Shown here in pieces: positions 1 to 35,356 of a DNA stretch of 35,356 nt. The stretch lies in the IMG/VR virus record IMGVR_UViG_3300023104_000004, positions 1 to 35,356 of that record. One strand, given 5' to 3'. Under the pieces are notes generated by a model. That model made no database searches. It worked only from the letters and a program-made list of their open reading frames with translations, and was not told where the DNA came from. The translations under genes and the position numbers were made by a program. Position 1 is the stretch's first letter, and every line of letters begins with the position of its first letter. This DNA is from a virus.

Positions 1-29
1 TTGAGGGTTCCAGCCTGTTCGATTGGCAT
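1..29. repeat. Terminal direct repeat, left copy
   Basis: Identical to the last 29 bases of the window (35328-35356). A coding frame continues without break across the joint, so the repeat marks circularity or terminal redundancy of the assembled molecule and not two separate genes. Whether it is a physical terminal repeat or only an assembly overlap cannot be told from sequence alone. Confidence 0.95.
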
Positions 30-161
30 CAGACACTCGAACCTGATGGGCGCGTGAAATGCCGTAATTCGTCGGATGCAAAGTGGGTGGAGCGTGGTCT
101 GCGCTTGGTCAACGGTGCATGGCGTGGTGCTGGGATGCCTGAGGGGGTGTTCGGCACATGA
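1..161 (+). CDS. FDXHR-type zinc-binding protein, C-terminal part (gene begins at 35216)
   Basis: This is the downstream part of a 90-residue protein whose ATG is at 35216 and whose frame crosses the circular joint; codons here begin at position 3 and end with TGA at 159-161. The full protein carries a CGKTW segment, a CANCHETF knuckle and an FDWHQ signature. It matches the actinophage 'FDXHR' family of small putative zinc-binding proteins, whose function is unknown. The last codon overlaps the ATG of the RusA-like gene by 4 bases (ATGA), so the two are translationally coupled. Confidence 0.8.
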   Translation, partial: EGSSLFDWHQTLEPDGRVKCRNSSDAKWVERGLRLVNGAWRGAGMPEGVFGT

Positions 162-568
162 TCCCCGTTGATGGGTTGACCAACGAGACAGTGCAGGAAC
201 CGAAACTATTCGAAACCACATGGCGTTTCGAATGGCAGACAGCACCACTGTCACTCAACTACCGACTGCACCGCATGGCCGAAGCGAATATCGTCAAAGA
301 GTTGCGCTCGAACATGCATGCGCTCGCCAGGAGAGTACCCGACCTTGGGCGTTGCGAAGTCCGGCTGACATGGTTCGTGAAGTCAACACGGCGCAGGGAT
401 GAAGAGAATATCGTTCCCGTTTTGAAGGCGCTGTGCGATGGGCTCATTGATGCTGAGGTCGTAACCGACGACACCCCCGCCTACATGGTCAAACACATGC
501 CGCGCATTGTGCTAGCCGCCAAGAATGATGTGGCGCACTTCGAGTTTCGGCTGAAGGAGATCCCATGA
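158..568 (+). CDS. RusA-like Holliday junction resolvase
   Basis: A 136-residue protein. The central stretch RRRDEENIVPVLKALCDGL followed by IDAEVVTDDTP matches the RusA/YbcG-type signature, in which an acidic-Asn motif is followed by a helix and a conserved DD pair supplying metal-binding aspartates. RusA enzymes are dimeric endonucleases that resolve four-way junctions formed in phage replication and recombination. The gene starts in a 4-base overlap with the preceding zinc-binding gene and overlaps the next gene (ATGA at 565-568), placing it in the early operon. The N-terminal 25 residues are not conserved-looking. The family call is from motif recognition. Confidence 0.78.
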   Translation: MIPVDGLTNETVQEPKLFETTWRFEWQTAPLSLNYRLHRMAEANIVKELRSNMHALARRVPDLGRCEVRLTWFVKSTRRRDEENIVPVLKALCDGLIDAEVVTDDTPAYMVKHMPRIVLAAKNDVAHFEFRLKEIP

Positions 569-891
569 AACGCGACACCGTAAGTGCCTACCGTGCTCGA
601 GGCAAGAAAACACATGACGAAATAGATGCTGAGCTCGCACGTCAGAAGGCCGAAAGTGATGCGCGGATAGAAGCCGCACGAGTCAAGGAACGGGCAGGCC
701 GTAAAACGGAAGGCACAATCACGCGCGACTCGTTCGACGGATTCACGATGGGCTCGCATTGGATTCGTGACCAATTCGGTTGGCGACGCGTAATCAAAGT
801 CAACAGCCGATCAGTCACCGTCAAGTCACTCATCAACAATGCGTGGACTGACACTGTGCGGTTCGAGAAGATTCGCGAGGTGATGCGATGA
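565..891 (+). CDS. Hypothetical protein, charged coiled-coil N-terminus
   Basis: A 108-residue protein of unknown function. Residues 10-50 are rich in Ala, Arg, Glu and Lys and are likely one long helix. The C-terminal half (MGSHWIRDQFGWRRVIKVNSR onward) looks like a small beta-rich domain ending in RFEKIREVMR. It overlaps both neighbours by 4 bases, with RusA upstream and another unknown downstream, so it is certainly in the same operon. The C-terminal pattern resembles small domains seen in actinophage early proteins, but I cannot name the family. Confidence 0.65.
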   Translation: MKRDTVSAYRARGKKTHDEIDAELARQKAESDARIEAARVKERAGRKTEGTITRDSFDGFTMGSHWIRDQFGWRRVIKVNSRSVTVKSLINNAWTDTVRFEKIREVMR

Positions 892-1196
892 CCGCGCCAA
901 TGATCATCGCCGGAACCACAGGCGAAGACAAGGCACGCATCTACTGCCAGTTTTGGGGCGAATGGAAAGACCCCTCGAACAAGATCCGTGTTGTGGAATT
1001 CGCGGGCATGGACAACAAAAACGAGGTGCTGCGGATTCGTTCCCTATGCCCACCCGAGTGGTACGAACTGATCTGGGCGGCGTTCCAGCAAGTAACAGCC
1101 GGTGTTGTTCCTGCAGCCACACACACCATTGCGTTCGACCGTCACTCGATGGCTGAAGTCACGCCGATCGATGCAACAGGTGGCGCGCTCTTCTAG
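888..1196 (+). CDS. Hypothetical protein
   Basis: A 102-residue protein of unknown function, started in a 4-base overlap with the previous gene. It is rich in aromatic residues (YCQFWGEWKD, PPEWYELIWAAFQQV) and has no recognisable catalytic motif. It is the last gene before a strong hairpin at 1218-1253 and so closes the transcription unit that runs over the circular joint. Confidence 0.65.
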   Translation: MTAPMIIAGTTGEDKARIYCQFWGEWKDPSNKIRVVEFAGMDNKNEVLRIRSLCPPEWYELIWAAFQQVTAGVVPAATHTIAFDRHSMAEVTPIDATGGALF

Positions 1197-1217
1197 TCGC
1201 CCCACCCCTTCCCCCAA

Positions 1218-1253
1218 TTGGTGGCCTACCTCGTGTGTGAGGTAGGCCACCAA
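1218..1253 (+). terminator. Perfect 15-bp inverted repeat, probable terminator
   Basis: Arms 1218-1232 and 1239-1253 are fully complementary around a 6-base loop (GTGTGT). A short T run (1256-1259) follows a few bases later, so it is not a textbook U-tract. It lies in the only sizeable gap between the genes ending at 1196 and starting at 1285. Confidence 0.75.
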
Positions 1254-1284
1254 CCTTTTACGTACCCAAAGAAAGGTGCCGGAC

Positions 1285-1428
1285 ATGAGGACTGCATACA
1301 GGTTTTCGCACCGCTCCGATGACGGACTGACCTACTACTGGTGGTCGGCCGCCCCAATCCCTGGTGACTCTCGAAGCGAATTGGTGATGTGCAATGTCGC
1401 TTGGTTCTGGTCTGGCGGCGCATCGTGA
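1285..1428 (+). CDS. Small hypothetical protein (47 aa)
   Basis: An ATG with a GAAAGG ribosome site about 8 bases upstream opens a 47-residue frame that ends with TGA at 1426-1428, two bases before the next ATG. The protein is aromatic-rich (YYWWS, AWFWSGG) and has no motif I recognise. Its placement between the terminator and the next start fits the tight packing of this operon. Confidence 0.6.
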   Translation: MRTAYRFSHRSDDGLTYYWWSAAPIPGDSRSELVMCNVAWFWSGGAS

Positions 1429-1430
1429 CA

Positions 1431-1625
1431 ATGCTCGACTTTGAAATTGAAGTGGAGCCCGCCTACTTCGCAGACCTTGCCGATGCTGACCGGTGCCGTG
1501 ATTGCAGGAGAGCGATCGCCGGACGCAACACCCGCTGCCACCAGGGCCGCAACGAGTCCGGCTACTGGGTGCAATGCGACGACTGCAACCCGCTCGGACC
1601 GGTGCCACGAGGCGGCATCGAATGA
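1431..1625 (+). CDS. Small Cys-rich putative zinc-binding protein
   Basis: A 64-residue protein. The frame is open further upstream, but the ATG at 1431 directly after the previous stop is preferred. It carries two CxxC knuckles (CRDC and CDDC) plus a fifth Cys near residue 33, the pattern of a small zinc ribbon. It overlaps the WhiB-like gene by 4 bases. Function is unknown; a DNA- or protein-binding accessory role would be inference. Confidence 0.6.
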   Translation: MLDFEIEVEPAYFADLADADRCRDCRRAIAGRNTRCHQGRNESGYWVQCDDCNPLGPVPRGGIE

Positions 1626-1954
1626 CCGAAACAACTTGGCAGTCTCTCGCAAATTGTGCCACCACCGATCCTGACATTTTCTTGCCAGTGAAGGGTGAGA
1701 GTGCTGCTCCGGCGAAACGGATCTGTGCCGCATGCGACGTGCGCCAACAGTGCCTGGCGTATGCGCTCGAGAACCGTGAACAGGGCGTGTGGGGTGGCAC
1801 AACAACATCCGAACGTGCAGGTCTGGTCAATACGGAACTCGCTGAGGCCAGAAAACTGCGCGACAACAACTGGACAACGAAAGACATTGCACACAGGTTC
1901 GACAAATCCGAACGAACGATACGCAGATGGCTAGAAAGAAGTGAAGCAGCATGA
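1622..1954 (+). CDS. WhiB-family iron-sulfur regulator with C-terminal HTH
   Basis: A 110-residue protein. Cys12, Cys35, Cys38 and Cys44 follow the WhiB spacing (C, CxxC, then C), with the flanking DPDIFLP and the GVWGG turn at 55-59. WhiB-like proteins bind a 4Fe-4S cluster and the primary sigma factor to alter promoter use; mycobacteriophage members can block host WhiB2. In place of the usual short basic tail, residues 80-104 (WTTKDIAHRFDKSERTIRR) look like a helix-turn-helix, which is uncommon. The ATG at 1622 overlaps the preceding stop and removes a long non-conserved N-terminal extension of the open frame. The WhiB call is strong; direct DNA binding is inferred. Confidence 0.9.
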   Translation: MTETTWQSLANCATTDPDIFLPVKGESAAPAKRICAACDVRQQCLAYALENREQGVWGGTTTSERAGLVNTELAEARKLRDNNWTTKDIAHRFDKSERTIRRWLERSEAA

Positions 1955-2265
1955 CCCTCACATGCGCCGGTTGCAACACACGCCCGGCAACAACAACGCA
2001 CCGTCGCGCACGTCAAGCCGACCACACCAACAACATTCTGCACCTATGCCCATCGTGTGCCGTGACTGCGCAAACCATTGTCGGGCAACAACTCGGCTGG
2101 ACAGTACGCCCCGGCAACGACCCCAACCGTGTTCCCGTGTTCAACAAAGGCACCGAAACATGGTCACGCGGCGGGGTGGTTATTCCGGCTGGGGATGCTG
2201 TCGAGTACATGGTGCTCGTGTCACAGATCGGCTCGGGGTTGCTCGAACTTGAAAGGAGAACCTAA
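1951..2265 (+). CDS. Putative zinc-finger protein
   Basis: A 104-residue protein with an N-terminal knuckle pair (CAGC near residue 6 and CPSC near residue 34) spaced like a zinc ribbon, followed by a beta-rich C-terminal half with no known motif. It overlaps WhiB by 4 bases and ends on the first base of the next ATG. The family is not recognised. Confidence 0.6.
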   Translation: MTLTCAGCNTRPATTTHRRARQADHTNNILHLCPSCAVTAQTIVGQQLGWTVRPGNDPNRVPVFNKGTETWSRGGVVIPAGDAVEYMVLVSQIGSGLLELERRT

Positions 2266-2486
2266 TGGAGACAATGGCCGATGAACTCGTGCGTGAGCAG
2301 CAGGCAGAAGACGATGACGACGGTCTGTGCCACACCTATTGCGAGTGCGACGAAGACATTGCATTGTGCGGTGCAGAAGTCGCAACCGCCGAAGAAGTCG
2401 ATGAATTCATAGTCCCCGCCGACGCCTTACTGTGCGTCGTTTGCGAAGACCTCGATGGCCGACCATGCCAGAGATGTGGTCGCTGA
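2265..2486 (+). CDS. Acidic Cys-rich small protein
   Basis: A 73-residue, strongly acidic protein (EDDDD near residue 18, many Glu) with eight or more Cys, including CHTYCEC, ALCG, CVVCEDL and a terminal CQRCG. The pattern suggests one or two metal sites, as in several actinophage early proteins of unknown role. The start is set by GGAGA about 7 bases upstream and a TAATG junction. It ends in a TGATG overlap with the replication gene. Confidence 0.65.
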   Translation: METMADELVREQQAEDDDDGLCHTYCECDEDIALCGAEVATAEEVDEFIVPADALLCVVCEDLDGRPCQRCGR

Positions 2487-2851
2487 TGGCCGGACTGAAT
2501 TGGGTTCGCCTCGACGCAAATCTGCACTCAAATCACAAAGTTTTAGCGCTTTTAGGTGACAAAAACGGTGATCACGCCCTATGCGTTTATGTCTTCTCTT
2601 TGGGCCATTCCGGTGCACACGGAACTGCAGGTTTTATACCCGCCGCAGCGCTCGGATTGTTCCACGGAAAACCGAGAGACGCAGCCCAGCTCGTAGACGT
2701 CGGATTGTGGCACGAGATCCCAGGAGGCTGGGAAATACACGACTGGATGGAGTACCAACCCACGGACGAAGAGTCCAAAGCTCGCTCCGAGAGAGCCAAG
2801 AAGGCAGCGAATGCAAGGTGGGCGAAGAGGCAAACGGGGGGTCAGGGGTGA
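2486..2851 (+). CDS. Replication organiser-like / winged-helix DNA-binding protein
   Basis: A 121-residue protein beginning MAGLNWVRLD, chosen because this ATG overlaps the previous TGA and similar actinophage proteins begin at this motif; upstream in-frame ATGs at 2465 and 2474 are possible. The fold-like pattern (alternating helices, GLWHEIPGGWEIHDWMEYQP, then a basic K/R/A-rich helix ending NARWAKRQ) is that of phage replisome-organiser or initiator N-terminal winged-helix domains that bind origin DNA. The protein stops abruptly at 2851, while the -1 frame continues for about 65 more residues through a G6 slippery run. SSB follows 0.5 kb downstream. The domain is likely; the exact role is inferred. 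Confidence 0.65.
   Translation: MAGLNWVRLDANLHSNHKVLALLGDKNGDHALCVYVFSLGHSGAHGTAGFIPAAALGLFHGKPRDAAQLVDVGLWHEIPGGWEIHDWMEYQPTDEESKARSERAKKAANARWAKRQTGGQG
2836..2842 (+). other. Candidate -1 frameshift heptamer GGGGGGT
   Basis: In the replication-gene frame the codons are ACG GGG GGT, so the sequence is a legal X_XXY_YYZ heptamer (G GGG GGT). The zero-frame TGA is at 2849-2851, and the -1 frame is open to 3039. It could be programmed slippage, a homopolymer miscall, or a genuine separate short gene. Confidence 0.4.
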
Positions 2852-3039
2852 TGCGCGGAGCAATGCCCCAAGCATTGCTCAACCGATGCCCGAGCAATGC
2901 CCCAGCCGATACACGCTACGCAACGCTACATACGCAACTAACGCTACGGGTTCAAGACTCAGGGAAATCATCTCGCGTTCTTAATGCGCCGCCCCCTGTG
3001 GATAACCGCATATTTGAAAGTTTGGAGGTGGCCAAGTGA
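2851..3039 (+). CDS. C-terminal extension or separate 62-aa ORF after the replication gene
   Basis: An open frame that can start at the ATG overlapping the replication gene stop (TGATG) or be reached by a -1 slip at 2836-2842. Its first part (MPQALLNRCPSNAPADTRYAT) resembles the low-complexity Ala/Pro/Asn linkers that follow the winged helix in phage initiator proteins, which supports its being the lost tail of the upstream protein. The end reads VDNRIFESLEVAK and stops over the GTG of the next gene. It contains an exact DnaA-box sequence. Function is unknown. Confidence 0.5.
   Translation: MRGAMPQALLNRCPSNAPADTRYATLHTQLTLRVQDSGKSSRVLNAPPPVDNRIFESLEVAK
2997..3005 (-). promoter_or_regulatory. 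DnaA-box match (TTATCCACA on the minus strand)
   Basis: TGTGGATAA on the + strand is the exact complement of the consensus DnaA box. It sits just downstream of the replication-organiser domain. Phage origins often lie inside or next to the initiator gene, so this is a possible origin element. A single 9-mer is weak evidence on its own. Confidence 0.35.
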
Positions 3040-3338
3040 TCAACATGAAGATCCAGCTCGACCCGAAAGTTGTTTGGAAGCTCGAAGAAATCGCAACTAA
3101 GGCTGGTCAGTCAGTGACCGAGTACATGGCCGGTGTTGCGGAACGGGAAGTGCAGAAGCCAACCGTTCGCATCGACTGGTACGAGGGTGCAGCAAACCGC
3201 ATCCACAAGTTGATGGATCACGGCCGAACAGACAACTACATCGCGGAACTGTTGGGCCTATCCCGCAGAACCGTTTACCGCCGACGCCAGGTCTGGTTGC
3301 TCGGTGCAGGAAATGAAGAACCTAAGGAGACAGCATGA
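3036..3338 (+). CDS. Ribbon-helix-helix plus HTH DNA-binding protein
   Basis: A 100-residue protein. The GTG start at 3036 has a GGAGG site 7 bases upstream; an ATG at 3045 is the alternative. Residues 4-35 (IQLDPKVVWKLEEIATKAGQ then SVTEYM) look like a ribbon-helix-helix or CopG-type N-terminus. Residues 60-85 (DHGRTDNYIAELLGLSRRTV) look like a resolvase or Trp-repressor-type helix-turn-helix followed by basic residues. Two DNA-binding motifs in a 100-residue protein suggest a transcription or replication regulator. It overlaps SSB by 4 bases. Confidence 0.65.
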   Translation: MINMKIQLDPKVVWKLEEIATKAGQSVTEYMAGVAEREVQKPTVRIDWYEGAANRIHKLMDHGRTDNYIAELLGLSRRTVYRRRQVWLLGAGNEEPKETA

Positions 3339-3775
3339 GCAACGCAGCAATCACCATCGAGGGTTTCATCTCGAACGAACTCAAGGTGCGAGACGTCACC
3401 AACCACCGAATTGTGGATGTCACCATTCCGGTCACACCGCAGAAGAAAGTGGATGGGAAGTGGGAAGACTCAGGTGACACCGTTTGGTACAAAGCATCAT
3501 TCTGGGATGAGCTTGGGGATGCGGTACTGCAGACCGTCAACAAGGGCACACTCGTCACGGTGTCTGGCATCCCGCGCCTTGACCTGTATTTGAAGCAGGG
3601 TGACGCGGCCGGGTCAATCGCTATCGACTTCCCGACGATCGCTGTTGTGGTTCGTAAGGGCAAGCGCGGCGGGGCATCACAGCAGCCCACAGAGGAGCCT
3701 TGGGCGGCACAGGAACCGGCTGGGGACACATGGTCTACACCCAGCAGCTACGACGACTCCCATACTCCGTTCTAG
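3335..3775 (+). CDS. ssb: Single-stranded DNA-binding protein
   Basis: A 146-residue OB-fold SSB. The N-terminal 105 residues show the usual strand pattern: ITIEGFISNELKVRDVTNHR, a V-x-I-P-V segment, WYKASFWDELGDAV, and the loop-strand G-x-L-V-x-V-x-G. They are followed by a disordered Gln/Pro/Ser-rich linker and an acidic tip ending DDSHTPF, similar to the DDxxPF tail by which bacterial SSBs recruit partner enzymes. It protects ssDNA at the phage fork and, given the tip, probably recruits host replication proteins. This fits the absence of phage polymerase or helicase genes here. Confidence 0.9.
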   Translation: MSNAAITIEGFISNELKVRDVTNHRIVDVTIPVTPQKKVDGKWEDSGDTVWYKASFWDELGDAVLQTVNKGTLVTVSGIPRLDLYLKQGDAAGSIAIDFPTIAVVVRKGKRGGASQQPTEEPWAAQEPAGDTWSTPSSYDDSHTPF

Positions 3776-3777
3776 CC

Positions 3778-3951
3778 ATGAGCGATCTCACATCCCTGGT
3801 CTACATCGATATGACCATCAGCACGAACAGCGGCAACTCGTCCGCCGTGAAGTGGAAGAACTCGGAAGTGCTCGAAATGTTGCGTGACATTCGGACAGCA
3901 ATCATCGCGGACATTGAGCCGCAACTAACCATTGAAGGAGCCCCCGAATGA
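3778..3951 (+). CDS. Small hypothetical protein (57 aa)
   Basis: Starts at the ATG two bases after the SSB stop (TAGCCATG) and ends in a 4-base overlap with the next gene. The sequence has a possible beta segment (SLVYIDMTIS) and a C-terminal helix (EVLEMLRDIRTAIIADIEPQ). There is no recognisable family. Position implies co-expression with SSB. Confidence 0.6.
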   Translation: MSDLTSLVYIDMTISTNSGNSSAVKWKNSEVLEMLRDIRTAIIADIEPQLTIEGAPE

Positions 3952-4274
3952 CCGCAATAACACTCGTACTCGGTGAAAGCCGAATCGTTGGAGAACTGAT
4001 TAGCGACGAGGCCACTTTTTGGTATATGCAACCACACGGAGCCGCCCAAGGAAATACGTTCTACAAGAAGGACGGCTGGCAGGTCGAGCATCCCCCGTTC
4101 GTGTTCCCGACAGCCCGCAGCGCAGTCATTGCACCGGTGGATGAGAAGAACGTTGGTCGCTGGTTTAGTGGCGAAGAGGGATGGAAGTCCATGCACGGGC
4201 AGGGATGGACAGAAGGAGAAATCCTTGCCCTCAACATCCCTCTTCGCGTCATCTTCGCCGGGGAGGTGGAGTGA
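3948..4274 (+). CDS. Hypothetical protein
   Basis: A 108-residue soluble protein of unknown function, rich in Trp, Gly and Phe (FWYMQPHG, GRWFSGEEGWKSMHGQGW). It overlaps both neighbours by 1-4 bases. No motif for catalysis or nucleic-acid binding was seen. Confidence 0.6.
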   Translation: MTAITLVLGESRIVGELISDEATFWYMQPHGAAQGNTFYKKDGWQVEHPPFVFPTARSAVIAPVDEKNVGRWFSGEEGWKSMHGQGWTEGEILALNIPLRVIFAGEVE

Positions 4275-4930
4275 TGAGTGATGGCTGCAATCACGAGGGT
4301 TGCCGGTTTGTCGGCAAATGTAATATTGAGACAGAGAAAAATCGAGCCGCAGCTACCCAGTCACCCGCACAGCCGACCGATGCGAGGGAGCGGGAGGCGC
4401 TGGCCGAGCTTTTGTTCAACAATGTGTGCATCGAGTGGGCACCCCGTAACACGCAGCAATGGTCGGGACTCTGGAAGAAGAACCGAGAGCCTTATCGCGA
4501 GCTTGCCGACGCAATCTTCGCGGCAGGTTTCACGCGCACCCCCGACCGTCTGGCCGAAATCGAAGCCCTCCACGAATCCATCCTTGCCCAGCAGGTTCGG
4601 ATGCAGGGGTACTTGCGTGAACGTGACGCAGCGTTGGCGACGATTGAGAGCGCGAGAGGTTTCGCGCAGAAATCCCTAGACGATGACGAGTGGGCTTTGA
4701 GCGCTGAGGATACGCTCGACATCCTCGCCGCTCACCCCACAGCAGCCCTTGCCGAGCATGACGCGCGAGTGTGGGAAGAGGGCGTAGCTACTGCTTTGAA
4801 CCATGCGATTCGTAACGATGACGGAATCACGCTGCGACTTGAACATCTTGACGGTCGTAAGTGGGATAACCCGTACCGCGCGCAGGGTGACGGAACATCG
4901 CACGATTCCCAGTCAGGAGCTACGTCATGA
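4274..4930 (+). CDS. Hypothetical protein with coiled-coil centre
   Basis: A 218-residue protein. The ATG at 4274 overlaps the previous TGA and has GGAGGTGGAG just upstream, so the longer open frame is not used. The N-terminus has three Cys (CNHEGCRFVGKC), a possible metal site. The middle (RLAEIEALHESILAQQVRMQ and following) is a predicted coiled coil containing RERDAALATI, which recurs almost exactly in the 75-aa protein at 34943. The C-terminus holds ARVWEEGVATALNH, typical of phage proteins that carry paired Asp/Trp repeats. The role is unknown. Confidence 0.6.
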   Translation: MSDGCNHEGCRFVGKCNIETEKNRAAATQSPAQPTDAREREALAELLFNNVCIEWAPRNTQQWSGLWKKNREPYRELADAIFAAGFTRTPDRLAEIEALHESILAQQVRMQGYLRERDAALATIESARGFAQKSLDDDEWALSAEDTLDILAAHPTAALAEHDARVWEEGVATALNHAIRNDDGITLRLEHLDGRKWDNPYRAQGDGTSHDSQSGATS

Positions 4931-5202
4931 GCAAGTGCGTATCCCGAGAAGGCGAGTACAGCGATCACACCCCCGACTTCCAATTGACCTGCCAGCGCTG
5001 TTTTGCCTTCGATGAAGACCGCGCTCTCCAGATCATCGGCGCGGTACGCGAGCTAGTCATGACCACCGATGGCGAGTATTTGGCCGCCGACGATTTCGAC
5101 GGGTTGGCTGGCGAGATTCAGCGCGTACTCGGTGAAGGCGGCGTGCTGATTCCGCTGCGGGAATCCGATGATTCCCCGCAACCGACCGAAAGGGGCAAGT
5201 GA
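4927..5202 (+). CDS. Hypothetical protein
   Basis: A 91-residue acidic protein with two Cys near residues 22-25 (CQRC) and an aromatic Glu/Asp-rich C-terminal helix. It overlaps both neighbours by 1-4 bases. The family is not recognised. Confidence 0.55.
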   Translation: MSKCVSREGEYSDHTPDFQLTCQRCFAFDEDRALQIIGAVRELVMTTDGEYLAADDFDGLAGEIQRVLGEGGVLIPLRESDDSPQPTERGK

Positions 5203-5615
5203 TGCCTGAGAACGACACAGGGCGCTGTTCGAAATGCCGCCACCGAGAGCATGACGGTCAATGGTGCTGGAACATGGACAGCGACAACGACTGCTCATGT
5301 GATCTACGCGCCACCCTTACCCCGGCACCCGTTGGCGACGTAAGCGAGTTGGTTGCTGCGGCACAGAAGCGCGTTGACCGTCTGGCCGAGCTGGATATCG
5401 TCTCAGACAGCGAACGGTACATCGTGAAGCTGCTTGCCGCCCTCACCGTGCAGTCTGCCGAACTTGCCGCCGCGCAGACGAAACTCGGGGAAGCAGAGAA
5501 GGTGATTGCCGAAGCGCATGACGTTACCGAATATCAAGACGTAACGGATGGATTTGCGCGCACTTGGACGGCACGTATCCTCGCCACATACACGCCCACC
5601 GAGTCCACCCATTGA
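5202..5615 (+). CDS. Cys-rich N-terminus plus coiled-coil hypothetical protein
   Basis: A 137-residue protein started at the ATG that overlaps the previous TGA; a GTG one codon upstream (5199) is also open. The first 35 residues carry CSKCRHREHDGQWCWNM then CSCDL, a likely zinc-binding knuckle. Residues 50-115 form an Ala/Glu/Lys coiled coil. It is the last gene before a strong terminator hairpin. The architecture (zinc knuckle then coiled coil) matches several neighbours in this operon, which may be diverged relatives. Confidence 0.6.
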   Translation: MPENDTGRCSKCRHREHDGQWCWNMDSDNDCSCDLRATLTPAPVGDVSELVAAAQKRVDRLAELDIVSDSERYIVKLLAALTVQSAELAAAQTKLGEAEKVIAEAHDVTEYQDVTDGFARTWTARILATYTPTESTH

Positions 5616-5635
5616 CCCCACCAATCTGTACCACC

Positions 5636-5669
5636 AAGCCCCGCCACAACAACAACCGTGGCGGGGCTT
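5636..5669 (+). terminator. 12-bp stem hairpin terminator
   Basis: Arms 5636-5647 (AAGCCCCGCCAC) and 5658-5669 are perfectly complementary around a 10-base loop, located 20 bases after a stop codon. No long T tract follows, as in many actinobacterial terminators. Confidence 0.75.
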
Positions 5670-5691
5670 ACTGCAACATGAGGAGAAACAC

Positions 5692-6147
5692 GTGAGCGAC
5701 GAACCGGCAACAACCCCAATCCTCAAATACGGCGCACTAATACCCATGACTGACGAGTACACGTTCCGCGACTGGGGTCAAACATTCCCCAGGCGCGGGC
5801 ACAGCATCGTTCATCCGATCACCGACAAGACCCGCACCGAATATGCGGCATTTGTTGAACGTTGGAACGCAGCGCGCAAAGAGTGGGATGACGTCACCGA
5901 GCAAGCCGAAAAGCTTGGTTGGGGGCGCGGTTTAAGCGGTTACGAATGGGAAGACGCAGAACTGTTCCCCCTCGAACCGGCACGCGAATGGGTGCCCGAC
6001 GAAACAGTCGAAGAACATCATGCGCGGGTGCAAACCATCCTCGACCACCACAAAGAAACCGGCGAATGGCTCGAGAAACCAGCGCCATCCATCTCGGAAA
6101 TCATGATGCGCGGAATCACCAACGCATTCACCAAGGAGGTCAAATAG
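5692..6147 (+). CDS. Hypothetical protein
   Basis: A 151-residue protein. GTG at 5692 is chosen because AGGAG lies about 6 bases before it and because the frame upstream runs through the terminator. It is hydrophilic, rich in Trp, Glu and Arg, with helical stretches (EYAAFVERWNAARKEWDDVT). No signal peptide or membrane segment was seen. It ends over the GTG of the next gene. Confidence 0.6.
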   Translation: MSDEPATTPILKYGALIPMTDEYTFRDWGQTFPRRGHSIVHPITDKTRTEYAAFVERWNAARKEWDDVTEQAEKLGWGRGLSGYEWEDAELFPLEPAREWVPDETVEEHHARVQTILDHHKETGEWLEKPAPSISEIMMRGITNAFTKEVK

Positions 6148-6824
6148 TGAGCGAAGACAGATTGCTTGATGCGGTGGACGAGCTCACAAGAGAGCGCACC
6201 GTACACACAACCATCATCGATGACGAAACAGGCGAATGGTTGCGGGTGCACAGCGAGAAACACCCACCGCTCATAACCATGCTGCTCGAAGGCACAGGGA
6301 TCTCGCGCGGCTCAGCATCATCAGACCCCGGCATCCCAATCGATGCAGACGCGCTCGAGATGTACTCCCAAATGCGCGACCTCATCCGGCTCTGGTGCAA
6401 AAAACTTGGTGCCACATTCGACGATGACCTGCTTGCAAGTATTCGCGTGTGGTTCCTGGCGCACGCGAACGCTGTACGCGCCGGCAAGGTATCCGAAGTC
6501 ATCGACCATGATGTGACCCGCATGGTCGAGGGTTGGGTGCGGATGATCCTCAACAAGTTCGAGCCCGATGAGAAACGCGAGTGGACTGACCCTTGTCCCG
6601 CGCTGATCCCGGTCGAGAACGAGTTCGGTGTGCACAAGCGTTGTGGTGCCCGCCGCGTCTGGGTGAACGGTGATGAGAGGTTCGCAATCCAACTCAACGT
6701 CACGAAGATGACAGCCGAATGTGCCCACTGTCACACGCGCTGGGTCGGCGTGAAAGAGATCATGCAACTGCGACACGAAACGAATGTTGCAGAAGCAGCA
6801 AAAAAAGATGCGCGTGTCGCTTGA
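6147..6824 (+). CDS. Actinophage conserved protein with C-terminal zinc ribbon
   Basis: A 225-residue protein started at the GTG overlapping the previous TAG. It begins RLLDAVDELTRERT, a pattern common in actinophage proteins of the DUF7341 type (recalled, not searched). The C-terminus has two Cys pairs, DPCP with KRCGARRVWVNG and then CAHCHTRW near residue 198, consistent with a zinc ribbon. The central part is helical with many Trp. It closes this transcription unit; a terminator follows at 6882. Function is unknown, and the zinc ribbon hints at nucleic-acid binding. Confidence 0.65.
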   Translation: MSEDRLLDAVDELTRERTVHTTIIDDETGEWLRVHSEKHPPLITMLLEGTGISRGSASSDPGIPIDADALEMYSQMRDLIRLWCKKLGATFDDDLLASIRVWFLAHANAVRAGKVSEVIDHDVTRMVEGWVRMILNKFEPDEKREWTDPCPALIPVENEFGVHKRCGARRVWVNGDERFAIQLNVTKMTAECAHCHTRWVGVKEIMQLRHETNVAEAAKKDARVA

Positions 6825-6881
6825 TTAAGTAACGATCGTTCCGTACCATCGACCTCAGTACAGCACAACCATGTGCTCTGA

Positions 6882-6915
6882 CAGAAAGCCCTCACTTCAC
6901 TGTGAGGGCTTTCTG
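6882..6915 (+). terminator. 14-bp perfect hairpin, probable bidirectional terminator
   Basis: Arms 6882-6895 and 6902-6915 pair perfectly around a 6-base loop. The stem begins CAGAAAG and ends CTTTCTG. It follows the gene ending at 6824 and precedes about 280 bases with no convincing gene. Confidence 0.8.
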
Positions 6916-7098
6916 CATTTAAAGACTTCGACACCCGCCGCACACATGAGCGCACACGCCACAGCCAACCAAACGGTTCGCACAGTGGTATTTAGCATCT
7001 GCCAAACAACGGCTGAGGCTGTCGAACTGACTTCCGACAAGGAAGCAATAAACATGCCAGCGACAATACGTCGGGCATAAAAGGGCATTCACGCAACA
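6916..7098. other. Non-coding stretch before the metallophosphoesterase gene
   Basis: An open frame exists at 6871-7080, but it begins inside the terminator hairpin, lacks a ribosome site and reads as low-quality protein. I see no clear promoter; scattered A/C-rich sequence is followed by the inverted repeat at 7099-7182. Confidence 0.4.
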
Positions 7099-7182
7099 GC
7101 GGTGGAATGCAGCCTCACCGCATAAGTCCGACTCATGGATTGTTCGTAGCACCATGGGCGGCAGCGGTGAGGCACTCCACCG
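7099..7182. repeat. Large imperfect inverted repeat upstream of the metallophosphoesterase gene
   Basis: GCGGTGGA (7099-7106) plus GCCTCACCGC (7112-7121) is complementary to GCGGTGAGGC (7164-7173) plus TCCACCG (7176-7182), a 17-pair stem with one small internal loop and a 42-base apical region. Each arm can also fold on itself (GCGGTG with CACCGC). It ends 4 bases before the AGGAG site, so it could control transcription or translation of the gene. Confidence 0.6.
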
Positions 7183-7197
7183 TTGACAGGAGCCCGC

Positions 7198-8460
7198 GTG
7201 TCTCAATGTTCCGTGTGTGCCCAAGGTGTCGCCATCGATGACAGCATGTCGAACGTTGCATGGGGTCGGAAACTGGGCCTCGGTGAATCATCAATCCGTC
7301 GCCACCTGAAACATGCACCACTCGTACACCTCGAGCCCACAGTTGAACCAATCGCCGGTAAAGCTGATGTCGGCCCTGATGGTGGCGAATTCACCAACAT
7401 TCAAACCGACGCACCACTCGGCAACGACTGGTCGGCAATCTTCGCCCGCTTCAACCTCGACCCCGAACTATTCACCATCGTTGACGACACCGTTCGCATG
7501 TCGATGTGGCAGCAGTCGAAGCGTCTCGAGTCCGGTGAACGCGACACCATCAACTTGTACTCGTACAGCGCCAGGTTCACACGCAAAGTCAACAACAGCG
7601 CGAACTTGGATGACCTGTACGCGGCAATCGACAACTGGACGCCCGAAGTAAAACGCGTCCGACCCTTTGCACTCGAAACCCTTGTTGTGTGTGCCGCCGA
7701 CTTGCAGACCGGCAAGACCGACTTTGGGCTCAAGTCCACCGACCTTACCAACCGGGTTCTCGCATCCTTCGCTGCCGCTGCCGAGATTGCGCGTACAACA
7801 CACTTCGCCGAAATCGTCCTCGCCGACCTTGGCGACATCGTGGAGAACATCAACTCCACCAGCTCACAACGCGCAACCAACGATTTGGCAATTACCGAAC
7901 AGGTGAGACTTGCACGCCGCCTCATGCTCGAAGGCATCAAGCTACTCGCACCGTTGACTGACAGCCTCATCTACGCTGCTGTCCCCTCGAATCACGGCTC
8001 AGTGCGTATCGGCCCGAAGTCACCCGAGAATCACGTACTCGATGACTACGGCATCGAGATTGCTGAACAGTTGCGCGACATCTGCGAAAACTCAGACAAA
8101 CTCGCCAACGTCTCATTCGTCATCCCCGAACAGTCCCTCGAATCGTTGGCATTCACAACATCCGGCACAACGTTGGGCATGGCTCACGGGCATCAGGCAC
8201 AAGGCGCTGACGGACTCGGTAAATGGTGGGCAGGACAGTCGCACGGTCGTATGCCACTCGCTACGGCTGACCTGGCCCTGTTCGGGCATTTTCACAGTCT
8301 CCGCGTTCAACAGTCCGGTGACTCACGCTGGCTCATGGTGTCACCGTCATCGGATTCGGGCTCGAGCTGGTTCACGAACAAGACGGGCGAATCGTCGGCT
8401 AAGGGCATGTTGTCCTTCGTTACCGCGAACGGGCAATGGTCGGAGCTAAGGATTCTGTAA
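7198..8460 (+). CDS. Calcineurin-like metallophosphoesterase with N-terminal HTH-like region
   Basis: A 420-residue protein. GTG at 7198 has AGGAG 6 bases upstream; an upstream TTG would leave no ribosome site. Residues 4-40 carry a CSVC pair and a helix-turn-helix-like GLGESSIRRHLKH. The catalytic domain begins near residue 162 with metal-site motifs in order: DLQ (168-170, where DxH is usual), GDIVEN (212-217), NHG (265-267), AHGH (329-332) and FGHFH (362-366). Such dinuclear-metal enzymes include the Mre11/SbcD nucleases and phosphodiesterases; a DNA nuclease role is plausible for a phage. The Gln for His swap in the first motif is noteworthy. The gene stands alone between hairpins. Confidence 0.82.
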   Translation: MSQCSVCAQGVAIDDSMSNVAWGRKLGLGESSIRRHLKHAPLVHLEPTVEPIAGKADVGPDGGEFTNIQTDAPLGNDWSAIFARFNLDPELFTIVDDTVRMSMWQQSKRLESGERDTINLYSYSARFTRKVNNSANLDDLYAAIDNWTPEVKRVRPFALETLVVCAADLQTGKTDFGLKSTDLTNRVLASFAAAAEIARTTHFAEIVLADLGDIVENINSTSSQRATNDLAITEQVRLARRLMLEGIKLLAPLTDSLIYAAVPSNHGSVRIGPKSPENHVLDDYGIEIAEQLRDICENSDKLANVSFVIPEQSLESLAFTTSGTTLGMAHGHQAQGADGLGKWWAGQSHGRMPLATADLALFGHFHSLRVQQSGDSRWLMVSPSSDSGSSWFTNKTGESSAKGMLSFVTANGQWSELRIL

Positions 8461-8510
8461 TCAAGCCTCATTGCTTGACGTCGCCACAATCAAGCCTCAC
8501 CGCTTGACGT
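8461..8510. repeat. Tandem pair of near-identical hairpins
   Basis: Two copies of TCAAGCCTCAnnGCTTGACGT begin at 8461 and 8490, 29 bases apart. Each can form a short TCAAGC/GCTTGA stem with a 6-base loop. The first copy starts immediately after the metallophosphoesterase stop. It could be a terminator, a binding site or an origin iteron. The second copy contains GCCTCACCGC, also present in both arms of the inverted repeat upstream of the gene. Confidence 0.6.
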
Positions 8511-8575
8511 AAGCGAATCCCTAATATCTGCCGAATATCAGATAAACCCTTATCCACCCTCGAAACCAAGAACGA
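8511..8575. other. AT-richer spacer with hairpin and near-DnaA box
   Basis: Contains TATCTG/CAGATA arms (8525-8530 and 8539-8544) and TTATCCACC at 8550-8558, one base from the consensus DnaA box. The local base composition is distinctly AT-richer than the surroundings. It could be a replication origin or a promoter region for the small genes downstream. Confidence 0.35.
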
Positions 8576-8677
8576 ATGGGGGTGAATATTACGGAACCGT
8601 CATCTTCAGAATCGATCGACAACTACTCAGTGCCCATCGATCCAATGGACGAACTACAGTGCCTCAGTTGCCAGTAG
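8576..8677 (+). CDS. Possible 33-aa protein
   Basis: The frame runs from ATG 8576 (GTG 8582 alternative) to TAG 8675. It encodes a Ser/Asp/Glu-rich peptide ending LQCLSCQ with a CxxC. The ribosome site is weak (AAG only). It lies in an otherwise gene-free 278-base gap, so it may or may not be translated. Confidence 0.35.
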   Translation: MGVNITEPSSSESIDNYSVPIDPMDELQCLSCQ

Positions 8678-8718
8678 TCGCATAGAAACTTGCCAACGCA
8701 TATAACGGCGGCTGGCAA
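8668..8718. repeat. TTGCCA direct and inverted repeats
   Basis: TTGCCA occurs at 8668-8673 and 8690-8695, and its complement TGGCAA at 8713-8718, all within 51 bases just upstream of the gene starting at 8739. The middle and last copies could pair as a hairpin. A regulatory role is possible but unproven. Confidence 0.4.
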
Positions 8719-8738
8719 CCATCCAGCAAGGAGTCACC

Positions 8739-8963
8739 GTGCAGGAATGGTGTTCGTGCGGTGGCTCAGTCAAGGGTCGCCGCCGTGATGTCATCGCATG
8801 GCGCACCCAACACAACTGCGTAACGAAACCCGACAGTGAGCCCGAACCGCAAGGCACAACTTCGCAAGTCGAACACGCAGGTAGCCGCTACTACGAAACA
8901 TCATCCATGCTCCACGACGTGCCAGTCATTCAGGCGCGCATCGGATTCACACCCAATGCCTGA
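8739..8963 (+). CDS. Small Cys-containing protein
   Basis: A 74-residue protein. GTG start with AAGGAG 5 bases before. The N-terminus MQEWCSCGGSVKGRRRDVIA has CxC and a basic patch, followed by HNC, as in a partial zinc ribbon. The C-terminal half is polar. It overlaps the next tiny gene by 8 bases. Function is unknown. Confidence 0.6.
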   Translation: MQEWCSCGGSVKGRRRDVIAWRTQHNCVTKPDSEPEPQGTTSQVEHAGSRYYETSSMLHDVPVIQARIGFTPNA

Positions 8964-9045
8964 CCCTTTCACCTGTGCCCACTGTGGCGCATCCTACGTT
9001 GTCCCGTCACTGGCGAGAGATTGCGAGACGTCACATGAGCGCTGA
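8956..9045 (+). CDS. 29-aa single zinc finger
   Basis: The frame overlaps both neighbours (ATG 8956 before the TGA at 8961-8963; its own stop lies inside the next gene). It encodes FTCAHCGASYVV then DCETSHER, a compact CxxC...CxxxH finger. Such one-finger microproteins are common in actinophages. No ribosome site is needed if it is coupled to the upstream stop. Confidence 0.55.
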   Translation: MPDPFTCAHCGASYVVPSLARDCETSHER

Positions 9046-9289
9046 AACAAAAGACGCACTAGACGAAGCAATCGCCGCACACTTCGGAACCGAATGGGAC
9101 GGCGCGATACTCACCGGCTACATCCTCCAAATGTCAGGCGTCACCTCCGAAGACATCGAATCCGGCGAACAGCACTCCTACTTCCGCGAAACCGCAAACG
9201 GTCAAGCAGCACACGTCACACTCGGGCTACTCGACTACAGCCACACCACATATCGTGCAGCACTGTCGAGAGAAGCCTTCGATGACTAA
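9035..9289 (+). CDS. Hypothetical protein, actinophage conserved type
   Basis: An 84-residue acidic protein starting at the ATG at 9035, inside the end of the zinc-finger gene. Patterns LDEAIAAHFGTEWDG, LTGYILQMSG and HVTLGLLDYS recall a small actinophage family (DUF7213-like from memory). No catalytic motif. It overlaps the next gene by 8 bases. Confidence 0.6.
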   Translation: MSAETKDALDEAIAAHFGTEWDGAILTGYILQMSGVTSEDIESGEQHSYFRETANGQAAHVTLGLLDYSHTTYRAALSREAFDD

Positions 9290-9542
9290 CCACGCACTCG
9301 AATGGTCACCCGAACCACGCAACGTACAACCCGAGATTGCTGCAGCCGTTGACGCTGTTGAATCGCGACTACCCGCACCGATCGGGTACGACGGGTTCGG
9401 GGCTCCGATCTGGCCGTGGCAGACACCGCATGTTGTGCAATTCCTGCCCGTTGGCGAACCGATCATCAACGCGCGTGACTGCGAGCTCGCAGGATTCAAT
9501 CTTGCCGATGTGCTTGAAGCTGCGAAGAAGAGTGCACCGTGA
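9282..9542 (+). CDS. Hypothetical protein
   Basis: An 86-residue protein, ATG at 9282 overlapping the preceding gene. It is rich in Pro and Trp (PIGYDGFGAPIWPWQTPHVV). It ends in a 4-base overlap with the GTG of the following gene. The family is unknown. Confidence 0.55.
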   Translation: MTNHALEWSPEPRNVQPEIAAAVDAVESRLPAPIGYDGFGAPIWPWQTPHVVQFLPVGEPIINARDCELAGFNLADVLEAAKKSAP

Positions 9543-9853
9543 ATCGTTTTGCCGCGCTCGGGTTGCTCTATGAGGCCAGTAAAGGCAAACGGATACTCGT
9601 CATCTCGCACGACCAACGCCAAGCACGCAAAGACATGAACATCTTCGAGCCGTTACTCGACCACGAAGACAAACTCATACGCGCGCACGGCAACGAACAA
9701 ATACAGAGAAGCAACGGCGGAAGAATCTGGTTCCGCTCAGTCAACGCCCGCATTCAAGGCATGAGCGCCGACATCGCATTCATCGAAGACCGCGAAGAAC
9801 TAACCGAAGACATCATCATCGCAGTCAACGGTGGAGAGATAGTACGCGCATGA
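9539..9853 (+). CDS. Small ATPase-like fragment without P-loop
   Basis: A 104-residue protein from GTG 9539. The order KGKRILVISHDQRQARKDM, NGGRIWFRS, then ADIAFIEDREELTEDI resembles the part of terminase or SF2 ATPases that lies after the Walker A loop (a motif Ia-like strand, then a hydrophobic strand ending in acidic residues as in Walker B). No GKT/GKS loop is present in it or just upstream. It is either a stand-alone partner protein or a remnant. The coding frame is intact, with 4-base overlaps on both sides, which argues for selection. Confidence 0.55.
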   Translation: MNRFAALGLLYEASKGKRILVISHDQRQARKDMNIFEPLLDHEDKLIRAHGNEQIQRSNGGRIWFRSVNARIQGMSADIAFIEDREELTEDIIIAVNGGEIVRA

Positions 9854-10023
9854 GCATGGGTCGCCGCAGAATCGTCAACGGTGACGAACAAGACGCATAC
9901 ACACGCTGGCGACGGATGTACTGCTACCTGCAACGACCCGGTGTTGTGAAGACGATCAAACGCAGCACACACAAACGCGAACGCAAAGACGCCAAGACAC
10001 TGATCAAAGCAGGTGAGCAATGA
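9850..10023 (+). CDS. Small basic protein (57 aa)
   Basis: ATG 9850 to TGA 10021, overlapping both neighbours by 4 bases. Very rich in Arg and Lys (MGRRRIV, TIKRSTHKRERKDAK), so probably nucleic-acid binding. No family recognised. Confidence 0.55.
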   Translation: MSMGRRRIVNGDEQDAYTRWRRMYCYLQRPGVVKTIKRSTHKRERKDAKTLIKAGEQ

Positions 10024-10124
10024 ACACCGCGGACGCTCACCTACTCGTATCAGCCAGGATCAGCGACGACATGCGCGCTGCCATTGAAATCATGCGGGTG
10101 CGGCTCGAGAACGACGAAGAGTAA
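10020..10124 (+). CDS. 34-aa hypothetical protein
   Basis: ATG 10020 overlaps the preceding TGA (ATGA); stop TAA 10122-10124 lies two bases before the HNH gene. The sequence is mostly one amphipathic helix (SDDMRAAIEIMRVRLENDEE). It is short, but placed without gaps in the operon. Confidence 0.5.
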   Translation: MNTADAHLLVSARISDDMRAAIEIMRVRLENDEE

Positions 10125-10126
10125 AC

Positions 10127-10420
10127 ATGCCCGCATCAGGCCGGCCATGGACACGCGAAACAGCAGCATTCAAAGCCGAATGCAAGAAGATCAACGCTCC
10201 CTGCTGGAACTGCGTCATGGACAACGTACCCATCGACTACGACGCACCATACGACCCCAAGAACTACAACCCGCGCAGGTTCACAACAGACCACAAAACG
10301 CCGACCTCACTAGGTGGCGACCCAATGGCCAGATCAAATTGGGCACCCTGCCATGCCCGTTGCAACTCATCCCGCGGGAACACCACACGCGGCCAGTTCC
10401 CCACCTCTCGAGCGTGGTGA
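10127..10420 (+). CDS. HNH endonuclease
   Basis: A 97-residue protein with a CWNC pair, then DHKTPTSLGGDPMARSNWAP, CHARCN and SSRG. This is the HNH ββα-metal fold with catalytic His in TDHKTP, the structural Asn, and a C-terminal Cys pair. HNH proteins beside terminase genes in HK97-like phages help the large terminase cut cos sites; the small terminase begins about 0.7 kb downstream here, so a packaging role is likely. A homing-type role is the alternative. Confidence 0.85.
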   Translation: MPASGRPWTRETAAFKAECKKINAPCWNCVMDNVPIDYDAPYDPKNYNPRRFTTDHKTPTSLGGDPMARSNWAPCHARCNSSRGNTTRGQFPTSRAW

Positions 10421-10465
10421 CCAACTACTGAACACAAAAGAACCACCGACTAATTACCGGTGACA

Positions 10466-10499
10466 GAAAGGCCTCACGTCTCCAAGCGTGAGGCCTTTC
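10466..10499 (+). terminator. 13-bp hairpin terminator
   Basis: Arms 10466-10478 (GAAAGGCCTCACG) and 10487-10499 pair perfectly around an 8-base loop. This stem resembles the one at 6882-6915 (both start with GAAAG and contain CCTCAC). It lies between HNH and the next gene. Confidence 0.75.
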
Positions 10500-10518
10500 G
10501 CATTCCTTGGAGAACAGC

Positions 10519-11028
10519 ATGCGCACCTGCATTATCGAAGACTGCGATATCACCCGCATCGACGCGAAAGGGATGTGCCGTAAGCACTATCGACGCACCA
10601 TTCCCCGCACACCAGACAAGCCCAATCTTGTCAACTGCGACGGATGCGGCCTCGAGATCCTGCGTCACAAATCCAAGCGCTACCCCAAGTCATACTGCTC
10701 TGACGTCTGCCGCCACTGGGACATGTGGGGCGCATGGACAAGTGCGTGGCCGAAGAAAGAACCAGCCGCCAAGATCGTCAAGGCCAAGCCCGCACACCCT
10801 GCGCTCGGCGGACGCTTAGTAGCTGGCCTGTGCAACGACTGCGCCCAACCATTTGTGGCATTGAGCACAACAGGTGTCGCCAAGTTCTGCTCAGAAGCCT
10901 GCCAGCGTCGCACCATGCGCCGCGCTAGGCGCGCACGTGAGTATGACGCGCCAGGCGAATACCGATACTCGGACACCTGTCCCACGCAGCATAGGGGTGG
11001 CGGGGGACTGAAACGGAAATGCACCTGA
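10519..11028 (+). CDS. Cys-rich multi-zinc-ribbon protein (HNH-like without catalytic core)
   Basis: A 169-residue protein; ATG 10519 has GGAGA 5 bases before. It carries three Cys groups: CIIEDCDITRIDAKGMCRKHY, then CDGCG with YCSDVCRHW, then CNDCAQPF with FCSEACQRR. The first two groups are typical N-terminal ribbons of actinobacterial HNH nucleases (CSVxGC...YCxxHY and YCSxxCR), but the HNH core is absent. It may be a truncated nuclease or a DNA-binding accessory to packaging. The basic tail RRARRAREYD supports nucleic-acid binding. Confidence 0.65.
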   Translation: MRTCIIEDCDITRIDAKGMCRKHYRRTIPRTPDKPNLVNCDGCGLEILRHKSKRYPKSYCSDVCRHWDMWGAWTSAWPKKEPAAKIVKAKPAHPALGGRLVAGLCNDCAQPFVALSTTGVAKFCSEACQRRTMRRARRAREYDAPGEYRYSDTCPTQHRGGGGLKRKCT

Positions 11029-11092
11029 AATGCCTCCGGGGCGGGAACCCTTTTATTCGTGATAAAAAAACGACCTTTTTCGAGGTGTCCGG
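11029..11092. other. Possible cos region upstream of the small terminase
   Basis: The 64-base gap between the Cys-rich gene and the small terminase has a G/C cluster (CCTCCGGGGCGGG near 11034) followed by an A7/T5 pair with complementary runs (11064-11070 and 11076-11080). Position next to HNH and terminase fits a cos site, but no overhang can be proven from sequence. Confidence 0.25.
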
Positions 11093-11344
11093 TTGCCTAT
11101 TTTCGATGATGTGACTGACGAGTTGGATCGTCTTTCTGTGTCTGGTTGGCAGCGCTCTACTGCTCTTGCTTTGGCTGCTGCGTTGGATGAGAAGGCGAAT
11201 GCGTCGATGGCTTCGGAGTTGCGGTCGTTGATGTCTGCGGTTGGTTCAAGGCCTGCGGTCAAGGCTGACGTGAAGGTCAATGACGAATTGAAGAGTCAAC
11301 GGGAGAAGCGTCGTGCCGAGTCTCGTTCTGCCCAGAGTTCGTAG
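11093..11344 (+). CDS. Small terminase subunit
   Basis: An 83-residue protein. TTG at 11093 is used because GAGGTG lies 5 bases before it and no ATG is available at that end. The pattern MPIFDDVTDELDRLSVSGWQ and a long Ala-rich helix match small terminases of actinophages directly upstream of the large subunit; the C-terminus is basic and disordered. Small terminases bind phage DNA and position the motor. It overlaps the large terminase GTG by 32 bases. Confidence 0.65.
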   Translation: MPIFDDVTDELDRLSVSGWQRSTALALAAALDEKANASMASELRSLMSAVGSRPAVKADVKVNDELKSQREKRRAESRSAQSS

Positions 11345-12737
11345 CGTTCCTAAGTACAACTTTTCGTCTGGTGTTGAGGCGATCGAGCTGGCAGCTTCTG
11401 CTGGCCTGGTTCTTGATCGCTGGCAGCGCGAGGCGGTGATGGACATTCTGGCTGAGGATTCTCGCGGCCAGTGGAGTGCTTTTGAGACGGCTCTGGTGTT
11501 GCCTCGCCAGAACGGCAAGAACGCGGTTCTTGAGTGCATTGAGCTCGCCGGGTTGTTCCTGTTCGGTGAGCAGCTAATCATTCACACTGCGCATGAGTTC
11601 AAGACTGCACAGGAGGCGTTTAGGCGTATCCGATTTTTGGTCGAGAATACTCCTGAGCTTTATGAGCAGTTGAAGAATGATGGTCGCTCTAACGGCATCA
11701 TGACCGGTGCCGGCAATGAGGGTATCGAGTTGAAGACCGGGCAGCGTCTCCGGTTCTTGGCGCGCTCGGGCAACTCGGGCCGTGGTTTCTCGTGCGATCG
11801 TTTGATATACGACGAGGCATACGACCTGCCCGAAGAAACTATCGCGGCGTCTCTGCCAACGATGTCGGCGCGACCTAACCCGCAGCTCATGTACACCTCG
11901 TCGGCCGCGTTGGACAAGTCGGACGTCCTCAAGAACGTCATGAAGCGCGGTCGCGAGGGCAGCGACAAGAACCTCTGCTACATCGAGTACTCAGCAGACC
12001 CCAAAGCTAGTTTGGATGATCACAAGGCGTGGCGTAGTGCGAATCCAGGCGTTGAGTCGGGTCGCATCCACATTGACTTCATCGAGAAGGAACGTTCGGC
12101 GCTGTCCGAGGTTGCGTTTGCTCGTGAACGGCTCGGGATCGTAGATGAGTCCAAGGGCGCGACTGTCATCGACATGGATGTCTGGGATTCCCGCGGTGAT
12201 GTTCTTGCTGGCCCACCGCTCGACCCTGTGCGGTTTGCAATTGACGTCAGCCCGGATCGTCAGGGTTCGGTTGCCGTGTCGGGCAAGCTTTCGAATGGCA
12301 AGACGTACGCCGAGGTAATCCGCAGCGAAAAGGGTGACGGCTGGGTCGTTGACTATGTGGTTGACCTGCTTGTGAAGTGGCCTGCCTCTTCTGTTGTTCT
12401 TGATGCGATCGGCCCTGCCGGCGCGCTCCTTCCCCAGTTTGCGGAGCGCGGCATAAGCGTTGATGTGGTGTCCATGAAGGAGTACGGGCAGGCGTGCCAG
12501 GGCTTCTTCAACATGGTTGAGGATGACCTGTTCGTGCACCGTTCACAGCCGGGTCTTCGGGCGGCGCTCGATGCTGCCAGGAAGCGCCCGCTGGGTGATT
12601 CTGGCGCGTGGGGTTGGCATCGCCGTGACGCTACGAACATTTCGCCTCTTGTTGCTGTCACTCTCGCCACTTTTGCATTTGCTCAGAGCAAGGCGTTTTC
12701 AGAGCCCGAAGATAACCGAATAATCGTCTTCCGTTAG
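11313..12737 (+). CDS. terL: Terminase large subunit
   Basis: A 474-residue protein with both motor and nuclease domains. The Walker A-like loop is PRQNGKN (64-70), the deviant form common in TerL. Walker B is LIYDEAYD (164-171), followed by a TSSA coupling motif near 195-198. The RNase H-like nuclease has D311 (FAIDVSPD) and D364 (VVLDAIGP). It pumps DNA into the procapsid and cuts it. It starts at GTG 11313 inside the small terminase gene. Length is typical. T/G-rich codon choices begin here and persist through the late genes. Confidence 0.95.
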   Translation: MPSLVLPRVRSVPKYNFSSGVEAIELAASAGLVLDRWQREAVMDILAEDSRGQWSAFETALVLPRQNGKNAVLECIELAGLFLFGEQLIIHTAHEFKTAQEAFRRIRFLVENTPELYEQLKNDGRSNGIMTGAGNEGIELKTGQRLRFLARSGNSGRGFSCDRLIYDEAYDLPEETIAASLPTMSARPNPQLMYTSSAALDKSDVLKNVMKRGREGSDKNLCYIEYSADPKASLDDHKAWRSANPGVESGRIHIDFIEKERSALSEVAFARERLGIVDESKGATVIDMDVWDSRGDVLAGPPLDPVRFAIDVSPDRQGSVAVSGKLSNGKTYAEVIRSEKGDGWVVDYVVDLLVKWPASSVVLDAIGPAGALLPQFAERGISVDVVSMKEYGQACQGFFNMVEDDLFVHRSQPGLRAALDAARKRPLGDSGAWGWHRRDATNISPLVAVTLATFAFAQSKAFSEPEDNRIIVFR

Positions 12738-12745
12738 GAGATCCC

Positions 12746-14083
12746 ATGACGCTCTCCGTCACGGAAGCTGCCCTGTTCGCGGGCTTGAAGCAGACCCTTG
12801 ATTCTTCTCGAGTCGAGACAACGATACTGAATGACTACTACGAGGGCGTTCACCGGCTCGAGCAGTTGGGGCTTTCTATCCCGGAAGAGTTGAAGCGGTT
12901 TACCGTGTTCCTCGGTTGGCCTCGCACGGCAGTTGATGCGCTCGAGCGTCGTCTTGACGTGCAGGGTTTCCGCATGCCGGGTAAGCCTGCAGATAAGTCG
13001 TTGTGGGAGAACTGGCAGTACAACAACATGGACGAGCGCCAGACGTTCGCTCACACGGATGCGCTGGCTTTGGCTCGGTCGTATGTGTGCGTTGGATCCA
13101 ACGAAGACGATCCCGAGTTCCCGCTTATTACGGTCGAGTCGCCGGAGCAGATGATCGCCGTGCGCGATTCACGCACTCGTCGCGTTTCTTCTGCTCTTCG
13201 CATGTATTCGGCGGGCAAGGAGCGGGCAACGCTCTACCTGCCGAACAAGACTCGCTGGCTGATTCTGGATGATGGTGAGTGGCAGGACGAGTTTGATCCT
13301 GATGAGCACAACTTGGGCACTGTTCCGGTTGTTCCACTGGTGAACCGTAACCGCGCCACCCGCAAGACGGATTCGATCGTTGAGGGCATCTCCGAGATGG
13401 CCGACATCATCCCGATCGCTGATTCGGCATCGCGTGCAGTCACGAACGCACAGCTAGCGCAGGAGACCATTGCAGCTCCGCAGCGCGGCGTCTTGGGTGC
13501 GACGAAGGGTGACTTTATTGATGCTGATGGCAACCAGCTTTCGGCATGGCAGTCGTACTTCGGTTCCGTGTGGGCGATGGCCAACAAGGAAGCGAAGACT
13601 TTCCAGTTTGATGCTGCTGAGCTTTCGAACTTCGAGAACGTCGTAAACATGTACGCCCGCCTTGCATCGGGTGTGTCGTCGCTGCCTGTCGAGTATTTCG
13701 GCTTGAACACGCAGCAGCCGCCGTCTGCCGATGGCCAGCGCGCAGGTGAAACTCGTTTGATCAAGAATGCGGAGCGGAAGCAGACGAGCTTTGGCCACAG
13801 TTGGGAGTCTGTGCAGCGTCTTGTGATCCGTTTCCGCGATGGCGAGTGGTCGGATGATGCGCGTCAGATGGAAACGATTTGGCGTGACGCCGGTACGCCC
13901 ACTGTCGCGCAGCAGACTGACGCAGTTGTGAAGCGGTTCCAGGTTGGTCTTATCGACTGGGAGACGGCGCAGGAGCATCTTGGGGAAACGCCTGCAGCCA
14001 TTTCGCAGATGAAAACTCGTCGTGCTGCCGACTCCGAGCTCGCCTTAGGTATCGCAGTTCAGCAGGCGTCTGAGCAGATCTAA
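12746..14083 (+). CDS. Portal protein
   Basis: A 445-residue protein following terminase, with a TAGGAG site about 5 bases before ATG 12746. It shows the SPP1/phi29-type (Phage_prot_Gp6-like) actinophage pattern: a helical N-terminus, a mixed core with FLGWPRTAVDALERRLDVQG, and the long helix region LAQETIAAPQRGVLGATKG and NAERKQTSFGHSWESVQRL. Portals form the dodecameric ring through which DNA passes. Its stop overlaps the MuF-like gene start by one base. Confidence 0.93.
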   Translation: MTLSVTEAALFAGLKQTLDSSRVETTILNDYYEGVHRLEQLGLSIPEELKRFTVFLGWPRTAVDALERRLDVQGFRMPGKPADKSLWENWQYNNMDERQTFAHTDALALARSYVCVGSNEDDPEFPLITVESPEQMIAVRDSRTRRVSSALRMYSAGKERATLYLPNKTRWLILDDGEWQDEFDPDEHNLGTVPVVPLVNRNRATRKTDSIVEGISEMADIIPIADSASRAVTNAQLAQETIAAPQRGVLGATKGDFIDADGNQLSAWQSYFGSVWAMANKEAKTFQFDAAELSNFENVVNMYARLASGVSSLPVEYFGLNTQQPPSADGQRAGETRLIKNAERKQTSFGHSWESVQRLVIRFRDGEWSDDARQMETIWRDAGTPTVAQQTDAVVKRFQVGLIDWETAQEHLGETPAAISQMKTRRAADSELALGIAVQQASEQI

Positions 14084-15246
14084 TGGTCTTTTCGTACGAA
14101 GTTGCGGAGTTGCGTCAAGCGGAACTCATTCGCATAAGTGCGTTGGCCACATCGTCCGGGCTGCGTTTGTGGCGGTCGATGAGTTTCACAGATTTGGATG
14201 CGTCGTGGGCTCGTATTGAGGCTGCGATGGTTGCGCGTATTGAAGCGGCACAGTTGCAGGCTGCGCGCAGCGCGGACGCATATGTGTCTCGTGTTGCTCG
14301 AGCCGACAAGTTCAAGACTGATGCGGCACGTATTGCGCCTGAATCGTTCGTGGGCGTGGATGGCAGCGGGCGACCAGTTGGCTCCTTGCTGCACGGAGCG
14401 GTCACTACAACGAAGCGATCCATCGGCGCTGGTTTAGGGCGCGATCTCGCGTTCCAAGCGGGTGCTGCCTATTTGGCGGCAATGATCAAGACGGCGCTGG
14501 CCGATAGTTCTAGGTCAGCCGACATGGTTTCTTCTGCTGGCAAGGGTTACACGCTGTATGCCCGCGTTGTTGAAGGCGGCGCGTGTAACCGGTGTGTTGT
14601 CCTTGCCGGCGCAACGCAGTTTCGTGCGTTCAAACGCCACCCTGCCTGCAAGTGTTCGGTGCAGCCAATTGTTCGAGATGACCATGGCGACTATTCTCCG
14701 GAAGCGGTTTTTGGCCGTATGTCACGGCACGAGCAGGATAAGGCGTTTGGCAAGGCGGGCGCTGAGGCCATTCGTGAGGGCGCGGACATTTCGTCCATCG
14801 TCTCTGCGCGGCGTGGTGCTTCCGGAATTGGTTACGGCGCTCGCGGGCCAACCTCGGAGGGTTGGCGTCGAATGCAAAAAACGACCATCGGTGTTCGCCC
14901 AAACGGTTCACTCATTCAGGTTTATGAAACTGTCGAGGGAACTACGGTTCGTGGCAGCTTTGGTCGCGCTCAGGCGGGCATTGCGGAAGCGCGACGTCTC
15001 GCTGGCGCGCGGTATTCGTCCACCTCGCGTATCCGGCTGATGCCCGAAACCATTTTTGAGATCGCTGGCAATGACAAGGCGCTCCGTCAAGCATTCCTGA
15101 GGGATGCGGGTTACCTGCAGTACCACCCAAAGAACGGGTACGACTCCGGCAATAAGTGGATCGCTGAGATGGCCGAGCAGCGCCGTCAGGATCGCATTCT
15201 TGTGAACCGAGCAACGCTGCGGTACGGCAACTTCACCCTCGGATAA
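14083..15246 (+). CDS. MuF-like minor capsid protein
   Basis: A 387-residue protein right after portal. The first 160 residues are helical and Ala-rich, as in MuF-type minor head proteins. The diagnostic Cys segment is GGACNRCVVLAGATQFRAF followed by RHPACKC (residues about 165-190). In actinophages this gene is often called capsid maturation protease/MuF fusion, but I see no convincing protease triad. The C-terminal 100 residues hold a separate domain (TSRIRLMPETIFEIAGNDKA). The protein probably enters the procapsid with the portal. A strong terminator follows. Confidence 0.85.
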   Translation: MVFSYEVAELRQAELIRISALATSSGLRLWRSMSFTDLDASWARIEAAMVARIEAAQLQAARSADAYVSRVARADKFKTDAARIAPESFVGVDGSGRPVGSLLHGAVTTTKRSIGAGLGRDLAFQAGAAYLAAMIKTALADSSRSADMVSSAGKGYTLYARVVEGGACNRCVVLAGATQFRAFKRHPACKCSVQPIVRDDHGDYSPEAVFGRMSRHEQDKAFGKAGAEAIREGADISSIVSARRGASGIGYGARGPTSEGWRRMQKTTIGVRPNGSLIQVYETVEGTTVRGSFGRAQAGIAEARRLAGARYSSTSRIRLMPETIFEIAGNDKALRQAFLRDAGYLQYHPKNGYDSGNKWIAEMAEQRRQDRILVNRATLRYGNFTLG

Positions 15247-15265
15247 CCGCTAACAGAGCAGGAAG

Positions 15266-15291
15266 AAGCCCTCAGCAATGGGGGCTTTTTT
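15266..15291 (+). terminator. Intrinsic terminator with T6 tail
   Basis: AAGCCCTCA (15266-15274), loop GCAA, TGGGGGCTT (15279-15287, one G-U pair), then a T run to 15291. Textbook rho-independent form on the + strand, between the MuF-like and scaffold genes. Confidence 0.85.
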
Positions 15292-15390
15292 CATGCCCAA
15301 AAACTTCCGCGTTCTCTTGCGGTGCAGCACCTCGACTGTCTCGAGGGTCATAGGCGACGGCCTCAAAACGGACGAAAGGGGTTCGGTCGC

Positions 15391-15891
15391 ATGACTGAGC
15401 AGACAAGTACCGCTGTCGCGGGAGAACAGAACGAGCAGAACCAGGAACAGCCCAAGGAGTTCGAAGCGATCACGTCGCAAGAGGACTTCGATAAGGCAAT
15501 TCAGGCTCGCATTGCTCGGGAGCGCGCAAAGTTCGCTGACTACGACGACGTGAAGGCCAAAGCCGACAAGCTCGCCGAAATTGAGGCAGAGAACCTGACC
15601 GAAGCACAGAAGACCGCCGCACGACTCGAGGCCGCTGAGAAGCGTGCTGCCGAGCTCGAAGTGAAGGCCACACGTGCAGAGGTTGCCGCAGCAAAGGGTG
15701 TTCCGATCGAGCTGCTTTCGGGCAACACGCAAGAAGAACTCGAGGCTGCCGCAGACGCGCTTATCGCATTCCGGGGCGAACAGAAAAACATCCCCCGCGC
15801 AGACCACTCGCAGGGGCCAGCCGACCAGGCAAGCCCTCTCGACCCTGCGCATGAGTTCGCCGCACTTATCCGTAAAGCAACTGGCCGCTAG
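15391..15891 (+). CDS. Scaffolding protein
   Basis: A 166-residue, highly charged coiled-coil protein: residues 55-110 are Ala/Glu/Lys/Arg-rich with a heptad pattern, the N-terminus is Gln/Glu-rich and disordered, and the C-terminus is polar. This composition plus the position directly before the capsid gene defines a scaffold. ATG 15391 is the start with GAAAGG upstream; earlier in-frame ATGs lie near the terminator. It is needed for shell assembly and is then removed. Confidence 0.88.
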   Translation: MTEQTSTAVAGEQNEQNQEQPKEFEAITSQEDFDKAIQARIARERAKFADYDDVKAKADKLAEIEAENLTEAQKTAARLEAAEKRAAELEVKATRAEVAAAKGVPIELLSGNTQEELEAAADALIAFRGEQKNIPRADHSQGPADQASPLDPAHEFAALIRKATGR

Positions 15892-15914
15892 GCCAACAAA
15901 CCTAAGGACAATCA

Positions 15915-17180
15915 ATGCCTATCAACGCTAACGCGCTGGCAAACGTCAACCAGACCCTTCTGCCCCCGACGATTACCGGCCCCATCTTCAACAAGGCGGT
16001 GGAGCAGTCGGCAGTTATGTCGCTCGCCCGCCGTGTCCCCCTCTCGGTGTCGGCCAACACGGCCATCCCGATCCCCATGGATGTTCCTGTCGCTGACTGG
16101 GTTGCTGAGGGTGGCGTCAAGCCCGCCTCGCAGGCTGGTGTCGGCGTCAAAATCATGCAGGGCAAGAAGGTTGCACTTCTTGTTCCCGTTTCGGACGAGG
16201 TTGTTTCCTCGAACCCTGCTGGCCTCTACAGCCAGCTTCAGCAGGATCTCCCCACCGCCCTCGCACGCGCTTTCGACTATGCCGCCATCAACGGTAAGTC
16301 GATTCGGACGGGTGCGGCCGGCCCCTTCGGCGACTACCTCGCACAGACCAGCAACACTGTTGCGCTTGGTACCGCCTCGCAGGCCAGCGGTGGACTCTAC
16401 GCCGACATCGTGAACGGTGCCGGAAAGGTCATCGACAAGAACTACGACTTCACCGGAATCGCGGCAGACCCGCGTTTCAAGGTGGACGCGCAGCTCGCAA
16501 CCGACACCACTGGACGTCCACTTTTTGTTGACGCCCACTCCACCGCAACCGGAAGCGGAATCGGCGGCGGAGACCTCGCTGGCTACCCGGCTTACTTCAA
16601 CAAGGGCGTCTCGGGCAAGTACTGGCGTGCGGGTGACTCCGTGCAGACGGTCACCATCGTTGGTACGCCGACTGGTGGCACGTTCCTGCTCAGCTCGGGT
16701 GGCAACTCGTACTCGGCCGCGTACAACGCTGCTGCTGCGACGATTCAGACGACCATCCAGTCATGGGGCGGCGTTTACGCGACCGTCACCGTGTCCGGTT
16801 CCGCTGGTGGCCCCTACACGATCACCTTCCCGGCGATCACCACAGGTGTTGCCGGTGCTGCTGCACCGTTCACTGTCAACCAGAAGGCGCTCACGGGCGG
16901 TACCGCTGCAGCATCCAACGCAACGGTGGTTGCTTCGGGTGCAGGCGGCACGGACTCGCTGCTGCGTGGTATCGGTGGCGACTGGTCGCAGGCTGCGTAC
17001 GGCGTTGGCATGGACATCACCGTCAAGGTGTCAAACGAAGCGAACTACTTCGACGGCACCAACTGGCACTCCGCATTCCAGGAGAACCTGACGCTGCTGC
17101 TCGTTGAGGCGTACTACGGATTCGTCGTGGGAAGCCCCGACGCGTTTGTTGCTTACACCAAGGGCACGGCTGCGTTCTAG
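15915..17180 (+). CDS. Major capsid protein, HK97 fold, with inserted domain
   Basis: A 421-residue protein. N-terminal arm and E-loop-like part (IPIPMDVPVADWVAEGGVKP) and C-terminal part (LRGIGGDWSQAAYGVGMDI, FDGTNWHSAFQENL) match HK97-type actinophage capsids. Residues about 245-350 are a Gly/Thr/Ser-rich beta domain (VTIVGTPTGGTFLLSSGG, VTVSGSAGGPYTITFPA) inserted into the shell fold, ending at GGTDSLLRGIGGDWS. It resembles the Ig-like or decoration-type domains that carry GGPYT signatures. A CTAAGG ribosome site precedes ATG 15915. Confidence 0.93.
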   Translation: MPINANALANVNQTLLPPTITGPIFNKAVEQSAVMSLARRVPLSVSANTAIPIPMDVPVADWVAEGGVKPASQAGVGVKIMQGKKVALLVPVSDEVVSSNPAGLYSQLQQDLPTALARAFDYAAINGKSIRTGAAGPFGDYLAQTSNTVALGTASQASGGLYADIVNGAGKVIDKNYDFTGIAADPRFKVDAQLATDTTGRPLFVDAHSTATGSGIGGGDLAGYPAYFNKGVSGKYWRAGDSVQTVTIVGTPTGGTFLLSSGGNSYSAAYNAAAATIQTTIQSWGGVYATVTVSGSAGGPYTITFPAITTGVAGAAAPFTVNQKALTGGTAAASNATVVASGAGGTDSLLRGIGGDWSQAAYGVGMDITVKVSNEANYFDGTNWHSAFQENLTLLLVEAYYGFVVGSPDAFVAYTKGTAAF

Positions 17181-17187
17181 CCAATCG

Positions 17188-17215
17188 GGTGCGGCATCCT
17201 TCGGGGTGCCGCACC
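17188..17215 (+). terminator. Hairpin with UUCG tetraloop
   Basis: Arms 17188-17199 and 17204-17215 (12 pairs, one G-U) close a TTCG loop on a C-G pair, the ultrastable cUUCGg form. It follows the capsid stop by 8 bases, so it likely terminates or attenuates, or protects the 3' end of, the abundant capsid message. Confidence 0.85.
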
Positions 17216-17249
17216 TTCCATCTACCCAAATCTTTAGGAGGGGAACGCA

Positions 17250-17690
17250 ATGGCGACCAGTCCGGCAACACCGAGTGATTTGTCCAACCGTTCGCTGCGA
17301 ACCCTCACGTCGCAGGAACTCAACGTAGCTGAGACTCTTCTTGGCGATGCGTGGAACATCCTTTTGTCTCGAGTTCCATCTGTTTCCACTCGGCTAGATG
17401 CAACCCCGGTTGACGCAGTATTTAGGGCCCTGGTTATCCAGATCCAATGCGCGATGGTACTGCGCGTTCTCAATAACCCCGAGGGGAAGCTTGAAGAGGC
17501 GGGAGATGACTACCGTTACCGCCTGGATGCTGCTGTCTCTACGGGCGCTCTATATCTTTCGGATTCCGAGGCGGGTCTGCTGTCTGCTGGCGATGCAAGT
17601 TCCGACACGGCGTTCACGATCAAGCCCGCAGGGTTCATCGACCGCACATGGGAATCCCAGTGGCTCACCGTTGGGTCGCGATACCTGTGA
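17250..17690 (+). CDS. Head-tail adaptor (connector) protein
   Basis: A 146-residue protein following the capsid gene, with TAGGAGGGG upstream of ATG 17250. Its N-terminal helices (DLSNRSLRTLTSQELNVAET) and Ala/Leu-rich pattern fit gp6/gp15-type head-completion adaptors that bind under the portal. Assigned by position and helical pattern, not by a diagnostic motif. Its stop overlaps the next GTG. Confidence 0.72.
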   Translation: MATSPATPSDLSNRSLRTLTSQELNVAETLLGDAWNILLSRVPSVSTRLDATPVDAVFRALVIQIQCAMVLRVLNNPEGKLEEAGDDYRYRLDAAVSTGALYLSDSEAGLLSAGDASSDTAFTIKPAGFIDRTWESQWLTVGSRYL

Positions 17691-18091
17691 GCGCCGAATC
17701 GGTAATCATGCAGGGGCGCGCGTTCACTAATGCGCTGATGGCGACGACGGGTGTCATTACTCGTGGCACGGAAGTGTTTGTGGAAGACCCAATCACCCAT
17801 GAAGAGGTTGAGCAAACGATTGTCATTTATGACGGCCCGTGCAAGTTCAAGGCAGCAGGTACACAGGCCGGTCGTTCGGAGATCCCCGGCGCAATTGTGG
17901 TTGACCAGTCGGCAACACTCTCGCTCCCTATTGGCGCTCCTGGTGCTGGCGATGTGCGCGTGAATGACACCTGGGAGTGCACAGGTAATCCGCTTGATCC
18001 GTCGAAGGTTGGTGCTCGAGCTCGTATAACGGGTGGGCATTCACAGACGTATGCGACGTCGCATCGGTATTCGGTTGAAGAGGTTTTCTGA
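17687..18091 (+). CDS. Head-tail stopper-like protein
   Basis: A 134-residue protein, GTG 17687 overlapping the preceding stop. It is beta-rich, with TRGTEVFVEDPITHEEVEQT, VIYDGPCKFKA and DVRVNDTWECTGN. This resembles the DUF6093-type actinophage connector (family recalled, not searched) that acts as stopper or adaptor at the head-tail joint. It ends exactly on the next ATG. Confidence 0.7.
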   Translation: MSAESVIMQGRAFTNALMATTGVITRGTEVFVEDPITHEEVEQTIVIYDGPCKFKAAGTQAGRSEIPGAIVVDQSATLSLPIGAPGAGDVRVNDTWECTGNPLDPSKVGARARITGGHSQTYATSHRYSVEEVF

Positions 18092-18504
18092 TGGCTGATG
18101 GTGTCGATTATGACTTCACTGAGTTTGACCAGTTGACGGCATCGTTTGGTCGGGTTCCGGATCATGTCGGCCCGAATGTGAACACGGCAATAACTGGTAC
18201 GTCGATGGGTATCAAGAAGGCTTGGCAGACGCCGTTGAAGGGTTCTCGTACTCTTCCGCGCCTGCCTTATGCGTTGTCGTTTGATATTGCTGTTGGCCAG
18301 TTTTTCGGTGTTTCGGTTATCAAGTCGGAGATTGGTTTCGATAAGGAGAAGCCTCAGGGTGCGCTCGGAAACGTGTCGGAGTATGGCACGCCGTCGATCA
18401 CTGGCCGCGGTCATGGTGCTGCGGCGTTGCATGCCAATGAAAAGGATTTCGTGCGTGGTCTTGAGATAGCGGTTGAGCTTGCCGAGAAGGAGGCTGGGCT
18501 GTGA
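18091..18504 (+). CDS. HK97 gp10-like tail/connector component
   Basis: A 137-residue protein with DYDFTEFDQLTASFGRVPDH at the start and an Ala/Glu-rich helical end. In this gene order (adaptor, stopper, gp10-like, tail terminator) it corresponds to the HK97-gp10-like protein linking head and tail. The role is inferred from synteny. It overlaps the next gene by 4 bases. Confidence 0.72.
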   Translation: MADGVDYDFTEFDQLTASFGRVPDHVGPNVNTAITGTSMGIKKAWQTPLKGSRTLPRLPYALSFDIAVGQFFGVSVIKSEIGFDKEKPQGALGNVSEYGTPSITGRGHGAAALHANEKDFVRGLEIAVELAEKEAGL

Positions 18505-18932
18505 GTAAAGCGCAGACGGATGTGGTTGATGCCACAGTGAAGTCGATCACGTATCTGGCTTCTAAGACGTTCAAACTTGTTGCCCCACGCGATACTGCGG
18601 GCAAGCTCCCTAAGGCTCCGTATGTTGTCGTGCAGCCCTCGGACGGGCTGGATACGGCTGAGCGGTTCACGGGCGCGAAGTCCACCGCGCACCCCCGTTA
18701 CGTGCTGCACGTTGTGGGTTCGTCGTATGACAACTGTCAGTCAACTTTGGAAGACGTCAAGGCCGCTTTTATTGACCCGGTTTCGAGGTTCCCGCACCCG
18801 ATCGTGGTTGCTGGTGAGCTTGCACGAAACATTGTGTTCGAGACACCTATCCCGGTGCAGGTCGATAACGACGTAACACCTCCACTGATCTACGCGACGG
18901 CTGAGCTGTCGTGGGATGCAGACCCCATCTAA
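18501..18932 (+). CDS. Tail terminator protein
   Basis: A 143-residue protein from GTG 18501. The pattern KAPYVVVQPSDG, HVVGSSYDNCQSTLEDVKAAF and a C-terminal ATAELSWDADPI is characteristic of tail terminators (gpU-like) of actinophages, which cap the tail tube. It is followed by a strong terminator and the major tail protein, the standard order. Confidence 0.8.
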   Translation: MSKAQTDVVDATVKSITYLASKTFKLVAPRDTAGKLPKAPYVVVQPSDGLDTAERFTGAKSTAHPRYVLHVVGSSYDNCQSTLEDVKAAFIDPVSRFPHPIVVAGELARNIVFETPIPVQVDNDVTPPLIYATAELSWDADPI

Positions 18933-18950
18933 CCCAATTTTCTAAGCACT

Positions 18951-18978
18951 AAGGCATCGCTCAGGCGGTGCCTTTTTT
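18951..18978 (+). terminator. Intrinsic terminator with T6 tail
   Basis: AAGGCATCGC (18951-18960), loop TCAG, GCGGTGCCTT (18965-18974, one G-U), then T to 18978. Textbook rho-independent form, between the tail terminator and major tail genes. Confidence 0.9.
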
Positions 18979-19064
18979 AGTGCCCAAAAGTCTTCCCGCA
19001 ATCCCGCGGGAAACCCCGGCCTTTCGGGTTGCCGACTGGCTTTCTACAGCACAAGGAGAATCAC

Positions 19065-19559
19065 ATGGCACTCGACCCTATTGCAGCCTCAAGCCAGAGC
19101 GACGGACGCTGGAAGATCAACACGACCCCGACCGGCAGCAACGCACTTTCGGCGGCGATCCTCAACGGTGGCACGTCGAAGTCGCTGACGTACAGCTTCA
19201 CCCCGGACGGCTTCAACTACGCCGTTTCGCAGGCAACCATCACCGATGCGCGCCTGACGCTTGACACCGATCTCACTCGCCCCGGTAAGAAGTCGGAAAC
19301 GCTCGAGCTGAAGTATGTTGCCTCGTCTGACACGGACTCGGCTGCTGTTCTTCTCACTGAGGGCGCAACCGGTCAGTTCACCATCCGTCGCGGTGTGACG
19401 AACGCAACCATTTGGACGGCTGCACAGAAGGCTGACGTTATTACGTATGTCCTTGGTGCTCAGCGTCCCGATGCGCCCACGGAGAACGGCATCGACACCA
19501 TTTCGCAGACGGCCTACATCACACAGGTTACGACACGCCAGGGAACGATCGTCGCGTAG
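19065..19559 (+). CDS. Major tail protein
   Basis: A 164-residue protein with AAGGAG upstream of ATG 19065; the longer open frame lacks a ribosome site. It is beta-rich with typical tail-tube features (SLTYSFTPDGFNYAVSQATI, TDARLTLDTDLTRPGK, QTAYITQVTTRQGTIVA) and lies between the tail terminator and tail chaperones. It polymerises into the tail tube. Confidence 0.85.
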   Translation: MALDPIAASSQSDGRWKINTTPTGSNALSAAILNGGTSKSLTYSFTPDGFNYAVSQATITDARLTLDTDLTRPGKKSETLELKYVASSDTDSAAVLLTEGATGQFTIRRGVTNATIWTAAQKADVITYVLGAQRPDAPTENGIDTISQTAYITQVTTRQGTIVA

Positions 19560-19566
19560 TTGATCC

Positions 19567-19602
19567 CCTGACGGCGCGGCGTCCCCGTGTCGCGCCGTCA
19601 GG
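19567..19602 (+). terminator. 12-bp GC-rich hairpin
   Basis: CCTGACGGCGCG (19567-19578) pairs with CGCGCCGTCAGG (19591-19602) around 12 bases. It follows the major tail gene by 7 bases. No T tail, so partial termination or message stabilisation is likely. Confidence 0.7.
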
Positions 19603-19644
19603 TTCCAACTTCCACGGGTGACTATTCACGGGAGACACAAACTT

Positions 19645-20094
19645 ATGTCTGAATTTGATCTTGAGGCGGCTCTCGATGCTGCCATTGAACGTAAAACGAA
19701 TGACCCTGATACGGCGACAGCGACGGTCACGGTTAGTGGCGAGAAGCTGGTTTTGAAGTTCACGGAACTGGATGGTCGGTCGTGGGCTGATTGCACACTT
19801 GCTGGTGTGGCTCGAGCGAACTCGCTCGTTGATGCGACGTTCGGTTTCAACGTGAGTACCGCTGCCGAACTTGCCGCGCCTATCTCTGGTGTTCGTGTCG
19901 ATGGTGACAAGGAAACCGCGCTCACTGAGCAGGTGTGGGCGAAGTTGTTTCAGGCGATTGATCCTCGTGGACGTCAGGCCATAACGGATGCCGTTATTGC
20001 GGTGAATGAGAACGCACAAATTGAGCGGATCAACGCAGCAAAAAAAGCCATGGAGGGCGCGTCCAAGCGGAAGCGGCCCTCGCGCGCGAAGTAG
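19645..20094 (+). CDS. Tail assembly chaperone G
   Basis: A 149-residue protein from ATG 19645, the unshifted product (gpG-like) of the tail chaperone pair. It is acidic and Ala/Thr-rich, with a SEFDLEAALDAAIER start. The zero frame continues past the A7 slippery site to TAG at 20092-20094. It binds the tape measure during tail assembly together with the GT fusion. Confidence 0.88.
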   Translation: MSEFDLEAALDAAIERKTNDPDTATATVTVSGEKLVLKFTELDGRSWADCTLAGVARANSLVDATFGFNVSTAAELAAPISGVRVDGDKETALTEQVWAKLFQAIDPRGRQAITDAVIAVNENAQIERINAAKKAMEGASKRKRPSRAK

Positions 20095-20438
20095 GCGTTT
20101 CCCCTCGTCGGCTTGCTGGTTGGGAGCCGCTTGTTGTTACCCGATATGTCTATGACGATTCAGGTCGTCTGATTCGCACGGTTTCTATTCAGGAACCGGA
20201 GTGGACGCCGGAAGATGTTGCGCTGCTGATTGTGTCGCGCCACGCAGAACGCGATATGGGTTCGCATGGCATACCGATGTCCGAGGCGACAGATCCGGCT
20301 AACCAGTTCGCTTACACGACAGGGCGGGTTACTGATTTTGCCGAGAAGCAACGTCAGGACGACATCGACTTGTACAAGAAGCAGAACGCGCAAGCGAACA
20401 TGAACGGCGTCACCTTCCCGGTGCGCCGCCGCTCCTAA
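19645..20438 (+). CDS. Tail assembly chaperone GT, by -1 frameshift
   Basis: The zero frame to 20046, then the -1 frame from 20046 to TAA 20436-20438, gives about 264 residues. The slip site is A AAA AAA at 20040-20046 (codons GCA AAA AAA). The T part (EVGVSPRRLAGWEPLVVTRY, IQEPEWTPEDVALL, TDPANQFAYTTG, EKQRQDDIDLYKK) is a convincing gpT domain that has no start of its own close to the joint. This is the conserved lambda-like G/GT arrangement. Confidence 0.85.
20040..20046 (+). other. A7 programmed -1 frameshift site
   Basis: The A AAA AAA heptamer in the gpG frame, placed 46 bases before the gpG stop. The -1 frame is open through the T domain. Slippage on A7 is well known for bacterial and phage frameshifting. 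Confidence 0.82.
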
Positions 20439-20737
20439 CCTCCGGGGATGTTGCTCAGTTCGTCTGGGCAGTACTGGCTGACCGAGTAGGCGATGAGCGC
20501 CCCTGAGTCTCCGGCTGCCATGCCGCTGTCGATCATTTCGGCAAGCACTGTGGCGTAGTCGTTGCCGGTTTCGAATGCGGCGCAAATGTTCCCGCCGATG
20601 TCCCTTATGGATTCGTCGCTGAGTGGCGTAAGTCCGGGTGTTTCGCGCACCAAGTCGAAGTAGTCGTCTTCGGGTATGCCGTTTGAGCATCCCGTGAGTA
20701 GTCCCGCGATCACCGCAATGGTGAGCCATTTTTTCAT
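20435..20737 (-). CDS. Putative DUF732-like lipoprotein on the opposite strand
   Basis: A 100-residue protein from the ATG at 20737 (minus). Residues 1-17 form a lipoprotein signal: MKKW, a hydrophobic core, and the lipobox LTGC with Cys17. The mature part has DDYFDLVRETP, then GGNICAAFETG and a terminal YCPDELSNIPGG, matching small actinobacterial DUF732 lipoproteins with two conserved Cys (recalled pattern). It sits backwards between GT and the tape measure and converges on the GT stop with a 3-base overlap. No ribosome site precedes the ATG; a -10 box lies 6 bases before it. Expected location: the outer face of the host membrane. Superinfection exclusion is a possible role. Confidence 0.75.
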   Translation of the reverse strand: MKKWLTIAVIAGLLTGCSNGIPEDDYFDLVRETPGLTPLSDESIRDIGGNICAAFETGNDYATVLAEMIDSGMAAGDSGALIAYSVSQYCPDELSNIPGG

Positions 20738-20743
20738 GCGCTG

Positions 20744-20749
20744 AGTGTA
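20744..20749 (-). promoter_or_regulatory. Candidate leaderless -10 box for the lipoprotein gene
   Basis: On the minus strand TACACT is followed by exactly 6 bases and then the ATG (20737), so transcription would begin at the start codon. No good -35 is visible. The same spacing occurs at the repressor and Cro-like genes. Confidence 0.5.
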
Positions 20750-20781
20750 GCGCCGATAACTCAATAGCGGGGAGCCCCATT

Positions 20782-23439
20782 ATGGCCGACAGGACAGTCA
20801 AGGTCACTATTACGGCGGCTGTGCAGGGCTATCTCGCTGCGATGGATCAGGTTCAGAAGAAGAACAAGTCCACGAGTGACGACGCCAAGCTAAACGCTGA
20901 GGCGCAGGGTCGGGCATTCGGTGAGCTCGGCGCGATGGGCATGCGTGCCGGTGTGGTCATGGCTGCAGGTATTGCACTAGCTGTTGCCCGGTTTGCTGAG
21001 TTCGATCAGGCGATGTCGCAGGTGAAAGCGGCAACTCAGGAAACCGCCGAGAACATGGCGTTGCTGCGTGAAGCTGCACTTGATGCGGGTGCGAAGACTG
21101 CGTTTACGGCCACTGAGGCTGCGAACGCGATTGAGGAACTCGGTAAGGCTGGTCTGACGACTGAGGAAATCCTTTCCGGTGGCCTGTCAGGTGCACTCGT
21201 GCTTGCTGCTGCTGGCGGTATTGGTGTGGCTGAGGCTGCGTCGTATGCGTCGATCACGATGAAGCAGTTCGGTTTGCAGGGTGCTGATGCTGCCCATGTG
21301 GCCGACCTCCTTGCTGCGGGTGCGGGTAAAGCGGTAGGTGACGTTTCGGATCTCGCGATGGCGTTGAACCAGGCGGGTCTTATCGCGAATGGTGCCGGGT
21401 TCTCGATTGAGGAAACGACTGGTGTTCTGGCGGCGTTCGCTGATGCTGGTTTGCTGGGTTCGGATGCTGGTACGTCGCTAAAGACGGCGATCATTGCGCT
21501 GCAGGCACCGTCTGGTGCTGCACGTAAGGAGATGGAACGCCTCAAGCTTTCTTTCTACGACTCGAACCAGCAGATGCTTGGGTTTGATGAGATCGCAGGT
21601 CAGCTCGAGACTCGCCTTGGCGGTTTGTCGGATGAGCAACGCAACTCGAGCCTTGCCATCATTTTCGGTACAGACGCGATCCGTTCCGCAAACGTTCTGT
21701 ATACGCAGGGTGCTGAGGGTATCCAGAAGTACATTGACCAGACGAACGATGCTGGTTATGCGGCGAAGGTTGCCGCGGATCGTCTGGACAACCTTGCCGG
21801 CGATATTGAGAAGCTGGGCGGTTCGTTCGATACGGCTTTGATTCGTTCGGGCTCGAGCGCGAATGATGTGCTGCGTTCTTTGGTGCAGACGTTGACGTTG
21901 GTTGTTGACGGCGTTGGTGCACTCCCGCAACCGGTGCTTGGTTTGGGTTTGGTGCTGGGTACGGTCACGGCGGCGATGCTGCTGACTGGTGGTGCCGCAC
22001 TGACGCTGGTTCCGAAGTTCACAGCTTTGCGCGCGACGGTCGCAGCCACAGGTGTGTCGATGGGTTCGTTTGCACTTCGCACGGCTGCTGTTGGTGGCGC
22101 ACTTGGTGTTGCACTTGTTGCGGTGTCCTTGTTCGCAGGTAAGCAGGCTGAGGCTGCAGGTACGACGCAGGAGCTCACGGATTCGCTTGACCAGTCCACG
22201 GGTGCTCTTACCGCGTATTCGCGTGAGATTGTGGCGAAGAAGCTTGCTGAGGCGGGCGCGTTTGATGCTGCACGTGAGGCTGGCATTTCGCAGCGCGAGT
22301 TGACTGATGCTGTCCTCGAGGGTGGCGATGCTCTTGACGCGGTGAAGTCGAAGCTGGCAGGCAATAACACGTTTGTTTCGTTCTTCGACTTCACAGAGTC
22401 GGGTGGTATCGCTGCAGGCAATGCGAGCTCTGCCATCAAGTCTTTGGGTGACAGTGTTGAGCGGTCGGGCGAGAACTTCAAGAACCAGGCGGCGGCGGCT
22501 GAGAGTTCGGTGTCATCCACTGAGGATGCGTCTGAGGCTTACCTTGCTGCTGCGGGTGAAGTGTCTGGTCTGTCTGGTGAGTTGTCGAAGCTCATTGAGA
22601 CGATCAATAAGGCGAACGGTATCGGTCAGGATGCTGTGACCTCGAATGCGGCATATCAGGCGTCGTTGGTTGATGCGCGTAAAGAGATTGATGCGTTCGC
22701 TGCTGCTAATGGTGTGTCGTCTAAGAACTTGGATGAGTCAACGGTTGCGGGTTCTAAGAATGCGTCAACTTTGGCGGGGCTTGCTCGGCAGTCGCAGGAT
22801 GCGGCTAAGGCCCAGTTCGACCTGGATCACAGCACCGAGGGTTACACGGATCGTTTGCAGGCCGGTCGCAAAGAGATCTACCAGACCGCTCTTGCGCTGA
22901 CCGGTAACGCGAAGGCTGCTCAGGCGTTGACGGACAAAATTTATGCGATGCCGTCTCAGAAGGAGATTGACATCCTCGCTGACACGCAGCGCGCCGAGAA
23001 CGAGTTGCGTCGTCTGACGTCGCGGTGGCAGGGCAAGACGATCAAGCTGCGGGCGACCGTTGATGACAAGTTGGGTTCGGGAATTCTTGGTAAGGCCAAC
23101 GGTGGAATTCTGCCGGGTGCGCCGTCGAAGAAAGACAACATGCTTATCGCCGGCGCGTCGGGTGAGTTTGTCACCAACTCCACGGCAACGTCTGATCCTG
23201 CTAACCGTGCAGCTCTCGAGTACATGAACGCGGGTGGGTCGATTGCTGCGTATGCGTCACCTGCTGCACCCATGTATGCGGGTCGCGGTGGTGGTAGTTC
23301 GTCTGTCGTTATAACCGTGCCTGTGACGATCAAGTCACTTGCTGTCGATAACCCTGACCTGCTGGCACGCACAGTCACCACGTCTGTAAAAGAAGCTCTC
23401 CGTAATGGTGTTGTACCTACTGATTGGAACAACGCATGA
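20782..23439 (+). CDS. Tape measure protein
   Basis: An 885-residue protein, the longest in the genome. The N-terminal region (residues 60-330) matches the TP901-type tape measure core with FAEFDQAMSQVKAATQETAE and repeated Ala/Gly-rich helices. A hydrophobic stretch near residues 380-450 (VLGLGLVLGTVTAAMLLTGG and following) is a membrane-active region. The C-terminus carries the LANGGILPGAP-like motif (KANGGILPGAPSKKDN). It sets tail length, roughly 130 nm at about 1.5 Å per residue. It starts at ATG 20782 with GGGGAG upstream. Confidence 0.95.
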   Translation: MADRTVKVTITAAVQGYLAAMDQVQKKNKSTSDDAKLNAEAQGRAFGELGAMGMRAGVVMAAGIALAVARFAEFDQAMSQVKAATQETAENMALLREAALDAGAKTAFTATEAANAIEELGKAGLTTEEILSGGLSGALVLAAAGGIGVAEAASYASITMKQFGLQGADAAHVADLLAAGAGKAVGDVSDLAMALNQAGLIANGAGFSIEETTGVLAAFADAGLLGSDAGTSLKTAIIALQAPSGAARKEMERLKLSFYDSNQQMLGFDEIAGQLETRLGGLSDEQRNSSLAIIFGTDAIRSANVLYTQGAEGIQKYIDQTNDAGYAAKVAADRLDNLAGDIEKLGGSFDTALIRSGSSANDVLRSLVQTLTLVVDGVGALPQPVLGLGLVLGTVTAAMLLTGGAALTLVPKFTALRATVAATGVSMGSFALRTAAVGGALGVALVAVSLFAGKQAEAAGTTQELTDSLDQSTGALTAYSREIVAKKLAEAGAFDAAREAGISQRELTDAVLEGGDALDAVKSKLAGNNTFVSFFDFTESGGIAAGNASSAIKSLGDSVERSGENFKNQAAAAESSVSSTEDASEAYLAAAGEVSGLSGELSKLIETINKANGIGQDAVTSNAAYQASLVDARKEIDAFAAANGVSSKNLDESTVAGSKNASTLAGLARQSQDAAKAQFDLDHSTEGYTDRLQAGRKEIYQTALALTGNAKAAQALTDKIYAMPSQKEIDILADTQRAENELRRLTSRWQGKTIKLRATVDDKLGSGILGKANGGILPGAPSKKDNMLIAGASGEFVTNSTATSDPANRAALEYMNAGGSIAAYASPAAPMYAGRGGGSSSVVITVPVTIKSLAVDNPDLLARTVTTSVKEALRNGVVPTDWNNA

Positions 23440-25502
23440 GCGTCTTCCTGCCGAGCTCGCATAAGTTCGCGATTGCGTGTGGTGCTGGTGGTGCGTATGT
23501 GGAAGTAACCGATTGGGTGGTTTTCAATGAGGGCGCGGTAACTCGTTCGTGGGGTCGCCAGTCTGCTTTCTCTGATGCAACCCCGTCAACGTTTTCGTTC
23601 ACGTTGGATAACCGGGATGGCCGGTTTACGCCAGGTTATGCGACAGGTATTGCGCCTGTTGTGATTCCGTTGTCTGAGGGGATGGGTGTGTCGTGGGAGT
23701 TGAATGGTCAGCTCCGTCATGGGCAGATTCGTTCGATGCCGTTGGTGTTTCCGGATGTTGGTGTTGCGTCGTCGTTGCGTGTGCGGGTTGTTGTTTCTGA
23801 TTCGTTGACGGTTGCGGCGCGCACGAGCATTGACACTTTGGCTGATACGGCGCGGACTAATGCTGGGTCGTTGTTGTTTTGGCCGTTGGATGATTCGTCG
23901 GGTTCGCGTCGTGCGTTGGAGGCGTCGGCTAATGATTCGTTGGTGGCGCGTGGGTCGGTGACGTTTGGTGAGCCGGGGATTCCGATGGTTTCGGAGTCGA
24001 TGGTGCGCCTTGAATCGGCGGGGGGCTCCACCGCGGAACTTGCGGCGTATACCCCTGCGGTAGCGCCGATCTTGTACCCAGATGCCGATGTTGGAGCGTG
24101 GGGTTTTTGGGCTTCCTACTCCGGCGTTGGGAACGCGCAGGTGTCGGTGAATACGAAGGCAAGCGCGTTCTACCCAATGATCGTCGGGATTTATCCCGAT
24201 CAGGTTCGCTTTTCCACCAACTCGTCGGCTGCAACTCTTTCCCTAGACACGTCCATACCGCATTACTACTCGTGGACAACAGCGGCCGTTTTCGCCAGCG
24301 GAAACTGGCGGATCACAATCCGCGGGTACGTTGACGGCGTGCTGGTGGGCGGGGCGAATACAACCCCCCTAACTAACCCGACTTTCACGCAAGAGCAGCG
24401 GCAAGTTAAATCCGTCATCCTCTCCGTAGACAATGGCGACGGTGTTGCCTACTTTTCGCGCCTGTCACACACGGCAACACTTCCAAACGAGGCAGTCGCC
24501 AACACCAACACCGAGGGTTCACGTCTCACCGGTATCGCCTCGCTAGTCCCGTTGAACCTTGACACGCTGCCCACCGATCTTGGCAACGAACTTGTTGGGG
24601 AACAGGGGTCAGGTTCAGCACTCGACCTCATCAACGAGATCATCCGTGGCGAACAAGGACACATCTACACCACCGTCGCCGGGACACTTCTCGCACCCGT
24701 CGAGAAGGTAACCGTGCGTTCTCGTGTGCGCCCGGAAACTGTCACCACAACCTTTGTCACCACGGCAGACATTCTGGATTCACCCGACATCGGACGAGAC
24801 ACAACCAACACCGTTTCTGCGGTAAACGTCAACGGTTCCGACAACCGCATACAGGTCACAAACAGTGACCTCGAGCCCCTAGTCGGTTCCGCGAACACAT
24901 CAGGGAGCCTCGCATTCTCCGACATTGTGAACCTTCGCGCATGGGGTGAAGATCGCATCCTCCGTGGTGTCAACAAAGGCATCGACGTGTTCTCGATCAC
25001 CGTCAACGCCAGGTCAACAACCGCAAGCCGTTGGGCTGACCTGCTCGCGTTGACACCCGGTTACCGTTACCGCGTATCAGGGTTGCCAACCGCACAACTG
25101 GGCATCAGCACATGGGACGGCTGGTTTCTTGGTGCGGCGGAAACGCATACACAAGAAGACAACCTGTTCACCCTGTATTTCGAACGCACCCTACCCAAAA
25201 CGGGCATCTTCGACACAGACCGGTGGATGGCTGACGGTGCGCTCACCCTCAGCGCAAACGTCAACGCTGCAGTCACAAGCATGTCCATCGCAACATCCGA
25301 CCCGCTCACCAAATTCACCACCACCGGTGGTGACCTGCCCGTGGATGTAGTCATGGGCACCGAGCAGATGCGTGTCACCGCCGTCACTGGAGCAACTCCG
25401 CAAGTGTTCACGATCGTGCGTGGCGTGAACGGAACCACAGCCACAACGCATGTTGCCGGCGAAACGCTCGAGCTCACACCCGAAACACTCTTCGCCTACT
25501 AA
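23436..25502 (+). CDS. Minor tail protein
   Basis: A 688-residue protein with ATG 23436 overlapping the tape measure stop. Start residues SVFLPSSHKFAIACGAGGAY and VVFNEGAVTRSWGRQSAFSD resemble distal tail or baseplate hub proteins; the middle includes a lectin-like stretch (about residues 140-310), and the end is a repeat-like VNAAVTSMSIATSDPLTKF and VVMGTEQMRVTAVTG. Codon usage changes part-way: G/T-rich before about 24,050 and C/A-rich after, which suggests a recombination joint within or near the gene. It is the likely tail-tip or receptor-associated component. Confidence 0.8.
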   Translation: MSVFLPSSHKFAIACGAGGAYVEVTDWVVFNEGAVTRSWGRQSAFSDATPSTFSFTLDNRDGRFTPGYATGIAPVVIPLSEGMGVSWELNGQLRHGQIRSMPLVFPDVGVASSLRVRVVVSDSLTVAARTSIDTLADTARTNAGSLLFWPLDDSSGSRRALEASANDSLVARGSVTFGEPGIPMVSESMVRLESAGGSTAELAAYTPAVAPILYPDADVGAWGFWASYSGVGNAQVSVNTKASAFYPMIVGIYPDQVRFSTNSSAATLSLDTSIPHYYSWTTAAVFASGNWRITIRGYVDGVLVGGANTTPLTNPTFTQEQRQVKSVILSVDNGDGVAYFSRLSHTATLPNEAVANTNTEGSRLTGIASLVPLNLDTLPTDLGNELVGEQGSGSALDLINEIIRGEQGHIYTTVAGTLLAPVEKVTVRSRVRPETVTTTFVTTADILDSPDIGRDTTNTVSAVNVNGSDNRIQVTNSDLEPLVGSANTSGSLAFSDIVNLRAWGEDRILRGVNKGIDVFSITVNARSTTASRWADLLALTPGYRYRVSGLPTAQLGISTWDGWFLGAAETHTQEDNLFTLYFERTLPKTGIFDTDRWMADGALTLSANVNAAVTSMSIATSDPLTKFTTTGGDLPVDVVMGTEQMRVTAVTGATPQVFTIVRGVNGTTATTHVAGETLELTPETLFAY

Positions 25503-25510
25503 GGAGCATC

Positions 25511-26023
25511 ATGGCATCACTCACTTTGGCGACCGTTGGCGGGAGAGTTGCCGCCGCACTTGTAAACCAGATCATCGCCATTCTCACAATCCGCACAAGC
25601 TACACGCCGACGATAACGAACTTCTCATCGGCCACAACATCACCAACGATCACCGGCTCCTACACGCGCGCCGGAAACGTTGTGACCGTGTGCGTGCAAG
25701 GGAAACTCGGAACAGGTTCAATCTCTGTCGGGTCGATCACGGCCACCGTCCCGCCATCGCTCCCCATCGACACAACGGGCATGATCGCCAACTCCACAGC
25801 ACTTGACGGTACGGCAGCATTCAACGACATCAACGGCAGTTATTTCGCTGGCCCAGTTCAGCTTGTCGATGCGAACACTGTGCGTGCAATGCGTCCCTTA
25901 CAGTCAGCCTCGTACACGGCAGCACTCACAGGTGGCTTCGGTTCTACCGCGTCAGGTAGCCCGTTCACATGGGCTGCAGGCGATGAGGTTTCGCTGCTGT
26001 TCTCCTACGTCACAAGCGCATGA
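25511..26023 (+). CDS. Minor tail or tail-tip protein
   Basis: A 170-residue protein with AAGGAG just upstream of ATG 25511. It is Ser/Thr/Gly-rich and beta-patterned (SYTPTITNFSSATTSPTITG, ITATVPPSLPIDTTG, SYTAALTGGFGSTAS), like adsorption-linked tail fibres or caps. It overlaps the lysin-like gene by 4 bases. A receptor-binding role is inferred from position. Confidence 0.6.
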   Translation: MASLTLATVGGRVAAALVNQIIAILTIRTSYTPTITNFSSATTSPTITGSYTRAGNVVTVCVQGKLGTGSISVGSITATVPPSLPIDTTGMIANSTALDGTAAFNDINGSYFAGPVQLVDANTVRAMRPLQSASYTAALTGGFGSTASGSPFTWAAGDEVSLLFSYVTSA

Positions 26024-26796
26024 TCGCAATTTCTCACCCGTTCCCACACGCAAGGGTGGGCGCGGGTTGGACGTGGCATCGCGCGAATGGTTATCAGGGT
26101 GGCGTTGATTATGTTGTGGCGTCAGGTCAACGGTTCGTATCACCGGCTGATGGTTGGGCGCAGAACCTTGGCACAGGTCAGGTGTTGCTGACTTTGGATG
26201 ATGGTCGCCGCATTGGTTGCCGCGAACTTGCCTCGAGCCCTATCCCGTTCGGTCGTATCCGCGTGAACCGTGGCGACCTTTTGGGCATCACCGGGCGGCG
26301 TGTTTTCCGCAATGGCAAGTGGATCAAACTGTGGCCGCACATTGATGGCATCACCAAACAGGGTGTGCGTGTGCCATTCGAACCGTGGGTAACAAAAACC
26401 ACCACACCCGCAGGCACAACGAGCAAACCTATCCCCGCAATTGAACAGGATGACGACATGAAGTTTCTTTCGCACAAGACACAGGACATCTGGTATCTCG
26501 TCGGAGAGTTCACCGTCACCCGCACACGTGAGCTCGCAACTGCACGCCTGTGGAAGCAAGCGTATGGCGACAGTGAACCGTGCACATCGGAAGCGTTGAA
26601 AGCGGTCATCACTGTTGCGGAGACGAACGCAGCGACACGGGATGCGCAGACGGCAGCAACCCTGAAAACTGTTGTCTCCGGAACCACAGCAAGCGTCGTA
26701 GTTGATTACGCACGCATCAAAAAGAACACCGCCGAACTGCTGGCCGGCGTACCTGATGATGTTGCTGACGAGCTAGCCGAACGACTGGCGAACTAA
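26020..26796 (+). CDS. Endolysin candidate, M23-like peptidase fold
   Basis: A 258-residue protein. Residues 5-45 (SHPFPHARVGAGWTWHRANG, then YQGGVDYV and SPADG) and 80-110 (RIRVNRGDLLGITG, LWPHIDG) follow the M23 peptidoglycan endopeptidase layout, HxxxD then HxH. But the zinc ligand expected at residue 26 is Gln, and the second His of the HxH pair is Asp109, so only D30 and H107 match. The C-terminal half is a helical domain (MKFLSHKTQDIWYLVGEF). It lies before membrane and holin genes, and no other lysin is visible. It is either a diverged lysin or a catalytically dead relative. Confidence 0.55.
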   Translation: MIAISHPFPHARVGAGWTWHRANGYQGGVDYVVASGQRFVSPADGWAQNLGTGQVLLTLDDGRRIGCRELASSPIPFGRIRVNRGDLLGITGRRVFRNGKWIKLWPHIDGITKQGVRVPFEPWVTKTTTPAGTTSKPIPAIEQDDDMKFLSHKTQDIWYLVGEFTVTRTRELATARLWKQAYGDSEPCTSEALKAVITVAETNAATRDAQTAATLKTVVSGTTASVVVDYARIKKNTAELLAGVPDDVADELAERLAN

Positions 26797-27209
26797 TGCG
26801 CGCCATCATCCGCCTATTCGTATTCCTGTTCTTCAAGATCAAAGAACCACGCACCATTCGCCTTGTGCAGCTCATCATCTACGCATGCATGGTCGGTGCC
26901 GGACATTACATCGTGTCGGTGCTCCCTGACCTGTACACGGATGTTCTCGGCACAACACTCGTCTACTTCTTTGGTGCAGCGATCCTCCTGGGAGGCGTGC
27001 TCGGTGCGATTGCTGTACTGCCCGGCATCTGGTGGCTCGAACGCACAGCCATCATCGCCCTGTGGACAGGGCTGGGTGTGTTCGTTGTTGTGCAAGTGGC
27101 GCTCGGAATATCGATCGTCGGCCTGCTGATAGCAGTTGCCCTCGCAGCATCATTCGTTCAACGCTGGTCGGACATCACGGAATACGATCTCGCCCCACGC
27201 GCCAGCTAG
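26796..27209 (+). CDS. Multi-pass membrane protein
   Basis: A 137-residue protein with about four hydrophobic segments (near residues 6-14 with the basic N-terminus, 23-42, 52-75 and 85-120). Charged loops and a polar C-terminus (RWSDITEYDLAPRAS) follow. It begins on the last base of the lysin-like stop. A lysis accessory role (holin-like) is possible, as is tail-gene cargo. Confidence 0.65.
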   Translation: MRAIIRLFVFLFFKIKEPRTIRLVQLIIYACMVGAGHYIVSVLPDLYTDVLGTTLVYFFGAAILLGGVLGAIAVLPGIWWLERTAIIALWTGLGVFVVVQVALGISIVGLLIAVALAASFVQRWSDITEYDLAPRAS

Positions 27210-27221
27210 AGAGGGCGAGAC

Positions 27222-27575
27222 GTGACACCGACTATCACTGACCCCTTAGCCCAACAACTAGTTACTTTCCTTCTCGGTGGTGGTGCACTCGCCATAGGTA
27301 CAGCGGTCACACGGTTCATCTGGAAATGGCGCACCGGACGTGTAGCCGCCGAACGCGAAAACAACACCTCACTCGTCAACCAACGCATTGCCGCCATCGA
27401 AGAACGTAAAGCTGCCGAACGCGAACGAGACGCAGCCGACCGCAAACGTCGCCTCGCAGCAGAAGAGAACTCGCGCCTACGCCGCCTACTCATCCAGAAC
27501 GGCATCAACCCCGGTGACGAACTCGACTTCGAAAACACCATCACCCCCGAACACCCCAACAGACCAAGGAGATAA
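27222..27575 (+). CDS. Membrane-anchored coiled-coil protein
   Basis: A 117-residue protein from GTG 27222. One hydrophobic helix (QQLVTFLLGGGALAIGTAVT) is followed by a long charged coiled coil (AAERENNTSLVNQRIAAIEE, ERERDAADRKRRLAAEEN). This is a common arrangement in phage lysis cassettes just before the holin. It may be a holin-associated or spanin-like protein; Gram-positive hosts have no outer membrane, so spanin is unlikely. Confidence 0.6.
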   Translation: MTPTITDPLAQQLVTFLLGGGALAIGTAVTRFIWKWRTGRVAAERENNTSLVNQRIAAIEERKAAERERDAADRKRRLAAEENSRLRRLLIQNGINPGDELDFENTITPEHPNRPRR

Positions 27576-27578
27576 CCC

Positions 27579-27758
27579 ATGCTCGAAACAATCCAGCCCT
27601 ACGCCAAGTTCGTCGCAGCACTGATCGGTACAGCTATCACCGCCGGCAGCTCACTCTTCCTGCCCGAAGCACTCGAATGGCTCACCTTCGTTGGTGCACT
27701 CGTAACCACGATCGCTGTTTACGCTGTGCCCAACACGCCCGCTGACAGCGGATGGTGA
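27579..27758 (+). CDS. Holin
   Basis: A 59-residue protein with AAGGAGAT 5 bases before ATG 27579. Two hydrophobic helices (VAALIGTAITAGSSLFL and LTFVGALVTTIAVYAV) are separated by PEALEWL, and it ends VPNTPADSGW. The two-helix layout and the VPNTP ending are typical of short actinophage holins. It forms the membrane lesion that releases the lysin. A terminator follows. Confidence 0.75.
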   Translation: MLETIQPYAKFVAALIGTAITAGSSLFLPEALEWLTFVGALVTTIAVYAVPNTPADSGW

Positions 27759-27775
27759 ACCCAGCAACGAACAAT

Positions 27776-27823
27776 GCCCCGCTCGAGACTCCACACGGAA
27801 TCTTGGGCGGGGCTATTTGTTTT
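27776..27823 (+). terminator. Late-operon terminator
   Basis: GCCCCGCTC (27776-27784) pairs with GGGCGGGGC (27805-27813; one G-U), with an inner short stem (AGACTCC/GGAATCT, one mismatch), then a T-rich tail to 27823. It marks the end of the + strand late genes; the next genes are on the minus strand. Confidence 0.85.
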
Positions 27824-27852
27824 CTAGTTGTGGACATTCGGAAAGGTGTTGC

Positions 27853-28221
27853 CTAAGAGGTGAGTAGTCGCACATTGACTATCACGTCAATGGAATCGCC
27901 CACAGCCCACGTAAAAGGCTGTAAAACCGATACTGGCGTAAAGCTCTTTGGGTCGAGCGGGTTCGCGCCCATCTGGTAGCACAAAACGATCTTGCCCTCG
28001 ATTTTCGATGGCTTTTCTACCTCAAGTTGATACTGAGTAGACGTTGACGCATCGAAGGCGCTTGCTGCTGCGCTCGTTATTTCGAATGGTTCGTCAAAGA
28101 CAATCGGAAATCCATGTGAGAAAACAGCGAGTGGCGTCATCTCCTCGCGGAATACCAGGGTCGCTTGATTGCCTACCCGCGATATGACATTCGCTTTTCG
28201 AACGCGTATGGCCTCGGTCAT
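27853..28221 (-). CDS. Hypothetical protein, lysogeny-side cargo
   Basis: A 122-residue soluble protein on the minus strand with GAAAG before the ATG at 28221. It is beta-rich (ANVISRVGNQATLVFREEM, SIDVIVNVRLLTS), with Val and Thr alternation, no signal peptide and no known motif. It lies between the late-gene terminator and attP, a usual place for genes expressed from the prophage. Function unknown. Confidence 0.6.
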   Translation of the reverse strand: MTEAIRVRKANVISRVGNQATLVFREEMTPLAVFSHGFPIVFDEPFEITSAAASAFDASTSTQYQLEVEKPSKIEGKIVLCYQMGANPLDPKSFTPVSVLQPFTWAVGDSIDVIVNVRLLTS

Positions 28222-28229
28222 TTCGCTTT

Positions 28230-28257
28230 CACATACCTTTCAAGTATTCGTAGACAA
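28230..28257 (-). promoter_or_regulatory. Candidate promoter for the minus-strand gene at 27853-28221
   Basis: On the minus strand TTGTCT (28252-28257) and TATGTG (28230-28235) are 16 bases apart, close to the start codon. Both boxes are imperfect. Confidence 0.3.
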
Positions 28258-28310
28258 CCCCGCCGAACACTGCTACCTTGGCCGCGTTGGAGAGACAATA
28301 CTGCAACCTC

Positions 28311-28336
28311 AGCCCCGGTGAGCGATCACCGGGGCT
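28311..28336 (-). terminator. 11-bp hairpin with GCGA tetraloop
   Basis: AGCCCCGGTGA (28311-28321) and TCACCGGGGCT (28326-28336) pair perfectly around a GNRA-type loop. It lies 6 bases downstream of the minus-strand secreted-protein gene, so it most likely terminates that message; it is nearly symmetric and could work both ways. Confidence 0.65.
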
Positions 28337-28342
28337 TTGCGG

Positions 28343-28552
28343 TTACCGACCATACTTCGGGCCACGCAGATCAGGATCGTTCGGCACACAATAACGACCA
28401 TATGCGTGCGTGTTCGGCATGCACTTGATCGCTACGGATGATGCCTTCACTGTTGTGCGCGGGGACTGGGCGAACGACTTCGCCTGAGCGGCAGACATTG
28501 GGGCGGCCACCATGAGCAGCGTGATCGCTGCGGTGGTCAGTAGCTTCTTCAT
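28343..28552 (-). CDS. Small secreted protein
   Basis: A 69-residue protein on the minus strand with AAGGAG before the ATG at 28552. A Sec signal (MKKLLTTAAITLLMVAAPMS) ends AAQA-K, giving a 44-residue basic mature peptide with two Cys (KCMPNTHAYGRYCVPNDPDL), likely a disulfide after export. It sits beside attP on the prophage-expressed strand. Export suggests surface protection or a host-modifying role, but no family is known. Confidence 0.7.
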   Translation of the reverse strand: MKKLLTTAAITLLMVAAPMSAAQAKSFAQSPRTTVKASSVAIKCMPNTHAYGRYCVPNDPDLRGPKYGR

Positions 28553-28609
28553 TGGTGGGGCTCCTTGTTTGACGGGTGAGGTCTAGAAAGTACCGCACCC
28601 GAAACAAAA

Positions 28610-28638
28610 TTAATAGAGTCTTGCCCAACAAAGGCTAA
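28610..28638 (-). promoter_or_regulatory. Candidate promoter overlapping an attP arm repeat
   Basis: On the minus strand TTAGCC (28633-28638) and TATTAA (28610-28615) are 17 bases apart, upstream of the secreted-protein gene. The -35 box would lie within the first arm repeat, so integrase binding might affect transcription. Speculative. Confidence 0.3.
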
Positions 28639-28841
28639 CTGAAAGGCTGACGTGACCAACCTGTTAGATGGCCACTCCCCAGTGTTTTATTGAGCCGCCT
28701 GTCAGAATCGAACTGACGACCTTCTCATTACGAGTGAGAAGTTTTACACCCTAGATGCCTCAAACCCCAGTGTTTTACTGGGATGAGGGTTACTTGTATG
28801 CACCCGTACGCACCGGCAATGGCTTACGTAATGGCTAACGT
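28633..28841. other. attP: attP region with tRNA-Thr half-core and arm-type repeats
   Basis: The core (28691-28742; minus sense) is the 3' half of a tRNA-Thr(CGT): anticodon stem TCTCA/TGAGA with loop CTCGTAA, T-arm GTCAG-TTCGATT-CTGAC and acceptor AGGCGGCT. No D-arm or 5' acceptor is present, as expected for an attachment site. Outer repeats GGCTAACTG (28633) and GGCTGACGT (28645) on one side, and GGCTTACGT (28821) and GGCTAACGT (28833) on the other, each start 12 bases apart. CCCCAGTGTTTTA flanks the core at 28677-28689 and 28765-28777. It lies just upstream of the integrase. Confidence 0.85.
28677..28780. repeat. Inner direct repeats flanking the attP core
   Basis: CCCCAGTGTTTTA at 28677-28689 and at 28765-28777 (88 bases apart) are identical, with weaker similarity continuing upstream (TAGATGGCC versus TAGATGCCT). 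They probably represent binding sites for integrase, excisionase or a host factor. Confidence 0.7.
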
Positions 28842-28861
28842 GGTGCTACAGTTACAAAAGA

Positions 28862-28891
28862 AGGGCCACGGACTCCTACATCCGTGGCCCT
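28862..28891. terminator. 11-bp hairpin between attP and integrase
   Basis: AGGGCCACGGA (28862-28872) pairs with TCCGTGGCCCT (28881-28891). On the minus strand it is followed by TTCTTTTG, so it fits a minus-strand or bidirectional terminator that would isolate attP from transcription. Confidence 0.7.
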
Positions 28892-28928
28892 GTATCCGTC
28901 CCAAGTACTTCCCCAAGGAACGAACACC

Positions 28929-29012
28929 ATGAATTTTAGCGACATCTTTCATAGAAGACCACTGCACATCGGCGTCATCAACGGCGCGGTGTGGAGCGCG
29001 CACGACAGATGA
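28929..29012 (+). CDS. Possible 27-aa leader peptide of the integrase gene
   Basis: ATG 28929 with AAGGA about 9 bases before; ends TGA 29010-29012, overlapping the integrase ATG at 29009 (ATGA). The short frame could couple integrase translation to a leader. Low coding content makes it uncertain. Confidence 0.4.
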   Translation: MNFSDIFHRRPLHIGVINGAVWSAHDR

Positions 29013-30319
29013 CCGATGGGGACAACGGCGTCCCCTCAACTTCTCCCTCAACGAAAGTAGAGCGCACAATGATGACTCCGAACAAACGCCCCAAGGGTGC
29101 AGGTTCCGTCTACCAACGCAAAGCCGATGGTCTGTGGTGCGCCTCTCTCGAGATACCTACTGAGGATGGAACGCGCAAGCGTAAAGTCCTGGTTCGCAAG
29201 TCCGAAGCGGCTGCGAAGAAGGCTTTGCGCGAGCTGATCCTGACGATTGAGAAAACGGGCAAAGTGCCCGAGAAAACCCAGCCACTGAACGAGTGGCTTG
29301 ACTACTGGTTCAACCGCATCGCCGTCAAAGAACTCGCACCCAAAACCGCGAACAACTATCGCGGGATGATTCGCAATCACATATCCCCCGCGATCGGTGG
29401 CGTGCGACTCGACAAGATCACCAACGACCACATCCGTCGCGTACATGACCGGATGCTCGAGAGCGGCAAATCCTCTACGACCACTCTCTACGCCCACAAC
29501 GTTCTATCTGCCGCGCTCGACGCAGCGAAGAACGAGGGCATCATTGCGACCAACCCCGCAACACGCGTCAAGCGCCCACGCAAGGAGCATGTATCGATCC
29601 CGGTACTGACTGCCGAGGACGGTAAGAAAATCCTTGCAACGGTCGCACATGACCGCTTGGGGTCACTTTGGGCTATCGCTCTCTACACCGGAATGCGTGA
29701 GGGCGAACTGATAGGTCTAACTATCGATCGCGTCACTGACATCATCGACCTTTCATGGCAGTTGCAGCGCTTCACATGGGAACACGGCTGCGACCCCAAG
29801 TGTGGCGAAAAGCTTGGGGCAAACTGCCCGAAGAAGAAGGTCACGCTGCCTGCCGACTCCGAGTCGTACCAACTCCACGGTGGCTTGTGGATGTCGCGTC
29901 CGAAGTCTCGCGCTGGCGAGCGACGGATTGAGCTCGCAGGCATTCCGCGTCAAATTCTCGAACATCGAATCGCTATTGCTAAGACGGAGCCCAACCCGTA
30001 CAACCTAGTCTGGACGGCAGAGTTCAAAGATAAGCATGGGCGTGACCTGCCCCTCGACGGTTCGCCCATTGACCCTGCTCGAGCAAGCAAGATGTGGCAT
30101 GAAGTGTTGGTGCGCGCTGGCATCGGAAAAACCCGCTTGCACGCAACACGCCACACTGCCGCCTCACTTCTCATGGCGCGCAACACGTCGGAGACAATCA
30201 TTCAGAAGATCCTCGGCCATAACTCTTTTGTGGCGTCACAGATCTACATTGACGTCGATCGCAGCCAGAAGCGTGCGGCCATGGAATCGATCTCGGATCA
30301 ACTTCAAATCGAAAGCTGA
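29009..30319 (+). CDS. int: Tyrosine integrase
   Basis: A 436-residue protein if started at ATG 29009 (overlaps the leader stop); ATG 29069 is an alternative, because the conserved part begins RPKGAGSVYQR. An N-terminal arm-binding domain and core-binding helices (KELAPKTANNYRGMIRNHIS) precede the catalytic domain with Arg in TGMREGEL, the HxxR box in LHATRHTAASLL, LGHNS and the nucleophilic Tyr in QIYIDVD. A small insertion holds three Cys (HGCDPKCGEKLGANC), not usual for this family. It inserts the phage into the host tRNA-Thr(CGT) gene via the adjacent attP. Confidence 0.93.
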   Translation: MTDGDNGVPSTSPSTKVERTMMTPNKRPKGAGSVYQRKADGLWCASLEIPTEDGTRKRKVLVRKSEAAAKKALRELILTIEKTGKVPEKTQPLNEWLDYWFNRIAVKELAPKTANNYRGMIRNHISPAIGGVRLDKITNDHIRRVHDRMLESGKSSTTTLYAHNVLSAALDAAKNEGIIATNPATRVKRPRKEHVSIPVLTAEDGKKILATVAHDRLGSLWAIALYTGMREGELIGLTIDRVTDIIDLSWQLQRFTWEHGCDPKCGEKLGANCPKKKVTLPADSESYQLHGGLWMSRPKSRAGERRIELAGIPRQILEHRIAIAKTEPNPYNLVWTAEFKDKHGRDLPLDGSPIDPARASKMWHEVLVRAGIGKTRLHATRHTAASLLMARNTSETIIQKILGHNSFVASQIYIDVDRSQKRAAMESISDQLQIES

Positions 30320-30349
30320 GCCACCCCCAAGTCAGGGGGTTGCTCAGCT
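30314..30349 (+). terminator. Terminator overlapping the integrase stop
   Basis: AGCTGAGC-CA-CCCCC (30314-30328) pairs with GGGGG-TT-GCTCAGCT (30335-30349) around 6 bases; 14 pairs with one mismatch. The stem begins inside the last integrase codons. Confidence 0.75.
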
Positions 30350-30452
30350 GCATTTCGGGGAAGTTTCGCTAACCGGATACGTGATGCGTAAAAACACTCA
30401 TGTATATGTCTCTGGTTAGGCGTAGGGTCGCGGCAACAGAGAGGCCCATCGA

Positions 30453-30644
30453 ATGTGCAAAATCGGATACTCCCCCAATGAAGCGGCAGCCGCAGCATCA
30501 ATAGATGTCGCTCATATCCATGAAGCACTATCGGCAAGCGAACTGAAGGCGCACGTTATTGGCGGCCAGGCTGTCATCATGAGCCGCGATCTAAAGAAGT
30601 GGCTTACTTCACAACCCGAGCTAGTACCGACGCGCAGACGTTAA
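30453..30644 (+). CDS. xis: Excisionase-like (RDF) small DNA-binding protein
   Basis: A 63-residue protein with YSPNEAAAAASIDVAHIHEA at the start, a winged-helix/MerR-like layout common for excisionases, then VIGGQAVIMSRDLKKWL and a basic tail. GAGAGG lies before ATG 30453. It follows the integrase in the same direction and converges on the repressor gene, overlapping it by 24 bases. It likely controls excision at attP. A transcription regulator is the alternative. Confidence 0.65.
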   Translation: MCKIGYSPNEAAAAASIDVAHIHEALSASELKAHVIGGQAVIMSRDLKKWLTSQPELVPTRRR

Positions 30645-30887
30645 CCTGTCTGCCGGCGCTATGACGTCTTCCACGAGGTCTAGCCCAAGGAAGATGCATA
30701 TCCGGTCGAGCAGTTCAATATCAATCTGCTTCTTCCCCGCGAGCACCTGCCCAATATAAGACGCGCCAACACCAACCGCATTGGCTATCGCCTGTTTGGT
30801 GATGTTGTCGCGCCCCTGCTTGCCCCTGAGAATCGCTGCTATCTCTAGGGTCAGCTCGGTCGGTTGTGTCTTTGCTGCTCCTGCCAT
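30621..30887 (-). CDS. Immunity repressor-like XRE HTH protein
   Basis: An 88-residue protein on the minus strand. HTH in residues 29-68 (ITKQAIANAVGVGASYIGQV then LAGKKQI), the XRE/Cro form, with the C-terminal part DLVEDVIAPADR. It diverges from the Cro-like gene with a 78-base control region between. No ribosome site lies before ATG 30887; a TAGAAT box ends 6 bases upstream, so the mRNA is probably leaderless. It is too small for a cleavable repressor; it should keep the lytic genes off in the prophage. Confidence 0.8.
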   Translation of the reverse strand: MAGAAKTQPTELTLEIAAILRGKQGRDNITKQAIANAVGVGASYIGQVLAGKKQIDIELLDRICIFLGLDLVEDVIAPADRLTSARRY

Positions 30888-30965
30888 GCGTCGATTCTAC
30901 GCATACGCGCAAGAAAAGCCGAATATATGCTTGACAAGCTACGCATATGCGTAGACACTGTGTAT
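30888..30965. promoter_or_regulatory. Divergent switch region with operators and two leaderless promoters
   Basis: Right promoter: TTGACA (30931-30936), a 17-base spacer, GACACT (30954-30959), then 6 bases to ATG 30966. A perfect palindrome CTACGCATATGCGTAG (30939-30954) fills the spacer. Left promoter (minus): -10 TAGAAT (complement of 30894-30899), 6 bases to ATG 30887, with no clear -35; a related site, CTACGCATACGCGCAA (30897-30912), overlaps it. This is the expected layout for a repressor/Cro switch. Confidence 0.8.
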
Positions 30966-31205
30966 ATGCACACCCACCCACTCAGAAGATCAGCCCTAGC
31001 CGATGAGCTAGTCGCAGAGATCGCCAAGGCGCGCGTCACTAAATCAAGTGTCGCACAAGCCGCTGGCATCTCTGTTGACACGCTACGTCGTCGGCTCTCT
31101 GCCGGCCACCACGCCCCGTTCCCAACGGAGGACGTGGTGGCCATTTGTGGTTTCTTGGGCGTCGATTACCGCCAAGTTATCGAGAGGGCTCGGGAAGCAG
31201 CATGA
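30966..31205 (+). CDS. Cro/antirepressor-like HTH protein
   Basis: A 79-residue protein starting at ATG 30966; the upstream in-frame ATG lies inside the promoter and is not used. HTH region ITKSSVAQ-type (VTKSSVAQAAGISVDTLRRR) with a C-terminal helix (FLGVDYRQVIERAREAA), similar to small Cro-like regulators. First gene of the lytic-direction operon, divergent from the repressor. It overlaps the next gene by 4 bases. Confidence 0.75.
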   Translation: MHTHPLRRSALADELVAEIAKARVTKSSVAQAAGISVDTLRRRLSAGHHAPFPTEDVVAICGFLGVDYRQVIERAREAA

Positions 31206-31399
31206 ACGGCGCGCAAATCTCATACTCCCCGGACGACGCTTGGCGCGTTATCGGGTTGAAGTCGAGACGACTGCTTGACCAAGCAGTACAGCGCGGCGAC
31301 ATCACGCCTAAGTACTTCTCCACCAAGACTCCGGTGTTTCTTCACGCTGATCTTGTTGCCCTGGTCGAGCACCTGCCTGTTGATCGGGCAAGCGCATGA
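31202..31399 (+). CDS. Small HTH protein, excisionase-like
   Basis: A 65-residue protein beginning at ATG 31202. The start ISYSPDDAWRVIGLKSRRLL and a basic middle resemble the excisionase-like protein at 30453 (YSP at the same place, similar length), suggesting a pair of diverged MerR/Xis-type regulators. It overlaps the HNH gene by 4 bases. Confidence 0.6.
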   Translation: MNGAQISYSPDDAWRVIGLKSRRLLDQAVQRGDITPKYFSTKTPVFLHADLVALVEHLPVDRASA

Positions 31400-31884
31400 C
31401 CGCCGAACGCTGGATGCCGGTCGTTGACTTCGAAGGCGTCTATGAAATTTCAGACATCGGACGCGTGCGCCGGGTCAAGCCCGGAATGGGCGCAGTGGTG
31501 GGTCGTATTCTCCGCATCAGTCTCGACTCGGATGGGTACGAGAATGTGCACCTCAGTTCACCGGGCTTTAGGCGGACAGTGACCGTCCATCGGCTTGTTG
31601 CGCTGGCCTTCCTTGGAGTGCCCGACTCACCGATGGAAGCATGCCACGTCGATGGACGCCGCACGAACAATGTCCTGAGCAATCTCCGCTGGGGCACCCA
31701 TGCCGACAACGTTCGAGACACTCTTATTCACGGTACGCACAACCAGGCAAGCAAGACGCATTGTGCGGCCGGTCACGCGTTCGATGAAGCGAACACCCGC
31801 ATTCATGCGGCTGGCCGCTCATGTCGAGCGTGTTCTCGAGTCGCCTCCGCACGATACAAGGCAGAGAAGCGGACGGCCGCATGA
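31396..31884 (+). CDS. NUMOD4 plus HNH endonuclease
   Basis: A 162-residue protein. N-terminal NUMOD4-like motif (ERWMPVVDFEGVYEISDIGR), then HRLVALAFLG, CHVDGRRTNNVLSNLRWGTH and ADNVRDT, an HNH of the homing-endonuclease type. A second Cys cluster (CAAGHAFDEANTR then CRACSRVASARY) is a likely zinc site. Such free-standing endonucleases are mobile or serve phage mobility. It lies in the lytic-direction operon and overlaps both neighbours by 4 bases. Confidence 0.85.
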   Translation: MTAERWMPVVDFEGVYEISDIGRVRRVKPGMGAVVGRILRISLDSDGYENVHLSSPGFRRTVTVHRLVALAFLGVPDSPMEACHVDGRRTNNVLSNLRWGTHADNVRDTLIHGTHNQASKTHCAAGHAFDEANTRIHAAGRSCRACSRVASARYKAEKRTAA

Positions 31885-31976
31885 CCCCCATTACCCCAAT
31901 AAACATGGACACCTTCTGGCAGTCCCATATTGACCCGCCCCCGGTAGATCCGTGGCCAACTAACCGCCGCGACTAG
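31881..31976 (+). CDS. 31-aa hypothetical protein
   Basis: ATG 31881 overlaps the HNH stop (ATGA); ends TAG 31974-31976. Pro-rich (IDPPPVDPWPTNRRD). Short, but with a translation-coupled start. Function unknown. Confidence 0.4.
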   Translation: MTPITPINMDTFWQSHIDPPPVDPWPTNRRD

Positions 31977-32322
31977 CTAGCAGAAGTTTCACTCGAGCCT
32001 CATTGGCTCAGCTTTGCCATGCCTCGAAACAGGGCAGAGCACGTAACAACTAAATACGCTCCGTGACCAGAAGAGGCCCCGATGTACTGGGGACAGATAT
32101 GGCACCACTTGGTGAAGGCACCTGAATAGGCCCAGCGACCACGGTAGCGGATCACATGCGAGACCCGGTATGTCCCGTGAGTTCGCAAGAAACATCTATG
32201 GCTGTAGGTCGTCACTTTGGTGAGCGCCACGAGGCAGTCAGCTCGAGCGAAAGCGAATGCAGCACTGACTGTAGGCCGTGCGAATCGGCATCGAGCACTC
32301 ACCAACAAGAGAAGGAGCAATC
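31977..32322. other. Gene-poor stretch with inverted repeat
   Basis: Only tiny + strand frames (about 15 codons) and a 106-codon minus frame starting at TTG 32320 with no ribosome site; I do not trust any of these. CAGTCAG (32235-32241) and CTGACTG (32265-32271) could form a hairpin. An ncRNA is possible, but I see no clear promoter or terminator. Confidence 0.4.
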
Positions 32323-32466
32323 GTGATCGACATCAACAATCTCCCAACCTCCGTCCTGATCAACCTGTACACGGTTGCGATCGACGGGGTTGAAACGGAA
32401 TACCACAAGGCAATGAAGGCACGTGAGGCGAACGTCCGCCGCACCGGGTATCGGCGCGCAGCCTAA
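32323..32466 (+). CDS. 47-aa hypothetical protein
   Basis: GTG 32323 with AAGGAG about 6 bases before. The protein is helical (NNLPTSVLINLYTVAIDG) with a basic tail (VRRTGYRRAA). No family recognised. The good ribosome site supports translation. Confidence 0.6.
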   Translation: MIDINNLPTSVLINLYTVAIDGVETEYHKAMKAREANVRRTGYRRAA

Positions 32467-32554
32467 CGCCCCACAAGCCGAGCAAACGCGCCGCTGCAAT
32501 CCGGAAGCAAGCGTGGAGGGGAAGTCCATCCCCGGCTCACAAACGGACACATAA

Positions 32555-32687
32555 CGGCTGGTAGTTCAACTGGTGAGGCCGCTCACATCTTCCGCACACG
32601 CTGCAGCGCGAATCGGGCGAATTTCTGAGGCGGGTCTAGAACACCGCACGTGGGTGCGGAGATGTGGTTCAAGTCCACCAAGCCGAC
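32555..32687 (+). ncRNA. tRNA-like structured element
   Basis: Features in order: CGGCTGG (32555-32561) partly pairs with AGCCG (32681-32685); TA at 32562-32563; a D-arm-like GTTCAACTGGTGA carrying the invariant GG; and GTGG-TTCAAGT-CCAC (32664-32678), a typical T-arm. The segment where the anticodon arm should be is about 60 bases longer than in a tRNA, with two alternative pairings: CACATC-CCGCAC (32584-32597) with GTGCGG-GATGTG (32654-32666), or CCGCAC (32644-32649) with the same GTGCGG. It lies between a coding gene and an AAGGAA-preceded ATG. It could be a decayed tRNA, an interrupted tRNA or a regulator. Confidence 0.45.
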
Positions 32688-32717
32688 TAGCAACACACAA
32701 ATACGGAAGGAAACAGC

Positions 32718-32978
32718 ATGCCTACTCCTTATCCGCTCTCGATAGCGGAAGTGCAGTTCGCCACTGAACTGGCCAATCCCGATTTCTCTTTGTCGGTCTC
32801 GAACCAGGTCAAAGACACGATTCGCAAGTTGCTCGTAGCGCTTGACACGAACAACGCAGCGCTGGATCTCATCGCAACTCGAGTAACTGATGACGACTAT
32901 GACAATCCGTCGAGTGCGCTTGAGGCGATCGAGGAAGCTCTGAGGTCTACGGGGCGCACGGTCGAGCACGAAATCTAG
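32718..32978 (+). CDS. Hypothetical protein
   Basis: An 86-residue acidic, all-helical protein from ATG 32718 with GGAAGGAAA upstream. Sequence FATELANPDFSLSVSNQVKD, then helices ending RSTGRTVEHEI. No motif recognised. Confidence 0.65.
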   Translation: MPTPYPLSIAEVQFATELANPDFSLSVSNQVKDTIRKLLVALDTNNAALDLIATRVTDDDYDNPSSALEAIEEALRSTGRTVEHEI

Positions 32979-32987
32979 GGGTGCCGC

Positions 32988-33158
32988 ATGAACATCGACC
33001 TAACCCGACTGGTTCAAGACCTGGAAACAGCAACCCCACACCAGTCCCCACCGTGGCAGGACGCCCTGACCCACAAGCAGCAACAGTCCGTCATTCGTCG
33101 GGCTGAACAGATTGCAGCATCCGACCGGGTTATCCGTGTTGCGATGCGGAAACCATGA
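32988..33158 (+). CDS. 56-aa hypothetical protein
   Basis: ATG 32988 to TGA 33156. Polar, Gln/His-rich with a basic C-terminal helix (QSVIRRAEQIAASDRVIRVA). Its start lies 9 bases after the previous stop. Function unknown. Confidence 0.55.
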   Translation: MNIDLTRLVQDLETATPHQSPPWQDALTHKQQQSVIRRAEQIAASDRVIRVAMRKP

Positions 33159-33171
33159 AAAGAGATTTGTC

Positions 33172-33327
33172 ATGACCGTTTTGATTGAAGTGGTTGAGAT
33201 TGCCACGGGCGAAGTTGTTCACACGGTGAACGCGACCAAGCAGGAAGCGTTCATCGATCGCGTTGAGGCTGGCCTGTTGCGAAACATGGACAGGGATTCT
33301 TTCTTCACTCGGGTGGTGAGGTCATGA
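33172..33327 (+). CDS. 51-aa hypothetical protein
   Basis: ATG 33172, AAAGAG upstream; overlaps the surface-protein gene by 4 bases. Beta-beta-alpha pattern (TVLIEVVEIATGEVVHTVNA then a helix). No family recognised. Confidence 0.55.
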   Translation: MTVLIEVVEIATGEVVHTVNATKQEAFIDRVEAGLLRNMDRDSFFTRVVRS

Positions 33328-34331
33328 CCCGCACATTCCGAGCCCCAGTCTTCCTAACTCTGGCACTCGCTCTCCCACTTTCAACGTTCGCAGCCACATC
33401 AGCAGCAGCCACCGAGCAGCCATACACGGTTACGACGGATGGCATCACACTGACCCAGCCACTCGCAGATAACTTCCACATCAACGTGAAGTCGGATGCG
33501 GGCGATAAGGGGATACACGGCGAGTCGAAGTGTGTGACTCGCACGGATGCTGAGTGCGCCGGCACAAGACACGACGTCGCCCAGTACATTGGCAAGTCGT
33601 TTGTCCCGTGGTCAGCGGTCGGTCTGACGGACTGCTTCACGATCACGTGGGTGCAGGTGTCGGGTGAGAACTTCCATTGGGGCGCGCAGGGTGAGGATGC
33701 GTTGAAGGTGGGTTGCGCGGTCGATCCTCCAATAAGCCCGCCCCTTGTTGAGGTTTGTTGGGAGTTGCCGAATGGTGGCACCGCAACGAACGTCACTTGG
33801 CCGCAAACACTCGTGGCTGATTGCAGACCGCCGAAGTGTGAGGTCACGCAGCAGATCGACACGTACACCGTTGACGAGGCCGCAAAGTTTACGGCCGATG
33901 GTGTGCTTGAGCTTGGTGAAGATTATGGCTCGGACACACAGACCGGTGCAATCTCCTGGCGTTTCGTTGCCGGTGGTGACTGCCCGGTGGTTGAGCCGCC
34001 GACAGATGAGCCACCGGTTGACGTCTGCCCGAATATTGACGGCGACCAGACCGAACTTCCTGCCGACTATGTGCTTGATGCGGGTGAGTGTGTGCTGATT
34101 ATCGAGCCGCCTGTGTGCACTGAACGTTGCACCCCGGATGACGAGTGCGAGCTGCCTTCTGGTGACTGCAACCCGCCGTTGACATGCGTTGACGACTGTG
34201 TTGAACAGCCGACACGACTTGCAATAACCGGTGTTGACCCGTTGACCGCTTTGGGCATCGTCGCGGTTCTCGGACTTGTTGGCACCACGTTTCTTGTATT
34301 CGGTAAGCCACGACGAAAGGCAATCAAATGA
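33324..34331 (+). CDS. Sortase-anchored surface protein (LAITG)
   Basis: A 335-residue protein. N-terminal Sec signal (FLTLALALPLSTFAATSAAA) with a cleavable AAA/TEQ site; a beta-rich Thr/Val ectodomain with 15 or more Cys; Pro/Glu/Asp spacers (VVEPPTDEPPVDVCP); and a cell-wall sorting signal LAITG (299-303), followed by a hydrophobic stretch (LTALGIVAVLGLVGTTFLVF) and a basic tail (GKPRRK). LAxTG is the class E sortase signal of many actinobacteria, so the host enzyme should fix the protein to peptidoglycan. It heads the operon crossing the joint. Superinfection exclusion or adhesion is inferred. Confidence 0.85.
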   Translation: MTRTFRAPVFLTLALALPLSTFAATSAAATEQPYTVTTDGITLTQPLADNFHINVKSDAGDKGIHGESKCVTRTDAECAGTRHDVAQYIGKSFVPWSAVGLTDCFTITWVQVSGENFHWGAQGEDALKVGCAVDPPISPPLVEVCWELPNGGTATNVTWPQTLVADCRPPKCEVTQQIDTYTVDEAAKFTADGVLELGEDYGSDTQTGAISWRFVAGGDCPVVEPPTDEPPVDVCPNIDGDQTELPADYVLDAGECVLIIEPPVCTERCTPDDECELPSGDCNPPLTCVDDCVEQPTRLAITGVDPLTALGIVAVLGLVGTTFLVFGKPRRKAIK

Positions 34332-34495
34332 GCGCGACAGATCAGGAGAACGAAATGTACAAGGTTCAGGTATTCGACCCCGAAACGAGTGAGTTCAAGA
34401 CCCTCACTGAGACGACCTTCACCGTTCGCGTTGTCAGTACGCAGTACATCGAGAAGGTCGTTTTTGAAAGTGACGACCCGGAGTACAACGGATGA
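34328..34495 (+). CDS. 55-aa hypothetical protein
   Basis: ATG 34328 overlaps the surface-protein stop. Acidic, beta-patterned (YKVQVFDPETSEFKTLTETT). Ends in a 4-base overlap with the membrane peptide gene. Function unknown. Confidence 0.6.
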   Translation: MSATDQENEMYKVQVFDPETSEFKTLTETTFTVRVVSTQYIEKVVFESDDPEYNG

Positions 34496-34629
34496 CCGTC
34501 CCAAGAGATCCGTGGCGGCGAAACAAGGGTGACACCGGTAGCAGTTCTGTGATTTGGCTAGGTGTCGGGTTGTGCTTAGTAATCGTTGGCGCACTGTCGA
34601 TGATGGCCGAGAAAGCAGGTCTGCTGTGA
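34492..34629 (+). CDS. 45-aa single-pass membrane protein
   Basis: ATG 34492 overlapping the previous stop. A basic N-terminus (VPRDPWRRNKG) then one hydrophobic helix (VIWLGVGLCLVIVGALSMMA). Likely a small inner-membrane protein; role unknown. Confidence 0.6.
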   Translation: MTVPRDPWRRNKGDTGSSSVIWLGVGLCLVIVGALSMMAEKAGLL

Positions 34630-34641
34630 GTGAGCGGTCTG

Positions 34642-34800
34642 ATGCGCGTCCAATGTAATTGCTGGCTGTGTGTTTCTGCGGAAGCGTCCCGTCGAATTCG
34701 ATCCGACAAGCTGTCCGAGGCTATGGCGCGGGTGAACCTCCGCAAGCAAGCAGAGCGCGCGAAAGACGGGCGCAACACCTCGGAAGAGGACGCGGAATGA
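34642..34800 (+). CDS. 52-aa basic Cys-containing protein
   Basis: ATG 34642 to TGA 34798, overlapping the next ATG (ATGA). N-terminus MRVQCNCWLCVSA has three Cys; the rest is a basic helix (ARVNLRKQAERAKDGRNTSE). The ribosome site is only GAGCGG. Function unknown. Confidence 0.5.
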   Translation: MRVQCNCWLCVSAEASRRIRSDKLSEAMARVNLRKQAERAKDGRNTSEEDAE

Positions 34801-34946
34801 GCAACCGCATCAACGGTTTAGAGAACGGCGGCTACTGCCGAATGTGCGGCGGGTGGGTCGCATATAACCCAGCAAACGGGGGTTGGGGTTCGCATGTTTG
34901 CCCGCCCCGATCATCACGACCGAACGTAAAGGAAACAGCATCATGA
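34797..34946 (+). CDS. 49-aa zinc-binding-like protein
   Basis: ATG 34797 overlaps the preceding TGA. GGYCRMCGGWVAYNPANGGW then HVCPPRSSR: a CxxC plus HxC finger, a style repeated across this operon. Ends in a 4-base overlap with the next gene. Confidence 0.6.
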   Translation: MSNRINGLENGGYCRMCGGWVAYNPANGGWGSHVCPPRSSRPNVKETAS

Positions 34947-35170
34947 CGAAGATCATTTTTGAGGACGACAAAGCGTGGGAACAACACCTCGCAGAGCAGC
35001 GCAACGAGGTCGCAGCCGTAGCGGCCGAGCGTGATGCTGCATTGGCGACGATCAGTAAGGCTCACGCAATTCTCAATCGGGGTGACTCCGAGATTTCTGA
35101 CAACGGAAAGTACCTCGTCACACCCGCACAGCAGGTCAAGAAACTGCTCGCCACGTCGCCGCACCAGTGA
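34943..35170 (+). CDS. 75-aa coiled-coil protein
   Basis: ATG 34943 overlapping the preceding TGA. Acidic start (IIFEDDKAWEQHLAEQRNEV) then AAERDAALATISKAHAIL, whose ERDAALATI core also occurs in the 218-aa protein at 4274. Probably a short homologous module. Function unknown. Confidence 0.55.
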   Translation: MTKIIFEDDKAWEQHLAEQRNEVAAVAAERDAALATISKAHAILNRGDSEISDNGKYLVTPAQQVKKLLATSPHQ

Positions 35171-35215
35171 CGCACCCATTGATGACCATTCCGAGCTTTA
35201 CGAAAGGAACTGATT

Positions 35216-35356
35216 ATGAGCACAACAATGTTCCCCGGTAATCACGACACAGTTCATGGGTCGTGCGGGAAGACGTGGAAGCAGCGCGGAAACCGGACTG
35301 GTCATTGCGCGAACTGTCACGAAACTTTTGAGGGTTCCAGCCTGTTCGATTGGCAT
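35216..35356 (+). CDS. FDXHR-type zinc-binding protein, N-terminal part (continues at 1)
   Basis: ATG 35216 has AAAGGAA about 7 bases upstream. It reads MSTTMFPGNHDTVHGSCGKT, then CANCHETF, and continues across the circular joint with the frame starting at window position 30. The joined protein is 90 residues ending at 161. See the other half for the family. Confidence 0.85.
   Translation, partial: MSTTMFPGNHDTVHGSCGKTWKQRGNRTGHCANCHETFEGSSLFDWH
35328..35356. repeat. Terminal direct repeat, right copy
   Basis: Exact copy of bases 1-29. The coding frame is continuous when the repeat is collapsed, confirming circular or redundant ends. The unique length is about 35,327 bases. Confidence 0.95.

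Follow-up and report, generated by a model that had tools for sequence, protein, structure and literature searches.

A putative tRNA-Thr(CGT)-derived attP and a conserved leader ORF ahead of the integrase gene in a temperate actinophage

What might part of a tRNA gene, framed by short tandem repeats, be doing just upstream of a phage integrase gene, and how might that integrase be controlled? We analyzed such an arrangement in a 35,356-base stretch of DNA that is a whole IMG/VR virus record (hereafter the window). The source is a temperate phage of high-GC soil bacteria (actinophage), with actinophage-like structural genes that include a terminase 41% identical to that of Arthrobacter phage BaileyBlu, as well as tape measure and capsid families. 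Judging from sequence comparisons, the region spanning 28630-28841 is very probably the attP of this phage, which would be used by a lambda-type tyrosine integrase encoded just downstream. Since actinophages typically have a tRNA core with paired arms on either side, this kind of attP is already known, and what is new here is a refined arm motif and a defined target. An ORF located between attP and int, which we call the leader, is the more unusual result. The main features of the integration module are as follows.

28630-28641 (AAAGGCTAACTG) and 28642-28653 (AAAGGCTGACGT), plus strand: tandem arm-type sites, int-distal (repeat search, relatives' matrix)
28692-28739, minus strand: common core of 48 bp, corresponding to the 3' portion of tRNA-Thr(CGT), from anticodon stem through acceptor (identity to host genes)
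28723-28739, minus strand: anticodon stem-loop TCTCA-CTCGTAA-TGAGA, with its 7-nt loop at 28728-28734
28818-28829 (AATGGCTTACGT) and 28830-28841 (AATGGCTAACGT), plus strand: tandem arm-type sites, int-proximal (repeat search, relatives' matrix)
29009-30319, plus strand: tyrosine integrase gene, start ATG at 29009 or 29069 (PF00589, PF14659, PF22022)

The integrase matches PF00589 with an E value of 7e-13, resembles lambda Int and Xer structures at the sequence level, and has catalytic residues (R210, H358, R361, and Y393) that are invariant across six relatives. For a putative N-terminal arm-binding domain, Pfam returned sub-threshold matches to AP2 (E=0.04) and Arm-DNA-bind_4 (E=0.17), and phrog_16880 aligned with residues 28-86 in the 442-aa version of the protein. 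Querying viral contigs with the single sequence produced no close relative, and an alignment-based query of viral contigs produced 80 relatives. Downstream of int, at 31396-31884, there is a gene with NUMOD4 and HNH_3 domains that resembles a homing endonuclease gene.

The core, which reads TCTCACTCGTAATGAGAAGGTCGTCAGTTCGATTCTGACAGGCGGCTC on the minus strand, is shared without mismatch by tRNA-Thr(CGT) genes of many Actinobacteria, Microbacteriaceae for the most part. When a 41-base piece was searched, 96 stretches of bacterial genome contigs matched, mainly from Cryobacterium, Salinibacterium, Clavibacter, Glaciihabitans, and Microbacterium, and also from Nocardioides and relatives. Most of these copies are intact tRNA-Thr genes matching over the full 48 bp, and ARAGORN called a Thr/CGT tRNA in all six loci tested (L057, L118, L061, L032, L031, and L081). 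The initial annotation, which had recognized a 52-base 3' half of tRNA-Thr(CGT), was therefore correct about the identity of the tRNA but not about its length, since a typical host gene shares 48 bases. Because so many genera share this core unchanged, it points to no single genus as the host, and a member of the Microbacteriaceae is most likely. In the window itself, ARAGORN found no complete tRNA; in Rfam, the core was matched by the tRNA family below threshold only, and other sub-threshold hits in the window are taken as chance. No second viral contig matched the exact 50-nt core.

We next considered the arms. The paired 12-bp repeats first noticed on both sides of the core were borne out: GGCTNAC pairs with a 12-bp spacing occur twice in the 35-kb window, both times at the attP arms, whereas Markov shuffles yielded 0.01 pairs per window and a double occurrence in 0/200. 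The repeats had been placed from 28633, which is the GGCT of a first arm that begins three bases earlier, at 28630, and had been described as exactly 12 bases apart, which holds as a start-to-start distance but not as a gap since the 12-mers abut. As for the motif, the proposed GGCTNACGT gave way to AATGGCT(A/T)-a/c-c, which is the form conserved in relatives; the ACGT tail of the arms was seen only in the window and in L017, a locus with a 36% identical integrase. The 22 loci found when viral contigs were scanned for GGCTNACGTNNNGGCTNACGT correspond to approximately the estimated chance expectation, and only L017 among them adjoins a relative of this integrase. A small minus-strand ORF at 28343-28552, with no family match in PHROGs or Pfam, adjoins the distal arm.

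To score the arms, we used a matrix of 22 arm sites from relatives, with the window left out. The tandem pair at 28818/28830 was the top pair in the window by far with 29.9 bits, compared to a mean of 13.2 (sd 2.2, maximum 19.2) for the best tandem pair in 60 Markov shuffles, in a test with some circularity since the relatives' arms were partly picked by likeness to the window motif. The pair at 28630/28642 was the second-best independent pair with 13.7 bits, which alone is within the shuffle range. These left-arm copies (AAAGGCT) match the relatives' motif less closely and alone are no better than the best chance pair, and the support for the left pair is its position and symmetry. AATGGCT pairs are found at the place matching the window's distal arm in L147, L118, L057, and L136, and a motif-blind spacing scan also recovered tandem pairs in L123, L124, L125, L142, L147, and L136. 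Arm-type repeats thus flank the core on both sides and are conserved together with the integrase.

If the region is an attP, related prophages should lie at tRNA-Thr(CGT) genes with matching attL and attR, a comparison that the initial annotation had proposed and that was positive in two Cryobacterium prophages. Some genomic core copies lack the tRNA 5' half, a truncation that the second junction of an integrated element should show, and three truncated copies adjoin integrases 42-47% identical to that of the window. In Cryobacterium sp. Y57, an intact tRNA-Thr next to a phage arm (L057) and a truncated core next to a 44% identical integrase (L085) lie on one contig with ~37 kb between them. 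The corresponding loci of C. melibiosiphilum, L118 and L037, are ~58 kb apart and the integrase is 42.5% identical. Both prophages display tandem AATGGCT-type pairs on each phage flank. Moreover, a metagenomic phage with a 43% identical integrase (L147) has a complete attP consisting of TATGGCTACCATAATGGCTACC, the same core, and AATGGCTACCCAATGGCTACC. Another contig, JACMOZ010000206.1 (L071/L123), from a MAG named Aeromicrobium, encodes an integrase with 47% identity, and its core is bordered on either side by sequence resembling an attP, with a clear arm pair toward int. Since 294 genomes of the order of this MAG contained no other relative at the cutoff, this contig may be misbinned, and it may represent a free phage that was assigned to the MAG.

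Core identity, arm conservation, and the attL/attR of related prophages together support the tyrosine-integrase attP architecture originally read from the window. Phages can carry tRNA remnants and the window has no complete tRNA, which would suit a tRNA fragment, decayed or captured, whose nearby repeats arose by chance and which is no working att site. However, we give this a negligible probability because the core has zero mismatches to host genes over 48 bp and sits directly upstream of int, and the matching attL/attR already contradict it. A second alternative, in which the site is still an attP but the GGCT pairs are bound by an excisionase (RDF) or a host factor rather than by the integrase, draws on RDF sites also being direct repeats about one helical turn apart, as described for phage 186 Apl (PMC7498355). 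We regard it as very unlikely since the pairs are symmetric about the core, like actinophage arm sites (PMC3203893, PMC3706429), and since the integrase keeps its arm motif even with a different tRNA in the core, as in L136, where the same arms surround a tRNA-Lys half (tRNA identity read by eye). Further away, in L017, two GGCTAACGT pairs lie next to a complete tRNA-Met, and arm pairs of other relatives differ, e.g., GTTGCTAT in L158 and GGCTACACC in L140. Since more distant members of the clade are at other tRNA genes, the clade as a whole has no fixed tRNA target.

Returning to the attP reading, where might strand exchange occur? In L083, L037, and L097, the identity between truncated and intact tRNA begins within 0-2 nt of the anticodon loop CTCGTAA, so exchange would take place there or further 3', and the 7-nt loop at 28728-28734 is likely to be the overlap region. 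We propose that the N-terminal domain of Int would bind the four AATGGCT-type arm sites, while its central and catalytic domains would bind the core. Recombination between this core and the 3' portion of tRNA-Thr(CGT) in the host would follow, with the crossover probably in the anticodon loop. Upon integration, the phage-borne 3' half would complete the host tRNA at one junction, and the other junction would retain a truncated core copy beside int. Following the lambda scheme known for this family (PMC10865867, PMC3203893, PMC3706429), Int would connect the arm sites to the core within a folded complex. Truncated tRNA-Thr(CGT) copies were also seen without a close integrase relative (L029, L058, L060, L075, L083, L102, L108, L109, and L110), which suggests that several elements, unrelated to one another, use this tRNA gene as a hotspot.

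In known actinophage attP (Giles, L5, Omega, CrimD, and the Fionnbharth group), a host tRNA or tmRNA core lies beside int and is flanked by paired 10-11 bp arm-type repeats (PMC3203893, PMC3706429, PMC10865867). The window shares the tRNA core next to int and the paired arm repeats but differs by its arms, AATGGCT(A/T) instead of TGCATACg/t in cluster J, and by its tRNA-Thr(CGT) core. It is also unlike the tRNA-dependent lysogeny of the Fionnbharth type, where a ~10 bp core fails to rebuild the tRNA and the phage encodes a tRNA, since here 48 bp of core suffice to rebuild the tRNA and no tRNA gene is present in the window. A similar tRNA-Thr-derived 3' half is present in Microbacterium phage vB_MoxS-R1 (92.6% identity, with the core at both record ends) and in Arthrobacter phage Hestia (89.1% identity), but their integrases are only 25% and 32% identical to that of the window, respectively, and their arms are different (TGTGCAcc- and GTACACC-like, read by eye).

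Microbacteriaceae are, in our judgement, probably poorly served by integration vectors. The attP and integrase would represent a defined integration module for tRNA-Thr(CGT), the 48-bp target sequence being identical across many members of this family, with an arm specificity (AATGGCT) that is retained while the core target switches from tRNA-Thr to tRNA-Lys.

Additional repeats and a hairpin lie within and beside the attP.

28677-28692, plus strand: inner repeat copy 1 (CCCCAGTGTTTTATTG), directly next to the 3' end of the tRNA (repeat search)
28765-28780, plus strand: inner repeat copy 2 (CCCCAGTGTTTTACTG), in a CCCAGT-GTTTT-ACTGGG inverted repeat (repeat search)
28862-28891, minus strand: strong terminator-like hairpin with a 12-bp stem and a T-rich tail, facing attP (hairpin search)

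The inner pair that had been spotted, CCCCAGTGTTTTA at 28677-28689 and 28765-28777, is real and extends to 15/16 matching positions. Copy 1 has a counterpart in L118, a phage-side AAT.AA.CACTGGG-like stretch (TCAATGAATCACTGGGATG), and copy 2 has no equivalent among relatives. The pair may be bound by a host factor or an excisionase, or may serve the restored tRNA as a terminator. The hairpin, which is located between the leader and attP, may shield attP from antisense transcription; similar hairpins occupy the same place in L123, L124, and L125.

How might Int production be controlled? Since the int-side arms are upstream of the leader, Int may also repress its own promoter. In KplE1, where intS is autoregulated, the int promoter region overlaps the att region with its arm sites (PMC2951348). 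Here, a sigma-70 promoter search gave no match, and the leader ORF is outside the KplE1 model. The leader and an adjacent hairpin are as follows.

28929-29012, plus strand: leader ORF, MNFSDIFHRRPLHIGVINGAVWSAHDR followed by a stop, 27 codons, with AGA-AGA at 28953-28958 and a final AGA (homologues, codon statistics)
29018-29035, plus strand: hairpin GGGGAC-AACGGC-GTCCCC, just 3' of the leader stop (stability vs chance)

A plausible ribosome-binding site (AAGGAACGAACACC) precedes the leader, whose stop shares bases with an in-frame ATG that may be the int start (ATGA, 29009-29012) and whose peptide has the pattern xRR...GVL...W.AH.RR. Most of the closest relatives have a homologue of 27-52 codons ahead of int. 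At the DNA level, a pattern covering the C-terminal half was matched in six viral contigs and in 2/400 genomes of one family, each time (8/8) just upstream of a relative of this integrase. More distant integrases (below ~38%) are mostly without a leader, and among the loci searched it was seen only ahead of this integrase clade. The leader peptide found no match by tblastn in the phage collection, and a literature search found no matching report of an int leader with AGA codons.

The codon usage of the leader is peculiar. AGA represents 50/78 Arg codons in 11 leader homologues, compared to 3/609 in the adjacent int genes and 2/190 in the structural genes of the window, although these are not independent events because the loci are related. 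At the four Arg positions, AGA is used in 43/43 Arg cases in an ungapped alignment of 11 sequences, a count that is partly built in because the alignment was anchored on AGAAGA, and the contrast with int genes is the fairer measure of the bias. In most homologues a hairpin follows the second Arg pair, with a stability only modestly beyond chance (mean z -1.0), which is no more than suggestive.

These patterns leave us evenly divided on a model in which a conserved cis-acting leader ORF controls a clade of actinophage integrases, AGA-AGA and the hairpin stalling ribosomes at scarce tRNA-Arg(UCU). The leader would present tandem AGA-AGA, usually twice and 18 codons apart, and then a hairpin; scarcity of tRNA-Arg(UCU) would stall ribosomes in the leader, and translation of int would be slowed or coupled. 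This would tie Int output, and hence the decision to integrate or excise, to the host translational state. Alternatively, the AGAAGA might be DNA- or RNA-binding motifs, or the ORF might code for a small protein, e.g., an RDF, that acts in trans. In most loci, 54 nt separate the two AGA-AGA, a distance close to five helical turns, and the peptide is conserved beyond its Arg residues, with G, W, and H invariant in 11/11. We nevertheless find this alternative rather unlikely, since the other spacings (51, 63, or 90 nt) are, like 54, multiples of three and in frame; Arg stays AGA while other conserved residues vary synonymously (GGC/GGA, GTA/GTC/GTG); L144 has AGG/AGA in place of AGA-AGA; and the product is only 27-52 aa and always just upstream of int. 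A frameshift fusion between leader and int was rejected, the int frame being +1 to the leader in L123 and L125 and -1 in the window, L127, and L128; L124 also rules it out because the int frame is closed in between (frames read by hand).

The cis-acting leader model has a parallel in lambda, where int synthesis is limited by 5' rare Arg codons (Zahn and Landy 1996, cited in PMC6456624). The window shares rare AGA codons with lambda int, with a limiting role that is putative here, but it has these codons in a conserved leader ORF separate from int, which itself has almost none. If the model is true, a separate cis leader would meter integrase via rare-arginine codons, unlike lambda's codons inside int.

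A second leader family, MH(G/A)TNRRSA...ANGNA..., also with AGA-AGA, was observed in L140, L156, L190, and L166, up to ~240 nt upstream of int, and L140 contains minigene-like ORFs, e.g., ATG AAC CGG AGA AGA AGA TGA.
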